In this document: one piece after another, positions 1 through 64,000 of the stretch | How positions within the stretch are numbered: position 1 is the stretch's first letter | Layout of the letters: every line of letters begins with the position of its first letter | Assembly (NCBI GenBank): GCA_944319885.1 | Contig: CALUFC010000001.1 | Location: 186,001 to 250,000, forward strand | Source of the DNA: an uncultured Coriobacteriaceae bacterium | Lineage (GTDB): Bacteria; Actinomycetota; Coriobacteriia; Coriobacteriales; Coriobacteriaceae | Direction of reading: 5' to 3' | Length of the DNA: 64,000 nt | Notes under the pieces: model-generated | The model's input: the letters and a program-made list of their open reading frames with translations, nothing else | Databases searched by the model: none | Told to the model about the DNA's origin: nothing | Position numbers and translations under genes: made by a program

Positions 1-202
1 TGCCCACCACCATGAAGATGAACTCGATCCAGCCCTCCTCCGGGTTCCAGTTGGCAAACGTGAACGGCACGCGCTCACCCGTTTCGTCGGCACGAACCAT
101 GAGGAATTGGCCGGCGTGCGCTTTCTTGGCCATCCTCGGGGCTTCGACGCGGAACTCGAAGACCTTCTCCGAGAACTGCGTCTTTTTCAGGATCTTGAAC
201 AT
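1..202 (-). CDS. N-terminal part of NfnA/SudB-like FAD/NAD-binding flavoprotein (cut by window edge)
   Basis: The reading frame starts with ATG at 202 on the minus strand, after an AGAGAGGGG ribosome site, and runs off the left edge after about 67 codons. The visible protein begins MFKILKKTQFSEKVFEFRVE and continues with a glycine/alanine-flanked AGQFLMVR stretch and PFTFANW. This is the FAD-binding beta-barrel opening of the sulfide dehydrogenase/dihydroorotate dehydrogenase electron-transfer family, which includes the small subunit of NADH-dependent ferredoxin:NADP oxidoreductase. The known role is moving electrons between NAD(P)H and ferredoxin through FAD and a [2Fe-2S] cluster. The partner large subunit and the cluster region would lie outside the window, so the exact member is not decided. 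Confidence 0.75.
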   Translation of the reverse strand, partial: MFKILKKTQFSEKVFEFRVEAPRMAKKAHAGQFLMVRADETGERVPFTFANWNPEEGWIEFIFMVVG

Positions 203-395
203 AGAACCCCTCTCTGTCACGAGACGCCGACACGGCCGTGCGCCTCAGATGCACCCTTGCAGGCGTGATGTGCACACAAACAAGCGTGGCGTGCACAGGC
301 ACATACATCGCGGATTATACCCGCGGACGGCTCGCATCATAGCGCTGGGCAAGCAGGAGGCCGCGTGTTTTCGTCGTGTGGTAACGTGGCTGCGG

Positions 396-1025
396 CTAGT
401 GCTTTCCGTTGTTCGCGGCGGCGCCGTTCACGTGATCGCGGGCGAAGATGACGCCGCGGGAGAGCGCGAGCTCGCAGGCGTCGGCAGCGCGCATCACGGT
501 ATCGGCGAACGACTCCGCTTCTTTGCCGCGCAGCTGCTTGAGGACAAAATCCGCGCCAGTCATACGTCCCGGAGGCTCGCCGATGCCAAAGCGAATGCGA
601 GAGAAGTCGCGGCTGCCCAGCTTATCGATGATCGAGCGCAGGCCATTGTGGCCGGCATGGCCGCCACCAACCTTGACGCGTACGTCCTCAGCGGGAATAT
701 CGAGCTCGTCGTGCACGACAAGGAGCTCCTCGGGTTTGATGCCGTACTCCCGGCACAGCTTGGAGATGGGACCGCCGCTCGTGTTCATGAAGCTCTGCGG
801 TTTTACCAGCACGACCTCGCGCATACCGCCCTCGGCCTCGGAATCGTTCACCTTGACGAGCGCAACCTCGGCGCCGAGCTGGTTTTTCCAGTAGGAGACG
901 CCCGCGCGCCGCGCGAGCTCATCGAGGGTCATAAACCCTGCATTGTGCCGGGTCTCGGCATACTCTGCTCCGGGGTTTCCCAAGCCGGCGATCATGCGAA
1001 TCTTTTCGGGCTGCGGCTGCGCCAT
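396..1025 (-). CDS. pth: Peptidyl-tRNA hydrolase
   Basis: This 209-residue protein matches the usual bacterial Pth length. It hydrolyses the ester bond of peptidyl-tRNA released by stalled ribosomes, recycling tRNA. Visible family marks are the GLGNPG opening (residues 14-19), RHNAGF with the catalytic histidine, KPQSFMN, VVHDELD with the catalytic aspartate, GGGHAGHNGLRSI and FRIRFGIGEP-type sequence near residue 150. It lies between the flavoprotein start (193 bp downstream on the same strand) and a decayed gene upstream. Pth often sits near prs and glmU in Gram-positive genomes, and both follow upstream here, separated by the remnant and a repeat element. Confidence 0.97.
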   Translation of the reverse strand: MAQPQPEKIRMIAGLGNPGAEYAETRHNAGFMTLDELARRAGVSYWKNQLGAEVALVKVNDSEAEGGMREVVLVKPQSFMNTSGGPISKLCREYGIKPEELLVVHDELDIPAEDVRVKVGGGHAGHNGLRSIIDKLGSRDFSRIRFGIGEPPGRMTGADFVLKQLRGKEAESFADTVMRAADACELALSRGVIFARDHVNGAAANNGKH

Positions 1026-1108
1026 GTGTGCTCCTTTGGTTTGCGTTCCTGCAGCATGGTGACGGTCTTGGCCGCTCGTGTCAAACGGCGGGCTCCGGTG
1101 CTCTGCTG

Positions 1109-1997
1109 CTAGCAGGGTGGCAGACCGGTGGCTTTTCGCAAGGTGTTCAGCAGCGCGCGCTGCCGCATCCTATATCCTTCCATGCGATAACGAAGACATG
1201 TTCCAGCGCTTCGATAGATTGTTCGCGCGATTGCCTCGAGCGCGATGACATCGCGCATCTGATCCCGGTTCAGGACGATGATTGCGATGCCCATACCGCG
1301 AACACCGTTGTTGCGCTGCCCGTCGTGTACGCGTGCTGCATCTTGCTCGTGCCCTATGCCGTTGTACTCAAGATCTGTTTTCGCTGCCGGGATGTGAGCG
1401 TCGAGGATGGCGTACGGGATGCCCGAGGCCATATGAAGTGCCTGCTCGTTAAAATCGATGCGATGGTTAAGCAGGATGCCGCCTTTTGGAAGGGACAGCA
1501 TATTAAAGCCGCCGTAGCGCTGCGGTAGTGCAAACATGCCGAACATGATTGACTCTGCGGGGGATGCCGAGCCTGCGGCAACGTACTTCACTGCTGTTCT
1601 AAAGGTTGCGTAGCGAGAGCTGGTTGCCCATGCCGCCATAGCCTTAAGCCCTTCTATCGTGACGGCAGGACTACAGTGGTAGTGAGCCTGTTGAACAAGG
1701 GGCGTCGATGGTGCGGCGTCGCTGTTCGCCGTTGGATCATCTGGCCGCGCATCGGTGACAAGGGCGCTGCGACTCCATCCCAATAAGCATATCGAGCTGC
1801 TCAGAGCTCTCGCTCTCCCAAAATCCCATGCGTTCGGCAAAGTCGAAATCGATGGGTGTTGCAGGCATGATGCATGATCTCAGGATGCGATTCTGCTGTA
1901 CCTTGGAGAGCGGGGTCCAAGGGACATCAGCGTACATCCGTCGTGCGGCGCGGATACCGCGAAGCGAAGTGGTATGTGAAACAAAAAGCGCCTCCAT
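1109..1997 (-). pseudogene. Frameshifted remnant of an unassigned, possibly endonuclease-fold gene
   Basis: Two overlapping minus-strand frames look like parts of one protein. The first (1997 down to about 1770) starts MEALFVSHTTSLRGIRAARR and ends in sequence that loses sense after GMESQRP. The second frame (from about 1790 to 1109) supplies LVTDARPDD, then QAHYHCSPAVTIEGLKAMA, SPAESIMFGMF, GGILLNHRIDF, and DAHIPAAKTDLEYNG followed by IIVLNRDQMRD. The D...P..KTDLEYNG...VLNRDQ pattern resembles small restriction-endonuclease-like (Vsr/DUF559-type) proteins that I associate with Coriobacteriia, but this is from memory and weak. A single indel near 1755-1790 would join the frames into about 300 residues. 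A sequencing error cannot be excluded. Confidence 0.5.
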
Positions 1998-2132
1998 GCA
2001 GTAACGCTATCACGCCATCGCAACATGGGGTAGGAGGGGGCAAAAAAGAAGAGGGGAGCGGCACGATTTGGTCGGCAATAGGGGCGACCGCGGGGCCGCC
2101 TACGAAGAAATTACGAAAAAAGGCGCGAAAAG

Positions 2133-2313
2133 TGTCATTTAGTTCAGATTCCGGAGCAATAGTGCGCTCATGAAAGGCCATGACAGGCCTGTGCGCCTTC
2201 ACAGCCCAAGAAAAAGTAGTCTAAATATATAAAATATATTTAGATACGTCTAATTCAAGAAGGCATTTATCTACGGAGCGCGTCAACCTCTCCGGAATCT
2301 GAACTAAATGACA
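2133..2313. repeat. Symmetric repeat element A, copy 1 (181 bp)
   Basis: The left end (2133-2156) begins TGTCATTTAGTTCAGATTCC and the right end (2290-2313) is its perfect 24-bp reverse complement. A central AT-rich perfect palindrome lies at 2220-2244, with 11-bp arms TCTAAATATAT around an AAA spacer. Just outside each end, weaker symmetric sequence of the form TTTTGAAAAATGG occurs (about 2111-2132 and 2314-2335). No clear target duplication flanks it. A second copy is at 14444-14645. There is no room for a protein, so it is either a non-autonomous mobile element (MITE-like) or a symmetric protein-binding site. Confidence 0.85.
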
Positions 2314-2331
2314 ATTCGCAGGCCATTTTTC

Positions 2332-2363
2332 AAAATAACCTGCCGGCGCGAAGCGCCGGCAGG
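2332..2363 (-). terminator. Rho-independent terminator of prs
   Basis: An 11-bp GC stem (CCTGCCGGCGC paired with GCGCCGGCAGG, 2339-2363) is followed on the minus strand by TTATTTT. It lies 75 bp beyond the prs stop codon. The T-tract overlaps the outer arm of repeat element A copy 1. Confidence 0.8.
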
Positions 2364-2437
2364 TTCATGCTGTCTCGAGTGATGCTCGCGGCCGAAGTGG
2401 ACCGCGGTCAATCGCACCTAAAACGGTTTCTTACCGA

Positions 2438-3424
2438 TTAAAGCGCGAAATCGCCGCCCACGAGCTTGGAAACGGATTGCTCAGCGTACACCGCCTCGAT
2501 GGCGCTCGCGAACTCGTCCGCCACGGTGATCGTCTTGATTTTGCCCTCGGGGGTAACGGGGATCGAGTCGGTGACAACGCACTCGACGATCGGCGCATTG
2601 TTAAGACGCTCGAGCGCGGGGCCTGAGAAAATACCGTGCGTGGCGCACACGTAGATGTCGCCCGCACCCAGCTTTTTGAGCTCGCGTACGCCGGCGCACA
2701 GCGTGCCGGCGGTATCGATCATGTCGTCGTTGATGATGCAGGTCTTGCCCTTGATATCGCCGATGATGCCCATGACCTCAGCGGCGTTGTGGCGCGGGCG
2801 TCCCTTGTGGGCGATGGCGAGATCGCAGCCGAGCATGTCGGAGAGCAGCTTGGCGGCTTTGGCACGGCCCACATCAGGGGAGACGACCACGAGGTTGGCG
2901 GGGTCGAAGCCCTTTTTGCTGTAGTACTCGCCAAAGAGCGGCAGCGCAGAGAGGTGGTTTACCGGAATGTCGAAGAAGCCCTGGATCTGGCCCTGGTGCA
3001 GGTCGAGCGTGATAACACGGTCGACACCGGCGCGCTCAAGCAGGTTGGCAACAAGGCGAGCGGTGATGGGCTCGCGCGGCGCGGCCTTGCGGTCCTGGCG
3101 AGCGTAGGCATAGTGCGTGATGACTGCGGTGATAGTGCGTGCGGATGCGCGCTTGGCGGCGTCGGTGGCAACGAGCATCTCCATGAGCATGTCGTTGACG
3201 CTGGGGCCGGCAACAGATTGAACCATGAAGACGTCGGCTCCGCGCACCGACTCGTCGAATCGGGCGTAGATCTCGCCGTTCGCGAACTTCTCCAAGGCAA
3301 GGCCCGAGAGCTCAACCCCCAGGATGTCCGCGATCTTCTGCGCGAGCGGCCTGTTGCATGAGCCTGAATACAGGCGCAGCGTCTTGTACATCTGCTGGGT
3401 TCGTTTGTGGTCCTGTGTGGGCAT
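2438..3424 (-). CDS. prs: Ribose-phosphate pyrophosphokinase (PRPP synthetase)
   Basis: Class I PRPP synthetase of 328 residues, making 5-phosphoribosyl-1-diphosphate from ribose 5-phosphate and ATP for nucleotide, histidine, tryptophan and NAD synthesis. Visible marks are ALEKFANGEIYARF, YARQDRK, the DLHQGQIQGFFDIP metal/ATP region, VVSPDVGRAKAA and the PRPP-binding loop NDDMIDTAGTL. The ATG at 3424 follows AAGGAG eleven bases upstream; an internal Met (MYKTLRLYSG) marks where shorter homologues begin. It is 47 bp downstream of glmU on the same strand, the common glmU-prs pair that links amino-sugar and nucleotide supply. Confidence 0.97.
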   Translation of the reverse strand: MPTQDHKRTQQMYKTLRLYSGSCNRPLAQKIADILGVELSGLALEKFANGEIYARFDESVRGADVFMVQSVAGPSVNDMLMEMLVATDAAKRASARTITAVITHYAYARQDRKAAPREPITARLVANLLERAGVDRVITLDLHQGQIQGFFDIPVNHLSALPLFGEYYSKKGFDPANLVVVSPDVGRAKAAKLLSDMLGCDLAIAHKGRPRHNAAEVMGIIGDIKGKTCIINDDMIDTAGTLCAGVRELKKLGAGDIYVCATHGIFSGPALERLNNAPIVECVVTDSIPVTPEGKIKTITVADEFASAIEAVYAEQSVSKLVGGDFAL

Positions 3425-3471
3425 TTGCCGATACTCCTTAGTCTTGGACTTCCGTTACCCCTAGCTCTTTA

Positions 3472-4866
3472 CTATCTACGAGCACGCCTGCGCTCGGAGT
3501 AGCCCTCTACGATGCGCTGCTCCGAGCGCTCGATGGCGAGTGCCCCGTCAGGGACATCCTTCGTGATGCAGCTCGACGCGCCGGTCACCGCGTTCGAGCC
3601 AATGTTCACCGGTGCAACCATCATGGTGTCGGATCCGATGAACGTGTTATCGCCAATGGTGGTGGGATTCTTGTTCACACCATCGTAGTTGCAGGTGATG
3701 GATCCTGCTCCGATGTTCACGCCGGCGCCCATGGTGGTGTCGCCGATGTAGGAGAGGTGGGGGACCTTCGACCCCTCGCCGATGGTTGATTTCTTGATCT
3801 CGACATGGGTACCCACGTGCGCGCCGTCGAGCACGTGCGTGCCGGGGCGCAGGTAGGCGCGCGGTCCGCACGAGATGTCGTTTTCGAGCACCGTGTCGAT
3901 GGCGACGGTCTCGTCGAGGGAGCACCCGTTGCCGCAGCGCACGTTGGTGAGGCGCGTGTTGGGGCCCACCGAGCATCCTTCGCCAATGGTGCAGGCACCC
4001 TCCATGATGGTGAGTGGCCAAATGACGGTGTCGCGGCCAATCTGTGTATCGGGGGCGATCCAGGCGAGCGCGGGATCGATGAACGTCACGCCCTCTGCCA
4101 TCAGGCGCTCGTTGATGCGGTCGCGCGCGACGGCAGTGAGCTGGGCGAGCTGGGCGCGGCTGTTCACGCCGAGGCCCTCGGTGTAATCGTCGCAATGGAA
4201 GATCGAAACGCCTTTGCCGGCGCGCTTCAGGATCTCGACCATGTCGGGCAGATAGTACTCGTTCTGGGCGTTCTCGCAGCCAATCTCGCCGATATGCTCG
4301 GCCAGCGCGGCGCCGTCGAACGCGTAGCAACCTGCGTTGCATTCCAGCAGCGTGGCCGCCTGCTCGGCGGTGCAGTCCTTCTGCTCGATGACGCGCTCGA
4401 CCGTGCCGTCGGCCCCAAGCTGCACGCGGCCGTATCCAAAGGGATCGGGCGGCGTGGTGGTGAAGATCGTGGCGGCATAGGTGCCGTTTGCAACCGATTC
4501 GGCAAACAAGTGGATGGTCTCGCCCTGGATGAGCGGCAGATCGCCGTTCAGCACCACGACCGGCCCCTCGGTGATATCGCATGCTTCGAGTGCGACCTTC
4601 ACCGCATGGCCGGTGCCCAAGCGCTCGGTCTGCTCGACGCACTCGATGCGGGCGACACTCGCGCTGCGGGATCCCTCCACGATGGCGCGGACCTCGTTGG
4701 CATGGCTGCCCACCACCACGATGATCCGGTTGCAGCCGCCTGCGACGGCGGCGTCGACCACCCATTCGATCATGGGTTTTCCGAGTATCTTGTGCGAGAC
4801 TTTGGCATGGTTGGACTTCATACGGGTACCCTCGCCAGCAGCGAGGATGATAGCGGTTGCGTCCAT
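3472..4866 (-). CDS. glmU: Bifunctional UDP-GlcNAc pyrophosphorylase / glucosamine-1-phosphate acetyltransferase
   Basis: This 464-residue protein has the expected two-domain length. The N-terminal uridylyltransferase carries LAAGEGTRMKSNHAKV (residues 9-24), GHAVK and VLNGDLPLI. A linker leads to the C-terminal left-handed beta-helix from about residue 255, with hexapeptide turns such as IGRDTVIWP, GTHVEIKKSTIGEGSKVPHL and NIGAGSITCNYDGVNK. It acetylates glucosamine-1-phosphate and then makes UDP-GlcNAc, the cell-wall precursor used by MurA encoded at 56.6 kb. It heads the minus-strand glmU-prs unit. The promoter should lie in 4867-5152, shared divergently with the ECF operon. Confidence 0.97.
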   Translation of the reverse strand: MDATAIILAAGEGTRMKSNHAKVSHKILGKPMIEWVVDAAVAGGCNRIIVVVGSHANEVRAIVEGSRSASVARIECVEQTERLGTGHAVKVALEACDITEGPVVVLNGDLPLIQGETIHLFAESVANGTYAATIFTTTPPDPFGYGRVQLGADGTVERVIEQKDCTAEQAATLLECNAGCYAFDGAALAEHIGEIGCENAQNEYYLPDMVEILKRAGKGVSIFHCDDYTEGLGVNSRAQLAQLTAVARDRINERLMAEGVTFIDPALAWIAPDTQIGRDTVIWPLTIMEGACTIGEGCSVGPNTRLTNVRCGNGCSLDETVAIDTVLENDISCGPRAYLRPGTHVLDGAHVGTHVEIKKSTIGEGSKVPHLSYIGDTTMGAGVNIGAGSITCNYDGVNKNPTTIGDNTFIGSDTMMVAPVNIGSNAVTGASSCITKDVPDGALAIERSEQRIVEGYSERRRARR

Positions 4867-5152
4867 TCATTCTCCCCATTGCATCTTCTGGCGGCGCGGA
4901 CAGCAAAACCATCGCATGATGCATGTGCAGCCTGCCCACCCGCCACGCTACGCTCATGATGATACCGCACCGCTGCGGCAAACACGGGCGGGATGCGCGC
5001 CTTCGCAAGGGGTTCATCTGCTGCATAGAATGTGGCGGGGCACCGGGGTACGCTAGACTAGACGAACTATGATGCGCGCCTGCGGCTGCAGAACGGACGG
5101 GATGGCGCGTCGGCACATGTTGACAGGTCCTGTGAAAACGAAGGGAGCGCGC

Positions 5153-6040
5153 GTGCGCGCGGAACGCCATACAGCTTTCGATACGGCGCACCCGCTGGTG
5201 CCCGCGGTGTACACGGTCCTTACCGTGAGCTTCACCATGTTCGCCTTCCAGCCGGTGCTCATTATGATCTCCCTGGCGGGCGGGCTGCTGTACGCGTGCG
5301 TATGCGATGGTCCGCGTGCCGCTGCCATGAGCCTGCGCTGGCAGCTGCCGCTCATGATTATCGTGGCGCTGATCAACCCGCTCTTTTCGGCGTCGGGCTC
5401 AACCGAGCTCTTTCGGCTCGGTCCGCGCGCGGTCTATCTTGAGAGCCTGTGTTACGGCTGCGCCATGGGCGGTCTGTTCGCGGCGAGCGTGCTGTGGTTT
5501 CGCGCCGCGACCCATCTCGTGCCGTTCGACCGGGTGATGGCCCTTGCGGGCAACGCCGCACCCACCATCGCGCTCATGACCTCCATGAGCATGCGCCTCA
5601 TCCCGCGTTTCATGCGCCAGGGCAAGCTGGTCGCGGCGGTACAGGATGTCGCTGCAGCCTGCGTGGGGCAGGGGCAGGCGGCGCGCAGCGGCGCGCGTGA
5701 CGCCGTCGCTGGGCGCCTGCGGCTCTCAACGGTGCTGATGGGATGGACCATGGAGGATTCCCTCGAGACGGCGGACGCCATGCGCGCCCGGGGGTGGCAT
5801 GCGGGCGTGCGCCGCACCGTATACACAAGGTTTCGCTTCACGGCGCTCGATGCGCTGCGCATCATCGTCCTGGTGCTCGCCGGGTGCCTCTGCGCGGCGA
5901 TTGCTGCGGCAGCAACGGGGCAGTATGCGTTCTATCCGCGCATGAGCGAGCTGGTGCCGTGGTGGGGCTATGCGCCCTACGCCGCTTGGATGCTCGTGCC
6001 AACCGTGTTGCATGTGCGCGAGGAGGCGAGGTGCCAGTGA
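5153..6040 (+). CDS. ECF transporter T component (transmembrane)
   Basis: Energy-coupling-factor EcfT/CbiQ-type protein of 295 residues using the GTG at 5153, which follows AAGGGAG by five bases. Earlier in-frame ATGs at 5069 and 5072 lack such a site. Hydrophobic segments begin with LVPAVYTVLTVSFTMFAFQP and continue with LMIIVALINPLF. The cytoplasmic coupling helix contains SLETADAMRARGWHAG, the Ala-Arg-Gly motif that docks on the ATPases, and a further C-terminal segment (IIVLVLAGCLCAAIAAAA) follows. It is the first gene of a T-A-S operon and overlaps the ATPase gene by 4 bp (GTGA). The 286 bp upstream hold no riboswitch that I recognise. Confidence 0.88.
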   Translation: MRAERHTAFDTAHPLVPAVYTVLTVSFTMFAFQPVLIMISLAGGLLYACVCDGPRAAAMSLRWQLPLMIIVALINPLFSASGSTELFRLGPRAVYLESLCYGCAMGGLFAASVLWFRAATHLVPFDRVMALAGNAAPTIALMTSMSMRLIPRFMRQGKLVAAVQDVAAACVGQGQAARSGARDAVAGRLRLSTVLMGWTMEDSLETADAMRARGWHAGVRRTVYTRFRFTALDALRIIVLVLAGCLCAAIAAAATGQYAFYPRMSELVPWWGYAPYAAWMLVPTVLHVREEARCQ

Positions 6041-7491
6041 AGAGCGATGTCCGCGCCGCCGAAGCGGCAACGCCCGCTATCGAGGCCCGCAATCTCTCGT
6101 TTGGCTATACGGGTGCTCGGAGGCTCGTGCTGAACAACCTCTCGTGGCGCGTCGAGCAGGGCGCGTTTGCCTTGCTGGTGGGCGGCACTGGCTCGGGCAA
6201 GTCGACACTGTTGTCGCTGTGCAAGCCGGAGATTGCCCCGGCGGGTATGCGTACGGGCTCGATCGAGGTGTTGGGGTCGCCCGTCGAGGCACTCGACACG
6301 GCTGCGTCGGCGCGCTCGGTGGGCTACGTGTTTCAAAATCCAGAGAACCAGATCGTGTGCGAAAGCGTGTGGCACGAGCTCGCCTTTGGGCTGGAGAACC
6401 TCGGCACGCCGCAGGGCGAGATGCGCCGGCTCATTGCCGAAACCAGCTATTTCTTTGGTATCGACGACTGGTTTCGCAGCGATACCGCCACGCTTTCGGG
6501 CGGCCGCAAGCAGCTGCTCGCCCTGGCGGCGACACTCGTGATGCAGCCGCGCGTGCTGCTGCTCGACGAGCCCACCGCCCAGCTCGATCCGATTGCCGAG
6601 AAGAACTTTCTCCACGCGCTGTTTCGCGTGCATCGCGAGCTTGGCTGCACGGTGGTTGTTGCCACGCATCGGCCGCAGCCCATGGTCGACTATGCCACCT
6701 GTGCGTTCGAGCTCGTAGATGGTCACATTTCGCCCGTTGCCAACCTTGCATCGCTGCGCGCGCAGCCCCATCTTGGCAACGCGGACGATGCGGACCGGGG
6801 CGAGCAGGAAGGCGCGCCCGGCAGCAGGGCGCAGAGCGCGGCCGTCGAGCTCCGGCGTGCGTGGTTTCGCTACGGGCGCCGCGAGCCGTGGGTTGTGCGG
6901 AACATGGATCTTACCGTGCAGGCGGGCCGCATCCATGCGCTCGTAGGCGGCAACGGCTGCGGCAAGTCGACGCTGCTCGCGCTCATGGCGGGCGTGCAGT
7001 GCCTGCAACGCGGGTCGCTTAGCGCAGCGAGCGCGGCGCGTGCGCTGCTGCCCCAGGATCCTCGCGCGCTCTTTATAGCCGAGACGGCACTCGATGAGCT
7101 CATGGAATGGGCACCGCGCGCCGCCTATGATGAGGAGGATGCGCGGCGTGCGCTTGAGCGCGTGGGCCTCGCTGGCAGCGAGGGGCTGCATCCGTACGAC
7201 CTTTCCGGTGGCCAGCAGCAGCTGCTCGCCCTCGCAAAGCTCGTGCTGCTCAAGCCGCGCCTGCTGCTGCTTGATGAGCCAACGAAGGGGCTGGATATCG
7301 CCGCACGCCGCCGTGTCGCCGCGGCACTCCGGGCGCTGTGCGCGGACGGCGTAACGGTGGTCATGGCATCGCACGACCTCGACTTCGTGCAGCAGATGGC
7401 CGATGAGATCTCGATGGTGTTCGATGGTGAGGTGGCGTGCACTGCCTCATGTGAGGAGTTCTTCCAGGGGAATGTGTACTACCGGCCCTAA
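6037..7491 (+). CDS. ECF transporter fused A-A' ATPase
   Basis: One polypeptide of about 484 residues contains two ABC ATPase domains, the energising module of an ECF importer. Domain 1 has Walker A GGTGSGKST, Q-loop QNPENQIV, signature LSGGRKQLLAL, Walker B LLLDEPTAQLD and switch histidine ATHRP. Domain 2 has GGNGCGKST, QDPRALF, LSGGQQQLLAL, LLLDEPTKGLD and ASHDLDF. The GTG at 6037 overlaps the ecfT stop; a GTG at 6031 is an alternative, and AGGAGG at 6021-6026 serves either. The fusion replaces the usual separate EcfA and EcfA' genes. Its S component follows, overlapping by 20 bp, which indicates a dedicated rather than shared ECF module. Confidence 0.93.
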   Translation: MKSDVRAAEAATPAIEARNLSFGYTGARRLVLNNLSWRVEQGAFALLVGGTGSGKSTLLSLCKPEIAPAGMRTGSIEVLGSPVEALDTAASARSVGYVFQNPENQIVCESVWHELAFGLENLGTPQGEMRRLIAETSYFFGIDDWFRSDTATLSGGRKQLLALAATLVMQPRVLLLDEPTAQLDPIAEKNFLHALFRVHRELGCTVVVATHRPQPMVDYATCAFELVDGHISPVANLASLRAQPHLGNADDADRGEQEGAPGSRAQSAAVELRRAWFRYGRREPWVVRNMDLTVQAGRIHALVGGNGCGKSTLLALMAGVQCLQRGSLSAASAARALLPQDPRALFIAETALDELMEWAPRAAYDEEDARRALERVGLAGSEGLHPYDLSGGQQQLLALAKLVLLKPRLLLLDEPTKGLDIAARRRVAAALRALCADGVTVVMASHDLDFVQQMADEISMVFDGEVACTASCEEFFQGNVYYRP

Positions 7492-8233
7492 CAAACCGTG
7501 CGGCGCGCGATGCCGGCATCGTGGCGCCCGCATGCTCGCGCTGCTTGAGGTGCCGCTGTTGGTGGCGGTTCCCCTCTGCATGTTTGGGCTGGTAGCGGCA
7601 GGTATCGCGCAGGCGGCGCTCATCATGCTCGCCGTGGTGGCCCTTGTGCTCGTGCTGTTCTTTGCGGGCTTCGAGGCGTCGCGCCCGGGGCTGCGTCAGA
7701 TCATGCCCACGCTCGTGCTCGCCGCGCTCGCGGCGGCGGGCCGCATCCTGTTTGCGCCCGTGCCCGATTTCAAGCCTACGTCGGCCATCGCCATCATCGC
7801 GGGCGCGGTCTTGGGCCCGCGCGCGGGATTTCTCGTGGGGGCCCTCGCCGCCCTTTCCAGCAACTTCTTCTTCGGCCAGGGCATGTGGACGCCATGGCAG
7901 ATGTACGCGTGGGGGCTCGTGGGCTACGTGGGCGGCGTGCTGGCGGCGCGCGGAGCGTTTCGCCGGCGTGACGGCGGCGTGCGCATGGCGCCGCTCCTTA
8001 TATATGGTGCGCTTTCGGCATTCATGTATGGCGGCATCATCAACGCCTACGACATCATCGGGTTCATCCGCCCACTCACCTGGGAGGGTGCGCTGCTTCG
8101 TATAGTCTCTGCGGTGCCGTTTGATATCGTGCACGCGATCGCGACCGCGGTGTTTCTCGCTGCGCTGTTCAAGCCTTGGACGCGGCGGCTCGAGCGCGTG
8201 GTGCGGCGATACGAACTCGGCGAGAAGCGATAA
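7472..8233 (+). CDS. ECF transporter substrate-binding S component, CbrT-like (probable cobalamin or related vitamin)
   Basis: A membrane protein of about 253 residues with six or so hydrophobic stretches. The core RILFAPVPDFKPTSAIAI, then GPRAGFLVGALAALSSNFFFGQG and TPWQMYAWGLVG resembles the CbrT branch of ECF S components, which bind cobalamin in lactobacilli. That substrate is inferred from remembered family signatures and the call is moderate. The ATG at 7472 lies inside the ATPase gene with a weak ribosome site; ATG 7532 (MLALLEVPLL) is an alternative that removes a basic leader. Position as last gene of the T-A-S unit supports the role strongly even if the ligand is uncertain. Confidence 0.75.
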   Translation: MCTTGPNKPCGARCRHRGARMLALLEVPLLVAVPLCMFGLVAAGIAQAALIMLAVVALVLVLFFAGFEASRPGLRQIMPTLVLAALAAAGRILFAPVPDFKPTSAIAIIAGAVLGPRAGFLVGALAALSSNFFFGQGMWTPWQMYAWGLVGYVGGVLAARGAFRRRDGGVRMAPLLIYGALSAFMYGGIINAYDIIGFIRPLTWEGALLRIVSAVPFDIVHAIATAVFLAALFKPWTRRLERVVRRYELGEKR

Positions 8234-8248
8234 CACGTTGGAGGTTCC

Positions 8249-10270
8249 ATGCACGGAGATACCATCCTGCTCATGACATTCGTATTCGCGCTCGTGGCCG
8301 CGTTTGCCGGCGGACTCGCCGCGCGCGCCCTGCGCCTGCCGCCCATTGTGGGCTATCTGGTGGGCGGTATGGTGGTGAGCCCGTTCACGCCGGGTTTCAT
8401 TGGCGATTCCGAGGCGATGAACCAGCTGGCCGAGGTGGGCGTGATGTTCATGATGTTCAGCACCGGCCTGCACTTCTCGCTCAAAGACCTCATGGAGGTC
8501 AAGGGCATCGCCGTGCCCGGCGCGGTGCTTCAGATCTGCGCGGGTACGCTGGCGGGGTTTGCGCTGTCGCAGGCGTTTGGCTGGTCGGTCGAGGCGGGCG
8601 TCATGCTGGGCCTTTCGGTGAGCATCGCCTCCACGGTGGTCCTCATCAAGAACCTCACCGACGCCGGGCTCTACCAGAGCCAGGGCGGCCGGGTGGCAAC
8701 GGGCTGGCTCATCGTGGAAGATCTGGCAACGGTGGTCATTCTCGTGGTGCTGCCGGTGGTATTTGGTCCGGGCGAGACCACAGCCGCTGCGCTGGCGGCA
8801 GGCCTTGCCGAGGCGCTGGTAAAAACGGTCGCCTTCGTGGTGCTCATGCTGGTTGTGGGGTCGCGGGTGCTTCCTTGGCTGCTCGCCCATATTGCGCGCG
8901 GCTGCTCGCGCGAGTTGTTCCAGCTGGCGGTGGTGGTATGCGCGCTGGGCACGGCGCTCGCCGCCTCGCTCGTGTTCGACCTCTCCGTGGCGCTCGGGTC
9001 ATTTCTCGCTGGCGTGGTGGTGGGCACCTCCAAGCTCTCGCACCGCGTGGCGGCCGAGGCCATCCCCTTCCAAGATCTCTTCTCGATCATCTTTTTCGCC
9101 AGCGTGGGCATGATGGTGAACCCCGCCACGCTTGCCGCGCACCTGCCCGAGCTCGCGGCCATCGTGGCGCTCGTCATGGTGGGCAAAGCGGCCATCAACA
9201 TGGTGCTGGGCGCGTTGTTTGCCGCCGGTGTGCGCACCTCGCTCGTGGTTGCCGCGGGCCTCTCGCAGCTCGGTGAGTTCAGCTTCATCATCGGGCAGAC
9301 GGGTATGGCGCTCGGCGTGCTCACCGCAGATCAGTACAGCCTCATCCTGGGCGCGGCCGTGGTGTCGATCGCGCTCAACTCGTTCGCCTTCAAGCTGGTC
9401 GATCCACTGGCCGAGGCGCTTCGCCGGCATCCCGTGCTGGCTCGTCTGTACGAGCGCGGTGCGCGGCACGTGGGCGAGGCTCCGGTCCATATCGAGGACC
9501 ATGTGGTGGTTGTAGGCTATGGGCACGCGGGTGCCTCGGTGGTCGAGGTGCTCGAGAACGTGGGCGTGCCGTGCTTGGTGGTTGAGCGCGATCTCGCGCA
9601 GGCAGAAGATGCCGAGGCATCCGGTCGCAACGTGCTGCTGGGCGATGCCGCCAACTCCGAGATTTTGAAGCACGCCCACCTCGAAACGGCGCGCGTGCTT
9701 GTGATCGCCATTGCCGCCGAGGGTTCGGCCGAGCTCATCGCCCGCGAAGCCCGCGCGACCTCGCCGGGGTTGCGCATCGTCGCGCGCGCCGAGACCGAAG
9801 ACGGCGTGCGTGCGCTCGTGGAAGCGGGCGTGGACGACTTGGTGCGCCCCGAACTCGAAGGCGGCATCGAGCTCATGCGCCATACGTTGCTCGATCTCGG
9901 CTACCGTCCGCGCCAGATCACCGAGTGGGCCAACGAGCTGCGCGCGAGCGGCTACGAAGCGCTGGAAGACGATGCGCGCCTGGAGCGCCGCCGGGCGGCC
10001 GAGCACCTGCTCGCGTCCCTCTCGGAGATCGACCTGTCGTGGGTGGCGGTGGGCGAGGGCTGTGCTGCCGCCGGCTGCACGTTGGGCGCGCTCGATCTGC
10101 GCGCCGCTACCGGCGCCAACGCCGTTGCGGTGCGCCGAGCCGGCAACGTTGTGCTGTTCGTCGACGCCACGACGCCTATCGAGCCTGGTGACGAGTTGGG
10201 CCTTATCGGCACCGCCGACGAGATCGATGCCGCCCGTGCGCTGCTGGGCGCCGCTACAGCTCGATCGTAA
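8249..10270 (+). CDS. CPA2-family cation:proton antiporter with TrkA-N and TrkA-C domains
   Basis: This 673-residue protein has a Kef/YbaL-like architecture. About 12 transmembrane segments fill residues 1-395, with LRLPPIVGYLVGG near the start and the SVSIASTVVLIKNL and LVFDLSVALGSFLAGVVVG stretches typical of monovalent cation/proton antiporters. A Rossmann TrkA-N domain starts at VVVVGYGHAGASVVEVL (about 417) and a TrkA-C-like domain ends the protein. The family exchanges K+ or Na+ for H+ under nucleotide control. The ATG follows TTGGAGG. The last 17 bp overlap the 3' end of xth on the other strand. Confidence 0.92.
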   Translation: MHGDTILLMTFVFALVAAFAGGLAARALRLPPIVGYLVGGMVVSPFTPGFIGDSEAMNQLAEVGVMFMMFSTGLHFSLKDLMEVKGIAVPGAVLQICAGTLAGFALSQAFGWSVEAGVMLGLSVSIASTVVLIKNLTDAGLYQSQGGRVATGWLIVEDLATVVILVVLPVVFGPGETTAAALAAGLAEALVKTVAFVVLMLVVGSRVLPWLLAHIARGCSRELFQLAVVVCALGTALAASLVFDLSVALGSFLAGVVVGTSKLSHRVAAEAIPFQDLFSIIFFASVGMMVNPATLAAHLPELAAIVALVMVGKAAINMVLGALFAAGVRTSLVVAAGLSQLGEFSFIIGQTGMALGVLTADQYSLILGAAVVSIALNSFAFKLVDPLAEALRRHPVLARLYERGARHVGEAPVHIEDHVVVVGYGHAGASVVEVLENVGVPCLVVERDLAQAEDAEASGRNVLLGDAANSEILKHAHLETARVLVIAIAAEGSAELIAREARATSPGLRIVARAETEDGVRALVEAGVDDLVRPELEGGIELMRHTLLDLGYRPRQITEWANELRASGYEALEDDARLERRRAAEHLLASLSEIDLSWVAVGEGCAAAGCTLGALDLRAATGANAVAVRRAGNVVLFVDATTPIEPGDELGLIGTADEIDAARALLGAATARS

Positions 10271-11108
10271 GCGTGACGGGGCAGTGGTCGCTGCCGAAGA
10301 TGTCGTTGCGGATGCCTGCCGCGCGCACATGGCTTGCAATCGCGTCGCTCACCAGGAAGTAATCGATGCGCCACCCCGCATTGTTCTTGCGGGCGTTAAA
10401 ACGGTAGCTCCACCAGCTGTACGCGCCGGTCTCCTCGGGATGCAGCAGGCGGAACGTGTCGGTAAAGCCGGCGTTCAGAAGCTCGCTAAACTTCGCGCGC
10501 TCCTCGTCGGAGAAGCCGGCGTTGCCGCGGTTTGATTTCGGATTCTTCAGATCGATTTCCTCGTGTGCCACATTGAAGTCGCCGCAGGTGACAACGGGCT
10601 TGCCCGTAGCTTCGAGGGATTTGAGGAAAGCGCGGTAGGCATCGTCCCAGGCCATGCGCACGTCGATGCGTGCGAGCTCGTTTTGCGCATTGGGCGTGTA
10701 GACGTCGACAAACCAAAACCGTTCGAACTCAAGGGCGCAGATACGGCCCTCGGCAACCGCCGCGGCAACCAGCGCCGCGCGGTCGTCGTTTTCGGCGATA
10801 CCGGCGTCTGCGAGCACGGCGGGCGTGAGCAGCTCGTCTGCGCGGCACACCGAAAGCGGCTCTTCACGGCTGAATACCGCGGTGCCCGAGTAGCCCTTGC
10901 GCTCGGCGTGGCTCCAGGTCTGCGTGTACCCGGGGAGCTCGAGCGCTACCTGGCCTTCCTGCAGCTTGGTTTCTTGTACGGCAAGGATATCGGCATCGAG
11001 CTCGGCGACAATCTGGGTGAAGCTCGGGTCCTTCTTGAGGACGGCGCGCAGGCCGTTGACGTTCCATGAGGCAAAGGTATAGGTGCGCTCGGTGCGGGCG
11101 TTGGTCAT
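10254..11108 (-). CDS. xth: Exodeoxyribonuclease III (AP endonuclease)
   Basis: 284-residue exonuclease III-family enzyme of base-excision repair, cutting 5' of abasic sites and trimming 3' blocks. Motifs are FASWNVNGLRA, LAVQETKL, YSGTAVFSR, VDVYTPNAQNELARI, CGDFNVAHEEIDLKNP and the terminal GSDHCPVTLTI with the catalytic Asp-His. The ATG at 11108 (MTNARTERTYTF) follows AAGGAG and is preferred over an upstream in-frame ATG at 11210 that has no site. It converges with the antiporter gene with a 17-bp tail overlap and is divergent from the thiamine operon. Confidence 0.96.
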   Translation of the reverse strand: MTNARTERTYTFASWNVNGLRAVLKKDPSFTQIVAELDADILAVQETKLQEGQVALELPGYTQTWSHAERKGYSGTAVFSREEPLSVCRADELLTPAVLADAGIAENDDRAALVAAAVAEGRICALEFERFWFVDVYTPNAQNELARIDVRMAWDDAYRAFLKSLEATGKPVVTCGDFNVAHEEIDLKNPKSNRGNAGFSDEERAKFSELLNAGFTDTFRLLHPEETGAYSWWSYRFNARKNNAGWRIDYFLVSDAIASHVRAAGIRNDIFGSDHCPVTLTIEL

Positions 11109-11286
11109 CTCGGCTCCTTGGTCGAAGGGTGCGGTGCGTATCGAGGGTGCGGCGCGGCGGCGCATCGGCAGGCGTGCTCGGTGCTGCGCGCAACGGCCGC
11201 TTTGCTGCACGTTTCGTCTATCCTACTCGATTCCTTGGAACAGTTTGGCAACACACCGCGGCACCACAAGCCGCACGTCGCGCCGC

Positions 11287-11296
11287 GTGCTACAAT
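11287..11296 (+). promoter_or_regulatory. Extended -10 promoter for the thiamine operon
   Basis: TGC-TACAAT (-10 at 11291-11296) lies just before the TPP riboswitch. The -35 region has no good match, which fits an extended -10 promoter. Confidence 0.5.
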
Positions 11297-11307
11297 GGCA
11301 CGCGATG

Positions 11308-11398
11308 CAGGGGTACCGCGCGCCGCCCGGCGCGTGGTTGAGAGGGCAGGTGCCCAACCCTTCGAACCTGTCAGTTAACACTGTCGTAGGGAGCATGC
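11308..11398 (+). promoter_or_regulatory. TPP riboswitch (THI element)
   Basis: The conserved blocks are present in order: GGGGTACC, GGTTGAGAGGG, CCCTTCGAACCTGTCAG, TTAACACTGTCGTAGGGAGC. These correspond to the P1/P2 strands, the pyrimidine-sensing CUGAGA-like loop and the pyrophosphate-sensing helix of the thiamine pyrophosphate aptamer. The GC-rich stem GCGCCGCCCGGCGC forms the variable P3a-like arm. It sits about 90 bp upstream of thiM, where thiamine pyrophosphate would reduce expression of the three downstream genes. Confidence 0.93.
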
Positions 11399-11485
11399 TC
11401 GCACGACTCCGGCGCTGCTGACAGACGTGGGATATACCCGCGGCAAGCAGCGCCGTTTTGCGTGCAGCTTCCGGAGAGGAAGACC

Positions 11486-12325
11486 ATGATCGCACAAGAG
11501 GAACTGCAAGGGCAGATCGAGCGGGCCGCGCGCGAAGTGCGGGCCACGAATCCCATGGCAGGGTCGATCACCAACACCGTTACCATCAACTTTGTTGCCA
11601 ACGCGCAGATCGCCGTTGGCGGGTCTGCCGCCATGGTGTACCTGCCCGATGAGGGCGAGTTCTTGGCGGCAGCGGGCGGCGCCACGTATATCAACGTGGG
11701 CACGCTGTTCCCCATCTATGAGGAGACGCTGCCCCGCACGGCGAAGAAGCTTGCCGAGCTGGGCAAGCCGTGGGTGCTCGATCCGGTTGCCATCGGTATC
11801 GGTGAGCTGCGCACGCAGCTGCTCTCGTGCTTCAAGCAATATAAGCCCAGCATCATTCGCGGCAACGCGTCCGAGGTGATCGCGCTGGCGAACCTCTGGG
11901 GGCTTGCGGGCAATGGCGGCGCCTCCAAGGTGCGCGGCGTCGATTCCACCGAGGCGGTCGACGAGGCGCGTGAGGCGGCGGTGGCGCTGGCGCGCTACAC
12001 CGGCGGTGCCGTAGCGGTTTCGGGTGAGAACGACCTGGTAACCGATGGCGAGACGGTGGCGATCAGCCACGGCGGCTCGCCCTTCATGGCGCAGATCACC
12101 GGTTCGGGCTGCAGCTTGGGCGGCGTGTGCGCGGTGTATGCCGCGTGCGCCGAGACCCCGCTTGCGGCGGCGCTCGCCGGCGTGAACGTGTACAACCTCG
12201 CCGGTGCGCGTGCCGGTGCGCGCGTTCAGGCAACCGGCAGCTTCCAGACGGCATTCATCGACGAGCTGTACCTCGCCACGCCCGAGGACATCGCAACGAA
12301 CCCCTTCGATCTCGAGGAGGCATAA
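11486..12325 (+). CDS. thiM: Hydroxyethylthiazole kinase
   Basis: 279-residue ThiM, phosphorylating 4-methyl-5-(2-hydroxyethyl)thiazole for thiamine salvage. Visible are NPMAGSITNTVTINFVAN at the N-terminus, the substrate loop GGSAAMVY, DPVAIG, IRGNASEV and the anion-hole/catalytic ITGSGCSLGG near residue 200 with the conserved Cys. The ATG at 11486 follows GGAGAGGA. It is the first gene after the TPP riboswitch and is 4 bp from the next gene, so the three thi genes form one operon. Confidence 0.96.
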   Translation: MIAQEELQGQIERAAREVRATNPMAGSITNTVTINFVANAQIAVGGSAAMVYLPDEGEFLAAAGGATYINVGTLFPIYEETLPRTAKKLAELGKPWVLDPVAIGIGELRTQLLSCFKQYKPSIIRGNASEVIALANLWGLAGNGGASKVRGVDSTEAVDEAREAAVALARYTGGAVAVSGENDLVTDGETVAISHGGSPFMAQITGSGCSLGGVCAVYAACAETPLAAALAGVNVYNLAGARAGARVQATGSFQTAFIDELYLATPEDIATNPFDLEEA

Positions 12326-12329
12326 GACC

Positions 12330-12665
12330 GTGAACACGCTGGTTGCCGTAGCGATCGCCCCCGTTGGCGTGGGCGACGAGCTGGTGGAGTATGTGTCGGA
12401 AGTCGTCCGCGTGATTCGCGCGTCGGGCTTGCCCTCGCGCACTAACTCGATGTTTACCGAGATTGAGGGCGACTGGGACGAGGTCATGGCGGTGGTGAAA
12501 GAGGCCACCGCGGTGCTCGCGGATCGCGGCATCCGTACCGAGGTGGTGCTCAAGGCCGATATTCGCCCCGGCTACGAGGGTATGATGGAGCGCAAGGTGC
12601 GCGTGGTGAACGAGACGCTCGGCGAGGACGTCGCCGTGACGCCCGTCGCCGATGCGTCGGTATAG
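12330..12665 (+). CDS. MTH1187/YkoF-type thiamine-binding protein
   Basis: A small 111-residue protein with the pattern of the UPF0045/thiamine-binding family: LVAVAIAPVGVGDELVEYVSE, IRASGLPSRTNSMFTEIEGDW, and ADIRPGYEGMM. Family members adopt a ferredoxin-like fold and some (YkoF) bind thiamine or its pyrimidine part. The GTG at 12330 follows AGGAGG by nine bases. Its place between thiM and thiE under a TPP riboswitch supports a role in handling thiamine or HMP rather than a transport ATPase role. The exact ligand is not shown by sequence. Confidence 0.8.
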   Translation: MNTLVAVAIAPVGVGDELVEYVSEVVRVIRASGLPSRTNSMFTEIEGDWDEVMAVVKEATAVLADRGIRTEVVLKADIRPGYEGMMERKVRVVNETLGEDVAVTPVADASV

Positions 12666-12681
12666 GAAATGGAGCGATCAC

Positions 12682-13371
12682 ATGAGCATGCGCGATTCGT
12701 TGGATATCTCTGCCTACCTGGTACTTGGTCCCGAGAATACGCTGGGGCGTCCGGTGGGCGACGTAGTGGCGGCGGCGATCGACGCCGGGTTTACCATCGT
12801 GCAGGTCCGCTCGAAGGTGCTGGGCGCGCGTGACCTCATGGCGTGTGCCGCCGAGGCGGCCCGTGCCATCGAGGCGGCCGGTGTGCAAGATCGCGTGCCG
12901 CTGCTGATCGACGATCGTCTTGACGTGGCGCTTGCGTGCCGCGACGCCGGCATCAAGGTCGATGGCGTGCACGTTGGGCAAAGCGACGTGCCCGTTGAGA
13001 CCTGCCGTAAATACCTTGGCGAGGACGCCATCGTGGGTCTCTCTGCCGCGGCGCACGAGATGCGCCGCTACATCGAGACGGCCGACATGAGCCAGGTTGA
13101 CTACCTGGGCGTGGGTCCGCTGCACGAGACTGCCACCAAACCCGACTGCGGTCTGGACGACGACGGCAAGATCATCACCCGCAGCCTCGAAGAGCTGGCC
13201 GATCTGCACCGCGTGAGCCCCAAGCCCATCGTGGTGGGCGGCGGCGTGAAGGCGGCCGATCTGCCCGGCCTTGCCAAGACGGGCGTCGAGGGCTTCTTCG
13301 TGGTTTCCGCTGTGTGCGGCGCGGATGATCCGCGTGTTGCCGCAGCTGAGCTTGTTGCCGCGTGGAGGTAG
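12682..13371 (+). CDS. thiE: Thiamine-phosphate synthase
   Basis: 229-residue TIM-barrel enzyme that couples HMP-pyrophosphate with thiazole phosphate to give thiamine phosphate. Marks are AAIDAGFTIVQVRSK, PLLIDDRLDVAL, DGVHVGQSD, GLSAAAHE, DYLGVGPLHETATKPD (the pyrophosphate/thiazole loop) and PIVVGGG. ATG 12682 follows a GGAG site; an in-frame ATG at 12652 overlaps the preceding gene and is less likely. No thiD or thiC occurs in the window, so the HMP kinase must be elsewhere. Confidence 0.95.
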   Translation: MSMRDSLDISAYLVLGPENTLGRPVGDVVAAAIDAGFTIVQVRSKVLGARDLMACAAEAARAIEAAGVQDRVPLLIDDRLDVALACRDAGIKVDGVHVGQSDVPVETCRKYLGEDAIVGLSAAAHEMRRYIETADMSQVDYLGVGPLHETATKPDCGLDDDGKIITRSLEELADLHRVSPKPIVVGGGVKAADLPGLAKTGVEGFFVVSAVCGADDPRVAAAELVAAWR

Positions 13372-13645
13372 CGTAGGCTCGTAGGCTGGCTGCCGCCGTT
13401 GCATTTCTGTATGGCTAAGCATCTCCGAGCGAGAGGGCTTGCATGGCCCGCAATCGCAAGCAGCGGTCTAGCACCTTGGACCTGAACGGCTATACGACAG
13501 CGTCGACCGCCTGCTCTGTGTGGGGCAGACGGTCGCTTGCTATATATCGTTCATTTCGATGTGCAACAATACAGCAGTAGCGACGTCGACACATTGACCC
13601 GCAAGGCGCTTTGAGGCGGGCCATGCCGCAGGCTGGGAGGTTGGT
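13372..13645. other. Intergenic stretch thiE-sirtuin
   Basis: 274 bp without a gene I can support. A short open frame on the minus strand (13490-13675) has no family resemblance. I see no RNA gene. A small stem (CTGCTCTGTGTGGGGCAG) near 13510 lacks a U-tract. Confidence 0.4.
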
Positions 13646-14401
13646 ATGGTGGGAAGAGGAATCAGCAATCCGCATGAGGCGGCAAGCGAGCTTGCTCGAC
13701 TATTTGATACGCACAGTCATGCCGTGTTCTTTGGCGGCGCAGGTGTTTCTACGGCAAGTGGGATCCCTGATTTCCGCAGTGTCGACGGACTGTATCAGCA
13801 GCATTTCGATTATCCGCCCGAGGTGATGCTGTCCCATTCGTTCTACCAGACGCATCCGGCTGAGTTTTACACGTTTTATCGGGAGCGCATGATTGCACCC
13901 GATGCGCTGCCCAACCAATGCCACAAGAAGCTCGCCGAGCTCGAACGCGCTGGCAAGTTGGACGCGGTGGTTACGCAGAATATCGACGGGCTGCACCAGA
14001 TGGCGGGGAGCCAGCGCGTTTTCGAGTTGCATGGCTCGGTGCATCGCAATATCTGCCAGCGTTGCGGGGCGACCTACGATGCGAGCTGGATTCTTGCCCG
14101 CGAGCATGAAGACGAGCGTGGCGTGCCCGCATGCCCAGCCTGCGGCGGCACCATCAAACCCGATGTGGTGCTCTACGAGGAGCCGCTTAACGAGGAGGTT
14201 CTTATGGGCGCGGTTGAAGCCATTGCGCGGGCGGACGTGCTCATTATCGGCGGCACGTCGCTCGTGGTGTATCCAGCGGCGGGGCTCACGCAGTATTTTC
14301 GGGGCGATCAGCTTGTCATCATCAATCGGGATCCCACGCCGCAGGATGCACGTGCGGATCTCTTGATTTCCTGCGATATCGCCCAAGCGTTTGCATTCTA
14401 G
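13646..14401 (+). CDS. Sir2-family NAD-dependent protein deacylase
   Basis: 251-residue sirtuin that removes acyl groups from lysines using NAD+. Motifs: FFGGAGVSTASGIPDFRS (NAD-binding), VVTQNIDGLHQMAG, FELHGSV with the catalytic histidine, a Zn site formed by CQRC and CPAC, then PDVVLYEE and GGTSLVVYPA. The ATG follows GGGAGG. The gene is alone between thiE and folP. The last 42 bp of the coding region contain a 22-bp sequence that is repeated exactly 352 bp downstream, beyond repeat element A copy 2. Confidence 0.96.
   Translation: MVGRGISNPHEAASELARLFDTHSHAVFFGGAGVSTASGIPDFRSVDGLYQQHFDYPPEVMLSHSFYQTHPAEFYTFYRERMIAPDALPNQCHKKLAELERAGKLDAVVTQNIDGLHQMAGSQRVFELHGSVHRNICQRCGATYDASWILAREHEDERGVPACPACGGTIKPDVVLYEEPLNEEVLMGAVEAIARADVLIIGGTSLVVYPAAGLTQYFRGDQLVIINRDPTPQDARADLLISCDIAQAFAF
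14360..14381. repeat. 22-bp direct repeat, left copy (inside sirtuin gene)
   Basis: CTCTTGATTTCCTGCGATAT plus CG, identical to 14712-14733. The pair encloses repeat element A copy 2. Neighbouring bases differ, so the match is confined to 22 bp. Confidence 0.85.
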
Positions 14402-14443
14402 CGGGTGCCGCCGCTCACTTTTCCTTGAAAAACCGCTCATAAG

Positions 14444-14645
14444 TGTCATTTAGTTCAGATTCCGGAGGAGCGGGCCAGGGGTGGGGCGGCTTTAAGCTTG
14501 CTGAGGCAAATTGAAAAGCGTATATATCTATAAAATATAGTTGTATACGTTATCTATTGGGAGCAAATCCTAATAATCGCATGCTCACAGCCGCATGCGC
14601 CCCTCCAAATCCTCTCATCTACTCCGGAATCTGAACTAAATGACA
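14444..14645. repeat. Symmetric repeat element A, copy 2 (202 bp)
   Basis: The left end (14444-14467) and right end (14622-14645) carry the same perfect 24-bp inverted repeat as copy 1 and extend one more matching base outward. The centre (14519-14549) is an imperfect palindrome with 14-base arms (12 of 14 matching) around AAA, the same plan as copy 1 but different sequence. Outer arms of the form TTGAAAAA...GC occur beyond both ends. The interior is not otherwise alike between copies. The conserved parts are therefore the ends and the central dyad, not the filler. Confidence 0.85.
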
Positions 14646-14711
14646 CCAGCGGGCGCATTTTGAGAAAAAAGTTCACGTGAAGCACTGAGACAAGCGCTCA
14701 CAAGGCGTCGG

Positions 14712-14733
14712 CTCTTGATTTCCTGCGATATCG
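14712..14733. repeat. 22-bp direct repeat, right copy (upstream of folP-folK)
   Basis: Exact copy of 14360-14381. It lies 67 bp beyond the right end of element A copy 2 and about 150 bp before folP. Confidence 0.85.
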
Positions 14734-14766
14734 AGCGGGCGCGATCGCGTGCGCGGGGTATCTGGA

Positions 14767-14772
14767 TACAAT
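14767..14772 (+). promoter_or_regulatory. Likely -10 box for folP-folK
   Basis: GATACAAT at 14765-14772 contains TACAAT and lies 110 bp upstream of the folP start. No convincing -35 box is seen. Confidence 0.4.
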
Positions 14773-14881
14773 AAGGGAGCGATTTCTTTGGGCTGGCGAC
14801 TGTTGGCGGGCTGGAGCGCGGCTTTGCCGCGCGGCGCGCGCCCGCGCTCCGCGCGCGGTTGCCGTCTGACATAAGGATAGG

Positions 14882-16603
14882 ATGCACATGGCTCACGACA
14901 CCAAAACCTGGCGCTGCGGAAAGCATACGCTTACGTTTGATCGTCCGCGCATCATGGGCGTGCTCAACGTCACGCCTGATTCGTTCAGCGATGGCGGCAA
15001 GCACTTCGATCCAGATAGCGCGATCGAGCATGGTCTTGCCATGCTCGATGCCGGTGCCGACATCATCGACGTGGGCGGCGAGTCAACGCGTCCCGGTTTC
15101 ACGCCGGTTTCTGCCGACGAAGAGGCCAAGCGCGTGCTGCCCGTGGTGCGTGCGCTTGCACAGCATGGCGCTGTGGTTTCGATCGACACGCGCCACGTGG
15201 AGGTGGCAAAAGCTGCGGTTCGCGTGGGCGCCTCGATCGTGAACGATGTCACGGGCTTCACCGACCCCAAGATGGTCGAGTTTGTGAAGAGCAACAATTG
15301 CGGCGTGATCATCATGCACGCAGGCGAGCTGTCCGAGCCCGCGCGCACCCACACCGCGGTGCAGCTTGACACCTCAGCCGCTGCGTTCGTGGCGGAGCGC
15401 GCTCGCGAGGAGGCTGCCGGCAAGGCGCGGAGCGGTCGGCTTGGCCGCAATAACCTGCTGGGGGAGCGAAAGCTCGCTGGCGGTGTGGTGCAGCCCGCCC
15501 TGCCTTTCGCGGATGTCCCCAACGGCTCCGCTGCGCCGGAGGCAGAGGCGAAGAAAGCCGAGCAAGAGGCTGCGAACGCCGTCGAAGCCCCGGCATCCGA
15601 AGAGGCTCGGGCAACAAGCGCCGACACCATTCCCTCCAACGATGAGCTCGCGGCCATCATGCGTCGCGCAAACAAGCGCGAAGGCGCGTATGTGAGCACC
15701 TCGCAGCTGCGCCGTTTCACGCTGCCCGATTCCGCGCCCATCATGCGGCGCGTTATGGGGTTCCTGTCCGATCAGGCCCGCTCGCTCATCCATGCGGGCG
15801 TCGAGCGCGACCGCATCTGTATCGATCCGGGCGCGGGCTTCGGCAAGTCTGCCAACGAGGACATCATCATCCAGCGCGAGACCGCCAAGATGGCATCGTT
15901 GGGTTATCCGCTCGTGTGCGCTGTGTCGCGCAAGCGTTTTGTGGGCACGGTTTCGGGCGTCGAGGACCCCGCTGCGCGCGACGCTGCCACGTTCGGCGTG
16001 TGCCTCGGGGCTATCGAACACGGCGCGAACATCGTGCGCGTGCACGATGTTGCCGGCTTCGCGCAGTTCCTGAACGGATATTGGGCTGTTGCGCGCCCGC
16101 AGCCACGCCGCGCGTTCGTGGCGCTCGGCTCGAACATGGGCAAGCGCCTGGACAACATCCGCGCCGCACGCGATCTCATTGCCGAGATTCCGCTCACCTG
16201 CGTTTCCTCCTGCTCGCGCATCTACGAGAGCGAGCCTGCCTACGAGCTGCGCCAGGATGCCTTTGCCAACGCCGTGATCGAGATCAAGACCGAGCTGGCG
16301 CCGCTGGTGCTGCTCGATGAGCTGCTTGCCGTCGAGAACCGCCTGGGTCGTAACCGTACCAAGAGCGCCAAAGCCAACGGGCCACGTGTGATCGACTGCG
16401 ACCTGCTGTGGATGGATGGCGAGATCCACGGTGGCAACAAGCTGCGCCTGCCGCATCCCAAGCTGGGGGAGCGCGATTTCGTGCTCGTGCCGCTCGAAGA
16501 CCTCATGCACGATCCGGCGCGTTTCTTCCGCTACGAGGGTGTGAACGTGCTCGAGCCGGAAGACCGCGTGGGGCATATCGTCTCCGAGCTGGGCTCGCTG
16601 TAG
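14882..16603 (+). CDS. folPK: Dihydropteroate synthase - HPPK fusion
   Basis: 573-residue fusion of two folate enzymes. Residues 1-150 and about 282-405 form the DHPS TIM barrel (MGVLNVTPDSFSDGGK, GADIIDVGGESTRPG, VSIDTRH, IVNDVTGF, CIDPGAGFGKS, SRKRF, RVHDV). Residues 410-573 form 6-hydroxymethyl-dihydropterin pyrophosphokinase (AFVALGSNMGKRLDNI, VSSCSRIYESEP, GPRVIDCDLLW, PHPKLGERDFVLVPL). Between VIIMHAG (145) and LPDSAPIMRR (281) lies an insertion of roughly 130 residues rich in Ala, Glu and Lys, in a loop that is normally about 25 residues. ATG 14882 or 14888 may start it, after AAGGA. No folB or folE is nearby. Confidence 0.93.
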   Translation: MHMAHDTKTWRCGKHTLTFDRPRIMGVLNVTPDSFSDGGKHFDPDSAIEHGLAMLDAGADIIDVGGESTRPGFTPVSADEEAKRVLPVVRALAQHGAVVSIDTRHVEVAKAAVRVGASIVNDVTGFTDPKMVEFVKSNNCGVIIMHAGELSEPARTHTAVQLDTSAAAFVAERAREEAAGKARSGRLGRNNLLGERKLAGGVVQPALPFADVPNGSAAPEAEAKKAEQEAANAVEAPASEEARATSADTIPSNDELAAIMRRANKREGAYVSTSQLRRFTLPDSAPIMRRVMGFLSDQARSLIHAGVERDRICIDPGAGFGKSANEDIIIQRETAKMASLGYPLVCAVSRKRFVGTVSGVEDPAARDAATFGVCLGAIEHGANIVRVHDVAGFAQFLNGYWAVARPQPRRAFVALGSNMGKRLDNIRAARDLIAEIPLTCVSSCSRIYESEPAYELRQDAFANAVIEIKTELAPLVLLDELLAVENRLGRNRTKSAKANGPRVIDCDLLWMDGEIHGGNKLRLPHPKLGERDFVLVPLEDLMHDPARFFRYEGVNVLEPEDRVGHIVSELGSL

Positions 16604-16772
16604 CCAGAGGCCAGTGAGTGGCGGGTGGCAGCGCATCGCCCGCCCACGGTCACCGAGAAGCTCCCGCCCTTTACCGAAGCGCCCTCGCGCGGTGTGTCTG
16701 CCGGGGGAAACTGAATGCATGCAGCTTTCTCCGCCGCACTGGCATGTGCGGTTTTCAGGCGAGGTGACCCGT

Positions 16773-17690
16773 ATGCTCGACTTCGAAACCACAGATCTAT
16801 CCGGCTCAGCCATGATCGCGCTCGACGTGGTGCCCTCGACGAACGATCTCGCGGTCGAGGCGGCGCGTGCGGGGGCGGAGCATGGATGGACGGTGCGCGC
16901 CGACCTCCAAACCGCCGGCCGCGGTCGCCGGGGTCATTCGTGGCATTCGCCCAAGGGCGGCCTCTATCTCTCGATCGTGCTGCGGCCGAAGGTTCCCATG
17001 CAGATGCTCATGGGCCTTCCCGCGGTAACGAGTTTGGGCGTGCTCGACGCGCTTGAAGACTTGGGGCTTTCAGGGCGCGTGGGCGTGAAGTGGCCCAACG
17101 ACATCGTTTCCATGCCGCGCTCTATCGCCACGCCCAACAGCTCGCACTTCAATCGCAAGCTCGTGGGCATCTTGGTCGAGGCCCGCTCGTCGTCCGAGGG
17201 CGCCTTTGCGGTGGCCGGCATCGGTCTCAATATCGCACCGGCGGGAAGCACGTCGATTCCGCCGGAGATTCAGGCGGCTATCGAGGCGGTGGAGTCCGTC
17301 CGTCGCGCGCAGCGCGATTCCAGCGGCCCGGGCATCCCGTCGCTCGATCCCATCTCGCTCGTAGAGGCCCTGCCCGAAGGCGCCGCCATTCCGTCGACGG
17401 CCGAGATAGCCGAACGCCTCCGTACCGCGGTGCTCGCGCGCGTTAACCGTTGGCAGCGCGCCATCGCGATGGGTCTGGGCACAGCCGGCCCCTTGGCGCC
17501 AATTCTTTCCTCCTACGCGGATAACCTGCCCATGCTGGGACATCCGGTCATGGTGCTGTGGCCCAACGGCACGCCCGCCGCAGCCGGCTACTTCACAGGC
17601 GTCGACGCTTGGGGTCGCGCTACCGTGAAGCTCGGCACGGGCGAAGAGCAAACGTTTGCCGCCGAAGCGGTGAGCCTGCGCGAGGTGTAG
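16773..17690 (+). CDS. birA: Biotin--[acetyl-CoA carboxylase] ligase, no DNA-binding domain
   Basis: About 305 residues, group I BirA that only attaches biotin to carrier proteins, because the N-terminal helix-turn-helix of the repressor type is absent. Motifs: VVPSTNDLA, TAGRGRRGHSWHSPKGGLYLS, GVKWPNDI, KLVGILVEA and a C-terminal SH3-like part (GYFTGVDAWGRATVKL). ATG 16773 follows GAGGTG; frames open upstream to 16614 but that part is not family-like. Two loops are longer than usual (around PRSIATPNSSHF and the Ser/Pro/Glu-rich stretch after GLNIAPAGS). It is convergent with coaX, only 4 bp apart. Confidence 0.93.
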   Translation: MLDFETTDLSGSAMIALDVVPSTNDLAVEAARAGAEHGWTVRADLQTAGRGRRGHSWHSPKGGLYLSIVLRPKVPMQMLMGLPAVTSLGVLDALEDLGLSGRVGVKWPNDIVSMPRSIATPNSSHFNRKLVGILVEARSSSEGAFAVAGIGLNIAPAGSTSIPPEIQAAIEAVESVRRAQRDSSGPGIPSLDPISLVEALPEGAAIPSTAEIAERLRTAVLARVNRWQRAIAMGLGTAGPLAPILSSYADNLPMLGHPVMVLWPNGTPAAAGYFTGVDAWGRATVKLGTGEEQTFAAEAVSLREV

Positions 17691-17694
17691 GGCG

Positions 17695-18468
17695 TCACGC
17701 GTCGGCGGTCATGCGGCGATAGATCTCGCAGATGCCTTTGAGGGTGAGCTGTTTATCGACAACGTCGAAGGCGTCGGTTGACCCGGCGACTACCGACGCA
17801 AGCCCGCCTGTGGCGATAACGCGTGCGTCGGGCGCGTTAAGCTCGCGCTTAATGCGCCCGACGAGCCCCTCGGCCATCGCCGCCGCGCCAACTACGGCGC
17901 CCACCTGGACCGCCTCGACTGTGGTGCGCCCGATGTCGTGTGCGGGCGCTTCGAGCGGGACGCTGGCGAGCCTGGCGGCGCGTGCCGTGAGCGCGTCCAT
18001 GGAGATGCGGATACCCGGTGCGATGGCGCCGCCAATGTAGGCACCGCGCTCGTTGACGACATCAATGTTGGTCGCGGTGCCAAAATCGACGACGATCGCC
18101 GGCGCGCCATAGAACGTTTCCGCGGCGACGGCGTTGGCGATACGGTCCGCTCCGACCTCGGCGGGATTGGGGGCGTCGATATTGGTGACGCGGGAGGTGG
18201 CCTCGCCAATCACCACCGCGTGCGCGCCCAGGCGCTCGGCGACGGCGCGCCACTCGCGGCTGAGCTGCGGCACCACGCCTGCGAACGCAACGGCGTCCAC
18301 GCAGTCGAGCTGCATGTCGTACATGCGGAAATAGCCATGCAGGCGAACGTGCAGCTCGTCGGCAGTAAACGAGCGGTCGGTTGGCATGCGCCACGAATGG
18401 ACGAGCTCCCCCTTGTCAAACAGGCCGAGCGCGGTCTGGGTGTTGCCCATATCTACAGCGAGCAGCAT
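17695..18468 (-). CDS. coaX: Type III pantothenate kinase
   Basis: 257-residue CoaX, the first committed enzyme of CoA synthesis. Family marks are the phosphate-binding DMGNTQTALGLF near the start, AFAGVVPQLS, NPAEVGADRIANAVAA, DFGTATNIDVV and GGAIAPGIRIS. The ATG at 18468 follows AGGGAGG; an upstream ATG at 18543 would add a 25-residue leader without family support. It is transcribed divergently from the ccm operon, with about 120 bp between the starts. Confidence 0.96.
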   Translation of the reverse strand: MLLAVDMGNTQTALGLFDKGELVHSWRMPTDRSFTADELHVRLHGYFRMYDMQLDCVDAVAFAGVVPQLSREWRAVAERLGAHAVVIGEATSRVTNIDAPNPAEVGADRIANAVAAETFYGAPAIVVDFGTATNIDVVNERGAYIGGAIAPGIRISMDALTARAARLASVPLEAPAHDIGRTTVEAVQVGAVVGAAAMAEGLVGRIKRELNAPDARVIATGGLASVVAGSTDAFDVVDKQLTLKGICEIYRRMTADA

Positions 18469-18543
18469 GTCTGCCCTCCCTTGTGCGGTGCGGTTGCAAC
18501 GGGTTCGCGTTTTATATGTCTGGAGCCCGTTCTGTGCGCTCAT

Positions 18544-18551
18544 TGTATACT
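18544..18551 (+). promoter_or_regulatory. Likely -10 box of the ccm operon
   Basis: TGTATACT (TATACT at 18546-18551, with an upstream TG) lies 41 bp before the ccmE start, in the coaX-ccmE divergent region. Confidence 0.4.
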
Positions 18552-18591
18552 TACTCGTGTTCTTTGCCGATGACGCGTCTGGAGTATGCGC

Positions 18592-19260
18592 ATGAATAAG
18601 GCTGCAAAACGCCGTTTGGTGGTTGTGGGTGGCATCGTGGTGATCGCGATGCTCGTGATCGTGGCAATTGCCGGTTCGGGCGGGGCGGCGTCCTCCCTCT
18701 CGATCTCCGATGTGCTGGGCGGCGACTATCAGGGCAAAAAGGTTCAGGTCTCGGGTTCGGTGGTTGCCGACTCGCTTTCAAGCGACGGATCGACCGCGCT
18801 GTTCGAGATTCAGCCGGAAGACGGCGACGGTTCGCAGAAGCTCGCGGTCTCCTATGATGGCGCGCTGCCGGCCACCTTTGGTACCGGCGTGGTTGCCATC
18901 TGCACCGGCACGATGGATAACGGCGAGCTCGCGGCAACCGAGCTGGTGACCAAGTGCCCCTCGAAGTACGAGAGCGCCGAGGGATCGCTCACCGTGCAGG
19001 GCCTGCTCGACCAAGCGGATTCCATGGTGGGTACCGATACCAAGGTGTGCGGGTATGTGCGAGGCGACATCAATACCGCCGACGCCGCGTACCGCTTCAC
19101 CATCGAGTCGCAGGGTGCAAGCATCAACGTCGTGTGGGACGGCGGCTTGGACGAGGCGGTTGTCGATGGCTGCGCCGTGGTGGTCTCCGGTCATCTCGAC
19201 GAGGACGGCTCCTTCGTGGCAACCGAGCAGCCCGCAATCGACGAAAACGTAAGCGAGTAG
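18592..19260 (+). CDS. ccmE: Cytochrome c maturation heme chaperone CcmE, Cys-type, with extra C-terminal domain
   Basis: 222 residues with one N-terminal membrane anchor (VVVGGIVVIAMLVIVAIAG) followed by an OB-fold. The heme-attachment site is KCPSKY at 121-126, a CxxxY motif in place of the classic HxxxY. This Cys form is known from some anaerobes and archaea. After it, residues 131-222 form a second stretch of similar pattern (LTVQGLLDQADSMVGTDTKVCGYVRGDI ... VVVSGHLDEDGSFVATE) that looks like another OB-like domain. Ordinary CcmE is about 150 residues. ATG 18592 is preferred over 18586 because GGAG then lies seven bases upstream. Confidence 0.85.
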   Translation: MNKAAKRRLVVVGGIVVIAMLVIVAIAGSGGAASSLSISDVLGGDYQGKKVQVSGSVVADSLSSDGSTALFEIQPEDGDGSQKLAVSYDGALPATFGTGVVAICTGTMDNGELAATELVTKCPSKYESAEGSLTVQGLLDQADSMVGTDTKVCGYVRGDINTADAAYRFTIESQGASINVVWDGGLDEAVVDGCAVVVSGHLDEDGSFVATEQPAIDENVSE

Positions 19261-19275
19261 CAAGGATACACTCAT

Positions 19276-21438
19276 ATGATGTCCATGTTGGGAAACGCGC
19301 TGACTGTGTTCGCGCTGGTGGTGGCGCTTGCGTCGGCGGTATGTTTGCTCGGCGGCGTGCGCATACGCCGCGAGAGCCTGGTAAACGCTGGCTACCTGGG
19401 CGTGTTCGCCTGCCTCATTGCCCTCACCGCAGGTATTGCCATCATTCTCGTATGCTTTCTCACGGAGAATTACACGCTGGCCTATGTGGTGTCCAATTTC
19501 CCGCAAACGTCGAGTCCGCTTAAGGTGCTCTACCAGGTTGCGGGCGTTTGGGCGGGACGCCAGGGGTCGCTCTTGTTCTGGACGTGGCTCATCGCGCTGT
19601 TTTCCGGTGTGGTCGCGTGGCGTCGCCTGCGCGTGACCGACGATCTTTCAAGCGTCGCGTTGGCGGTGGCGCAGATCGTCGTGGCGCTCTTCGCCGCGAC
19701 GCTCGTGCTCTCCGATTCGAACAACCCGTTCCTGCCCACGGCGGCCGAGTACCTCAACGCCGATGGCACGCTGGTCGAGGGTCTTGCGGCGGGCATGAAC
19801 CCGCTGCTGTTGCACTGGGCCATGGTGCTCCATCCGCCGGCGACCTTCATTGGCTACGCGGGGTGCACCATCCCGTTCGCCTACGCCATCGCCTCGCTCG
19901 TGGTGGGCGATTTCTCCGCGCGCTGGATCGAGCTTGTCGATCGCATCGCGGTGTTCAGCTTCATCTTCCTCACCATCGGCATGGGGCTTGGTGCCGTATG
20001 GGCCTACGTGGTGCTGGGCTGGGGCGGCTTCTGGGCGTGGGACGCCGTGGAGAACGCGAGCCTCATGAGCTGGCTTACGACGGTTGCCATGATTCACAGC
20101 TTCACGATGTACCGCAAGCGCGGCTGCTTCAAGCGCTGGAGCATGTTTGCCGCCACCATCACGTTCATCTTCGTGGTGCTGGGAACGTTCATCACGCGCT
20201 CCGGCCTGGTGCAGTCGGTGCATGCGTTTGCCGAGGACCCCGTGTCCACCTACTTCTTCTTGGGCATCATGGTGGCGGCCGCGCTGGCCTTCCTCATCCT
20301 GCTCATCTATCGCCATGGCGCGCTCGACGATGCCGACGAGATCGAGTCGCTTGCGTCGAAGAGCGGGTCGTATTACCTCACCAACCTCGTATGCATCGTG
20401 GGTGCCGTGCTTGTGGCGTACCTTACGGTGTCGAGCGCGCTGCCCACGTGGATGCCGCTCGGCGGCCAGGCGGTTTCTGCGGGCGTGTACAACGCGGTGG
20501 CCCGGCCCGCGACGGCGCTCTTCGGCCTGCTCATGGCGGTGTGCCCGCTGCTGGGCTGGCGCAAAACCGAGGGCGCGGCCTTTGCGCGCAACTTCCGCGT
20601 GCCCGCCATCTTGGGTGCCGTGGTGTTTCTTGCGCTCATGGCGTTTTTCGTGCTGCGCCTCGTGCCCGATTATGAGGGCGTGATTGCCGCCGGCGGCGAT
20701 GCCGCGGCCACCCTTGCCGAGCAGGGCCCCAGTTGGTACTACTTCGGTGTTGCCATCGTGTCGTTCTTGGCGGCGGCGCTGCTCTTCGCCACCTCGGCGT
20801 ACCTGTTGGGTCGCGGGGTGCGCGGCCGCATGAAGAACCGCGGCGAGAACCCGCTTGTTGCCGTGTTCAACCTGTTCCGGCACTCGCCGGCACAGGCGGG
20901 CGGGTACCTCACGCATCTGGGGTGCGCCGTGGTGCTCGTGGGCCTCGTGGGTTCGGGTATGTTCGTGCATGAGGAGACGGTCTCGTTGGCCAACGAGGCT
21001 GGCTCATCGGCGCAGGTGGGCGGCTATAGCATCACCTTCACAGGCTCGGAGGACACCTTCGACGAACAGGACGATCGCATCATGACGATCGACCTCGAGA
21101 TCGGACGCGTGGGCACCGGTCCTGACGGGGGCTACAGCGGCACCATCGTTCCCGCGGGCGACGAATGGCTGGGCACGCTCGCCCCGTCGGTCGAGGTCTC
21201 GGCTTCCACGCAGCAGCAGACGCTGCATGCGAGCGTGCTGAGCTTCCCCACCGAGGACCTCTTCGTGGCGTTCCAAGGCCTCAACGCCGATGGCTCGCTG
21301 TCACTGAGCGTGAAAATCAATCCGCTCATCTCGGTGCTATGGGCTGGCGGCGTGATCACCGTCGTGGGCATCGTGCTGGCGTTTGCGCCGCGCCGTGCCA
21401 CCCCGCTGCTGGCGGCCGACGCAAAGGGCGAGGCGTGA
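19276..21438 (+). CDS. ccmF: Cytochrome c-type biogenesis protein CcmF (heme lyase core)
   Basis: 720-residue polytopic membrane protein of the heme-handling family. The WWD motif LGWGGFWAWDAVENASLMSW is at 247-266; AGVWAGRQGSLLFW (89-102) and LHPPATFIGY with conserved histidine are also typical. It joins heme from CcmE to apocytochrome c outside the membrane. An extracytoplasmic soluble part near the C-terminus (VSLANEAGSSAQVGGY to LSVKINPLISVLW) precedes the last membrane segment. The stop overlaps the ccmA ATG by one base. The ATG lies 15 bp after ccmE, following AAGGA. Confidence 0.95.
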   Translation: MMSMLGNALTVFALVVALASAVCLLGGVRIRRESLVNAGYLGVFACLIALTAGIAIILVCFLTENYTLAYVVSNFPQTSSPLKVLYQVAGVWAGRQGSLLFWTWLIALFSGVVAWRRLRVTDDLSSVALAVAQIVVALFAATLVLSDSNNPFLPTAAEYLNADGTLVEGLAAGMNPLLLHWAMVLHPPATFIGYAGCTIPFAYAIASLVVGDFSARWIELVDRIAVFSFIFLTIGMGLGAVWAYVVLGWGGFWAWDAVENASLMSWLTTVAMIHSFTMYRKRGCFKRWSMFAATITFIFVVLGTFITRSGLVQSVHAFAEDPVSTYFFLGIMVAAALAFLILLIYRHGALDDADEIESLASKSGSYYLTNLVCIVGAVLVAYLTVSSALPTWMPLGGQAVSAGVYNAVARPATALFGLLMAVCPLLGWRKTEGAAFARNFRVPAILGAVVFLALMAFFVLRLVPDYEGVIAAGGDAAATLAEQGPSWYYFGVAIVSFLAAALLFATSAYLLGRGVRGRMKNRGENPLVAVFNLFRHSPAQAGGYLTHLGCAVVLVGLVGSGMFVHEETVSLANEAGSSAQVGGYSITFTGSEDTFDEQDDRIMTIDLEIGRVGTGPDGGYSGTIVPAGDEWLGTLAPSVEVSASTQQQTLHASVLSFPTEDLFVAFQGLNADGSLSLSVKINPLISVLWAGGVITVVGIVLAFAPRRATPLLAADAKGEA

Positions 21439-22178
21439 TGATGCCATCTGCGCAGGAGGCATATGCCGTTGAGGCGCACGGCCTCATCAAGCAGTTTGGT
21501 TCGCGCCGCGCGCTCGACAACCTTGAGCTCACGGTGCCGCGCGGAGCCTTTCTGTCTATCTTCGGGCCCAACGGCGCCGGCAAGACCACGCTGCTCCGCG
21601 CGCTCGCGCTGCTTTCGCGGCCCACACGCGGCTCGCTTCGCATGCTGGGTGTGAACGCCCTCGAGGAGCCTGAGCGCCTGCGTCCGCGCATCGGGCTCAT
21701 CAGCCATCGCTCGATGCTGTATGGCGACCTCTCCGCTCAAGAGAATCTGGAGTTCTTCTCGTCGCTCTATGAGGGGAAGCCCAATCATGCCCGCATCGAC
21801 GAGCTCTTGCGTTTGGTGGAGCTCGACCATCGCCGGAATGACGCGGTGCGCACCTATTCGCGCGGCATGCAGCAGCGCCTCTCCATCGCACGGTCGCTCG
21901 TGAGCAATCCCGACCTCGTGCTGCTCGACGAGCCGTATTCCGGCTTGGATCCGCATGCGGTCGACCTGACCGACGAGCTGCTGGGCCGGGTGCGCGAGCA
22001 GAATCCTCAGCGCACGTTTATCATGGTGAGCCACGACCTTAACAAGGGGTTTGCGTGGATGACCCATGCGCTCATCATGGCGCGCGGGCAGGCGGTGTTT
22101 ACCGGCGAGAAGGCCGGCATCGATTGCGATGCGTTCCGCGAGCTCTATCTCGCAACCGTTGGCTTGGGGGTGGCGTAG
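21438..22178 (+). CDS. ccmA: Heme exporter ATP-binding protein CcmA
   Basis: 246-residue ABC ATPase with Walker A FGPNGAGKTTLLRAL, Q-loop LISHRSMLYGDLSAQEN, signature YSRGMQQRLSIARSL, Walker B VLLLDEPYSGLD and switch VSHDLNKG. CcmA drives release of holo-CcmE from CcmC in the CcmABCD complex. The ATG at 21438 shares its A with the ccmF stop (TGATG); GTG/ATG alternatives lie within 6 bp. It is one base away from ccmB, indicating tight co-translation. Confidence 0.94.
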   Translation: MMPSAQEAYAVEAHGLIKQFGSRRALDNLELTVPRGAFLSIFGPNGAGKTTLLRALALLSRPTRGSLRMLGVNALEEPERLRPRIGLISHRSMLYGDLSAQENLEFFSSLYEGKPNHARIDELLRLVELDHRRNDAVRTYSRGMQQRLSIARSLVSNPDLVLLDEPYSGLDPHAVDLTDELLGRVREQNPQRTFIMVSHDLNKGFAWMTHALIMARGQAVFTGEKAGIDCDAFRELYLATVGLGVA

Positions 22179-22179
22179 C

Positions 22180-22908
22180 ATGGCTGACCGTATGCCCGGC
22201 AACGAACACCGCCCCTCGAAGTTCGCGCAGTATCGCGCGCTGCTTGCCAAAGACCTTCGTCAAGAGATCCGCACGCGCGAGATGCTCACGTCTATGGTGG
22301 TCTACGCGTTGCTCGTGCTCACCGTGTACGGCGCCGCGCTTTCTCAGGTGGGGGACCGCGTGCAGGTGGTGGCGTTCGCCGGCGGCATGCTTTGGGCGCT
22401 CATCGTGTTCACGAGCCTGCTCGGTCTCAATCGCAGCTTCGCGCACGAGACGGAATCGGGCTGTCTCGAGGGCATCCTGCTCGCGCCGGTCGACCGCTCG
22501 GTGATCTTTTTGGCGAAGGCAACCTCGAACCTCGTCTTTCTCACCGTAGTCGAGCTCATCTGCGTGCCGCTGTTCTTCATCTTTTTCCTGTCGGGCGCCG
22601 AGCTTGCGCCAACAACTCCGATGATCGTGTTGCCGCTGGTGGTGGGCACGGTGGGCGTTGCCGGCGTGGGTACCCTGCTCTCAACCATGACCATCGACAC
22701 GCGCGGGCGCGACGTGCTGCTGGCCATCCTGCTCATCCCCGTGATCTTTCCGTTGCTCTATGCCTGCGTTTCTGCGTGCAGCGTTGCGTTTGTGGGCGTA
22801 GAGGGAACGTTCGGAACGTTCTGGACCTCGCTTGCCGTTGCCGCGGCGTACGACGTGATCATGGTTGCGGCGGCGTGGGGCCTCTACGAGTTCGTTGTCG
22901 AAGGATAG
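22180..22908 (+). CDS. ccmB: Heme exporter membrane protein CcmB
   Basis: 242-residue membrane protein with six or so hydrophobic helices. The RALLAKDLRQEIRTREMLTSMVVYALLV start and the GLNRSFAHETESGCLEGILLAPVDRSVIFLAK stretch are characteristic of CcmB. It pairs with CcmA. The ATG at 22180 comes one base after the ccmA stop. The 84 bp after it, before ccmC, include GTATACACTTACG, which could be a weak internal promoter. Confidence 0.92.
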   Translation: MADRMPGNEHRPSKFAQYRALLAKDLRQEIRTREMLTSMVVYALLVLTVYGAALSQVGDRVQVVAFAGGMLWALIVFTSLLGLNRSFAHETESGCLEGILLAPVDRSVIFLAKATSNLVFLTVVELICVPLFFIFFLSGAELAPTTPMIVLPLVVGTVGVAGVGTLLSTMTIDTRGRDVLLAILLIPVIFPLLYACVSACSVAFVGVEGTFGTFWTSLAVAAAYDVIMVAAAWGLYEFVVEG

Positions 22909-22992
22909 CTATCGTTCCAATACACCGCGCATGACGCACGGTGTTCGTATACACTTACGTTTGTTGCGTTGAGATAACTTTGAAAAGGCAAG

Positions 22993-23922
22993 GTGACGCA
23001 CGTGACTTACAAGGCGAACCAACGTCCGCTCGATGCGCTGGTGCCTGTGGCACTTGTGCTGGGCGTGGCGCTTGTGATTGTCGGCGTGGTGTGGACCTTT
23101 ACGCTCGCGCCGCTCGTGCAGGGGGCCGAGCTCTCCGAGCCGGTTGTGATCGCGGGCCAGCAGGTAACCACGAAGCTGCTGCTCAGCCAGAAGATCTTCT
23201 ACCTCCATGTTCCCGTGGCCGTGTCGTCGTTTGCGGTTATGGCGTTTGCAGCGTTCTGGTCGATCCGGCTGCTCATGACCGGCGACCGCGCATTCGATGT
23301 GCGCGCGAAGACCGCCATGGAGGTCACACTGGTCTTCGTGGCCGCTACGATGATCTCGGGCGATTTGTGGACGTGCTTCGAGTGGGGCGTCTGGTGGGTG
23401 TGGGAGCCCCGCCTCACCACGTATTTCATCCTGACGCTGCTCGTGATTGGCTATTTCATCCTGCGGAACGCCATTGAGGACCCCGAGCGCCGCGCGCGCT
23501 TCTCGGCCGTGTTCTGCATCGTTGCCTTTGTGGACGCGCCCATCTCGTTTCTCATCACGCGCCTCGTGCCGAGCTCCATTCATCCGGTGGTCTTCCGAAC
23601 CGATAGCGGTCTGCCGCCCATGATGCTCATTCCGTTTTTGCTGGGCCTGTTTGGCATGCTGCTCATGGCTTTTGCGCTGACGCGCATCGCGCTTGCCATC
23701 AATGCGCGTGCAGCCGAGGTCGAAGAGCTCAAGGCACGCCTGGAGGAGCAGGATGCGCAGGCGCAGCGTGCGGCGGCGCAAGAGGCGCTCGATCGTCTGC
23801 GGGCTGCCGGAGTGCGGGTTTCCGACTCAGCGTCTTCCGCTCATACCCCGGAGGTTGTAGGTTCAAATCCGGATTCCGAACGCAGCGTTGCTGCTCCCGA
23901 TTCACCCTCTAAGGAGGTCTAA
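22993..23922 (+). CDS. ccmC: Cytochrome c biogenesis protein CcmC with tRNA-derived C-terminal tail
   Basis: 309 residues, about 60 longer than common CcmC. Six membrane segments, LHVP histidine at 72, the WWD motif WGVWWVWEPRLTTY (131-144) and a second histidine in SSIHPVV mark heme handling onto CcmE. After residue 240 a charged coiled-coil-like tail (AEVEELKARLEEQDAQAQ) follows, then AHTPEVVGSNP (283-293). That last segment is encoded by 23839-23870, which matches the 3' half of tRNA-fMet at 30 of 32 bases. GTG 22993 is used; GTG 23002 is possible. Confidence 0.93.
   Translation: MTHVTYKANQRPLDALVPVALVLGVALVIVGVVWTFTLAPLVQGAELSEPVVIAGQQVTTKLLLSQKIFYLHVPVAVSSFAVMAFAAFWSIRLLMTGDRAFDVRAKTAMEVTLVFVAATMISGDLWTCFEWGVWWVWEPRLTTYFILTLLVIGYFILRNAIEDPERRARFSAVFCIVAFVDAPISFLITRLVPSSIHPVVFRTDSGLPPMMLIPFLLGLFGMLLMAFALTRIALAINARAAEVEELKARLEEQDAQAQRAAAQEALDRLRAAGVRVSDSASSAHTPEVVGSNPDSERSVAAPDSPSKEV
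23839..23870 (+). repeat. tRNA-fMet 3'-half-like sequence inside ccmC
   Basis: Thirty of 32 bases equal 24270-24301, covering the anticodon loop, 3' anticodon stem, variable loop and T arm of the tRNA-fMet gene. The copy is in the sense orientation and in a coding frame. Spacing between equivalent bases is 431 bp. Confidence 0.85.
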
Positions 23923-23925
23923 CCC

Positions 23926-24120
23926 ATGGATCCCATTCTTGCTGAGGTCTATTCGACCGTGCTCCCCGCGGCGCCGTTTGTGATTGGCGCATACGTGGGC
24001 ATCTGGATTGCGCTTGCTGCGTACGTGTTTGTGCTCGCGCGTCGCTCCAAGCGCACCGAGCGCGACTTCGACGCGCTTCGACAGGCGCTTGCCAACCGCG
24101 AGGAGAAGCTCGAGCATTAA
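23926..24120 (+). CDS. ccmD: CcmD-like small membrane protein
   Basis: 64 residues with one membrane helix (FVIGAYVGIWIALAAYVFVLARR) followed by a charged tail (SKRTERDFDALRQALANREEKLEH). This is the CcmD layout, which stabilises the CcmABC-CcmE release complex. It follows ccmC by 3 bp and has a strong TAAGGAGG site. CcmD proteins are poorly conserved, so the call rests on size, topology and position. CcmG, CcmH and CcmI genes are not in the window. Confidence 0.8.
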   Translation: MDPILAEVYSTVLPAAPFVIGAYVGIWIALAAYVFVLARRSKRTERDFDALRQALANREEKLEH

Positions 24121-24238
24121 CCGCTCGCAACGCCACGTGTCGTCTATTGTGGAGAGCGCTCCATATTCGAAGATTGTTGCTTGCGTTTGCGGCGGACGGC
24201 GCGTAATATACTCTCTTGCGCAAAGGCGCACCAGATAG

Positions 24239-24315
24239 TGCGGGGTGGAGCAGTCTGGTAGCTCGCCGGGCTCATAACCCGGAGGTCGTAGGTTCAAATC
24301 CTGCCCCCGCGACCA
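24239..24315 (+). tRNA. Initiator tRNA-fMet (CAT anticodon)
   Basis: 77 nt with encoded CCA. The anticodon stem carries three consecutive G:C pairs (GGG-CTCATAA-CCC), the initiator mark. The acceptor ends TGCGGGG and CCCCGCG pair except for a T1-G72 wobble, which fits the weak first pair needed for formylation. D arm and T arm (GGTTCAAATCC) are normal. Confidence 0.97.
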
Positions 24316-24324
24316 AGAACATGC

Positions 24325-24356
24325 AGCCCGGAGGTCTTATGACCTCCGGGCTTTTT
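24325..24356 (+). terminator. Rho-independent terminator after tRNA-fMet
   Basis: A 12-bp stem AGCCCGGAGGTC / GACCTCCGGGCT with a TTAT loop, followed by TTTT. It begins 9 bp after the tRNA CCA. Confidence 0.92.
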
Positions 24357-24437
24357 GCATTGAGGCCCGGCCTTCTTCATGCCATGCGGTCTACGTATCA
24401 GTGCCGATATAAAAACAAAATGCTATTGATCTAATAA

Positions 24438-24581
24438 CATATGCGAAGTGTGGATGTTTTTCATCGAAGGCGTTGATAGCGTTTCGTGCCGTTCTAATTC
24501 TCGCAGGTAGAGAGCATGCAGCATCAGTGTTATCGGTCGGCTATTTGGGCCCTGCAGAAAAACGTCCAGACTTCGCATATG
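24438..24581. repeat. Inverted-repeat element B (144 bp)
   Basis: Left end 24438-24462 starts CATATGCGAAGTGTGGATG and right end 24557-24581, read on the other strand, starts CATATGCGAAGTCTGGACG; both end GTTTTTC. The match is 23 of 25 bases. The 94-bp interior has no gene. It occupies most of the 336-bp gap between the tRNA terminator and the VanR-like gene. The sequence is unrelated to element A. Confidence 0.8.
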
Positions 24582-24692
24582 AACCTTGTGCGGTAGCAAT
24601 TTCCGCTGCTCTTAGGGGAGTCTTAATCTTTGTGTTCGTGTGAACCGCTATGCTACCAAGCATAGGAACTACCGAGGTGATGGGGGTGCGCG

Positions 24693-25412
24693 GTGGAGGG
24701 CCGGGTCCTTGTGGCCGATGACGAGCGCGAAATCTGCGAGCTCATCGAGGTGTATTTGCAAAACGAGGGGCTTGTTGTCGAGACGTTCTTCGACGGCGCT
24801 TCCGCGCTTGCGCGCGTTGAGGATGCGCACGCGCCCGCCATCGACCTTGCCATTTTGGACATCATGATGCCCGGCGTCGACGGGTTTGCCCTGTGCCGTA
24901 AGATTCGTGAGCATCACACCTATCCCATTATCATGCTCACCGCCAAGGGCGAGGAGGCGGATCGCGTCCGCGGGCTCGCGCTCGGCGCAGATGACTACGT
25001 AGTCAAACCGTTTTTACCGCTCGAGCTAGTTGCACGAGTGAAGGCGCAGATGCGCCGCTATATGCGCTACGGCGCAGCGCCCGAATCGCACGAGGCAGAG
25101 GAGGAGGGCGAGCTGCTGTGCCATGCCGGCCTCGTGCTCGATGTGCCGGCGCATACCTGCACGCTCAACGAGCGCCCGCTTGCGCTCACACCCACGGAGT
25201 TCTCCATTCTGAAGATCCTGCTCGAGGCCAACGGCGCGGTGGTTTCCGCCCGCGAGCTTTACTTCAAGATCTTCGGTGACGCCTACTACGACAAAGGGTC
25301 GGGCTCCATTACCGTGCACATTCGCCATCTTCGCGAGAAGCTGGGCGACTCGTTCGAGGAGCCGAAATATATCAAGACCGTATGGGGGTGCGGATACAAG
25401 ATTGAGCGTTAA
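24693..25412 (+). CDS. VanR-like OmpR-family response regulator
   Basis: 239 residues. The receiver domain has acidic residues D9-D10, phospho-acceptor D56 in LAILDIMMPG and YVVKPF; the C-terminal winged helix has LTPTEFSILKILLEANGAVVSARELY and the ITVHIRHLREKLGD recognition part ending WGCGYKIER. The closest pattern I recognise is VanR of glycopeptide-sensing systems. The GTG start at 24693 (VEGRVLVADDE) follows GAGGTGATGGGGG. It overlaps the histidine kinase gene. No vanH/A/X genes occur nearby, so a resistance cluster is not implied. Confidence 0.9.
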   Translation: MEGRVLVADDEREICELIEVYLQNEGLVVETFFDGASALARVEDAHAPAIDLAILDIMMPGVDGFALCRKIREHHTYPIIMLTAKGEEADRVRGLALGADDYVVKPFLPLELVARVKAQMRRYMRYGAAPESHEAEEEGELLCHAGLVLDVPAHTCTLNERPLALTPTEFSILKILLEANGAVVSARELYFKIFGDAYYDKGSGSITVHIRHLREKLGDSFEEPKYIKTVWGCGYKIER

Positions 25413-26625
25413 CAGGGGTGGTCTTGGAGAAGAGGCGTTCGACTATCGCCGCATCGTGCGCATTGTCGGCATCGGAGCGCTTTCTGTCCTCGGCGCGGTC
25501 ATGCTCTACAACGTGCTTACCGTTGTTATGGACGAGGTGCTGAATGGTGTCTTTATCGGATGGGTGGCCGATTCGTTCCTTAATATGCACAACCTCAACG
25601 AGTTCGGCATCTCAGCTGGTGTCGCGCTCGACATCGTGGGAACGCGCTATTTCTTCTTCCAACTGGGAATATCCGTTGCGGCTGTCATCGCTGTAGTGGC
25701 TGTTGCCGCTTCCGCGCTTGCTGCACGCCGCGCCCGCCGGGAGGATCGCGCTCGCGCGGCGGAGCTGCTGCGCCTGTATCTTGCGCACGATCTCGAGGCG
25801 CATGAAGCGTTTCCCGCTGGTTGGGAGGAGCTCGCGCTCGTTGCCTCCGATGCCAAGCAGGCAGCCGCTGTGAAGGAGCGGCAGCTTGCCGACGAGGCGG
25901 CGCGCAAGAATGACCTCATCACCTACCTCGCGCACGATCTCAAAACGCCGCTGACTTCGGTCATCGGCTATCTTTCGCTTCTGGACGAGATTCCCGAGAT
26001 GCCGCAGGAGCAGCGATGCCGCTATGTGGGCATCACGCTCGACAAGGCGAAACGCCTCGAGCGCCTTATCAACGAATTCTTCGATATCACGCGCTACAAC
26101 CTGCAGCATATCGAGCTCGAGCTCGAATCGGTCGACCTCTCCTTCATGCTCGTACAGATGACGGAGGAGTTCCGCCCCATGCTCGACGCGCACGGCAACA
26201 CGATCGAGCTTGAGGTGTGCGGCACGCAGGTTGCATCCGAGGCAGATGCCCCCGAGCTCACACTCATGGCCGACCCGGACCGTTTGGCGCGCGTGCTCAA
26301 CAACGTGCTCAAAAATGCGGTTGCCTACAGCAGCCCAGGTACGAAGATCGGCATCTCGGCGCAGGCGGTGGGCGAGGGGGAGCAGCGTCGCGCGCGCATT
26401 TTGGTAAGCGATACGGGCGTGACGATCCCGCCGCACAAGCTCGAAGCGATCTTCGACAAGTTCTTCCGGCTCGATGAGGCCCGGGCAACTTCGACGGGTG
26501 GTGCCGGCCTTGGGTTGGCGATTGCTCGTGAGATCGTGGAGCTCCATGGTGGCAGCATCACCGCGGCGAGCGAGGCGGGTGTCACAACGTTTACCATCGA
26601 GCTGCCGCTGTTAGGAAAAGCTTAA
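25402..26625 (+). CDS. VanS-like sensor histidine kinase
   Basis: About 407 residues from a TTG at 25402 that overlaps the regulator's stop; no in-frame ATG exists before residue 34. Two membrane segments (IVGIGALSVLGAVMLYNVLTVV and FFFQLGISVAAVIAVVAVAASAL) enclose a short outer loop. Catalytic parts are H178 in YLAHDLKTPLTSVIGYLSLL, the N box NVLKNAVAYS, VSDTGVTIPPHK and FDKFFRLDEARATSTGGAGLGLAIA. The VTIP and STGGAGLGLAIA variants are those of VanS-type kinases. It likely senses the cell envelope. Confidence 0.88.
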   Translation: MSVNRGGLGEEAFDYRRIVRIVGIGALSVLGAVMLYNVLTVVMDEVLNGVFIGWVADSFLNMHNLNEFGISAGVALDIVGTRYFFFQLGISVAAVIAVVAVAASALAARRARREDRARAAELLRLYLAHDLEAHEAFPAGWEELALVASDAKQAAAVKERQLADEAARKNDLITYLAHDLKTPLTSVIGYLSLLDEIPEMPQEQRCRYVGITLDKAKRLERLINEFFDITRYNLQHIELELESVDLSFMLVQMTEEFRPMLDAHGNTIELEVCGTQVASEADAPELTLMADPDRLARVLNNVLKNAVAYSSPGTKIGISAQAVGEGEQRRARILVSDTGVTIPPHKLEAIFDKFFRLDEARATSTGGAGLGLAIAREIVELHGGSITAASEAGVTTFTIELPLLGKA

Positions 26626-26700
26626 CCAACCGCGCGCAGTCTTGTTAAGAGGCGCTCCCGTACGGTTGTCTTGCACGTTGCGAGATAACGAAGGGAGCTT

Positions 26701-27522
26701 ATGATGTCGGTGGCGAGAATCGCTCCACAGCGATATACGGCAAGCAAGAGGCGCGCGGGCGCGAGGCGGCGCGCGGCCGGGGGCGCGGTGCGCAACCGCG
26801 ATGCGGCCTCTCACGATGCGCCCTATGTGCCCGTAGGTGCCACGGCGATATGGCAGGCACCGCTTCGTCGGAGGCGTCGTCGCAAGATGCGCACCATGAT
26901 GCTCGTTGCCGTGCTGGTAATAATCGCGTGCGCGTGCGCGGGCGGCCTTGGCGGCATCTGGCGCTTTATTGCGGCGACGCCGGTGGGGCAGCTTGTCGAT
27001 GCCCCGGTCTCTACGCCTCAGGGCGACTGGCATCGCGGCGAGATGCCCTATCTCTACCAGCGGGACCGGGCATGGGCGGCAGCATCGTACGCCGGCGGCA
27101 CCATTGCCGAGAATGGCTGCGGCCCCACTGCGCTTGCCATGGCCTACATCTACCTCACCGGCGACACGTCTATGGGCCCGCAAGAGATGGCGGCGTTCAG
27201 CGAGCGCGAGGGGTATGTGTCGGGCGGCATGACTGCATGGGCGCTCATGAGCGACGGCGCCCGTGAGCTGGGGCTCGAGAGCCATGAGCTCACCCCCGAT
27301 GCGGGGGAGGTGCGCGCGGCGCTTGAGGCGGGACATCCTGTTATCTGCAGCATGGGCCCCGGGGATTTCACCACCATGGGCCACTTCATCGTGTTGGCGG
27401 GCATGAACGATGCGGGTGAGGTGCTGCTGCGCGATCCCAACAGCCCGTCGCGCTCCGCCGCCGCGTGGGACATGGAGCGGGTGCTCGGCCAATGCAAGAA
27501 CCTGTGGGAACTGAGCGCGTAG
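26701..27522 (+). CDS. Membrane-anchored C39-like cysteine peptidase
   Basis: 273 residues. A basic cytoplasmic head of about 63 residues (many Arg) leads to one membrane helix (MLVAVLVIIACACAGGLGGIW, about 67-87). The outer domain resembles Peptidase_C39_2: MPYLYQRDRAWA, nucleophile C140 in AENGCGPTALAMAYIYL, H228 in TMGHFIVLAGM and DPN (245-247) as the third site. Such proteins process peptides or cell-wall parts outside the cell. ATG 26701 follows AAGGGAG. The gene is 75 bp behind the VanS-like kinase and may be its target or co-transcribed. The natural substrate is unknown. Confidence 0.8.
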   Translation: MMSVARIAPQRYTASKRRAGARRRAAGGAVRNRDAASHDAPYVPVGATAIWQAPLRRRRRRKMRTMMLVAVLVIIACACAGGLGGIWRFIAATPVGQLVDAPVSTPQGDWHRGEMPYLYQRDRAWAAASYAGGTIAENGCGPTALAMAYIYLTGDTSMGPQEMAAFSEREGYVSGGMTAWALMSDGARELGLESHELTPDAGEVRAALEAGHPVICSMGPGDFTTMGHFIVLAGMNDAGEVLLRDPNSPSRSAAAWDMERVLGQCKNLWELSA

Positions 27523-27715
27523 GGGTGCTTACCGCTTGCACCGCGCGTGCGGTCTGGTATCATCGGCTTGCCAATTGCGGCAAAACGTTCGGGTCGGCCC
27601 TTGGTCGCGCATGCACCCGGTGTCCCGCGTTTGCCCACGGTATAGCGCCTGGCGCGTCGAGAAGGCGCGACAAGGGCGCGTGTCGGTACTGTGAGCGCGC
27701 GATCGGGAGGTTGTT

Positions 27716-29029
27716 ATGCGCACTGTTGCTCGCATGGAGGGTCGCTCCAACAAAACCGCGCCCAGCAAATGGGCGGTCCTGTTCACCATCGTCATCATGT
27801 CGTTCATGTCCACGCTCGACGGCAGCGTGGTCAATGTCGCGCTGCCCGCCATGCAGCGGGAGCTTGCCGTTACGGCGGCAGACATCCAGTGGGTCTCAAG
27901 CGTGTATCTGCTGGTGTGCTGCGCGACGGTGCTCGTATTCGGCCAGCTGGGCGATCGGTTTGGCAAGGTCAAGTTCTTCCAGCTGGGTGTCGCGCTGTTT
28001 ACGGTAGGGTCGCTTCTGTGCGGCATGGCAACATCGCTGCCCGCGCTCATCGCGGCACGAGCGCTGCAGGGCACCGGTGCGGCGAGCGCCATGGCGAACA
28101 ACATGGGTATCGTAACGGAGGTCTTTCCTACCTCCGAGCGCGGCCGCGCGCTGGGCATCGTGAGCACCTTCGTCTCGCTCGGCCTCATGTGCGGGCCGGT
28201 GCTGGGCGGCATCCTGGTGGCCGCATTCCCGTGGGAGTCGATCTTCCTCATCAACGTGCCCGTGGGTGTGGCGGCGCTCCTTGCCGGCATGAGGTTCCTG
28301 CCGGCCGATGCTCCGTCGGGCGCTATGGCAACGGGCGCGTTGAGCAACCTGCGCGGTATCGTGAGCCTCCTTGCCAACCCCGCCTTCGTGCTCAATCTCG
28401 TGACCATGTTCATCTGCTTTTTCGCGGTAGGCTCCACCGAGCTCATCCTGCCGTTTTTCCTGCAGGATGCGTGCGGTTACACCCCCGATGTCGCCGGCGT
28501 GCTGCTCACGTCGATTCCGTTGGCCATGGCGGTGGTGGGCCCGGTAGCGGGTGCTGTTTCCGATCGAGTGGGGAGCACCGGGCCCTGCCTGGTGGGATTG
28601 GTCATCTATGCCGTGGGCATCGCGTTCGTGGGCATGCTTTCCGCCGACGCCACGGCAGTGCGCATCTACATCACCGTGGTCGTGATGTCGCTTGGTACGG
28701 GCATGTTCCAGGCGCCGAACAACTCGCTTGTCATGGGCTCGGCTGGACAGGAGAACCTGGGTTTCGCCGGCAGCATGGTTGCCCTCGTGCGCTATCTGGG
28801 TATGGCGGTGGGCACCACCGGCGGCACAGCGCTGCTGTATGGCCGCATGAGTGAGCTCGCGGGCCGCACCGTGACCTCGTTTGTGCCGGGCGAGGTCGAG
28901 CTCTTCATGGGCGGGTTCTCGTTCACATTCTTCGTGATCGCAGCGCTGGTCGCCGCTGGCGCGGTGCTTACGATTGCCGGGGTTGCCGTCCGTCGCGCGC
29001 AGCGTGGTCATCTTTCGAAAACACGGTGA
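27716..29029 (+). CDS. MFS transporter, DHA2/EmrB-like
   Basis: 437-residue major facilitator with the TLDGSVVNVALPAMQREL segment (motif D1 of drug:H+ antiporters) and QLGDRFGKVKFF (motif A) at about 80-92, then ALQGTGAASAMANNM and GPVLGGILV (motif C). It likely exports a drug or organic compound using the proton gradient. The ATG follows GGGAGG. Its 3' end overlaps the next, oppositely directed transporter gene by 62 bp. The 193-bp region upstream shows no clear operator. Confidence 0.9.
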   Translation: MRTVARMEGRSNKTAPSKWAVLFTIVIMSFMSTLDGSVVNVALPAMQRELAVTAADIQWVSSVYLLVCCATVLVFGQLGDRFGKVKFFQLGVALFTVGSLLCGMATSLPALIAARALQGTGAASAMANNMGIVTEVFPTSERGRALGIVSTFVSLGLMCGPVLGGILVAAFPWESIFLINVPVGVAALLAGMRFLPADAPSGAMATGALSNLRGIVSLLANPAFVLNLVTMFICFFAVGSTELILPFFLQDACGYTPDVAGVLLTSIPLAMAVVGPVAGAVSDRVGSTGPCLVGLVIYAVGIAFVGMLSADATAVRIYITVVVMSLGTGMFQAPNNSLVMGSAGQENLGFAGSMVALVRYLGMAVGTTGGTALLYGRMSELAGRTVTSFVPGEVELFMGGFSFTFFVIAALVAAGAVLTIAGVAVRRAQRGHLSKTR

Positions 29030-30614
29030 TTGCCGGGGTTGTGGCAAGGCCGAGCAACACGATGATAGCGCCAACCGCGTAGGCCACGCGCGTCGATTCA
29101 AAACGCGCTTGCGCTTGGATGCCCACCAGATCGCGTCGGGCGGCAGACGACATCTTGATGTCGGCGATCTGGTCCTTGAATTCCTGGTCGCTGCCAAGGT
29201 CGATGCTCATGGTCGAGAGCTCCTCAGTCGCTTCGGGCGAGAGTACCACGTTCGAAGAGGCCTCGGTGCGCACGGTGTTCGTAATGCCAAAGAGCAGAAT
29301 TGCGCCCAAGAGCGCCACGCCAACACCTTGGCCCACATTGCGCATGGTGCTCTGGATGCCGCCGGATTGCGAGGCGTCGCGCTCGTTCACGGCCAGCGCC
29401 ACGATGCTGCTCGCATGCGACGAGACGGTGCCGGCACCCACACCAGACATGAAGGCGCCGAGGTAGACACCAGCGGTATCGGCTCCGTCAACGGTGACGG
29501 AAAGCGCCATGATGCCCAGCGCGATGGCCATGAAGGCGTAGCCCAGCTGGATGATATGGCGCGGATTGGCGCGGGGCAGCAGCTTGGGGATGCCGAGGGC
29601 GAGCACGAAGGTGGGAAGCCCTGTTACCAGCGAGATCGACCCCACCTGAATGGGTGACCAGTTGGCAACAAGCTGCAGGTACGGAGCCATGAGGATGGAC
29701 TGCGCGCCCATAAAGAAGAACGTGAGCGCGTTGGCCACCAGGCCGGCCCGCACCTGCGGCGTGGTGAGAAATGATCGCGGTAGCAGCGCAATGCCGTGCT
29801 TGGCCTCGACACGGGCTTCCACCTTGATGAGTATGCCGAGCACACCTGCGCCAAGCGCGGCGATGGGCAGTGCGGGCGAGATGCCGAAGATGGTGAACGG
29901 GCAGCCGTCGAGCGGCTGGACGAGTCCCCACGAGGAGATGCCCGAAAGGCCGATGAGCAGCAAAAACAGACCCGTGGCGGCCAGCGCAACACCAGCGCCG
30001 TCGAAGGGGAGATGCTCCTCGGGCTGCTGGATGGCCGGCAGGCTGAGCGAGAGCAGGGCGACCATGATGAAATAGGCGCTCAACGTGAGAAACGTCGCGC
30101 GCATCCCCGCGGCCTCCATCACGATGCCCAGCAGCAGCGGCAGCACGGCGGAAAGGCCCGATGCGGCGCCGATGCATCCGAAGGCGACCATGCGGTTGGC
30201 GCCGCGGTACATAAGCGGGATGATGCCGAGGACCGACGGGATGAGCAGGCTCGCACCGAGGCCGACCACCACCCGTCCGCACCAGATGAAGACGAACATG
30301 TTGGGCGCGAACGCGAGCGCCACCTCGCCGAGTGCGCAGAGCACGGCGCCCGCGCGGAAGGTCCGCTTCCAGCCAACGATGGTGCCCACCAGCCCGCCGG
30401 CAATCATGAACGAGGCTCCCACGAGGGGAAAGACCATGTTGGCGAGCTGAATCTCGGATGTGGTGGCACCAAGATCGTGGGTGAGTGCCGAGGCGGCAAG
30501 CGAGAGCGCGCCGTTGTCGCCGGTGGTGCCCATTTGGGCGAGGATGAGTATGACGATGGGTAAGACCAGGAATTTCTGCCTAGCCGTACCCGTCGCGCTT
30601 GCAGAAGCGTTCAT
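28968..30614 (-). CDS. MFS transporter next to bile salt hydrolase
   Basis: 548 residues with about 14 membrane helices. It has DHA2-type layout (ANMVFPLVGASFMIAGGLVGTIVGWKRTF, then GRVVVGLGASLLIPSVLGIIPL) and a soluble loop near the C-terminus (SSNVVLSPEATEELSTM to QAQARFES) before the last helix. ATG 30614 follows AGGAA. It is 31 bp downstream of the bile salt hydrolase gene on the same strand, so it probably shares its transcript and may move bile acids or their amino-acid products. That substrate is inference only. Confidence 0.88.
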   Translation of the reverse strand: MNASASATGTARQKFLVLPIVILILAQMGTTGDNGALSLAASALTHDLGATTSEIQLANMVFPLVGASFMIAGGLVGTIVGWKRTFRAGAVLCALGEVALAFAPNMFVFIWCGRVVVGLGASLLIPSVLGIIPLMYRGANRMVAFGCIGAASGLSAVLPLLLGIVMEAAGMRATFLTLSAYFIMVALLSLSLPAIQQPEEHLPFDGAGVALAATGLFLLLIGLSGISSWGLVQPLDGCPFTIFGISPALPIAALGAGVLGILIKVEARVEAKHGIALLPRSFLTTPQVRAGLVANALTFFFMGAQSILMAPYLQLVANWSPIQVGSISLVTGLPTFVLALGIPKLLPRANPRHIIQLGYAFMAIALGIMALSVTVDGADTAGVYLGAFMSGVGAGTVSSHASSIVALAVNERDASQSGGIQSTMRNVGQGVGVALLGAILLFGITNTVRTEASSNVVLSPEATEELSTMSIDLGSDQEFKDQIADIKMSSAARRDLVGIQAQARFESTRVAYAVGAIIVLLGLATTPAITVFSKDDHAARDGRQPRQS

Positions 30615-30645
30615 GGGAGTTCCTATTCGGTTGAGATGGACAGCG

Positions 30646-31614
30646 CTACGCCGCGGTCGCGGGGAAGACGAAGGGCTTGGTTCCGCTCAGGTCGCACGCC
30701 GCGAGCGGGTAGGAGTGGATGGCGGGATCGTTGTACGTAGCGTGGTAGTAGGTGCGCGTGTTCGCCGAGAAGCAGCTGGTATACAGGGTCTTCTCAAACG
30801 AGCCGTCGGCCATCTCGGCGCAACCGTCCGGTACCGCAACCGCACCGAGCGTGCGGAACATGCGCGTCACGTTGTCCTGCTCAGACGCCTGGCGCGGATA
30901 GTGGCTGTTCACGAAGGCCGCCCTCACAAAGCGCGCCGGCCCGCTGTAGTCGCCGGGAATGCCCTGCAGGCCCATACCCGAGCCAAACGGTGTGAGCTCG
31001 GCTTTGTCCCACACGGCCTTTGCGGGCTCGCGCTCGCTGAGGCACAGATAGTTGCGGATGTTTTGCCGGTGCCAGCCAAAATCGGGCTCGTTGGTGAGCA
31101 CGTCGACGTCGTTATCCCACACGCGCAGTCCGTCGTCCACGCGCTCCACCACGATAGACGAGGTGGCGTCGCCGATAAGCCAATGGAGCTTCGCCACGGG
31201 CAGCTCGTCGTTGATGGCCTTGGCCACAATCGTGGTGGTTCGCAGCGCTCCGCGAACCTCGTCGACACTCGAGAAGTTTCGAGCGACCCACAGGGGAAAC
31301 TCGTAGGCCGCGACATTGATGCTGCCGAGTACCTCGTGCGCAGCGTAGTGGGCGCTTTGCGGGAAGTTGAGTCCGGCGACGGCAAGGCCGGCGTCGTTGC
31401 CGCAATCAAAGTAGAGCGGCACATCGTTCACGATGATGCCCATGCCGATGACGGCGTGCCCCTCGGCCAGATCATCCGGGCGGTCAAACGCCGTCGGAAT
31501 CTGCGCCGCGGGCGGCGTCACCACAACGCGCTCGCCATAGCCCTGGGTCCAATCGAGGTTGCGCCCGAAATACATCGTGTGTTCGGTGCTGGTAAAGCGG
31601 ATGCCCGTGCACAT
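30646..31614 (-). CDS. bsh: Bile salt hydrolase / choloylglycine hydrolase
   Basis: 322-residue Ntn hydrolase. After removal of Met1, Cys2 becomes the nucleophile (MCTGIRF). Arg18 and Asp21 (FGRNLDW), AVAGLNFP, and VLTNEPDFGWHRQNIRNY with the conserved Asn match the conjugated-bile-acid hydrolase/penicillin V acylase family; the NEPDFGWH form favours bile salt hydrolase. It cleaves glycine or taurine from bile salts in the cytoplasm. The start at 31614 leaves AAAGGGGG upstream; a longer frame to 31674 would bury the catalytic cysteine and is rejected. Confidence 0.93.
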   Translation of the reverse strand: MCTGIRFTSTEHTMYFGRNLDWTQGYGERVVVTPPAAQIPTAFDRPDDLAEGHAVIGMGIIVNDVPLYFDCGNDAGLAVAGLNFPQSAHYAAHEVLGSINVAAYEFPLWVARNFSSVDEVRGALRTTTIVAKAINDELPVAKLHWLIGDATSSIVVERVDDGLRVWDNDVDVLTNEPDFGWHRQNIRNYLCLSEREPAKAVWDKAELTPFGSGMGLQGIPGDYSGPARFVRAAFVNSHYPRQASEQDNVTRMFRTLGAVAVPDGCAEMADGSFEKTLYTSCFSANTRTYYHATYNDPAIHSYPLAACDLSGTKPFVFPATAA

Positions 31615-31741
31615 GGGCCCGCCCCCTTTCTTGCGTGCGCTCAGCGCACGGCAGGTGATAGATGCTCCTCTCATACCCGCGGGCTGCGCGACGAATCCGG
31701 CGTAGGGCTTATTCCTTCCTTATGGATGTCGTGGTACAAGT

Positions 31742-31773
31742 ATAGAACATTTGTTCGTTTTTTGCTATAGTCG
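31742..31773 (+). promoter_or_regulatory. Probable promoter of the unknown gene at 31821
   Basis: TTGTTC (about 31749) and TATAGT (31768-31773) with a spacer of about 14 T-rich bases; an ATTTGTTCGTTTT tract upstream adds flexibility. It is in the divergent region with bsh. Confidence 0.4.
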
Positions 31774-31820
31774 AGATGTGCATATGAGGACACGCGCAGG
31801 CGGTAGGGGCGGTGGTTGCT

Positions 31821-32264
31821 ATGGCCGAGAAGTCGGGCGAGTTTTTGGTATACGAGGGCACGGGGACGGTCGTGGCGCGCGTTCAAGACCTTATGCAGGG
31901 GCTGCACCGCGGCTTCGCGCTGGTGGATGCGGGGCATGCGGGTGAGAGCGGGCCCTGCGAGTGCGATGTGGTGTTCTACCATGTTCGCTATCGCTTCTAC
32001 GTGCTTGTGCGCATTGCCACCCATCCCGAGCGTCGCGAGGACATCGCGGAGCTTCAAGATGCGGTTGCCCGCTTTGATGCGCGTTACGCGGCTCCAGACG
32101 ACGGGCCCACTGCCGGCATGCTCATCTATCGTGGAGAGCCCGGCGTAGCCTGCCATGTTGTGCCGCCGCCTCTCACGCCGCCCTTCTCCCCGAGCTATCT
32201 GCGCGTCATGCCAACAGAGCAGGAGGTTGAGCGTGCGCTGGGCGGTATGCGGCGCTGCGGCTAA
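31821..32264 (+). CDS. Unrecognised 147-residue protein
   Basis: I do not recognise a family. The ATG at 31821 (MAEKSGEFLVYEG) follows a G-rich stretch that can serve as a ribosome site; GTG 31812 is an alternative. The protein is soluble, has no signal peptide, and alternates hydrophobic strand-like stretches (CDVVFYHVRYRFYVLVRIATH) with a charged helix (ERREDIAELQDAVARFDARY), then a Pro-rich segment (HVVPPPLTPPFSPSYLRV). Codon positions look coding. It lies between divergent bsh and convergent aldo-keto reductase genes and appears to be transcribed alone. Confidence 0.65.
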   Translation: MAEKSGEFLVYEGTGTVVARVQDLMQGLHRGFALVDAGHAGESGPCECDVVFYHVRYRFYVLVRIATHPERREDIAELQDAVARFDARYAAPDDGPTAGMLIYRGEPGVACHVVPPPLTPPFSPSYLRVMPTEQEVERALGGMRRCG

Positions 32265-32327
32265 ACGTTCTGGATTGTGCCCGGCGCGGCACGAGCCGCA
32301 GGGCGTGTGCCGCGCCGGGCAGGGGCG

Positions 32328-33458
32328 TTATTCAAGCGCTGCGGCGCACGATGCCAGCAGCTCGACGATGGGAAGGTTTTGCGGGCAGGCCCCTTCGCAC
32401 TGGCCGCAGGCGATGCATGCCGAGGCGCGGCCGGCCCCCTCGGCCGAGATGGCGCGCTGGTAGTCGCGCCTGCCGCGTTCGTCGGCGCCCCAGATGAGCT
32501 GCTCGTTGCGCGCAGCGAAGATTGCGGGGATGGGGATGTGCTGGGGGCATCCCGCGGTGCAGTAGCGGCATGCCGTGCAGGGAATCGAATCGACCTCGTC
32601 GATGGCATGGCGCGCCTGCTCTATTGCCTCATACTCCCAGGCCTCGAGCGGTTTGAACGAGCGCATGAACGACATGTTGTCCTCAAGCTGCTCGAGGTTC
32701 GACATGCCGGACAGTACTGTGATGATGCCGTCGAGCGAGGCGGCATAGCGAATCGCCCACGAGGCGAACGAGGCGTCCGGGTTCGCTGCTCGCAAGATCT
32801 CCTGAGCCCTGGCGGGCGGCGTGGCAAGGCGTCCGCCCTTGACCGGCTCCATGACAACGATCGGCTTGCCGTGCGCGCGGGCGACGTCGTAGTTCGCGTG
32901 CGATGCGACGTCGGGGTTCTCCCAATCGGCATAGTTGAGCTGCAGCTGGACAAAGTCGACGTCGGGGTGCGCGGTGAGCAGCTCGTCGAGCAGCTCGGGC
33001 GTTGCATGGAACGAGAATCCCCAATGCCGCACAAGCCCCTGCTCCTTGAGGCCGGCGACAAAGTCCCAGATGCCGTACTCGTCATAGAGCTGGTAGTTGC
33101 CCGTCTGGATCGAGTGCAGCAGGTAATAGTCGAAGTACCCGGCGCCGGTGCGCTCCAGGCTCGTGTAGAACTGCTGCCGCGCCGCCTCGGCGTCGGGCGC
33201 CTCTGCCCACGCGCAAAGCTTGGTGGCGAGCGTGTAGCTATCACGCGGATGCCGGTCGACAAGCGCTTCTTTTGCCACGCGCTCGTTCATGCCGCCATCG
33301 TAGACGTAGGCGGTGTCGAAGTAGGTGAAGCCCGCTGCCAAGAACCGGTCGACCATCTCCTTGACCTGCTCGATATCAGTCGATCCGTCCTCAAGTTTGG
33401 GCAGGCGCATGAGGCCGAAGCCGAGCTTGGGCGTGTCGTGGCCGAGATACTGTTCCAT
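32328..33458 (-). CDS. Aldo-keto reductase with C-terminal two-cluster ferredoxin domain
   Basis: 376 residues. The TIM-barrel part carries the family tetrad context (FDTAYVYDGG, ATKL, YYLLHS) and a GFGLMRLP start. After residue 300 the sequence has CTACRYCTAGCP and, near the end, CIACGQCEGACP, each able to bind a [4Fe-4S] cluster. This architecture is common in anaerobes and is thought to accept electrons from ferredoxin or NADPH for carbonyl reduction. ATG 33458 follows AAGGGAG. Substrate unknown. It is 56 bp downstream of corA on the same strand. Confidence 0.92.
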   Translation of the reverse strand: MEQYLGHDTPKLGFGLMRLPKLEDGSTDIEQVKEMVDRFLAAGFTYFDTAYVYDGGMNERVAKEALVDRHPRDSYTLATKLCAWAEAPDAEAARQQFYTSLERTGAGYFDYYLLHSIQTGNYQLYDEYGIWDFVAGLKEQGLVRHWGFSFHATPELLDELLTAHPDVDFVQLQLNYADWENPDVASHANYDVARAHGKPIVVMEPVKGGRLATPPARAQEILRAANPDASFASWAIRYAASLDGIITVLSGMSNLEQLEDNMSFMRSFKPLEAWEYEAIEQARHAIDEVDSIPCTACRYCTAGCPQHIPIPAIFAARNEQLIWGADERGRRDYQRAISAEGAGRASACIACGQCEGACPQNLPIVELLASCAAALE

Positions 33459-33514
33459 CGGGGGCTCCCTTCCCATAGCCTATGCTGCTTCCATGATACG
33501 CCCGGGCTTCCCGT

Positions 33515-34486
33515 CTATCGCCAGAGGCCCTTCTTCTTAAAGATCTGCACGGCGACAAGGCACGCGATCGCGGTGATGATGAGGGGGAACACCCACGAGC
33601 TCACTACGGGCACGCCCGCGAACGGCAGCTCGACATTCATGCCGTAGAACCCGAAGATCATATTGGGAATCGCCATCACGATGGTGATGACCGTGAGCAC
33701 CTTCATGACGATGTTCAGGTTGTTGGAGATCACGCTCGCGTAGGCGTCCATGGTGCCCGACAAGATGTTCGAGTAGATGTTGCACATCTCCTGCGCCTGA
33801 TGAACCTCGATCATCACGTCTTCCATGAGGTCGCGATCGTCCTCGTAGAGCGTGATGAGGTGGCCGTGCTGAATCTTGTTGAGCGTGACCTCAGCCGATT
33901 TGAGCGACGTGGAGAAGTAGACGAGTGATTTCTCGAGCGAGAGCATCTGCAGGAGCTCCTCGTTGCGCATCGACCCATAGAGGCGCGCTTCGGTTTTGGT
34001 GGAGAGCGCGTCGACGCGGCGCAGGTGAACCAGGTAGCTCTGCGAGATGCGCAGCAGCATCTGGAGCAGGAACCTGGTGCGCAGCCGCGTGTTGAGGCCC
34101 CGCACGCGGCCGGCGGCCATGTCCTCGACGATGGGGTTGCGCTGGAGGCTCAGGGTAACGACGAGATTCGATTCGGCCAGGGAGAAGAACGAAACAGGCA
34201 TCGTGGTGTACTGCAGCATGGTGGGATCCTGCATGTCCTCGGCATCCTCGGCGCAGGGGTAGTCCACGATGATAAGCGTCTGCCGCACGTCATCGTCGAA
34301 ATCGATGTGCGAGGTCTCTTCCTCGTCGAGTGCCGAGCGCACGAACTCGGGCAGCACGCCTACCGTATCTTGCAGCCAAGCAATCTCTGCCTCGGTGGGT
34401 TCTACCAGGTTGATCCATGCTCCGGGTTGCGGCTCATCGATCTGGGTGATCGCTCCTGCCTGGTCTGTCATATAGCACGTGAGCAT
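33515..34486 (-). CDS. corA: CorA-family divalent cation channel
   Basis: 323 residues. The long cytoplasmic N-terminal domain leads to two C-terminal membrane helices; the first ends in FGFYGMNVELPF, which holds the GMN selectivity signature of Mg2+/Co2+/Ni2+ channels. The protein ends in a Lys-rich tail (FKKKGLWR). ATG 34486 (MLTCYMTDQ) follows AAAGGGG; the longer frame to 34570 has no family match. It is divergent from rubrerythrin with 302 bp between starts. Confidence 0.95.
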   Translation of the reverse strand: MLTCYMTDQAGAITQIDEPQPGAWINLVEPTEAEIAWLQDTVGVLPEFVRSALDEEETSHIDFDDDVRQTLIIVDYPCAEDAEDMQDPTMLQYTTMPVSFFSLAESNLVVTLSLQRNPIVEDMAAGRVRGLNTRLRTRFLLQMLLRISQSYLVHLRRVDALSTKTEARLYGSMRNEELLQMLSLEKSLVYFSTSLKSAEVTLNKIQHGHLITLYEDDRDLMEDVMIEVHQAQEMCNIYSNILSGTMDAYASVISNNLNIVMKVLTVITIVMAIPNMIFGFYGMNVELPFAGVPVVSSWVFPLIITAIACLVAVQIFKKKGLWR

Positions 34487-34788
34487 CTGGACCCCTTTCG
34501 TTGGCATGAGCAGTATCGAACAGGCACACGATACCCCGAGCGCAGCGCGTTGCGGACGACATCGGGGCATCTCGCGCCATACTTACGCAAGCTTTACACG
34601 GACCAGATGGTGCAAGCGCCTGCATATAGGGCGCACTGGGCACCTCGTGGCGGTTTTCTAGATTCGGGGGCGCAGCGCATGTTTTTCCGAATTCTTATTA
34701 GGACAGAGTCACGATAAGTGGTACGCTTGGGCAGCGCCCCGAGAGGTCATGGGATGGGGCGCATATCGCCTAGATTAAGGAGTTCACC
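34487..34788. other. Divergent control region corA-rubrerythrin
   Basis: 302 bp without a gene. It must hold both promoters. The segment GAATTCTTATTAGGACAGAG (34689-34708) followed by GATAAGTGGTACGCT is AT-richer than its surroundings and is a likely promoter zone for the highly codon-biased rubrerythrin gene. I cannot identify a PerR or other known box. Confidence 0.4.
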
Positions 34789-35346
34789 ATGAAGTTCGTT
34801 TGCCCTGTTTGCGGTTACGTTGAGGAGTTCGACGGCGACGAGCTGCCCGAGGGCTTCAAGTGCCCCCAGTGCGGCGTTGACGGCTCCCGTTTCACCAAGA
34901 TGGACGGCGAGATGAGCTGGGCTGCCGAGCACGTTGTGGGCGTGGGCAAGCTCCCCGAGGTTTCTGAGGACATCGTGAACGATCTCCGCGCCAACTTCGA
35001 GGGCGAGTGCTCCGAGGTGGGCATGTATCTCGCCATGGCCCGCGTGGCTCATCGCGAGGGCTATCCCGAGATCGGTCTCTACTGGGAGAAGGCTGCCTAT
35101 GAGGAGGCCGAGCACGCCGCCAAGTTCGCCGAGCTCCTGGGTGAGGTTGTGACCGATTCCACCAAGAAGAACCTCGAGATGCGCGTTGAGGCCGAGAACG
35201 GCGCCACCGCTGGCAAGACCGACCTTGCCAAGCGCGCCAAGGCAGCCGGCCTGGACGCCATCCACGACACCGTGCACGAGATGGCGCGCGACGAGGCTCG
35301 CCATGGTCGTGCGTTCGCCGGCCTGCTCAAGCGCTACTTCGGCTAA
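34789..35346 (+). CDS. rbr: Rubrerythrin, rubredoxin-first (reverse) type
   Basis: 185 residues. An N-terminal rubredoxin-like site (CPVCGY at 5-10, CPQCGV near 25-30) is followed by a diiron four-helix domain with [21 protein letters not shown], then [18 protein letters not shown] and a late [12 protein letters not shown]. The domain order is opposite to classic rubrerythrin, as in clostridial reverse rubrerythrins that reduce H2O2 and O2. Codons are strongly biased (GAG, AAG, GCC, CTC), suggesting high expression. A strong TAAGGAG site precedes it. It works with FprA, encoded 0.9 kb downstream, in oxygen defence. Confidence 0.95.
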
Positions 35347-35394
35347 GAGCCGGGCGCATACGGCGCGAGACCGTCGCGCGCGACGGTCTCTTGC

Positions 35395-35427
35395 GGGCGC
35401 GTTCCCTTGGGAGCGCGCCCGTTTTTT
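35395..35427 (+). terminator. Terminator after rubrerythrin
   Basis: Stem GGGCGCG...GCGCGCCC (35395-35420) with a short TTCCCTTGGGA inner hairpin, followed by GTTTTTT. A second GC stem (GAGACCGTCGCGCGCGACGGTCTC, about 35367-35391) precedes it. Confidence 0.9.
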
Positions 35428-35552
35428 GTCCAAGGTAGACGGCTGCGCAGCTTTTGCCGTTTTGGCTCGACCACGGGTCATGGTTTGGTCATGTGCGCGT
35501 CGCCGCGGTCGACAGCAGGGGGCGAATTTGCTATCTTAGGCGCGCAAAGGGC

Positions 35553-35593
35553 GGGGGCGTTCGTGCTGCCCTGTGAGAACCAAGCACGCCCCC
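35553..35593 (+). other. Stem-loop in the leader of the orphan OrfA gene
   Basis: GGGGGCGTTCGTGCT (35553-35567) can pair with AGCACGCCCCC (35583-35593), with a two-base bulge and a 16-nt loop. A TATCTT box lies just upstream at 35532. It has no U-tract, so a regulatory or protein-binding role is more likely than termination. Confidence 0.45.
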
Positions 35594-35633
35594 TATCGTG
35601 AGTACGTTTTGATCGGTATGGGGATGATCCCGT

Positions 35634-36029
35634 ATGGCGCAAGCGCAACATCGCTCGTATAGTGAGCAGATCCGAAAACAGGCGGCAGCCATCCTCACAA
35701 AAGGGGTTGGCCACCGGGCGCTGGCAGCGCAACTTGCTATTCCCGAGGCCACGGCCAGGCAATGGGCGCGCGCGTTCGCCGTGGGTGGCGAGGAGGCCGT
35801 GCTCAACGGAGGCATGCGGCATCGCACCTACGATTACGATCTAAAGCTCGCCGTGGTGAAAGACCACCTTGAGCGCGGAAAGACCGTGCGCCAGGTCATG
35901 GTCGAGTACGGCGTACCCAGCGAATCCTCGGTCAAGTCGTGGTGCCGCACCTACCGTGCGAAGGGTGCTGCGGGCTTGGTCGAGAAGCCGCGCGGCCGCA
36001 AGCCGTCTGGCGGCGCGTCCTCGGATTGA
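35634..36029 (+). CDS. Orphan IS3/IS150-type OrfA-like helix-turn-helix protein
   Basis: 131 residues with two helix-turn-helix units: ILTKGVGHRALAAQLAIPEATARQWARAF (about 20-48) and HLERGKTVRQVMVEYGVPSESSVKSWCRTYRAKG (about 78-111). These resemble the DNA-binding half of IS150-type OrfA transposase subunits. The leucine-rich coiled coil that normally follows is missing; the chain ends GRKPSGGASSD. No orfB or IS terminal repeats are seen. It may be a remnant or a domesticated DNA-binding protein. Confidence 0.75.
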   Translation: MAQAQHRSYSEQIRKQAAAILTKGVGHRALAAQLAIPEATARQWARAFAVGGEEAVLNGGMRHRTYDYDLKLAVVKDHLERGKTVRQVMVEYGVPSESSVKSWCRTYRAKGAAGLVEKPRGRKPSGGASSD

Positions 36030-36202
36030 GTGCCTGCCCGTCCGCATTTCCAGCGGCGAAGACGTACCGTGTTCCCCATAAAATGATATCTGATTTGTAG
36101 CATTTAAGGCGATGGCTGAATGACGGAGCATGCCAGCCGCTGCGTGCTATGATGGGCGCAGCAATCTGCCGCTTCGCATGCGGCAACGAGAAAGGAAGCC
36201 AT

Positions 36203-37387
36203 ATGCTCAACGCTATTGAGGTTTCTCCCAAGGTTTGGTGGGTCGGCGGCATCGACTGGAACGAGCGCTCGTTCCACGGCTACACCACCGAGCGCGGTAT
36301 CACCTACAACGCCTACCTCATCATGGATAAGACGGTGACCCTCATCGACACCGCTAAGGCAACGTTTACCGATGAGTTCGTGCAGCGCATCAGCCAGGTG
36401 ATCGATCCGGCAAAGATCGAGCTCGTTGTTACCAACCATGTCGAGATGGATCACTCTGGCAGCCTGCCCAAGATCCACGAGCTCGCGCCCAAGGCGCGCA
36501 TCGTGGCGAGCGCGCCTGCCGGTGTGAACGAGATTCGCGCGCACTACGGCATCGAGGTCGAGGGCGTGAAGACCGGCGACAGCATCTGCATCGGCGAGCG
36601 CACGCTCCACTTCGTGCAGACGCCGATGGTCCACTGGCCCGACAACATGGTCACTTGGTGCCCCGAGGATGGCATCCTCTTCTCCAACGACGCCTTCGGC
36701 CAGCACTTCGCCACCACCAAGCGCTTCGACGACGAGAACGATCTCTGCGAGGTCATGAAGCAGGCCAAGAAGTACTACGCCAACATCGTGTGGCCCTATG
36801 GCGCCCAGGCGCAAAAGGCGCTCGCCGCGCTCGGCGGCCTCGATATCAAGCTCATCGCCCCCTCCCACGGCGTGATGTGGCGCAGCCATATCCCCGAGAT
36901 TCTCGAGAAGTACCAGGCGTGGAGCACGTATCAAACCGAGGAGAAGGCCGTTGTGGTCTACGACTCCATGTGGCACTCCACCGAGGCCATGGCGCGCGAG
37001 ATCACGGACGCGTTTATCAAGGAGGGCGTCTCCGCGCAGCTCATCGATGTGAAGCATACGCACATCTCGGACATCATGCTCTATCTCTGCGATGCCCGCT
37101 ACGTCGCGTGCGGCTCGCCCACCCTCAACTCCAACATGATGCCCACCATGGCGAGCTTCCTCACCTACATGCGCGGTCTCTCGCCTAAAAACGACCAGCG
37201 CATCGGCATCGCCTTCGGCTCGTATGGCTGGGCGCCGCTGGGACCCAAGCAGGTCTATGCCGAGATGGAGAACATGAAGTTCAACATGGCGGCTCCGGTT
37301 GTGGCGCAGCAGTGGATTCCCTCGGCGGAGAATCTTGCCGCGCTCCAGGAGACGGTTGCCAAGATCGTCGAGGACGCACGCGCCTAA
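36203..37387 (+). CDS. fprA: A-type flavoprotein (flavodiiron O2/NO reductase)
   Basis: 394 residues. The beta-lactamase-like diiron domain has NHVEMDHSGS (H-x-E-x-D-H ligands), PMVHWPDNMVTW, FSNDAFGQH and PSHGVMWR. From about residue 250 a flavodoxin domain (VVVYDSMWHSTEAMAREI, GSPTLNSNMMP, FGSYGWAP) binds FMN. Such proteins reduce O2 to water (or NO to N2O) in anaerobes, usually fed by rubredoxin. ATG 36203 follows AAAGGAAG. A small stem (TGCCGC...GCGGCA) sits in the leader. It is the gene before the hydrogenase operon but has its own terminator. Confidence 0.95.
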   Translation: MLNAIEVSPKVWWVGGIDWNERSFHGYTTERGITYNAYLIMDKTVTLIDTAKATFTDEFVQRISQVIDPAKIELVVTNHVEMDHSGSLPKIHELAPKARIVASAPAGVNEIRAHYGIEVEGVKTGDSICIGERTLHFVQTPMVHWPDNMVTWCPEDGILFSNDAFGQHFATTKRFDDENDLCEVMKQAKKYYANIVWPYGAQAQKALAALGGLDIKLIAPSHGVMWRSHIPEILEKYQAWSTYQTEEKAVVVYDSMWHSTEAMAREITDAFIKEGVSAQLIDVKHTHISDIMLYLCDARYVACGSPTLNSNMMPTMASFLTYMRGLSPKNDQRIGIAFGSYGWAPLGPKQVYAEMENMKFNMAAPVVAQQWIPSAENLAALQETVAKIVEDARA

Positions 37388-37436
37388 CGCGCTTGCCTGC
37401 GCACGGCACGAGCGGTGCGCGCACTCTGACATGCGA

Positions 37437-37466
37437 CCCGACGGCTCCCACGGAGCCGTCGGGTTT
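37437..37466 (+). terminator. Terminator after fprA
   Basis: A 12-bp stem CCCGACGGCTCC / GGAGCCGTCGGG with CAC loop, followed by TTTCT. Separates fprA from the hydrogenase operon. Confidence 0.85.
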
Positions 37467-37545
37467 CTCATGTCGAACCCTATATTGATCGCTGTCAAGA
37501 ACCATGCGCGCGGCGATTGTGGATACGTTGTGTGCGCGGGTGAGC

Positions 37546-37577
37546 TACAATGTTGCGAAATAATGTCGCATTGTGCC
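37546..37577 (+). promoter_or_regulatory. Promoter and imperfect dyad upstream of the Ech operon
   Basis: TACAAT (37546-37551) is a good -10 box 65 bp before the first gene. It overlaps an imperfect dyad, CAATGTTGCGA and TCGCATTG, centred near 37562. A regulator could bind here. Confidence 0.45.
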
Positions 37578-37615
37578 GATGCGGCGTGTTGGACGGGAAA
37601 TAGAGGGGAAAGCAC

Positions 37616-40480
37616 ATGGGAATCATTGCGTTTCTCGTTGCCGTTCCGCTGATAGCGGCGGCGTTGCTCATGCTGTTCCGTACGGATCAGCAGCGCAACG
37701 TCATCACCATCGCGGCGGCTGGCGCCACGGGTCTGGCATCCGTGGTGTTCGCGGTCCAGTACCTGTTCGCCGGGTACACCGTCTTCGCCTTGCCGCAGGA
37801 GGTGAGCTACATCACCACCTGGATCCTCACGGCCATCGACATTGTGCTGTGCGCCGTGATCCTGTGGTCGGCGGTGCGCTACGGCAACCGCACGGCGCTG
37901 GTGCTGGGCATCATCCAGACGCTGGGCGTTGTCTGGTTCGCCAACATGACGCTGCCCGAGGGTGCCGAGCATATGCTCGAGAACCCGGTCTACCTCGACC
38001 AGCTCTCGGTGATCATGGTGCTCATCGTGGGCCTGGTCGGCAGCGCCATCTGCGTGTACGCGCTCGGCTACATGAAGGATTTCCAGCATCATGAGCCCGA
38101 GGGCGCGCCTGATCGCCGCCACTTCTTCTCGGCGCTCATGTTCTTGTTCCTCTCGGCGATGTTCCTCATCGTGCTTTCCGACAACCTTGAGTGGATGTTC
38201 ACCGGCTGGGAGATCACCACGGTCTGCTCGTTCCTCATGATCGGCTACACCCGCACGCCCGAGGCGATCAAAAACTCCTTCCGTCAGATCAACCTCAACA
38301 TGATCGGCGGCCTCGCGTTCCTGGGTGCGCTCATCATCGTGCACCTCACCACGCTGCCGCTGTCGCTTGGCGCGCTCATCGCGGCGACGCATTCCATGGC
38401 ATCGCCCATCTTCATCCTGCCGGTTATGCTGCTTTCGGTCGCGGGCCTTACCAAGGCCGCGCAGATGCCGTTCCACAGCTGGCTGCTGGGTGCCATGGTG
38501 GCGCCCACGCCCACCTCGGCGCTGTTGCATTCCTCGACCATGGTCAAGGCGGGCGTCTTTTTGCTCGTGAAGCTTGCACCGGCCTACCAGGTGTATCCGG
38601 TGGCGTCCGCGATGGTCGTTGCCATCGGCGGCATCACCTTCGTGCTGTGCTCGTTCATGGCCATCACGCAGAGCAACGCCAAGCGCGTGCTCGCGTACTC
38701 CACGATCGCCAACCTCGGCCTCATCGCCGCGTGCTCGGGCGTGGGTACCTCCGAGGCCGTGTGGGCCGCGATCTTCCTGATCATCTTCCACACCGTGTCC
38801 AAGTCGGTGCTGTTCCTGTGCGTGGGTACGGTGGAGCATCGTATCGGCAGCCGCAACATCGAGGACATGGACGGGCTCTTCAGCCGCCTGCCGCATCTTA
38901 CGCGCTTCATGATGCTCGGCATCATGGGTATGTTCGTGGCGCCCTTCGGCATGCTCGTCTCCAAGTGGGCAACGCTGGTCTCGTTTGCCGAGACGGGCAA
39001 TGTACTCTTCCTCATCCTGCTCGCCTTCGGCTCGGCGGCGACGTTCTTCTTCTGGGCTAAGTGGCTCGGCAAGCTCGCCGGTGTGGCGCAGAAGGCCGAG
39101 AACGTCGAGGGCGGCGTGCATAAGTCCGAGTGGTTCTCCATCGGCTTCATCTCCTGCTTGCTCGTGGGTTGCTGCGTGCTGCTGCCGGTGATCTCGCAGA
39201 CGGTCGTGGGGCCCTATCTCGCGGGCGTCTACGGTGAGACGCCGCAGCTCATCGGCGTCGATAACATGATCATCATGGTCGCCATCGTGGTCTTCATCGC
39301 GATCGTGCTGCTTACGCCGTGGGGCCGCGCAACCAAGAAGCGCCGCGTCGAGGTGTACCTGGGCGGTCAGTGCACCGAGCCCGACAGCCGTCGTTTCCAT
39401 GGTTCCATGGGCCGCACCATGACCTCCACCAAGCGCAACTGGTATATGGAGGACGTCTTCCCCGAGGGCACGCTCACGCGCGTGGGCCTGATCATCTGCA
39501 TCTCGGTGCTGCTCATGGCGTTCGCGGCGTGCTTCATCTTCGATTTCGGCTTCTTGGCCGGCGGCTCGTTCATGGTCGATCGCGAGGTGCTGCTCGTGGG
39601 CCCCGATCTTCTGGGCATCCTGATTGGCACCGTGTGCTTCGCCATCGCAGCGCCGGTGGCGGGATTGCTGCTCGACGGCCTCGACCGCAAGGTGAGCGCC
39701 CATATGCAGGGCCGCGTGGGCCCCAAGATTCTGCAGCCCTACTATGACGTGCGCAAGCTCTTCACGAAGGAGCCGGCGAGCGTGAACGCGGTCGACGAGG
39801 CCTACGTCACCTGCGCGCTCATCTTCGCCATCATCGCAGGCGGCCTGTTTGTCTCCGGCTCCAACCTGCTCATGTGCGTCTTCTTGGTCACGCTCGCGAC
39901 GCTCTTCATGATCATCGCGGCGTACTCCTGCCGGAGCCCCTATGCCGACACCGGCGCCGACCGCGAGTGCCTGCAGGTCATGTCCTACGAGCCCATGCTC
40001 ATGATCATGACGGTGGGCTTCTTCACCGCCACGCAGTCGTTCGACATCGCGCGCCTCTTCCAGCTCGACATGCCCATCGTCACGTCGCTGCTGCCCATCT
40101 TCCTGGGTCTCATGTTCGTGCTCACCATCAAGCTGCGGAAGTCCCCGTTCGACCTCTCCTACAGCCATCATGCGCACCAGGAGATCGTCAAGGGCATCAC
40201 CACCGAGTTCTCGGGCCGCACGCTCGCGCTCGTCGAGATCATGCACTGGTGCGAGAGCGTGCTGTTTCTCATGTGGGTGGGCATGTTCTTCATCTGGGAC
40301 AACCCCATCTCGATCGTCGTCGCCATCGTTGCCGCGCTGGCCGCGTGGTTCTTCGAGGTTACGATCGATAACAACTTCGCGCGCATGAAGTGGCAGAACT
40401 GCCTCGGCGGCGCGTGGCTCGTGGCGCTCGTGGTGGGCGTCGTGAACCTGTTCTACGTCCTCATCACCCCGTTCATCTAA
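37616..40480 (+). CDS. Ech-type hydrogenase membrane subunits A and B fused (NuoL-like + NuoH-like)
   Basis: 954 residues in one frame. Residues 1 to about 650 form the antiporter-like subunit (HyfB/EchA/NuoL family): SVIMVLIVGLVGSAICVYALGY, the Lys/Glu-containing helices LEWMFTGWEITTVCSFLMIGY and GLTKAAQMPFHSWLLGAMVAPTPTSALLHSSTMVKAG. Residues 653-954 form the NuoH/EchB subunit with LDRKVSAHMQGRVGPKILQPYYDVRKLF, PYADTGADRE and SPFDLSYSHHAHQEIVKG. The junction GGSF-MVDREVLL has a Met at 653 but no ribosome site, so it is a true fusion. It forms the ion-pumping membrane arm. Confidence 0.92.
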   Translation: MGIIAFLVAVPLIAAALLMLFRTDQQRNVITIAAAGATGLASVVFAVQYLFAGYTVFALPQEVSYITTWILTAIDIVLCAVILWSAVRYGNRTALVLGIIQTLGVVWFANMTLPEGAEHMLENPVYLDQLSVIMVLIVGLVGSAICVYALGYMKDFQHHEPEGAPDRRHFFSALMFLFLSAMFLIVLSDNLEWMFTGWEITTVCSFLMIGYTRTPEAIKNSFRQINLNMIGGLAFLGALIIVHLTTLPLSLGALIAATHSMASPIFILPVMLLSVAGLTKAAQMPFHSWLLGAMVAPTPTSALLHSSTMVKAGVFLLVKLAPAYQVYPVASAMVVAIGGITFVLCSFMAITQSNAKRVLAYSTIANLGLIAACSGVGTSEAVWAAIFLIIFHTVSKSVLFLCVGTVEHRIGSRNIEDMDGLFSRLPHLTRFMMLGIMGMFVAPFGMLVSKWATLVSFAETGNVLFLILLAFGSAATFFFWAKWLGKLAGVAQKAENVEGGVHKSEWFSIGFISCLLVGCCVLLPVISQTVVGPYLAGVYGETPQLIGVDNMIIMVAIVVFIAIVLLTPWGRATKKRRVEVYLGGQCTEPDSRRFHGSMGRTMTSTKRNWYMEDVFPEGTLTRVGLIICISVLLMAFAACFIFDFGFLAGGSFMVDREVLLVGPDLLGILIGTVCFAIAAPVAGLLLDGLDRKVSAHMQGRVGPKILQPYYDVRKLFTKEPASVNAVDEAYVTCALIFAIIAGGLFVSGSNLLMCVFLVTLATLFMIIAAYSCRSPYADTGADRECLQVMSYEPMLMIMTVGFFTATQSFDIARLFQLDMPIVTSLLPIFLGLMFVLTIKLRKSPFDLSYSHHAHQEIVKGITTEFSGRTLALVEIMHWCESVLFLMWVGMFFIWDNPISIVVAIVAALAAWFFEVTIDNNFARMKWQNCLGGAWLVALVVGVVNLFYVLITPFI

Positions 40481-40490
40481 GGGAGCACAC

Positions 40491-40934
40491 ATGAGCTATT
40501 CTTCTAAATCACCGTGGCTCATCCATTACGACGGGTCGAGCTGCAACGGCTGCGATATCGAGGTGCTCGACTCGATGATGCCGCTCTACGATATCGAGCG
40601 CTTTGGCATCATCAACACGGGTAACCCCAAGCACGCCGACATCTTCTTGATCACCGGTGCGATCAACCATCAGAACGTCAACGTGGTGAAGCACATCTAC
40701 GACCAGATGCTCGAGCCCAAGGTTGTCGTGGCCTGCGGCATCTGCGCATGCACCGGCGGCGTGTTCAAGGACGCTTACAACGTGATCGGCGGTGCCGACA
40801 AGGCAATTCCCGTCGACGTGTACGCGCCGGGCTGCGCCGTGCGCCCCGAGACCATCATCGATGCGGTCTTGAAGGCCGTGAAGATCCTCGACGAGAAGGC
40901 GGCCAAGATGGGCGCCTCCGAGAAGAATCGCTAG
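40491..40934 (+). CDS. echC: Ech-type hydrogenase small subunit (NuoB/EchC-like)
   Basis: 147 residues with cluster-binding cysteines C18 and C21 (SSCNGCD), C82/C85/C87 (ACGICACTGG) and C115 (PGCAVRP). It holds the proximal [4Fe-4S] cluster that passes electrons to the NiFe site, matching EchC/HyfI. ATG 40491 follows AAGGGAG, 10 bp after the fusion gene. The next gene is 10 bp further. Confidence 0.94.
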   Translation: MSYSSKSPWLIHYDGSSCNGCDIEVLDSMMPLYDIERFGIINTGNPKHADIFLITGAINHQNVNVVKHIYDQMLEPKVVVACGICACTGGVFKDAYNVIGGADKAIPVDVYAPGCAVRPETIIDAVLKAVKILDEKAAKMGASEKNR

Positions 40935-40944
40935 GAGGGCGCGG

Positions 40945-41622
40945 ATGTATACCACCGAATTCGTTGACATCCCGCTGGGCGAGCTGCTCTACCGCGTGCA
41001 GTCGCTCAAGCACCAGGGATTCCGCTTTGTTCAGATGTGCGCCGAGACCACCGAGGCGGGTATCGATCTGCTCTACACCTTCTATGACGAGACGGTCGAC
41101 AACGCCTATAACCTGTGCGTCTACGGCATCGATGAGCAGAGCGAGGTGCCCTCGATCCAGGGCCTCTACTTCGCGGCGTTTAGCTACGAGAACGAGACGC
41201 ACGACCTCTTCGGCGTGCATTTCACCAACATGGAGCTCGATTTTGGCGGTCACTTCTTCAACGTGGCCGAGGAATCGCCCATGACGATCATCACGCCCGA
41301 GATGAAGGCCGAGCGCGAGAAGCTTGCCAAGCAGAAGGCCGCTGCTGCCGCTAAGGCGCGCAAGGCTGCGGAGGCCAAGCAGGCCGCCGAGGCCGAGGCT
41401 GCGGCCGATGCCAAGGAGGCCGCGGTCGCGGCCGGCAAGAGCGCCGGCGCCGTGGCCGACAAGGCCGATCCCGCTGCGGTGGCAGATGCTGCGGCCAAGG
41501 AGGCCGAGCGCGCTGCCAAGATGGAGGAGAAGCTCGCCGCCATGGATCCCGAGAAGGCTGCAAAGGTTCGCGCTGCGCTTGCCGCCAAGGCTGCCAAGTC
41601 TGCGCAGAAGGATGGTGAGTAA
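40945..41622 (+). CDS. echD: Ech-type hydrogenase subunit D (NuoC-like) with Lys/Ala-rich tail
   Basis: 225 residues. The first 115 resemble the 30-kDa/NuoC-like subunit: YRVQSLKHQGFRFVQMCAE, YFAAFSYENETHDLFGVHF and MELDFGGHFFN, which joins the large subunit. From about 120 to the end is a low-complexity Ala/Lys/Glu tail finishing AKMEEKLAAMDPEKAAKVRA and a further Ala/Lys run. The same tail pattern occurs in the last subunit of the operon. Normal EchD is near 120 residues. Confidence 0.9.
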   Translation: MYTTEFVDIPLGELLYRVQSLKHQGFRFVQMCAETTEAGIDLLYTFYDETVDNAYNLCVYGIDEQSEVPSIQGLYFAAFSYENETHDLFGVHFTNMELDFGGHFFNVAEESPMTIITPEMKAEREKLAKQKAAAAAKARKAAEAKQAAEAEAAADAKEAAVAAGKSAGAVADKADPAAVADAAAKEAERAAKMEEKLAAMDPEKAAKVRAALAAKAAKSAQKDGE

Positions 41623-41624
41623 GC

Positions 41625-42713
41625 ATGGCAACCCGTTCCATCATTCCGTTTGGCCCGCAGCATCCCGTGCTGCCCGAGCCCATCCACCTCGATCTCGTGG
41701 TTGAGGACGAGAAGGTGCTCGAGGCCATCCCGCAGATCGGTTTCGTGCACCGCGGGCTCGAGAAGCTCACGCAGAAGCGCGACTACAACCAGTTCGTTTA
41801 CATCGCCGAGCGCACCTGCGGCATCTGCAGCCACGGCCACGGCTATGGCTATGTGAGCGCAACCGAGAAGCTGCTGGGCATCGAGGTGCCGCGCCGCGCG
41901 GTGTACCTGCGCGACATCCTCGAGGAGCTCTCGCGCATCCATTCTCATCTGCTGTGGCTGGGCCTTTTGGCCGACGCCTTCGGCTTCGAGTCGCTCTTCA
42001 ACCACTGCTGGCGCCTGCGCGAGAACATCCTCGACATCTTCCAGCGCACCTGCGGCGGCCGCATCATCCTGTCCATCCTCGTGGTGGGCGGCATGGCGCA
42101 CGACATCGAGGACTCCGAGCTCAAGGCTATCTGCGACAAGCTCGACAGCATGCGCAAGGAGTACCAGATCATCATGGACACCATGATGAACGATACGTCG
42201 GTTAAGAGCCGTCTGTGCGGTGTGGGCTCCATCACGTTCGAGGATGCCATGGAGCTCTCCATGGTCGGCCCCTTTGCGAAGGGGTCGGGTATCGAGCACG
42301 ACATGCGCACCACGGGCTACGGCGCCTACGGCGACCTCGACCACTTCGAGCCGATCATCTCCAACGAGTGCGACTGCTACGCGCGCTGCAAGGTGCGCGC
42401 GCAGGAGGTCGTGCAGTCCATGGACATCATCAAGGAGTTCGTGGCGAAGATCCCGCACGACGGTATCGGCGGCAAGGCGAAGGCGAAGGTTGTCCCGGAG
42501 GGCCAGAGCCACGTGCTCATCGAGCAGCCCCGCGGCGAGGCGTTCTACTACGTGCGCGGCAATGGTACCAAGTACCTCGACCGCTTCCGTCTGCGCACGC
42601 CCACATCGCAGAACCTGGGCGGCTTGGTCAAGGCGCTGCAGGGCGTCGATCTGGCCGATGTCCCGATGATCATCCTCACGATCGACCCGTGCATCAGCTG
42701 CACGGAAAGGTAG
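41625..42713 (+). CDS. echE: Ech-type [NiFe]-hydrogenase large subunit
   Basis: 362 residues. All four nickel-ligand cysteines are present: C65 and C68 in ERTCGICSHGH, and C356 and C359 in DPCISCTER at the C-terminus. Complex I NuoD lacks these, so this is a true hydrogenase subunit, group 4 Ech type. Other marks are PFGPQHPVLPEP, LEELSRIHSHLLWLGLLAD and CGGRIILSILVVGG. The chain stops three residues after the last cysteine, so there is no C-terminal peptide to be cleaved during maturation, as in Ech enzymes. It overlaps no neighbour; spacing to echD is 2 bp. Confidence 0.95.
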   Translation: MATRSIIPFGPQHPVLPEPIHLDLVVEDEKVLEAIPQIGFVHRGLEKLTQKRDYNQFVYIAERTCGICSHGHGYGYVSATEKLLGIEVPRRAVYLRDILEELSRIHSHLLWLGLLADAFGFESLFNHCWRLRENILDIFQRTCGGRIILSILVVGGMAHDIEDSELKAICDKLDSMRKEYQIIMDTMMNDTSVKSRLCGVGSITFEDAMELSMVGPFAKGSGIEHDMRTTGYGAYGDLDHFEPIISNECDCYARCKVRAQEVVQSMDIIKEFVAKIPHDGIGGKAKAKVVPEGQSHVLIEQPRGEAFYYVRGNGTKYLDRFRLRTPTSQNLGGLVKALQGVDLADVPMIILTIDPCISCTER

Positions 42714-42719
42714 GCCAGC

Positions 42720-43388
42720 ATGGGAATGTTCAAACTTGCCAAGATGACGCTGCGCTCGCTCGTGAGCAAGCCGGCAACGGTGCGCTATCCGTATGAGAAG
42801 CGCGATTTGGAGCATCTGTTCCCGCAGATGCGCGGGCATTTGGTGAACGATATCGATGCCTGCATCCTGTGCGGCATGTGCCAGCGCGTCTGCCCCGTTG
42901 GCGCCATCACCGTCGATCGCAAGGCGGGCGATTGGAAGCTCGAGCCGTATATGTGCATCTCCTGCGCGAGTTGCACCTACGATTGCCCCAAGAACTGCCT
43001 CTCGATGGCGGTGCTGCCCACCGAGCCCACCGAGGAGCTCAAGACCATCACGATGCACAAGGATATGCCCGCGAAGCCTGCGCGTCCCGCAGCGGGCAAA
43101 GCCGCGGCCGGCAAGGCGGCAGCTGGCAAGGCGGCGGGCCCCAAGAAGGAGCTCACGCCCGAGCAGCAGGCACGTGTCGAGGCGGCGCGCAAGGCCGCTG
43201 CGGCCAAGAAGGCCGCGAAGGCTGCCGAGGGCTCCTCGGCATCAGCCGCCGAGAAGCCGGCGGCTGATGCCGCTCAGGCTGAGCGCGATGCCAAGATGGA
43301 GGCGAAGCTCGCTGCGATGGATCCCGAGAAGGCCGCGAAGGTGCGCGCCGCACTCGAGGCGCGTGCCAAAAAGGACGCCGCCGAGTAG
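42720..43388 (+). CDS. echF: Ech-type hydrogenase subunit F (8Fe ferredoxin) with Lys/Ala-rich tail
   Basis: 222 residues. Two [4Fe-4S] motifs, CILCGMCQRVCP (48-59) and CISCASCTYDCP (79-90), form the ferredoxin-facing electron entry. From about 110 onward the chain is an Ala/Lys/Pro-rich tail ending AKMEAKLAAMDPEKAAKVRA and ALEARAKKDAAE, nearly the same as the echD tail. Ordinary EchF ends near 120-140 residues. It is the last gene; hyp maturation genes are absent from the window. Confidence 0.93.
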   Translation: MGMFKLAKMTLRSLVSKPATVRYPYEKRDLEHLFPQMRGHLVNDIDACILCGMCQRVCPVGAITVDRKAGDWKLEPYMCISCASCTYDCPKNCLSMAVLPTEPTEELKTITMHKDMPAKPARPAAGKAAAGKAAAGKAAGPKKELTPEQQARVEAARKAAAAKKAAKAAEGSSASAAEKPAADAAQAERDAKMEAKLAAMDPEKAAKVRAALEARAKKDAAE

Positions 43389-43418
43389 GCGTCTGGACAC
43401 CACCGCACGATAGCCATG

Positions 43419-43456
43419 ATGCCGGCTGGACCGTATGCGTTCGGCCGGCATTTCTT
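43419..43456 (+). terminator. Terminator-like hairpin after the Ech operon
   Basis: ATGCCGGC (43419-43426) pairs with GCCGGCAT (43444-43451), with an 17-nt loop, then TTCTTG. The T-tract is short, so strength is uncertain. Confidence 0.6.
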
Positions 43457-43602
43457 GTGCGCCGGCGGCATGGGGCGGCGATGTTGACGAAGCGTGGAGG
43501 ATAAGTTCGGGGGTATCGCGGCGCGGGCGCCGAGCGCATACAATAGACAATTCAGGTCCGCGGTGGCGGCCGCGGGATGGCGTTGCAGGGGAAAGGGTTC
43601 GT

Positions 43603-45129
43603 ATGGCACAGACAGGCAGCGCGCCCCAGCGCGTGTGCTCGTTGGGGACGTATATCGATCTGCTCGAGCGGGCGGGCGTGCTGGTGGGCGCGCAGCCCGA
43701 CGCGCGTGATCTGCGCATTGCATACGCGACCGACGATTCGCGCCTCGTGCGCCCCGATACCCTGTTCATCTGCAAGGGTGCGGCGTTCAAGCGCGAATAC
43801 CTGCTTCAGGCAATCGAGGCGGGCGCGGTGGCGTATGTATCGAAAACAGATCTCGAGGTGCCGGTGCCCCATATCGAGGTCTCCGATATTCGCCGCGCCA
43901 TGGCGCGCATCGCCGATGCCGCCTACGACCATCCTTCGGGCAAGCTCTCGCTGTGCGCGTTCACGGGCACCAAGGGAAAGACCACGAGCGCGTATTATCT
44001 TCGGGGCATCCTCGATGCGCAGGCCGCGTTCGAGGGCGCGCCTGCCACGCCGTACCTTTCGAGCGTGGGGTATTTCGACGGCATCGAGGCCGGTACATCG
44101 AGGCTCACCACCCCCGAGCCATTCGAACTCGAGCAGCGCGTTGCCAACGCGGTGACCGCGGGCGCGCGGCGCATGGTGATGGAGGCGTCGAGCCAGGCGC
44201 TCAAATACGGGCGGTGCGAGGGCATGCAGTTCGCGGTGGGCGCATTCACCAATATCGGCGAGGACCATATTTCGCCCATCGAGCACCCCACGTTCGAGGA
44301 TTACTTCGCCAGCAAGCTCAAGATCTTCGCTCAGAGCGCCTGCGCAGTGGTCAACCTCGACATGGATTACGTGGATACGGTGCTCGAGGCGGCGCGCGCA
44401 TGCGAGCGCGTGATGACCTATTCGCTCGAAGATCCGACGGCGAGCGTCTATGCTGGCGAGCTGAAGCATACCTCTGCGGGCATCACGACCGTCGTCCGCA
44501 CGCCGCGGTTCACCTGCGAGGTGCTCATCCCCACGCCGGTGCGCTTCAATGTGGCGAACGCTGTTGGCGCCATCGCGGTGGCCGAGGCGCTCGGTGTGGA
44601 CGAGCGCGCCGTGGTGGCCGGTCTGCGCGATGTGCGCATTCCTGGCCGTATGGAGCTCTATCCTGCGGCTTCGGGCGAGGTGATGGGTATCGTAGACTAT
44701 GCTCACAATGGCATGAGCCTGCAGACGCTGCTTTGCGATGTGCGCGAGAACTATCCCGATCGAGAGCTCGCCGTGGTGTTCGGCGCGACGGGCGGCAAGG
44801 GGGTCGATCGTCGCCAGACCATGGGGGCTGCGGCGGGGGCATACGCCGATCGCATCGTGATCACCGAGGACGATCCTGGCCCCGAGGATCCCGCCGACAT
44901 CTGCCGCGCCATCGCCCAGGCGGTCGAGGCGCAGGGCAACCATGCGTGGAAGATCGTGCTCGATCGCAGCGAGGCCATTCGCACCTGCGTGCGCGAGACC
45001 GCGGGCCCGGCGGTGATCGTGGTGACCGGCAAGGGGCAGGAAACGCGCATGCTGCGCCGCGAGGGCGCGGTGCCCTGCGAGGCGGACGGCGTCGTGCTGC
45101 GCCGCGCGCTCGACGAGTTCTTCTCGTAG
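43603..45129 (+). CDS. murE: MurE-type UDP-N-acetylmuramyl-tripeptide synthase
   Basis: 508 residues, three-domain Mur ligase. ATP loop FTGTKGKTTSAYYL (about 120-133), MEASSQALKYGR, FTNIGEDHISPIEH, VDYAHNGMSLQTLL and GATGGKGVDRR are clear. It adds the third amino acid to UDP-MurNAc-L-Ala-D-Glu. The substrate-choice loop reads EDDPGPEDP rather than the DNPR of meso-diaminopimelate enzymes, so a different third residue (for example lysine or ornithine) is likely. ATG 43603 follows GGGGAAAGGG; the frame opens earlier but without family match. It may be a second MurE copy; I cannot tell from this window. Confidence 0.9.
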   Translation: MAQTGSAPQRVCSLGTYIDLLERAGVLVGAQPDARDLRIAYATDDSRLVRPDTLFICKGAAFKREYLLQAIEAGAVAYVSKTDLEVPVPHIEVSDIRRAMARIADAAYDHPSGKLSLCAFTGTKGKTTSAYYLRGILDAQAAFEGAPATPYLSSVGYFDGIEAGTSRLTTPEPFELEQRVANAVTAGARRMVMEASSQALKYGRCEGMQFAVGAFTNIGEDHISPIEHPTFEDYFASKLKIFAQSACAVVNLDMDYVDTVLEAARACERVMTYSLEDPTASVYAGELKHTSAGITTVVRTPRFTCEVLIPTPVRFNVANAVGAIAVAEALGVDERAVVAGLRDVRIPGRMELYPAASGEVMGIVDYAHNGMSLQTLLCDVRENYPDRELAVVFGATGGKGVDRRQTMGAAAGAYADRIVITEDDPGPEDPADICRAIAQAVEAQGNHAWKIVLDRSEAIRTCVRETAGPAVIVVTGKGQETRMLRREGAVPCEADGVVLRRALDEFFS

Positions 45130-45381
45130 GCCTGTGCCGATTCTGTGGTATCGTGCGCGGCATATGTGAAGCTTTCCGCACGGGATGCGGTGCGGGCGCG
45201 CCTATGACCTGCGGTGTTAGATATCGCATGCTCCGGAGGAGATTGTTGTTGGCATCGTGTGAGAAGGTCTGCGATACCGGTGAGACCGATACCGTATCGT
45301 AGGGCCGAGAAGGCGCGGGCGCGCAGGCGCCGTCGCGGTAGGATGAACGGGCGAGAAGCTTACAAGAAGGGGGCGGAAGCG
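45130..45381. other. Intergenic stretch murE-prmC
   Basis: 252 bp. It contains an open frame in phase with prmC (starts at 45214 and 45343) that adds Arg/Cys-rich residues without family support. GAAGGTCTGCGATACCGGTG and GAGACCGATACCGTATCG (45261-45300) hold a short CGATACCG direct repeat. No RNA gene is seen. Confidence 0.35.
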
Positions 45382-46464
45382 ATGCCAAGCGAGACATGGA
45401 CGGTTGAGCGCTGTCTTGATTGGACGGTGGGCTACCTTGAAGACAAGGGGGAGGAGCGCCCGCGTTTGGCGGCGGAATGGCTGCTGTCGGCGGCGACGGG
45501 CCTCAAGCGCATCCAGCTCTACGTGAATTTCAAGCGGCCGCTCACGCAATCCGAACTCGATATCATGCATCGCAACGTGGTCAGGCGGGCTCAAGGCGAG
45601 CCGCTGCAATATATCACGGGGTCTACCACGTTTCGCTTTCTCGACATTGCATGCGAGCCGGGGGTGCTCATCCCGCGTCCGGAGACCGAGCTGCTGGTCG
45701 AAGCGGTGCTCGACTTTCTCGACCAGGAAGTGCTGGGGCACGATGGCATCGGCCCCATGGGCCGCGAGCGCGTTGAACTGCCATGGAACGACGAGGTCGA
45801 GCGCGCCCGCGCGGCCGAGCGTGAGGCGGCTGCGGCAGCGGCCGAGGAGGCTGCTGGGGAGGACGGGTCGGCCGGGGCAAGCGAGCCCGCGCCGGCCGCC
45901 GAGGCACCCGAGGAGTCCGAGCAGCCCGCTGACGTGCCGGCACGTGTGCTCGAGGTGGGCTGCGGTACCGGCTGCGTATCGCTGTCGCTCGCCGTGGAGC
46001 GCCCCGGCTTGGTGCGTTGCATCGCCACCGATATCGAGCCCAAGGCGATCGCGCTCGCCACGCGCAACCGCGAGGCGGTGCATGTCTCACCCAAGCATGC
46101 GGAGTTTCGCCTGGGCGATCTCATCGACCCCGTGCTCGAGGACGAGCTGGGCACCTTTGATGTCTTTGTATCCAATCCGCCCTATATCCCCTCTGAAACG
46201 GTGGCGACCTTGCCTCGCGAGGTCGCGGCGTACGAGCCGGCGCTCGCGCTCGATGGGGGTGTCGACGGGCTCGATGTGTTCCGCCGGCTGCTCGCGGTGG
46301 CGCCGCGTGTGCTTCGCCCGGGCGGCCTGTTTGTGTGCGAGCTCTTCGAGGAGTCGCTTGAGGCGGCCGCCGAGCTCTGTCGGACCTACGGCATGGCCGA
46401 TGTCCGTATCATGGCCGACCTCACACACCGCCCCCGCTTCGTGCTTGCGCGCCTGAGCGCGTAG
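45382..46464 (+). CDS. prmC: Release factor glutamine methyltransferase with Ala/Glu-rich insertion
   Basis: 360 residues. The N-terminal helical domain (RCLDWTVGYLED, YITGSTTFRFL, GVLIPRPETELLVE) and the methyltransferase domain with VLEVGCGTGCVSLSLA and VSNPPYIPSE (NPPY at 265-268) define PrmC, which methylates the GGQ glutamine of RF1/RF2. Between them, residues about 115-187 are an extra Ala/Glu/Pro-rich stretch (ERARAAEREAAAAAAEEAAG and following). Usual PrmC is about 280 residues. ATG 45382 gives the family-type start MPSETWTVERCL; ATG 45343 is possible. Confidence 0.93.
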   Translation: MPSETWTVERCLDWTVGYLEDKGEERPRLAAEWLLSAATGLKRIQLYVNFKRPLTQSELDIMHRNVVRRAQGEPLQYITGSTTFRFLDIACEPGVLIPRPETELLVEAVLDFLDQEVLGHDGIGPMGRERVELPWNDEVERARAAEREAAAAAAEEAAGEDGSAGASEPAPAAEAPEESEQPADVPARVLEVGCGTGCVSLSLAVERPGLVRCIATDIEPKAIALATRNREAVHVSPKHAEFRLGDLIDPVLEDELGTFDVFVSNPPYIPSETVATLPREVAAYEPALALDGGVDGLDVFRRLLAVAPRVLRPGGLFVCELFEESLEAAAELCRTYGMADVRIMADLTHRPRFVLARLSA

Positions 46465-46655
46465 CGCCTGCGGGCGTGCCGACACCACGCCGCCACCACA
46501 GTTGACGCCCTTCGCCGTAAAGTTCGCCCCGTTTACGCCCTCGTTGGCTGTCGAGCGCATGCTCCGGCGCATCGCGTGAGACAATACCCTCTGTAATTGA
46601 CGCAATGTAAAGATTCGTAAGCACCGCTGGGTGCGTGGAGGGTTTGTTTCTACAT

Positions 46656-47375
46656 ATGGTACGGGTGTATCGCATAGACGGCGCCGCACGCCGTCCGCAT
46701 GGTCTTGCCGTGCGCGATGTGGCGCGCGTGCTGCACGGCGGCGGGCTTGCGCTCGTGCCCACCGAGACGGTGTACGGCCTGAGTGTCGCGGTGGATGCTG
46801 CGGCGAGCAGCGCGGCTGCGCCTGAGGCGACGGATGCGGCGGGCGCCGCACTCGGATGCGCCCTGCCGCCGCCCGGCTCCGGTTATCGTCGCATCTTCGA
46901 GCTCAAGCAGCGCGATCTCACGCAGACGGTTCCGTGGCTCGTGGGTGGTATCGAGGATCTCGATCGGTATGGGCGCGACGTGGACGCGGTGACGCGTGCG
47001 CTGGCACGAGCGTTCTGGCCGGGCGCGCTCACGCTCATCGTTCGCGCAAGTGAGCGCGTGCCGCGGTTTATGCAGGCTGCAGATGGCACGGTGGCGCTGC
47101 GCGCATCGGCGTCGCCTGCCATTCAGGCGCTCGTGCGCGCCTGCTCGTGCCCGCTGGCAACTACGAGCGCGAACACGCATGGCAAGCCCGCTCCCGCCTC
47201 GTTCTCGGAAGCCGAGCCACGCATCCTTGCAGGCGTCGATGTCGCCATAGACGCTCAGGCAACACCGTGCCAAGACGCCTCGACCATCGTATCGGTGCGG
47301 GGTGGCGTGGTCGAGATCATACGCCATGGCGCCATTTCTGATGAGGAGATCTATCGCGTGGTGCAGGGCGTCTGA
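46656..47375 (+). CDS. tsaC: Threonylcarbamoyl-AMP synthase (Sua5/YrdC family)
   Basis: 239 residues. YrdC-fold marks are LVPTETVYGLS, ELKQRDLTQTVPWLV (K-x-R binding part), FWPGALTLIV, VALRASASP and LATTSANTHGKPAPASFSE. The enzyme makes threonylcarbamoyl-adenylate for the t6A modification of ANN-decoding tRNAs. An Ala-rich insert (about 48-75) separates the first motif from the second. ATG 46656 is used; GGAGG lies 14 bases upstream, so GTG 46635 (VEGLFLHM) is possible. prmC and tsaC are often paired, as here (191 bp apart). Confidence 0.93.
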   Translation: MVRVYRIDGAARRPHGLAVRDVARVLHGGGLALVPTETVYGLSVAVDAAASSAAAPEATDAAGAALGCALPPPGSGYRRIFELKQRDLTQTVPWLVGGIEDLDRYGRDVDAVTRALARAFWPGALTLIVRASERVPRFMQAADGTVALRASASPAIQALVRACSCPLATTSANTHGKPAPASFSEAEPRILAGVDVAIDAQATPCQDASTIVSVRGGVVEIIRHGAISDEEIYRVVQGV

Positions 47376-47405
47376 GCGCACGCGCGTGGGGAGGGGTGGG
47401 CGAAG

Positions 47406-48935
47406 ATGCCGCTTTCGTTGCATGATCTGGGGTTTGCCGAAGCCGAGTTCTCGTTCGGCGGCTCGTATATCATGGCGCTCGACAGCGGCACCACGTCGGT
47501 GCGTGCCGTTATCGTCGATGAGTTCGGCGGCATCGTGGCGCAGGCGTCGCGCCCCATCGGGTCGAGCTATCCCCATTCGGGCTGGGTGGAGCAAGATCCA
47601 ACCGAGATTCTGGCCTCGCAGATCGCCGTTATGATGGAGGTCCAGTTTAAAAGCGGCATCCATTCGGACCGCATCGCGGCGATTGGCATCTCGAACCAGC
47701 GCGAGACGTGCGTGGTGTGGGACCGCGATAGCGGGCAGCCCATCTACCATGCCATCGGTTGGCAGTGCCGGCGCACGGCCGATCGCGCCGAGGCGCTCGT
47801 TGCCGCGGGGCATGCCGAGACCATCCGCGCGAAGACCGGACTCATGCCCGATGCCTACTTCTCGGCAACCAAGGTTGCCTGGATCCTCGATAACGTGACC
47901 GGTGCGCGCGAGATGGCCGAGGCGGGCCGGCTCATGTTCGGCACGATCGACACCTGGCTCATCTACAACCTCACCGGCGGGCTGGTGCATGCCACCGACT
48001 ACACCAACGCCAGCCGTACGATGCTCTTCAACATCCATACGCTCGACTGGGACGATGAGCTGCTCGAGCTGCTCGACATTCCGCGCTCCATGCTGCCGCG
48101 CGTCATGTGGAGCTCAGACGATTACGGCCGCGTCTCGAGCGAGATCATGACGCACACCCCGCCCATCACCGGCGTGGCGGGCGACCAGCAGGCGTCGTTC
48201 TTCGGGCACTGCTGCTTCGAGCCGGGCCAGGCCAAGAACACCTACGGTACCGGCTGCTTCATGCTCATCAACACCGGCGACCATGCGGTCACGTCGCAGC
48301 AGGGGCTGGTTGCCACGATCGGTATCGCCGAGGGCGAGCGGGTGAGCTATGCGCTCGAGGGCTCGATCTTCCATGCCGGTTCGACCATGCAGTGGCTGCG
48401 CGACGGCCTCGGCATCATCTCGGATGTCCGCGACACCGCTCAGATCGCCGAGAGCCTTGCCGACAACAACGGCTGCTACCTCGTCCCCGCGTTCAGCGGC
48501 CTGGGGGCTCCCTGGTGGGAACCCGAGGCGCGCGGGATGCTTTCCGGGCTCACGCTGGCCACCGGACGTGCCCAGATCGTGCGCGCCGCGTGCGAATCGC
48601 TTGCCTACCAGTCGTATGACGTGCTGCGCGCTATGGAGGCGGATGCGCAGATGACGCTCGACGCGCTCTACGTTGATGGCGGCGCCTCGCGCAACGAGTT
48701 CATCATGCAGTTCCAGGCCGATCTCTTGGGTATCCCGGTCATTCAGTCGGAGACGCAGGAGACCACCGCGATCGGCGTGGCGTTCCTCGCAGGCCTGTCG
48801 GTGGGGTATTGGGAGGATAGGGAGGAGATTAGGCAGAATCTCGGTCACGGCAGGCGTTTCGATCCCCAGATGCCGCCCGAGGTTCGTGCGAGAAATCTCG
48901 ATGGCTGGCACAAGGCGGTATCGCGCGTGCGCTGA
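47406..48935 (+). CDS. glpK: Glycerol kinase
   Basis: 509 residues of the FGGY family. IMALDSGTTSVRAVIVDE, SYPHSGWVEQDPTEI, GISNQRETCVVWDRDSG, NTYGTGCFMLINTG, and YLVPAFSGLGAPWWEPEARG are diagnostic of GlpK. It phosphorylates glycerol to glycerol 3-phosphate. ATG 47406 follows GGGGAGGGG; an internal Met (IMALDSG) lies near residue 23, so the N-terminus is longer than the E. coli enzyme by about 20 residues. It stands alone without glpF or glpD in the window. Confidence 0.96.
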   Translation: MPLSLHDLGFAEAEFSFGGSYIMALDSGTTSVRAVIVDEFGGIVAQASRPIGSSYPHSGWVEQDPTEILASQIAVMMEVQFKSGIHSDRIAAIGISNQRETCVVWDRDSGQPIYHAIGWQCRRTADRAEALVAAGHAETIRAKTGLMPDAYFSATKVAWILDNVTGAREMAEAGRLMFGTIDTWLIYNLTGGLVHATDYTNASRTMLFNIHTLDWDDELLELLDIPRSMLPRVMWSSDDYGRVSSEIMTHTPPITGVAGDQQASFFGHCCFEPGQAKNTYGTGCFMLINTGDHAVTSQQGLVATIGIAEGERVSYALEGSIFHAGSTMQWLRDGLGIISDVRDTAQIAESLADNNGCYLVPAFSGLGAPWWEPEARGMLSGLTLATGRAQIVRAACESLAYQSYDVLRAMEADAQMTLDALYVDGGASRNEFIMQFQADLLGIPVIQSETQETTAIGVAFLAGLSVGYWEDREEIRQNLGHGRRFDPQMPPEVRARNLDGWHKAVSRVR

Positions 48936-48939
48936 TGGC

Positions 48940-48945
48940 TATAAT
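48940..48945 (+). promoter_or_regulatory. Consensus -10 box upstream of rpiB
   Basis: TATAAT 56 bp before the rpiB ATG, in the glpK-rpiB gap. No good -35 box is seen. Confidence 0.5.
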
Positions 48946-49000
48946 ACGATGAGCGGGGCCCCTCACCCGCTCCGTTACCAACACACGAAAGGAGCACCAC

Positions 49001-49447
49001 ATGCGTGTTGCCATTGCTTCCGATCATGGTGGATTCGAGCAGAAAGAGCAGCTTGTCACCTATCTGAAAGATGAGCTTGGCTGCGAGGTGACCGATTTCG
49101 GCACCACGAGCGAGGAGAGCGTCGATTACCCCGATTATGCCGAGCCCGTTGCCCGCGCCGTCGCATCCGGCGAGGCCGATCGCGGCATCTTGGTATGCGG
49201 CACCGGCATTGGCATGGCGCTCGCTGCCGACAAGGTGCCCGGTGTGCGCGCGTCGAGCATCACGCGCCCCGATTTCGCCCAGCTGTTCCGCCAGCATAAC
49301 AACGGCAACGTGATCTGCCTCTCCGGCCGCTTCATCACGCTTGAGGAGAACGAGGAGATCGTGAAGGTCTTTCTGACCACCGAGTTCGAGGGCGGCCGCC
49401 ACGCCCAGCGCGTTGCCAAGATCGCCAAGCTCGACGAGGCGAAGTAG
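49001..49447 (+). CDS. rpiB: Ribose-5-phosphate isomerase B
   Basis: 148 residues of the RpiB/LacAB family. ASDHGGFEQKEQL, YPDYAEPVARAVASGEADRGILVCGTGIGMALAADKVPGVRA and RQHNNGNVICLSGRF are characteristic; the CGTGIGM cysteine is the catalytic base. It interconverts ribulose 5- and ribose 5-phosphate, feeding PRPP synthesis and the phosphoketolase route. A clear GAAAGGAG site precedes it. Confidence 0.96.
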   Translation: MRVAIASDHGGFEQKEQLVTYLKDELGCEVTDFGTTSEESVDYPDYAEPVARAVASGEADRGILVCGTGIGMALAADKVPGVRASSITRPDFAQLFRQHNNGNVICLSGRFITLEENEEIVKVFLTTEFEGGRHAQRVAKIAKLDEAK

Positions 49448-49487
49448 CCTGAAGGTGCAGCGCAAGGCTGCCGACATATGCGGCATG

Positions 49488-49524
49488 AGCGCGGGCGCGG
49501 GGCGTGAAGGTCCCGGCCCGCGCT
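49488..49524 (+). terminator. GC-rich stem-loop after rpiB
   Basis: AGCGCGGGC pairs with GCCCGCGCT around an 18-nt loop, 41 bp after the rpiB stop. No U-tract follows, so termination is uncertain. Confidence 0.35.
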
Positions 49525-49565
49525 GCTCGTTTACGGGCGCCGGGGTTTGTCTCGAATGTGGATTC

Positions 49566-49596
49566 TTGACCACGGGCCTTCTGGGGCTATTATATT
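49566..49596 (+). promoter_or_regulatory. Promoter of the ATP synthase operon
   Basis: TTGACC (49566-49571) and TATTAT (49588-49593) with a 16-bp spacer; TATATT overlaps just downstream. It lies about 65 bp before the first small gene. Confidence 0.65.
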
Positions 49597-49655
49597 CTGA
49601 AACGCTCGCAGGCAGTTCGATGTGCGCTGCGTCGCTGGGTATGGAGGGATGAAGC

Positions 49656-49958
49656 TTGCAAGGGTTTGATCTCACGTCTCAGGTAGCGCCGCTCGCGCTG
49701 GGGGCTGTCGTGGGCGTGTTCGCATTTGCGCCGCTTGCCTGGGCGCTCAGGCATGTGCTCGCTGGCGAGAACAGGGGCAGCATGGTACAAGGGGTACTCG
49801 GCCTCATGGTGTCATGCGGTGTTGCAGGTCTCACGATCGTGCTCGTGCACCTGGTAGCGCCCGCCGAGCTCATCGCGGTCGCCGTGGGCGAGACGGCAGG
49901 CTTTCTTGTCTGCCTCATCGTTGCTGCGGCAGTGGTGATGGCGCGAAGCGAATCATAG
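49656..49958 (+). CDS. AtpI-like small membrane protein
   Basis: 100 residues with three hydrophobic stretches (APLALGAVVGVFAFAPLAWAL, GVLGLMVSCGVAGLTIVLVHLV, LIAVAVGETAGFLVCLIVAAAVVM). Position directly before atpB is that of atpI, whose product helps c-ring assembly. Sequence similarity to AtpI cannot be shown by eye. A TTG start at 49656 follows GGAGGG by eight bases; no ATG fits. Confidence 0.6.
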   Translation: MQGFDLTSQVAPLALGAVVGVFAFAPLAWALRHVLAGENRGSMVQGVLGLMVSCGVAGLTIVLVHLVAPAELIAVAVGETAGFLVCLIVAAAVVMARSES

Positions 49959-49996
49959 AAGAACCGACGTCGTCGGTTGATGGGAAGGTGTGAATC

Positions 49997-50794
49997 TTGG
50001 ACGCTTTCGGGCAGCTTTCCGATGAGATCCAGCATCTCGTCGCTGAGTTCTCTTCCGCGCCGGTGGTGGGCGACCTCACGGTCGGCCTCACGCAGTACTC
50101 GTTTTGGCTCCTGGTGGCCGCCGCGGTCTTCTGCATCCTGATCTTCGTGTTTTTGAAGCGCCAGACGCTCGTGCCGCATGGCATGTTCGTCAACGGCGTC
50201 GAGTACATCATCGAGTACGTGGAGAACGATGTCGCCAAGGGTGTCGTGGGCACCAACTGGAAGAAGCACTTCCCGTTTCTGGCCACGGTGTTCTTCTTCA
50301 TCCTCGTGAACAACTTCATCGGCCTCATTCCGGGCATGAAGCCGGGTACCGGTGCCATCGGCTGCACGGCGGCGCTCGCCTTGTGCTCGTTTGTCTACTT
50401 CATTTACTACGGCTGCAAGAAGCACGGCTTCTTTGGCTACTGGAAGAGCCTGGCACCTGCCGGCGTGGCGTTCCCCATGAACGTGTTCGTGTGGGTGATC
50501 GAGGTCTTCTCGCTGCTGCTGCGCCCCATCACGCTGGCCATCCGTCTGTTCTGCAACATGTTTGCCGGTCACATCGTCATGGGGTCGTTTTCCATCATGG
50601 CGGCGCTCTTTGCGGAGCCCATGCTCGAGCAGGCAACCGCCGCCACCGTGGCGGGCGCGCTGCCCAGCATCGCCTGGCTGCTCATCCTTTTGATCATCTA
50701 CGCCGTCGAGCTCATCGTGGCATTCGTGCAGGCATATGTGTTCACCGTGCTTTCGGCGGTCTATATCCAGATCGCCGAGGCAGATTCGCACTAG
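49997..50794 (+). CDS. atpB: ATP synthase Fo subunit a
   Basis: 265-residue membrane subunit forming the proton half-channels. The helix with LLLRPITLAIRLFCNMFAGHIVMG holds the essential arginine; AVELIVAFVQAYVFTVLSAVYIQIAEA is the last helix with the conserved Glu/Gln. TTG at 49997 (MDAFGQLSDEIQ) follows GGAAGGTG. The operon order from here is a-c-b-delta-alpha-gamma-beta-epsilon, the standard bacterial order. Confidence 0.96.
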   Translation: MDAFGQLSDEIQHLVAEFSSAPVVGDLTVGLTQYSFWLLVAAAVFCILIFVFLKRQTLVPHGMFVNGVEYIIEYVENDVAKGVVGTNWKKHFPFLATVFFFILVNNFIGLIPGMKPGTGAIGCTAALALCSFVYFIYYGCKKHGFFGYWKSLAPAGVAFPMNVFVWVIEVFSLLLRPITLAIRLFCNMFAGHIVMGSFSIMAALFAEPMLEQATAATVAGALPSIAWLLILLIIYAVELIVAFVQAYVFTVLSAVYIQIAEADSH

Positions 50795-50876
50795 GCGGCA
50801 CGCAGGTTGGCATCTTAGGGCCCTGCGCCCTTTGAGATAGGTATCTCGCGCATTCGCGCACGACAAAGGAGGAATT

Positions 50877-51068
50877 GTGGGAGTTATCGGATATGGTCTT
50901 GGTGTTATCGGCGCCGGCATTGCAATCGGCCTTGCTGCGTTCGGCGCAACGAGCGCCATGGCTCGCCAGCCCGAGATTCAGGGCCGTGCCTTCACGGTCT
51001 TCATCCTGGCGTCCGCGTTCACCGAGGCGCTCGGCCTCATTGGCTTCGTCGTGACGCTCATCTCCTAG
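50877..51068 (+). CDS. atpE: ATP synthase Fo subunit c (short, 63 residues)
   Basis: Two-helix hairpin with polar loop ARQPE (29-33) and the ion-binding carboxylate E50 in ASAFTEALGLIGFV. The first helix GAGIAIGLAAFGA lacks the glutamine of Na+-type rings, so protons are the likely ion. At 63 residues it is shorter than the common 70-80; the first helix begins almost at residue 1. GTG at 50877 follows AAGGAGG. Confidence 0.95.
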   Translation: MGVIGYGLGVIGAGIAIGLAAFGATSAMARQPEIQGRAFTVFILASAFTEALGLIGFVVTLIS

Positions 51069-51102
51069 GGAATCCGCTCACGTTGTCCCAGAAGGAGTCA
51101 AT

Positions 51103-51696
51103 ATGAAAACCATGAATCGTGCCATGCTGGCAGCGGCGGTCTGCACGTTCGCTGCGCCTGCGGTGGCCTTTGCCGAGGAGTCGGCGGGCGGTGCCAGCAT
51201 CTTGATTCCCAACCCGGCCGAGTTCGTGCCGGCGCTCATCGCCTTCCTCATCATCCTTGTGGTGCTGAGCAAGCTTGCGTGGCCTCAGATCACCGCGATG
51301 ATGGAGGAGCGCGAGAAGCGCATCGCCGAGAGCCTCGATGAGGCCGAGCGCACCAAGCAGAAGGCCATCGAGGACCGTGCAGCCTCCGACGAGCTGGTAA
51401 CCGACGCGCGCCGCCAGGCCGCCGAGATCGTGCTCGCTGCGCGCCAGGACGCCGAAGCGGAGCGCTCGCGCATCATCGCCGCCGCGCACGCCGAGGCCGA
51501 GGAGATCGTTGCGCGCGCCCATGCGAACGCCGAGGACGAGCGCCGCGCCATCTACGCCGAGGCGGCGGGCTCCATCGCGGATCTCTCCGTCTCCGTTGCT
51601 TCCAAGATCGTCGAGAAGACCCTCGACGAGGACGGCGAGCAGCGCCGCCTTATCGAGCGCTATATCCAGGAAGCGGGGAGCTTGAATGTCAACTAG
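51103..51696 (+). CDS. atpF: ATP synthase Fo subunit b with N-terminal leader
   Basis: 197 residues. The membrane helix FVPALIAFLIILVVLSKLAWP is followed by the long charged stalk helix. Before it lies a 24-residue leader (MKTMNRAMLAAAVCTFAAPAVAFAEE) that looks like a signal peptide, unusual for a b subunit. Subunit b holds F1 to Fo. The last 11 bp overlap atpH. Confidence 0.94.
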   Translation: MKTMNRAMLAAAVCTFAAPAVAFAEESAGGASILIPNPAEFVPALIAFLIILVVLSKLAWPQITAMMEEREKRIAESLDEAERTKQKAIEDRAASDELVTDARRQAAEIVLAARQDAEAERSRIIAAAHAEAEEIVARAHANAEDERRAIYAEAAGSIADLSVSVASKIVEKTLDEDGEQRRLIERYIQEAGSLNVN

Positions 51697-52171
51697 CCGC
51701 AGGGAGAATCGGGTTCTCGAAACCTATGCGCGCTCGCTGATCGAAGCCGCGAAGGCCGAGGGGCGCGTGTTCCAGGACCGTCGCGCCCTCGATGCGATCG
51801 CAGACGCTTCGCCCGAGGTCCTGGCGATTCTCACCACGATGTTCGAACGCGGCCAGCTCGACCTGCTTCCCGAGGTGGCAGAGACCTACCGCACCATGTG
51901 CGAGGCCGACGACGACGTGGTGGGCGTGACCGTCACCACCGCGGTGCCCCTTGATGACGATCTGCGCGAGCAGATCCAGAAGCGCTATGAGGCCGATTTT
52001 GGCTGCAGCGTCTTTTTGATCGAGCGCGTGGACCCCTCGATCATCGGCGGCATCATCGTCGAGGCGCGCGGCAGCCGTCGCGACGTCTCGGTGAAGACGC
52101 AGCTTGCCGCCGCGCGCGAGGCCCTGGTCGCAGCGGATGAAACCGATGGAGGTGACGCTTCCCATGTCTGA
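51686..52171 (+). CDS. atpH: ATP synthase F1 subunit delta
   Basis: 161 residues. The N-terminal helical part starts [19 protein letters not shown]; the C-terminal part has [26 protein letters not shown] and [29 protein letters not shown], the conserved end of delta. It tethers F1 to the b stalk. Slightly shorter than the usual 175-180. It overlaps atpF by 11 bp and atpA by 8 bp. Confidence 0.94.
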
Positions 52172-53774
52172 GATGATCGATGCCAAGAGCATCGCCGACG
52201 TGCTGAAGGCACGTCTCGATAACCTGGCCGCCACGGTCGACACGCAGGAAGTGAGCCGTGTCGATGAGGTGGGCGACGGCATCGCCCACGTCTCCGGCCT
52301 GAAGAGCGCCATGTCGGGCGAGCTTCTTGAGTTCACGAGCTCCGAGACGGGAGAGACCGTGTACGGTCTTGCCCAGAATCTCGAGCGCGATGAGGTTGGT
52401 GCCGTGCTCTTTGGCAACGTCGCCGTTATCAAAGAGGGCGACGAGTGCCGCACCACCGGCCGCATCATGTCGATCCCGGTGGGTCGTGGCATGCTCGGCC
52501 GCGTGGTGAATCCGCTCGGCCAGCCCATCGACGGTATGGGCGACATCCACACCACCCACTATCGCCCCATCGAGTTCAAGGCGCCCGGCGTGATTGACCG
52601 CACGCCCGTGTGCGAGCCGGTGCAGACCGGCCTGCTGGCCATCGACGCGATGATTCCCATCGGCCGCGGCCAGCGCGAGCTCATCATCGGCGACCGCAAA
52701 GCCGGTAAGACCGCCATCGCCATCGACGCGATCATCAACCAGCGCGGCAAGGGCATGGTCTGCATCTACGTGGCCATCGGCCAGAAGGCTTCCACGGTCG
52801 CCAACATTCGCCATATCCTCGAGGAGCATCACGCCCTCGACTACACCGTGATCGTTTCCGCGACCGCGGCGGAGTCGGCGCCGATGCAGTACATCGCCCC
52901 CATGGCGGGCGCCGCGATCGGCGAGTTCTTCATGTACAACGGCGAGGACGGCAAGCCCGCCAGCGCCGATAACCCGGGCGGACACGTGCTCGTGGTCTAC
53001 GACGACCTCTCCAAGCAGGCCGTCGCCTATCGTCAGATGTCGCTTACGCTGCGTCGTCCGCCGGGACGCGAGGCCTACCCCGGCGACATCTTCTACCTGC
53101 ATTCGCGCCTGCTCGAGCGCGCCTGCAAGCTCAGCCGCGAGAACGGCTACGGCTCCATGACGGCGCTGCCGCTCATCGAGACGCAGGACGGTGATGTCTC
53201 GGCGTACATCCCCACGAACGTCATCTCCATCACCGATGGCCAGATCTACCTGCAGAGCGATCTGTTCTTCCAGGGGCAGCGCCCGGCGGTCGATGTGGGT
53301 ATCTCGGTGTCGCGCGTGGGAGGCGCCGCTCAAACGAAGGCCATGAAGCAGGTGGCGGGCAACCTCCGCCTCGACCTGGCCTCCTATCAGGAGCTCGCCG
53401 GTTTTGCCCAGTTTGGCTCCGATCTGGATGCCGCCACGCAGCAACAGCTCACGCACGGCGCGCGCATGACGGAGCTGCTCAAGCAGCCGCGCTTCCGTCC
53501 GTTCGACGTGGCCGAGCAGGTGGCGGTGCTCTTCGCCGGCAACAAGGGATTCATCGACGACCTGCCGCTTTCACAGGTGCTCGAGTTCCGCGACGGTCTG
53601 GTGACCACGCTCAACAACAGCTACGGCATGCTGCTCGAGCGGTTGCGCACCGAGAAGATCGAGGGCGAACTGGACACCCAGCTTACTCAGGCAATCGCCG
53701 ACTACAAGGCCGATTTCGCAAGCCGTCACGCAACGGCGGCCGATGCGGCGGCAACCGAGACCGAGGAGAGCTAG
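52164..53774 (+). CDS. atpA: ATP synthase F1 subunit alpha
   Basis: 536 residues. [15 protein letters not shown] (Walker A), [54 protein letters not shown] and [14 protein letters not shown] are diagnostic. ATG 52164 ([12 protein letters not shown]) has GGAGGTG nine bases upstream, inside the end of atpH; an earlier ATG at 52146 is possible. It forms the non-catalytic nucleotide sites of F1. Confidence 0.97.
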
Positions 53775-53778
53775 CCCC

Positions 53779-56144
<2,366 letters not shown>

Positions 56145-56146
56145 CC

Positions 56147-56539
56147 ATGCGCATTCGGATCGTATGCCCCGAGCACTTGGAATATGAGGGGGAGGCAGCG
56201 TTCGTCGCGCTGCCTTCCACCGATGGCGAACTGGGCGTGCTGCCGGGCCATGCCAACGAGATCTGCACGTTGAGCAAAGGCTATGTGCATGTGAGCGATA
56301 CGGCGATGGGCACGGTCGACCATGAGTTTGCCATCATCGGTGGCTACGCCGAGATCACCGGCGACGAGGTGGTCGTGCTTGTCGCGCGCGCCTGCGACAT
56401 GGCGACGGTCGATGCCGACAAGGTGCGCGCCGAGCAGCGAGAATTTGAAGACCAGCTGAGTAATTTGCGAGAAAACGATGCACATCGAGCCTATCTCTAT
56501 AATGAGGTAACGTGGTGTAAGCTTCTCCTGCGCGCATAG
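56147..56539 (+). CDS. atpC: ATP synthase F1 subunit epsilon
   Basis: 130 residues. The beta-sandwich shows IVCPEHLEYEGEAAFVALPSTDGELGVLPGHANEI and FAIIGGYAEITGDEVVVLVARA; the C-terminal two-helix part (RAEQREFEDQLSNLRENDAHRAYLYNEVTW) can act as the rotation brake. The final codons use less biased, AT-richer triplets than the rest. It ends 52 bp before murA. Confidence 0.94.
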   Translation: MRIRIVCPEHLEYEGEAAFVALPSTDGELGVLPGHANEICTLSKGYVHVSDTAMGTVDHEFAIIGGYAEITGDEVVVLVARACDMATVDADKVRAEQREFEDQLSNLRENDAHRAYLYNEVTWCKLLLRA

Positions 56540-56591
56540 CATCTGGTAGAATGCACCCCCGGTAGCGTCCCTCGGGCAGAAAGAGCACGTT

Positions 56592-57875
56592 TTGGATATC
56601 ATTCGCGTTTTCGGCGGACATGATCTCGCCGGTTGCGTACATGTTTCTGGTGCCAAGAACTCGGCACTCAAGCTCATGGCGGCAACCCTGCTCGCACCCG
56701 GTGTCACCACGCTCGAGAACGTCCCCAACATCTCCGACGTGCACGTTATGGGTAAGGTGCTCAAGCGCATGGGCGCTACGATCGAGGTGCGCGACGAGCA
56801 TACGCTCGTGATCGATACCTCGGCGGTCGATTCGTGGGAAGCACCCTACGAGCTCGTCGCCAAGATGCGCGCCTCGACGGCGGTTATGGGCCCCTTGCTG
56901 GGCCGCTTTGGCAAGGCGAAGATCGCCATGCCCGGTGGTTGCAATCTGGGCGCGCGCAAGATCGATATGCATATCCTGGGCCTTGAGGCCCTCGGCGTCG
57001 CCTTCGATACCGATCACGGCTATATCTATGCAAGCGCCGAGAACGGCCTTACCGGCACCACGGTTACGCTCGAGTTTGCGAGCGTGGGTGCCACCGAGAA
57101 CCTCATCATGGCCGCGGTGCGCGCCGCCGGTACCACGGTGATCGACAACGCCGCACGCGAGCCCGAGATTGTCGACCTCGCCAACATGCTCAACGAGATG
57201 GGCGCCAAGATCGAGGGGGCCGGTACGCCCGTGGTGACGATCGAGGGTGTCGAGGAGCTGCATCCCGTGGTGCATCGCGTCATTGGCGATCGCATCGAGG
57301 CGGGCACCTTCATCGTTGCCGGTGCGCTCGCCGCGGCGGACGGCGGCATCGAGGTCACCGGATTCAATCCGCATCATCTGGGCATGGTGCTCAAGAAGCT
57401 CGAGCTCATGGGTGTCGCCATCGAGCGCATGCCAGACGGTGTGCGGGTGCATCGCGCCCAGTCGCTTCACCCCGTCGATATCCAGACGCTTCCCTTCCCG
57501 GGTTTTCCCACCGATATGCAGGCCCAGGTCATGGTGCTCTCCGCACTGGCGCAGGGCAGCTCTGTGATTACCGAGAACATCTTCGAGAACCGCTTCATGT
57601 TTGCCTCCGAACTTCAGCGCATGGGGGCAAACATCCGTATCGAGAGCCATCATGCCATCGTGCATGGTGTCGATCACTTCTCTGGTGCGCAGGTGGTTTC
57701 CCCCGATCTGCGCGGCGGTGCCGCGCTCGTCGTTGCCGGCCTCGTGGCCGAGGGGGAGACCGATGTTTCTGCGATCCATCATATTGATCGTGGATACGAG
57801 CGGTTTTGTGACAAGCTGATTGGATTGGGAGCGCGCGTCGAGCGCGTAAGCGTGCCCGATCCCACCGACGATTAG
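56592..57875 (+). CDS. murA: UDP-N-acetylglucosamine 1-carboxyvinyltransferase
   Basis: 427 residues, first committed step of peptidoglycan synthesis, using phosphoenolpyruvate. VSGAKNSALKLMAATLL has the catalytic Lys/Asn pair and C117 in MPGGCNLGARKIDMH is the cysteine that fosfomycin alkylates. LPFPGFPTDMQAQ and ENIFENRFMFASEL are also typical. The TTG start at 56592 follows AAAGAG. It runs on from the atp operon and shares its direction, an arrangement common in actinobacteria and firmicutes. Confidence 0.97.
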   Translation: MDIIRVFGGHDLAGCVHVSGAKNSALKLMAATLLAPGVTTLENVPNISDVHVMGKVLKRMGATIEVRDEHTLVIDTSAVDSWEAPYELVAKMRASTAVMGPLLGRFGKAKIAMPGGCNLGARKIDMHILGLEALGVAFDTDHGYIYASAENGLTGTTVTLEFASVGATENLIMAAVRAAGTTVIDNAAREPEIVDLANMLNEMGAKIEGAGTPVVTIEGVEELHPVVHRVIGDRIEAGTFIVAGALAAADGGIEVTGFNPHHLGMVLKKLELMGVAIERMPDGVRVHRAQSLHPVDIQTLPFPGFPTDMQAQVMVLSALAQGSSVITENIFENRFMFASELQRMGANIRIESHHAIVHGVDHFSGAQVVSPDLRGGAALVVAGLVAEGETDVSAIHHIDRGYERFCDKLIGLGARVERVSVPDPTDD

Positions 57876-57885
57876 GACCGTGTCC

Positions 57886-59079
57886 ATGAGCATTCGCAAA
57901 AAGCCAGTACAGGAGGCGAGGCGTCCCTCTTCGAGCGCGGCGAGCCGTATCTACAGCCGTGAGAACGTGAGCCGCTACACCGAGCGCTCGCGTCAGCGCA
58001 GGCGCGGCCGTGCCATTCGCCGCGGCATCCTGCTCGGCTTTTGCGGTGTTTTCATCGCCGCCGTCGCTGCCGCGGGCATGTGGTTCTCCAACGTGCTCTC
58101 CCGCCTGAACGACGGCGAGATCATCAATGCGGACCTGCTGAACATCCTGGTTGATACCGACGTGACCCGCGAGCCGTTCTACATGCTCCTGCTGGGCACC
58201 GACGGACGCCCTGGTGAGGATACCTATCGCACCGATTCCATCATCTTGGCGCGCGTTGACCCTACGCAAAAGCAGGTCACGCTCATTTCAGTGCCACGCG
58301 ATACCAAGTTCACCTATAAGGACAGCACGGTGAAGATCAACTCGGTCTTCTCCTATGGCGGCTCCGACGACATGGTCGAGGCGGTCAACGAGCTCTGCGG
58401 TGTCGAGATCTCGGAATACGCCGAGATCAACTTCGACGGCCTGAAGGCGCTTGTGGATGCCGTGGGCGGTATCGATATCAACGTGCCCGAGGGAGACGAG
58501 GTCGACGATCCCGAGGCCGGTCCCGTGGTGATCGAGGCGGGCCAGCAGCATATGGATGGTGAGGCGGCGCTCACGTTCAGCCGCGCGCGCCATCAGTACG
58601 CCGACGGCGATTACACGCGCATGCGCCATCAACGCATGGTGATCGGTGCGCTGGCCGATAAGATTTTGAACAATCTCGATATCGCGACGGTTCCAGCGTT
58701 GCTCGAATCGCTCGCCGATATGGTGCACACGTCGCTCAGCCCCGCCGATATCATCTCGCTCATCAACGCCATGCGCGGTATGGATGTCAACAACATGTAC
58801 TCTGCGAACATCCCCTCATGGGCGGGCGAGGATACCTACATCGACGGCCAGAGCTATGTCTTCGTGTATGAGGACGAGCTCAAGGAGATGATGGAGCGTG
58901 TTAACGCGGGCGAGGATCCGCAGGGCCCGCAGTCCATGGGCGAGGGCGATGGCGGGTCGGCCACCGTGGGCGATCTGTACAACAACAGTAACAGGGACTG
59001 GCGCTACGGCACGGCCACTACGAGCGGTTCGAGCTCGAGTGAAGACGGCGAAAGCTCGGAGACGTCGAGCGAGGAGTAA
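57886..59079 (+). CDS. LytR-CpsA-Psr family glycopolymer ligase
   Basis: 397 residues. A basic cytoplasmic head with many Arg leads to one membrane helix (ILLGFCGVFIAAVAAAGMWF). The outer LCP domain has LLLGTDGRPGEDTYRTDSIILARVDP, LISVPRDTKF and FSRARHQYADGDYTRMRHQ; the conserved Asp and Arg residues bind the polyprenyl pyrophosphate substrate. The C-terminus is a Ser/Glu/Gly-rich tail (TTSGSSSSEDGESSETSSEE). LCP enzymes attach wall polymers to peptidoglycan. ATG 57886 follows TAGGA. It lies 10 bp after murA. Confidence 0.93.
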   Translation: MSIRKKPVQEARRPSSSAASRIYSRENVSRYTERSRQRRRGRAIRRGILLGFCGVFIAAVAAAGMWFSNVLSRLNDGEIINADLLNILVDTDVTREPFYMLLLGTDGRPGEDTYRTDSIILARVDPTQKQVTLISVPRDTKFTYKDSTVKINSVFSYGGSDDMVEAVNELCGVEISEYAEINFDGLKALVDAVGGIDINVPEGDEVDDPEAGPVVIEAGQQHMDGEAALTFSRARHQYADGDYTRMRHQRMVIGALADKILNNLDIATVPALLESLADMVHTSLSPADIISLINAMRGMDVNNMYSANIPSWAGEDTYIDGQSYVFVYEDELKEMMERVNAGEDPQGPQSMGEGDGGSATVGDLYNNSNRDWRYGTATTSGSSSSEDGESSETSSEE

Positions 59080-59117
59080 GCCTCGCCGCGAGTGCGGTCA
59101 AACAGAGCTGCATATTC

Positions 59118-59155
59118 AAGGGCGCATTTGGGGTAAACCTGGGTGCGCCCTTTTT
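59118..59155 (+). terminator. Terminator after the LCP gene
   Basis: AAGGGCGCA (59118-59126) pairs with TGCGCCCTT (59144-59152), loop of 17 nt, followed by a T-tract. It ends the atp-murA-LCP run. Confidence 0.85.
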
Positions 59156-59199
59156 CAGCATGGAGCGCCCTAAGAAGTTTGCCCCGATACGGGCGGGGT

Positions 59200-59282
59200 C
59201 AAACGCATAAATGGGGCTATTTGAGCGTTTAGTACTCCGATATATAAGGATAAACGCTCAAAAACGCCGATTTGTGCGTTTA
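59200..59282 (+). promoter_or_regulatory. Four-site operator upstream of fic
   Basis: Four near-identical half-sites alternate in orientation: AAACGCATAAAT (59201), TTTGAGCGTTTA (59220), TAAACGCTCAAA (59251) and TTTGTGCGTTTA (59271). They form two inverted pairs. The last one abuts the likely -10 region (TATGCT, 59285-59290). TATATAAGG between sites 2 and 3 is another AT-rich box. The fic product itself ends in a winged helix that could bind here. Confidence 0.7.
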
Positions 59283-59323
59283 GCCTATGCTACACTTGGC
59301 AATATCGTTGAAAAGGAGCGGTT

Positions 59324-60559
59324 ATGGCGTTTGAGTATCCAACAGTACGCAAGGTACTGTACAGCGACAACACGTCCGAGCGCTTCTCCCGTGCAGAGCA
59401 TGTGGCGCGTGAGCGCCTTGAGGCGGAGTCGACATTTCGAACGGGCATCATACTCGATCACGGCGAGCTCTTTTTGGCTGTTCCTCGACAGCTTTCTGTT
59501 GCGCACGAGCAGATTCTGCGTAAAGAGCGTCGGGTGTCTGCATTGTGGCGGCAATTGCCCCGCGTTGCGTTGGGCGCGTATATCCGCTCGCTTATTGGTG
59601 ACGAGGTGGTATCGAGCAACGAGATCGAGGGTGTTTATAGCACACGCCGGCAGATTAAAGACGCGTTAGAGGCAACGGTCGAAAACCACGCGCCGTTTAC
59701 GGAGTTCGCCCAGCTATATCTCGGTATTACCGAGAACAATATCTCATATCCGGAGACCCCTGAAACAATTCGCAACATCTACGATGCTGTTGTGGGCGAT
59801 ACGCTCGCACCGGAGTGCAAACTGGGAGACAGCCTGTTCCGAAGGGACGGTGTCGAGTTATATGGCGCCGGGGGCAAGCGTATTCACGTTGGCGTAGCTC
59901 CCGACCGCATTGTGCCCCGCATCGAGGAGATGCTTCGGCTCGCGCATCGGGACGATATTCCCGAGGTGTTTTGCGCGGCGCTCTGCCACTTCCTCTTCGA
60001 GTACATCCATCCGTTCTTTGACGGTAACGGAAGAACCGGTCGCTATTTGCTTGCACTCCAGTTGGCGCGGCCGTTATCGCAGCCTACAGTGCTCTCGCTT
60101 TCGCGCACAATTGCCGAGAACAAGGCAACGTACTACAAGGCGTTCAAAACAGTGGAGCATCCGGTAAACCGAAGCGAAGCGACGCCGTTCGTTCTGATGC
60201 TCTGCGATCTGCTGTTGCAGGCGCAGGATGCGCTCATTGTCGATCTCGAGGAGAAGCGCGACCAGATCGATCGTGCTTACGACGCGATTTCAGAGGTCCC
60301 TTCGGAATGGGACGAGCGCGAACGCGATGTGCTCTTCTATGCGGCGCAGCGCTCCCTCTTCGATTTGTACCAAGAGATTCGATCAAATGATATCGCGGCT
60401 TTTTTAGGGGTTTCTCAGGCGGTAGCTCGTGCGGTGCTCAAGAGTCTCGAGCAGCGTGGCATGTTGAAGCGCGTGTCGGGACGGCCGCTTACCTATGTGT
60501 TGGGTGGCGAGGGCGTGCATCTATTTGGATTGGACGGCGTGGCGGCAGACCGGGGTTAA
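59324..60559 (+). CDS. Fic-domain protein with C-terminal winged helix
   Basis: 411 residues. The AMP-transfer signature HPFFDGNGRTGR is complete (229-240). The inhibitory helix motif SSNEIEG (97-103) lies N-terminal to the Fic core, a class II arrangement where its Glu blocks ATP gamma-phosphate binding. After about 320, SLFDLYQEIRSNDIAAFLGVSQAVARAVLKSLEQRGMLKRVSGRP is a winged helix-turn-helix. Such proteins modify targets by AMPylation and some control their own expression. A GAAAAGGAG site precedes the ATG. It stands alone, with no separate antitoxin gene, and its codon use is less biased than its neighbours. Confidence 0.92.
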   Translation: MAFEYPTVRKVLYSDNTSERFSRAEHVARERLEAESTFRTGIILDHGELFLAVPRQLSVAHEQILRKERRVSALWRQLPRVALGAYIRSLIGDEVVSSNEIEGVYSTRRQIKDALEATVENHAPFTEFAQLYLGITENNISYPETPETIRNIYDAVVGDTLAPECKLGDSLFRRDGVELYGAGGKRIHVGVAPDRIVPRIEEMLRLAHRDDIPEVFCAALCHFLFEYIHPFFDGNGRTGRYLLALQLARPLSQPTVLSLSRTIAENKATYYKAFKTVEHPVNRSEATPFVLMLCDLLLQAQDALIVDLEEKRDQIDRAYDAISEVPSEWDERERDVLFYAAQRSLFDLYQEIRSNDIAAFLGVSQAVARAVLKSLEQRGMLKRVSGRPLTYVLGGEGVHLFGLDGVAADRG

Positions 60560-60611
60560 CTTATGACTCCGTGCATACTTTGCGCATATACCCTGTAGCT
60601 TTCACGCCGTC

Positions 60612-60653
60612 TGCCGCCTCCGTACCCCGTTTCGAGGCGGCATATCCTATGAT
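60612..60653 (+). promoter_or_regulatory. Stem-loop plus -10 box upstream of phosphoketolase
   Basis: TGCCGCCTC (60612-60620) can pair with GAGGCGGCA (60634-60642). TATGAT (60648-60653) follows at once and is a good -10 box 63 bp before the gene. The dyad therefore covers the -35 zone; no U-tract follows, so an operator is more likely than a terminator for fic. Confidence 0.5.
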
Positions 60654-60715
60654 GGTACTACTGCCAATTTCGCGCCGCGGGCGCGAACGAACGGAATGAA
60701 CGGGACTGGGGGACG

Positions 60716-63124
60716 ATGACGCAGATGGCGCAGCATGATGCGGCTGGCATGCCTTGGCACCGCGGGCGCGCGGAGATCGATGCCACCTGCGTAGATGCGC
60801 TCGACGCCTACTGGCGCTGCGCGAATTACCTCTCGGTGGGGCAGATCTACCTCAAGAGCAATCCGTTGCTGCGTCGACCGCTGGAGTTTTCCGACGTTAA
60901 GCCGCGCCCCGTGGGCCACTGGGGCACCATCCCGGGTCTGAACTTCATCTACGCTCACCTCAACCGTCTTATCGCCGACCATGGCCAGCGTGCGCTCGTG
61001 CTCATCGGGCCCGGGCACGGTGGCTCGGCCGGTGCGGTGAGCTCCCTTGTTGATGGCTCGTATAGCGAGCGCTATCCGTCGGTAACCGACGACGAGGCGG
61101 GCATTGCCGAGTTCATGCGCTCCTATTCGGCACCGGGCGGCATGCCGTCTAACTGCACGCCCATGCTGCCTGGCTCGATTCATACCGGCGGCGAGCTGGG
61201 CTACACGCTCAGCCATGCGTTTGGCGCGGCATTCGATAATCCCGATCAGCTGGTTGTTCCCATCGTGGGCGACGGCGAATCCGAAGAGGGCGCTATCGCT
61301 GCCGCATGGTCGACCGCGCGCATCATGAACCCTGCAACCGACGGCATCGTGCTGCCGATTCTCCATATGAACGGCTACAAGATCACCATGCCGTCGATGA
61401 TTGCCTCGGCGGCTGCAGCCGAGCGCGAGATGTTCTTCTGCAGCTTTGGCTATGAGCCGGTGACGTTCACGGTGGGCTTCGATGACGAGGCGCCGGCTTC
61501 CTATCACAAGCGCTTCGCGGAGCTGCTCGAAGATGTATTCGATCGTATCTGCGACATCAAGGAGCACGCGGCCGATGAGGGTGCCGATGTGCGCTATCCG
61601 CTCATCATCTTCCAATCTCCCAAGGGCTGGACCACGCCGGCCGCGCCCGATGGCACGCCGCTTCAGGATACGGCAGCCATTCACGAGGTGCCGGTGCGCG
61701 TGGGGGCATCGCCCGAACGCCTTGCGTGGCTCGAGCGCTGGCTTAAGAGCTACCATCCCGAGGACCTCTTTACCGCGGAGGGTGGCTTGAGCGAGCGCGT
61801 GCGCGCCATCATGCCCGCCGGCGAGGTGCGCTTGGGTGAGAATCCCCTGGCAGACGGCGGTCGCCTGCGCCAGCCGCTGATCTTGCCGAACCCGGCCGAC
61901 TATGCTCTGCTGCTTACGGCGGACACGCGCGGTGAGCGCAAGTTGGGGCTTGCCGGCATGTGCGGCACCTACACGCGCGAGGTGATGCGCGCCAACCCCG
62001 ATACGTTCCGGCTCTTCTCGCCCGACGAGCTCTCGTCCAACCGCATGGACGCCTCGCTTGAGGTGACCGGTAAGCAGTGGAACTTGGGCTATTGGTACGA
62101 CGACGAGGATCTTGACCTGGTGCCGTCGGGCAAGGTGGTCGAGGTGTTGTCCGAGCACCAGTGCGAGGGCATGCTGGAAGGCTATGTACTCACCGGCCGT
62201 CACGGCATCTGGGCTACGTATGAGGCGTTTGCCCAGGTTGCGGGCTCCATGGTGGCTCAGCACTGCAAGTGGCTGGAGGAGACGGCGCGCTATGCGCGCT
62301 GGCGCGAGCCCATCGCGAGCCTGAACATCCTGCTTACCAGCCATGTGTGGCGGCAGGATCACAATGGCTTCACGCACCAGGATCCCGGCTTTGCCGACAT
62401 CCTCATCAACAAGTCGTGCTCGGACGAGCATGTCGCGCATCTGTACTATCCGGTCGATGCCAACATGATGCTCGCCGTTATGCAGCGCTGCTACGCCTCG
62501 ACCAATTGCGTGAACGGTATCGTGGCGGGCAAGCACGAGTCGCCGGTCTATCTCACCATCGATGAGGCGCGCGCCGAGCTGGCGCAGGGCGCGTCGGCAT
62601 GGGCATGGGCCTCGAGCTGCGCGGTGGGCGAGACACCCGATATCGTCGTGGCATCGGTGGGCGACGTGATAACGGTCGAGGCGCTCGCCGCTGCCGAGAT
62701 GCTTGCGAACGAGGGCATCCGCGTGTCGTTTGTGAACGTGGTCGATTTGCTGCGGTTGGGCGATCCGGCGCGCGATTCCCAGGCGCTCGACGACGATGCG
62801 TTCTGCGCGCTTTTTCCCCTTGGGGTGCCGGTGCTGTTCTGCTTCCATGGGTACGAGGGGCAGCTGCTGCGCATCATCGCGCGTCGCGCCGAGTCGACGC
62901 GGTTCGATGTGCACGGCTTCCGCGATCGCGGGGCAACGACGACGCCGTTTGGCATGCTCTACGAGAACGAGATGGACCGGTTTGCCCTGGCGGCGGCGGG
63001 GTTTGCGTTGGTCGATGCCGAGCGATTCGCCGATGCCGCGGAGCGGGCGCTCGACATGCGCGATGCCATGATGGATTACACCATCGAGCATGGTATCGAC
63101 CATCCCGACCTCGGACTCATGTAA
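60716..63124 (+). CDS. xfp: Phosphoketolase
   Basis: 802 residues, thiamine pyrophosphate enzyme splitting xylulose 5-phosphate (and perhaps fructose 6-phosphate) into acetyl phosphate plus an aldose phosphate. YLSVGQIYLKSNPLLRRPL, HWGTIPGLNFIYAHLNRLI, LIGPGHGGSAG, SIHTGGELGYTLSHAFGAAFDNPD, GDGESEEG (TPP/Mg), HMNGYKITMPS, SHVWRQDHNGFTHQDPG and GKHESPVYL are all family marks. ATG 60716 or 60725 starts it. The acetyl phosphate can give ATP by acetate kinase. It is monocistronic. Confidence 0.97.
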   Translation: MTQMAQHDAAGMPWHRGRAEIDATCVDALDAYWRCANYLSVGQIYLKSNPLLRRPLEFSDVKPRPVGHWGTIPGLNFIYAHLNRLIADHGQRALVLIGPGHGGSAGAVSSLVDGSYSERYPSVTDDEAGIAEFMRSYSAPGGMPSNCTPMLPGSIHTGGELGYTLSHAFGAAFDNPDQLVVPIVGDGESEEGAIAAAWSTARIMNPATDGIVLPILHMNGYKITMPSMIASAAAAEREMFFCSFGYEPVTFTVGFDDEAPASYHKRFAELLEDVFDRICDIKEHAADEGADVRYPLIIFQSPKGWTTPAAPDGTPLQDTAAIHEVPVRVGASPERLAWLERWLKSYHPEDLFTAEGGLSERVRAIMPAGEVRLGENPLADGGRLRQPLILPNPADYALLLTADTRGERKLGLAGMCGTYTREVMRANPDTFRLFSPDELSSNRMDASLEVTGKQWNLGYWYDDEDLDLVPSGKVVEVLSEHQCEGMLEGYVLTGRHGIWATYEAFAQVAGSMVAQHCKWLEETARYARWREPIASLNILLTSHVWRQDHNGFTHQDPGFADILINKSCSDEHVAHLYYPVDANMMLAVMQRCYASTNCVNGIVAGKHESPVYLTIDEARAELAQGASAWAWASSCAVGETPDIVVASVGDVITVEALAAAEMLANEGIRVSFVNVVDLLRLGDPARDSQALDDDAFCALFPLGVPVLFCFHGYEGQLLRIIARRAESTRFDVHGFRDRGATTTPFGMLYENEMDRFALAAAGFALVDAERFADAAERALDMRDAMMDYTIEHGIDHPDLGLM

Positions 63125-63346
63125 CCGCAGCGTATATACCCCGTTTGCCCTGGATGCTCCAGATCGCATGATGATGCATGCCCCATGGGGTTTGGGCGTC
63201 GCATGTCAAGTTTCCCCGCCCACCCCAAAAGCCGCGCCGCCTACCAGAATGACGGTATGTCATGAGGGTGTCATGGGTTTACTAGATATAACTGGCTCTG
63301 TAGGCATCGCGTTCGCATCGCGGGCGCACGTTTGGAGGAGGACACC

Positions 63347-63652
63347 ATGGGACTCAAAGCTAATGAGGCGATCGAAGTAGATTTCGAAGGCTTCCTCGCG
63401 TATCTGCGTTCCAAGACGCGCGTATTCATGGATGTCGACGGCAAAGAGTACTACATTACGCATACCGACGGGTATTGGCGCGTGCAGGATTGCAGCAAGC
63501 TCAACGACAAGGGCCGCTTTACCGATTGCTCCGAGCTGGTTGCCACGATGCCCGAGTTGATCGAGCTGCCGTGGTGTGACGGCAAGAGCATCCACGACCT
63601 CTTCCCCGAGGCAACGTTTTTCGAGTCGGTCCAGGAAGGCTGGGAAGGCTAA
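63347..63652 (+). CDS. Unrecognised acidic 101-residue protein
   Basis: I do not recognise the family. ATG 63347 follows a strong TTGGAGGAGG site, so it is surely translated. The chain is acidic, starts with EAIEVDFEGFLAYLRSKTRVFMDVDGKEYYITHTDGYWRVQDC and ends WCDGKSIHDLFPEATFFESVQEGWEG. No membrane helix or signal peptide. The pattern of aromatic and acidic residues around short strands suggests a small globular protein. It is followed by a terminator, so is a single-gene unit. Confidence 0.8.
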   Translation: MGLKANEAIEVDFEGFLAYLRSKTRVFMDVDGKEYYITHTDGYWRVQDCSKLNDKGRFTDCSELVATMPELIELPWCDGKSIHDLFPEATFFESVQEGWEG

Positions 63653-63702
63653 GCTGCTAGGCTGGTGCGCGCCACGCAGAGGCGCATGTGCTTAACCGTG
63701 TT

Positions 63703-63734
63703 ATCGCCGGGCCTTCGGGTTCGGCGATTTTTCT
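63703..63734 (+). terminator. Terminator after the 101-residue protein gene
   Basis: ATCGCCG pairs with CGGCGAT around an inner GGCCTTCGGGTT hairpin, then TTTTCTTT. Confidence 0.9.
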
Positions 63735-63761
63735 TTGTATGGCGGCGAGACGTTTGGAGCG

Positions 63762-63790
63762 TTGACAGTAATCCGATTTCGGACTAACGT
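63762..63790 (+). promoter_or_regulatory. Promoter with internal palindrome upstream of the MarR-type gene
   Basis: TTGACA (63762-63767), 17-bp spacer, TAACGT (63785-63790). The spacer contains a perfect palindrome TCCGA-TT-TCGGA (63772-63783), a likely operator for the regulator encoded next. Confidence 0.65.
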
Positions 63791-63867
63791 AGATATCCGA
63801 GTGATGATTGCGCGATCCATAGTGCGCCAGCTGGGCGGGCGCGAGCGCGAGTGCTGCGGGGAGGGAC

Positions 63868-64000
63868 ATGCAGGCAGACGAACAGTACATTCCGTTCGAG
63901 CTTGACCATCTCTACAACGAGATCGACAAGCTCTATCATCAGTATGCGCGCGGATGCGGTCTTTCCGATTGCGCCTACTGGATGCTGTACGACGTCACCT
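63868..64000 (+). CDS. N-terminal part of a MarR-type regulator (cut by window edge)
   Basis: ATG 63868 follows GGGGAGGG. The 44 visible codons start MQADEQYIPFELDHLYNEID and continue KLYHQYARGCGLSDCAYWML, an N-terminal helix pattern of MarR-family regulators as I know them from Coriobacteriia. The DNA-binding part lies outside the window, so the family call is moderate. The promoter palindrome just upstream fits autoregulation. Confidence 0.6.
   Translation, partial: MQADEQYIPFELDHLYNEIDKLYHQYARGCGLSDCAYWMLYDVT

Follow-up and report, generated by a model that had tools for sequence, protein, structure and literature searches.

A segment of the initiator tRNA gene within the ccmC coding sequence of Collinsella-like bacteria and its possible renewal from the adjacent tRNA gene

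Introduction

Near the end of the ccmC gene of an uncultured Coriobacteriaceae bacterium lies a short block that closely resembles the middle of the tRNA-fMet gene located some 400 bp further downstream, and the two have to be reconciled: how did a piece of a tRNA gene come to be read as protein, and what has kept it recognizable? The first-pass annotation of the window (the whole 64,000-nucleotide stretch of DNA analysed here, in whose numbering all coordinates without a genome label are given) regarded the block as a possible relic of an integration and excision event. We examined the locus in the window and compared it with the corresponding loci of related genomes. The features on which the argument depends are the following.

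22993–23922, + strand: ccmC, 309 amino acids (PF01578, 4e-22, residues 20–197)
23839–23870, + strand: tRNA-fMet-like block in the ccmC tail, corresponding to tRNA positions 32–63, translated AHTPEVVGSNP, found in five species of the genus
23926–24120, + strand: open reading frame of 64 amino acids in the ccmD position, between both copies (ORF call; conserved in the genus)
24239–24315, + strand: tRNA-fMet, anticodon CAT (ARAGORN; Rfam RF00005, 63 bits)
24270–24301, + strand: tRNA-fMet segment matching the ccmC block at 30/32 positions, from the anticodon stem to the T stem

Results

The repeat and its two host genes

The block at 23839–23870 (GCTCATACCCCGGAGGTTGTAGGTTCAAATCC) and the tRNA segment at 24270–24301 (GCTCATAACCCGGAGGTCGTAGGTTCAAATCC) were identical at 30 of 32 positions, on the same strand and 431 bp apart. 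The direct repeat claimed by the first-pass annotation was thus confirmed by direct comparison, and also by a genome-wide search and by shuffling: with up to three mismatches allowed, the ccmC block and the tRNA-fMet segment were the only two sites both in the window and in the 2.02-Mb genome, and not a single site appeared in 100 dinucleotide shuffles of the window, which rules out a chance match. An assembly artefact was ruled out as well, since the block was found in independent isolate and metagenome assemblies. ARAGORN and Rfam agreed on the tRNA gene, its boundaries and its anticodon, and according to a pattern search it is present in a single copy as the sole initiator tRNA gene of the genome. 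Its predicted initiator identity is marked by the GGG/CCC anticodon stem and a non-Watson-Crick 1–72 pair. The block is read in frame, and the view that ccmC received a copy of part of tRNA-fMet is supported.

The protein possesses a Cytochrom_C_asm domain and is encoded in a ccm operon context, both as expected for CcmC, and consists of a haem-handling membrane core followed by a coiled-coil stretch and a variable low-complexity tail. Orthologues were present in 33 of 60 relatives, and in all family members compared the tails beyond the coiled coil were long, variable and of low complexity. This rules out that the tail itself was made by the duplication, and the earlier statement that such a tail is absent from usual CcmC does not apply in this family, in which all members are long-tailed and the tRNA-derived stretch alone, only about 10–16 residues, is specific to the genus. 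The placement of ccmD between the two copies was correct in so far as an open reading frame of 64 amino acids occupies the ccmD position, but it has no Pfam match and carries the name by position.

Distribution of the block and the tree of the genus

The host belongs to a small group of Collinsella-like Coriobacteriaceae of the gut, with Collinsella sp. An268, An307 and An7 and Candidatus Coprousia avicola as its nearest named relatives. Six species of the genus have a complete ccmC-tRNA locus, and the block was found in five of them, namely in the genome of the window (G000), G005, An268, Coprousia avicola and An307 (G008 was left out, its contigs being broken in the ccmC tail). This conservation across species had been overlooked in the first-pass annotation. 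All five copies had the same strand and frame, were located 400–435 bp upstream of the tRNA and varied little in their position with respect to ccmD and the coiled coil, while their extent varied with the species (tRNA positions 32–63, 35–63 or 25–72 of 77). The block was missing in An7, whose tail contained a weak 16-nt in-frame match, equalled or beaten by 5.5% of shuffled tails and possibly, at best, a decayed remnant.

A tree of the 6-kb ccm-region genes resulted in the topology ((G000,G005),(An7,(An307,(An268,Coprousia)))) with a support of 97–100 for these groupings, which were the same for all sites and for codon positions 1+2. A copy-specific A-to-C change (CATACCCCGG) was common to four of the five copies, whereas the An307 copy retained the A of the tRNA. 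The shared change indicates common descent and not five fresh insertions, and the distribution fits a single gain in the genus ancestor and a loss in An7. Independent recent insertions of the tRNA piece in each of three lineages, with no maintenance afterwards, would account for the high identity without invoking selection and agree with the young appearance of the An307 copy; we consider them very unlikely, since the common A-to-C in four copies, the same frame and the near-equal position would all have to be coincidences.

Outside the genus, no ccmC block was detected among the family genomes searched, and neither the C-variant of the block nor a ccmC gene was found in viral contigs. Alignment with CcmC of related species, as the first-pass annotation had proposed, showed a block confined to the genus and always near the tRNA; the same tail in distant relatives lacking a nearby tRNA gene, which it had named as counter-evidence, was looked for and did not turn up.

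Conservation of the block in comparison with neutral drift

A 29-base core was nearly fixed among the copies, while the remaining ccmC tail could not be aligned. Within this core, three synonymous A/T-ending codons (GTA, GGT and TCA) were kept in all five copies against the strong G/C-ending codon bias of these genomes; in the ccm genes elsewhere in the same five genomes, 0/29 A-ending and 3/81 T-ending fourfold sites were invariant. When neutral evolution was simulated under the fitted fourfold model, all three codons were kept with a probability of about 1e-7, indicating that either conservation acts on the DNA or the sequence gets renewed.

The encoded peptide, H-T/N-P-E-V-V-G-S-N, is itself fairly conserved amid the unalignable tail, as would be expected from purifying selection at the protein level. 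We regard such selection as the most improbable of the readings considered, because it would not keep synonymous A/T-ending codons, because replacements of V to G, T to N and P to A do occur, and because An7 does without the peptide and a comparable non-coding fragment, described below, is kept exact as well. A conserved RNA structure was also ruled out: both tRNA stems were broken in four of the five copies and there was no pair with a two-sided change. Four of the five copies have lost the left arm of the inverted repeat in the anticodon stem while keeping the right part; in An307 both arms and the overlap are present.

The An307 copy was the most informative, matching the tRNA at 47 of 48 positions over tRNA positions 25–72. 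Despite the position of An307 among the C-bearing species, its copy carries the A of the tRNA. Together with the 47/48 match this makes neutral survival impossible and means that the copy was recently either overwritten or inserted anew from the tRNA. More generally, the copy tracks its tRNA source beyond neutral divergence, as is characteristic of gene conversion. Because the tRNA-fMet is identical in all five block-bearing species there is no donor-specific marker, and conversion is not directly visible.

The tRNA-fMet gene as an integration hotspot

The tRNA-fMet gene is an integration hotspot in the family. Extra 3' halves of it, starting mostly at about positions 29–35 and extending through the CCA end into a terminator, were present downstream in many family genomes, with integrase domains adjoining several of these attR copies, so that the search for islands and integrases at the tRNA-fMet of relatives, suggested earlier, was rewarded. 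The first-pass annotation was also right that the copied part of the tRNA is used as an attachment site, as follows from the hotspot and from an element of C. stercoris situated in an internal tRNA-fMet fragment (see below). The gene is likewise a synteny breakpoint: upstream, the ccm genes are common to the genus, and the gene order that follows the tRNA in the window is shared with G005 only. No attR copy of tRNA-fMet remains in the genome of the window.

Several further observations were made on these surroundings. To the right of the tRNA-fMet (window 24693 onward) a response regulator, a sensor kinase, a C39-like peptidase and two MFS transporters are encoded; far to the left, a TPP riboswitch was detected at window 11299–11409 with a score of 55.2, just above the gathering score of 54.3. 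Two tandem integrative elements, each with a tRNA 3' half and a left-end integrase-domain gene, stand behind the tRNA-fMet in G070:C1:157871-190827. Islands of 27 kb (G002, An7) and 13 kb (G060) also follow the tRNA-fMet; their translations suggest genes for a sugar-phosphate glycosidase, an RpiR-type regulator and PTS-like functions. The tRNA-fMet of An7 was itself changed (CCCAGAGG), with a compensated anticodon-stem change (CTGGG/CCCAG), the A side of which was also present in the An7 attR copy 27 kb away.

An island that integrated at the tRNA and left a relic after imperfect excision was the main idea of the first-pass annotation. The copied part does coincide with the attachment region, and in four species its 5' edge (tRNA positions 32–35) is near the attR starts (about 29–35). 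The Islander criteria for tRNA-gene islands reject internal, upstream, 0.4-kb, integrase-free fragments (PMC4383910), and the ccmC copy failed all four filters: a fragment must lie downstream, while the copy was upstream in all five species; it must reach the tRNA end, while the copy is internal; and the interval must contain an integrase and span at least 2 kb, while here 431 bp contain one open reading frame of 64 amino acids. No integrase was found between the copies, both integrase-domain matches of the genome being located on other contigs. Furthermore, the An307 copy starts at position 25, ahead of the usual attR starts, all the classical attR copies found in the family were downstream of the tRNA-fMet and extended through CCA, and the ccmC-ccmD-tRNA spacing was ordinary in genomes without the copy. 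A relic of integration and excision in the usual sense is thus not supported at this locus, and we consider it quite unlikely as the origin of the block.

An internal tRNA-fMet fragment occupied by an element in Collinsella stercoris

A scan for fragments within 2 kb of the tRNA-fMet in 62 family genomes revealed one other internal fragment: in G027, tRNA positions 25–58 were present in inverted orientation with a 34/34 match, 151 bp upstream of the tRNA, in non-coding DNA ahead of a neighbouring + strand gene. Three further candidates were rejected, the G025 fragment (+244 bp) being a decayed 3'-end attR copy, the close copies of G258 extending through the 3' end, and the match in G074 apparently belonging to a different tRNA. 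No internal fragment was present in G071, a further Collinsella genome in which the neighbouring gene of G027 also adjoins the tRNA.

In C. stercoris (G088) the equivalent site, 156 bp upstream of the tRNA, was split by a 20.7-kb insertion; the uninterrupted site of G027 maps to G088 1894364-1894513 and 1915232-1915685. The region of this element, G088:C1:1894200-1915685, extends between the tRNA-fMet and the neighbouring + strand gene. One junction consisted of CGCCGGGCTCATAA and the full tRNA 3' half, the other of the element end and CCCGGAGGTCGTAGGTTCAA. In G070 an element occupies the regular tRNA-fMet site, and its ends agree with those of the C. stercoris element at 159/160 and 168/170 positions; one and the same element thus inserts at the tRNA in G070 and at the internal fragment in C. 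stercoris. The comparison relies on the DNA of the ends, a 520-aa frame over the integrase region having been discarded as spurious. Internal tRNA-fMet fragments can therefore serve as secondary attachment sites, and the case suggests that 34 bases of internal tRNA sequence are enough for integration in nature.

The ccmC block might accordingly be a secondary attachment site too, that is, a decoy attB for integrative elements directed at tRNA-fMet, kept either by selection or by the passage of elements that bring a perfect tRNA 3' half and so refresh the block. This possibility is supported by the hotspot, at which many relatives have attR copies downstream of the tRNA and several of these adjoin integrases, and by the 20.7-kb element inside the inverted internal fragment of C. 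stercoris. But no element was present in ccmC in any genome examined, the left arm was lost in four of the five species, unlike in a preserved attB, an insertion in ccmC would separate ccmD from the rest of the operon, and the benefit to the host is conjectural. On balance a decoy is improbable for the ccmC block, although the suspicion that attachment-site biology stands behind the copy may be partly right.

Discussion

For a block that is present and in frame in ccmC, shared by descent and conserved more strongly than neutral drift permits, the best explanation in our opinion, held with about even confidence, is a partial tRNA copied locally in the genus ancestor and refreshed since then by exchange with the tRNA. 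An internal part of tRNA-fMet (about positions 25–72), comprising the anticodon arm, the variable loop, the T arm and some of the acceptor strand, would have entered the unconstrained ccmC tail some 400 bp upstream, on the same strand and in frame. The simplest mechanism would be a slipped strand or a template switch over a short range while the DNA was replicated or repaired. Since then the copy has been renewed from the tRNA in the An307 lineage, and further rounds of re-copying are probable. Upkeep may have proceeded by non-reciprocal exchange with the adjacent intact tRNA gene, either gene conversion or renewed template switching; since the tRNA is single-copy and strongly selected, presumably only transfer from the tRNA to ccmC survives, and both deletion between the direct repeats and reverse transfer would be lost by selection. 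A supporting parallel is the second internal fragment near the tRNA-fMet (G027, G088), located in non-coding DNA and exact over 34/34 bases with indels and differences in its flanks. Weak points of exchange are that a stretch of 30 bp is short for RecA and that only three clearly separate lineages carry the block. The common A-to-C implies that some bases escaped rewriting, and outside An307 selection on the DNA would leave a similar pattern.

If local copying and renewal from the tRNA are correct, it seems to be the adjacent tRNA gene, rather than what the protein does, that determines the sequence of this part of CcmC, and a function would wrongly be read into residues conserved in such a tail. 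A broader interpretation, which we consider speculative and rather doubtful, is that genomes of this family keep internal duplicates of the site targeted by integrases next to the one initiator tRNA gene that they possess, in one case within a coding sequence. Continuing DNA exchange would hold these duplicates at the tRNA sequence, and they would serve as built-in decoy attachment sites, taking up elements that otherwise enter the tRNA. As decoys they would illustrate how a genome can divert integrating elements from a single-copy tRNA gene that it cannot do without.

A search of the literature for such an arrangement of tRNA and ccmC, or for conversion between them, yielded no description, which is not proof of absence. 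Several known systems resemble it in part. Like the tRNA-gene islands (Islander, PMC4383910), the locus combines a tRNA gene and a direct-orientation fragment on one replicon with an anticodon-centred attachment region, but the ccmC copy is internal, upstream, at a distance of 0.4 kb, integrase-free and inside a coding gene. Secondary attachment sites, such as the second attB of SGI1 (PMC2297512), are paralleled by the C. stercoris element at its non-standard tRNA-like site, whereas the ccmC copy was never seen occupied and has lost the left arm in four of five cases. The palindromic elements of Rickettsia (reviewed in PMC10969869) are also non-coding-type sequences tolerated in frame in protein genes; in contrast to them, the ccmC block does not belong to a dispersed mobile family and represents one local copy of the adjacent tRNA gene. 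Finally, as in gene conversion and concerted evolution between repeats, the copy stays closer to its source than expected under neutrality, but here the two partners are a tRNA gene and a protein-coding gene, and the similarity extends over about 30 bp.

Follow-up and report, generated by a model that had tools for sequence, protein, structure and literature searches.

A conserved C-terminal block shared by Ech hydrogenase subunits and some NfnA proteins of Coriobacteriia, a putative docking module of ferredoxin-linked enzymes

The stretch of DNA analysed here (64,000 nucleotides from an uncultured Coriobacteriaceae bacterium, hereafter the window) harbours on its forward strand a gene cluster encoding an Ech (group 4 NiFe) hydrogenase. 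Reading of the open frames identified echA-echB as a single 954-codon frame (37616-40480, + strand), followed by the NuoB-like small subunit gene echC (40491-40934, +) and the NiFe large subunit gene echE (41625-42713, +), whose CGIC and CISC motifs lie in the two nickel-ligand CxxC pairs, RTCGIC close to the N-terminal end and DPCISC at the C-terminal end. Two further genes are the subject of this study: echD (40945-41622, +), encoding a NuoC-like subunit of 225 aa with a Complex1_30kDa core at residues 1-112 (PF00329, 32.6 bits for a cut-off of 22.5), and echF (42720-43388, +), encoding a NuoI-like subunit of 222 aa with two 4Fe-4S motifs (CILCGMCQRVCP and CISCASCTYDCP; Fer4 families above cut-off). 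Both cores are those of an ordinary Ech hydrogenase, but each is prolonged by a C-terminal tail which, with the block described below, lies outside the Pfam matches above cut-offs. The EchA-EchB fusion is kept in those Coriobacteriaceae loci whose length allows it to be seen; in the Eggerthellaceae loci L100, L101, L104, L112 and L113, EchA and EchB have separate frames, which overlap or lie side by side. Immediately upstream of the cluster, a flavodiiron protein (flavorubredoxin-like) is encoded at 36149-37387 (+), scoring 347 bits against NF008887, below the cut-off of 635.

The tails start at about residue 117 in EchD and 108 in EchF, extend over about 109 and 115 residues, and are rich in alanine (42% and 37%, respectively) and lysine (17% in both). 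In EchD, a proximal Ala/Lys helix predicted at residues 118-162 (41296-41430, +), starting from the PE of an ITPE motif, precedes a variable and mostly disordered linker (residues ~163-187; 41431-41505, +) and a distal block at residues 191-218 (41515-41598, +). The EchF tail comprises a proximal Ala/Lys stretch, LTPEQQARVEAARKAAAAKKAAKAAE (residues 145-170; 43152-43229, +), of a type also found in tail-bearing Coriobacteriaceae EchF without block, and a distal block, again at residues 191-218 (43290-43373, +). The two blocks are identical at 24 of 28 residues, including an exact 17-residue word, KLAAMDPEKAAKVRAAL, at residues 196-212 of both proteins (41530-41580 in echD and 43305-43355 in echF, both +). 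The initial annotation had proposed that EchD and EchF share an Ala/Lys-rich tail with a closing motif too specific for composition alone; our comparison agrees, and extends the shared element to 28 residues. The conserved last residues of EchD (K[DE]GE, 41608-41619, +) read AAGGATGGTGAG here and AAGGAGGGGGAG in locus L096; their codons probably spell out the ribosome-binding site of echE, and similar endings also precede nfnB in NfnA genes.

Tails of such biased composition could resemble each other through low-complexity drift in a GC-rich genome or through recent copying. The local alignment of the EchD and EchF tails nevertheless scored 187, for a mean of 97 (sd 9.4) and a maximum of 147 over 20,000 composition shuffles, and the longest word common to both tails in any of 5,000 shuffles reached 11 residues, compared to 17 in the real tails. 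Likewise, most real blocks scored about 40-61 bits against a block profile, for a best score of 9.9 among 32,200 shuffled tails and 23.6 among 50,000 order-2 Markov tails. At the nucleotide level, identical codons were used at 14 of the 24 shared block residues, codon usage predicting 14.1, and synonymous sites were mostly saturated between the two copies; since codon agreement only reaches this expectation, the copies appear old as DNA and alike as protein. Codon sharing pooled over genomes was slightly high, both between EchD and EchF (205/309 for 178.5 expected) and between tandem copies (525/904 for 471.6 expected), with two genomes standing out (L147 and L152), so that occasional copying is possible. 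Recent gene duplication or conversion was rejected as the main cause, the window pair matching expectation and the pooled excess being mild among related genomes.

Searching 297 genomes of the order with a 15-row block profile recovered the block in 128 of them, 55 from the family of the window and 73 from a second family, which we take from named records to be Coriobacteriaceae and Eggerthellaceae, respectively; the profile had no match in the other families of the order that were sampled, and the block is missing from their Ech. In the phylum-wide search, 21 of 396 genomes matched, all within the same two families. EchD was detected (E ≤ 1e-20) in 55 of the 65 genomes of the window's family, and 54 genomes were common to the EchD and block lists, the exceptions being G073, with a degenerate block on its EchD, and G008, with a fragmented contig. 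Named records of 84,980 species contained at least 20 block loci, the matches listed including Collinsella, Candidatus Coprousia, Candidatus Limicola, Ellagibacter, Adlercreutzia, Parvibacter and other Coriobacteriia or uncultured bacteria; some of our genomes are the same organism as named loci, and identical tails were merged. Within its own genome, the block matched at the EchD and EchF places only (search E ≤ 1; profile E ≤ 0.01). The motif is thus retained by the orthologues of Coriobacteriaceae and of most Eggerthellaceae sampled, with no random matches elsewhere in the genome; its absence from orthologues or a random occurrence in the genome would, for the initial annotation, have been grounds for dismissing it.

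Among the matches listed, the block is hosted nearly always by EchD, in 1-5 copies, by EchF in a minority of cases and by NfnA in some Eggerthellaceae; the 40 regions of the second family likewise carried it on EchD (1-5 copies), EchF or NfnA. The 177 unique block-bearing open frames comprised 128 EchD, 22 EchF and 6 NfnA, the remaining 21, without assigned host, looking like EchD ends truncated at a locus edge or by masked sequence. Weak extra matches to further proteins were rejected as hosts: those translated fall in unrelated frames, one being a short match in the globular part of an unidentified open frame, one lying in a frame that resembles the YchF GTPase, and further ones in frames that lack an Ala/Lys tail. 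The L280 candidate was likewise unrelated.

The initial annotation had suggested that the EchD and EchF tails may pair with each other; such pairing inside one complex is in line with the presence of the block on both subunits in the genus of the window and close genera, and with one lineage (the three-copy EchF genome, L204) sharing a variant, MPPEKAAKFRAA, between EchF and EchD. Blocks were counted over 120 distinct, complete EchD and EchF pairs, leaving out incomplete, masked or poorly aligned loci; the window pair is not among the 120, as none of the loci retrieved contained both of its genes in full. Expressed as (EchD, EchF) copies, the combinations were (1,0) in 53 pairs, (2,0) in 35, (0,0) in 16, (1,1) in 9, (3,0) and (2,1) in two each, and (4,0), (3,1) and (1,3) in one each. 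Blocks were therefore restricted to EchD in 91 pairs, and as most genomes carry the block on EchD alone, tail pairing is largely refuted as a general function and highly improbable as an explanation of the block. In two genomes (G217 and G265), the blocks listed fall on the frame assigned to EchF (L262 and L264). EchF carriers are scattered: they occur in the genus of the window and two neighbouring genera, in a small number of Eggerthellaceae and in the three-copy genome, a distribution which suggests repeated gain of the block on EchF; the number of separate gains on EchF and NfnA was judged from such distribution. Scanning 297 frames past the stop of block-less EchF gave 0 hits for block remnants. 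In two Eggerthellaceae ech loci (L194 and L112), EchD and EchF both end in the divergent DEQLxALIGLMDxEKAAxVxxAL or a close form, a second case of a genome with its own block version on the two subunits.

NfnA, a subunit of the ferredoxin:NADP transhydrogenase, provides the additional redox subunit that the initial annotation had envisaged as marked by the motif. The block was found on 7 of the 26 Eggerthellaceae NfnA C-termini (genera g69, g89 and g92, with G189 among the carriers). The identity of these proteins was supported, in all nine block-bearing loci examined (9/9), by the ERxPxT and DGTGMCGxCRx10CV motifs and an adjacent nfnB, and by a score of 384 bits against NF004862 (cut-off 220); both motifs are given for NfnA in PMC6405883. 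The other 19 Eggerthellaceae NfnA are devoid of block, as is the nfnA of the window genome itself, which rules out a link between Ech and Nfn as the general function of the block. The 5' part of this last gene occupies positions 1-202 (-) and runs out of the window, its start being estimated from locus coordinates. In NfnAB, again according to PMC6405883, docking places ferredoxin on NfnB and not on NfnA.

Selective constraints were estimated on 28 aligned Coriobacteriaceae EchD. The block displayed a mean identity of 0.80 with 1% gaps and a pN/pS of 0.285, compared to 0.73 and 0.373 for the enzyme core; the proximal helix (residues 113-146) was moderately conserved (0.71 and 0.549), and the linker varied widely (identity 0.52, 40% gaps, pN/pS 0.609). 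By these alignment-based measures, purifying selection acts on the block with a strength at least equal to that on the core, answering in favour of conservation the initial annotation's call to weigh it against neutral drift. An end that stays conserved while the linker before it drifts is what a tethered functional module would show. With the shuffle and Markov controls and the conservation across two families, this selection refutes low-complexity drift for the block; the linker around it may well be such sequence. Constancy across 157 unique blocks was highest at P1, A9, A10, A5, K3, A4, K-5, E2, D0, R8 and V7, and hydrophobic residues were conserved at -8, -4, -1, 7 and 11. The resulting pattern of about 28 residues consists of a helix [ML]EAKLAxM, a turn DPE and a helix KAAKVRAA[LM], whose conserved D0, P1, R8 and hydrophobic positions are more in keeping with a specific surface than with bulk charge.

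An AlphaFold model of EchD (16 sequences, single chain) predicted helices at residues 118-162, 178-198 and 202-222, the last two separated by a break at the MDP turn within the block, with a pLDDT of about 65-72 for the block, falling below 50 in the linker (low over residues 165-180). The multi-copy EchD of Ellagibacter (L100), also modelled as a single chain, gave helices at 180-216, 220-259 and 263-288, with a pLDDT of up to 89 near the end. These models point, with modest confidence, to a helix-turn-helix unit on a flexible tether. Among PDB structures, the core of the EchD model matched NuoC-type chains of complex I (foldseek, E = 1.9e-7) and an MBS chain; a PDB sequence search with the block returned short weak matches only. 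Anchoring to the membrane surface by an amphipathic helix, in line with the lipid binding proposed at first, would suit a membrane-bound Ech with an often basic tail, but the hydrophobic moments of both block helices were ordinary, a fraction of 0.11 to 0.91 of shuffles being at least as high, and we consider it very unlikely.

The long proximal helix predicted in EchD raises another option, in which the tail would act as a structural clamp on the Ech complex that bears it, stabilising the peripheral arm (for instance EchD against EchF or EchC) in the manner of a long accessory helix. The nearly constant presence of the block on EchD in block-bearing genomes is in line with such a clamp, as is the long C-terminal helix of Azotobacter vinelandii RnfC, which contacts RnfB and RnfH and whose function is not understood according to a review (PMC12174285). 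A linker of variable length, with its many gaps, and a copy number of one to five would both be odd for a clamp within one complex, and the block is also borne by the unrelated, soluble NfnA; a clamp thus seems unlikely.

An electrostatic lure, in which a basic Ala/Lys helix would raise the local concentration of acidic ferredoxin, draws on the fact that EchD, EchF and NfnA all belong to ferredoxin-dependent enzymes and on median net charges of +2 for the block and +4 for the EchD tail. Exact residues are conserved, but the net charge of the tail is not, ranging from -6 to +9 over 104 EchD tails and from -7 to +6 over block-bearing EchF tails, and many EchF, presumed to be the ferredoxin-side subunit, lack any tail (113 aa), which leaves such a lure with a rather low probability. 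The basic end initially attributed to the tails does not hold, the C-termini being mixed in charge (KSAQKDGE in EchD and KKDAAE in EchF). Ferredoxin binding through a putative tail contact is possible.

The closest resemblance among known systems is offered by Escherichia coli RsxC (RnfC), a subunit of an Rnf-type electron-transfer complex whose C-terminus carries six tandem Ala/Lys/Arg-rich repeats, DPRKAAVEAAIARAKARK, opening with DP. These repeats differ from the block by lacking the upstream [ML]EAKLAxM helix, and profile comparison with hhalign gave a probability of 20% over 21 columns for the repeat and 1% for whole RsxC, values that do not demonstrate homology. The encapsulation peptides of microcompartments and encapsulins are short conserved helices that follow a low-complexity linker at one end of a protein. 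The block shares this architecture, but its own genome had no match to PF00936 (microcompartment shell) or PF04454 (encapsulin), making a shell-cargo tag or compartment targeting unlikely. Among 36 genomes, one from another family encoded a microcompartment shell and none an encapsulin; a relative from family f6 contains a cluster of eight shell matches (G041:C25:2532-12777). In the literature searched on Ech tails and block motif strings, we found no description of the block, which has the appearance of an attachment tag not described so far, as opposed to random low-complexity sequence.

For a repeated, specific and tethered helix-turn-helix borne by three subunits of ferredoxin-dependent enzymes, the best reading is a putative docking module, retaining the localisation role among the functions first proposed. 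We give even chances to the block being a candidate module that brings ferredoxin-linked enzymes together or to a protein partner they share. It would fold as a helix-turn-helix, tandem copies forming long helices with a break at every DP, and would make a specific contact with a protein. This partner may be another block copy on a neighbouring complex, through homotypic pairing between separate complexes, or a protein that ferredoxin-linked enzymes have in common, for instance ferredoxin itself or a ferredoxin reductant. Ech, and sometimes Nfn, would thereby be held close to the partner and the electron path shortened. More speculatively, and with little confidence, the block could act as a reusable address tag clustering the ferredoxin enzymes of Coriobacteriia (Ech and, in some lineages, Nfn) for electron channelling, through homotypic pairing or a shared partner, with copy number tuning avidity.

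Free ferredoxin is seen as the carrier of low-potential electrons in anaerobes. A conserved tag present both on a membrane hydrogenase and on a soluble transhydrogenase would suggest a physical organisation of the ferredoxin pool, in bacteria that include common gut genera such as Collinsella, Adlercreutzia, Parvibacter and Ellagibacter. As a short peptide, the block can be used directly as bait for its partner, and it may help with the similarly unexplained C-terminal tail of RnfC.
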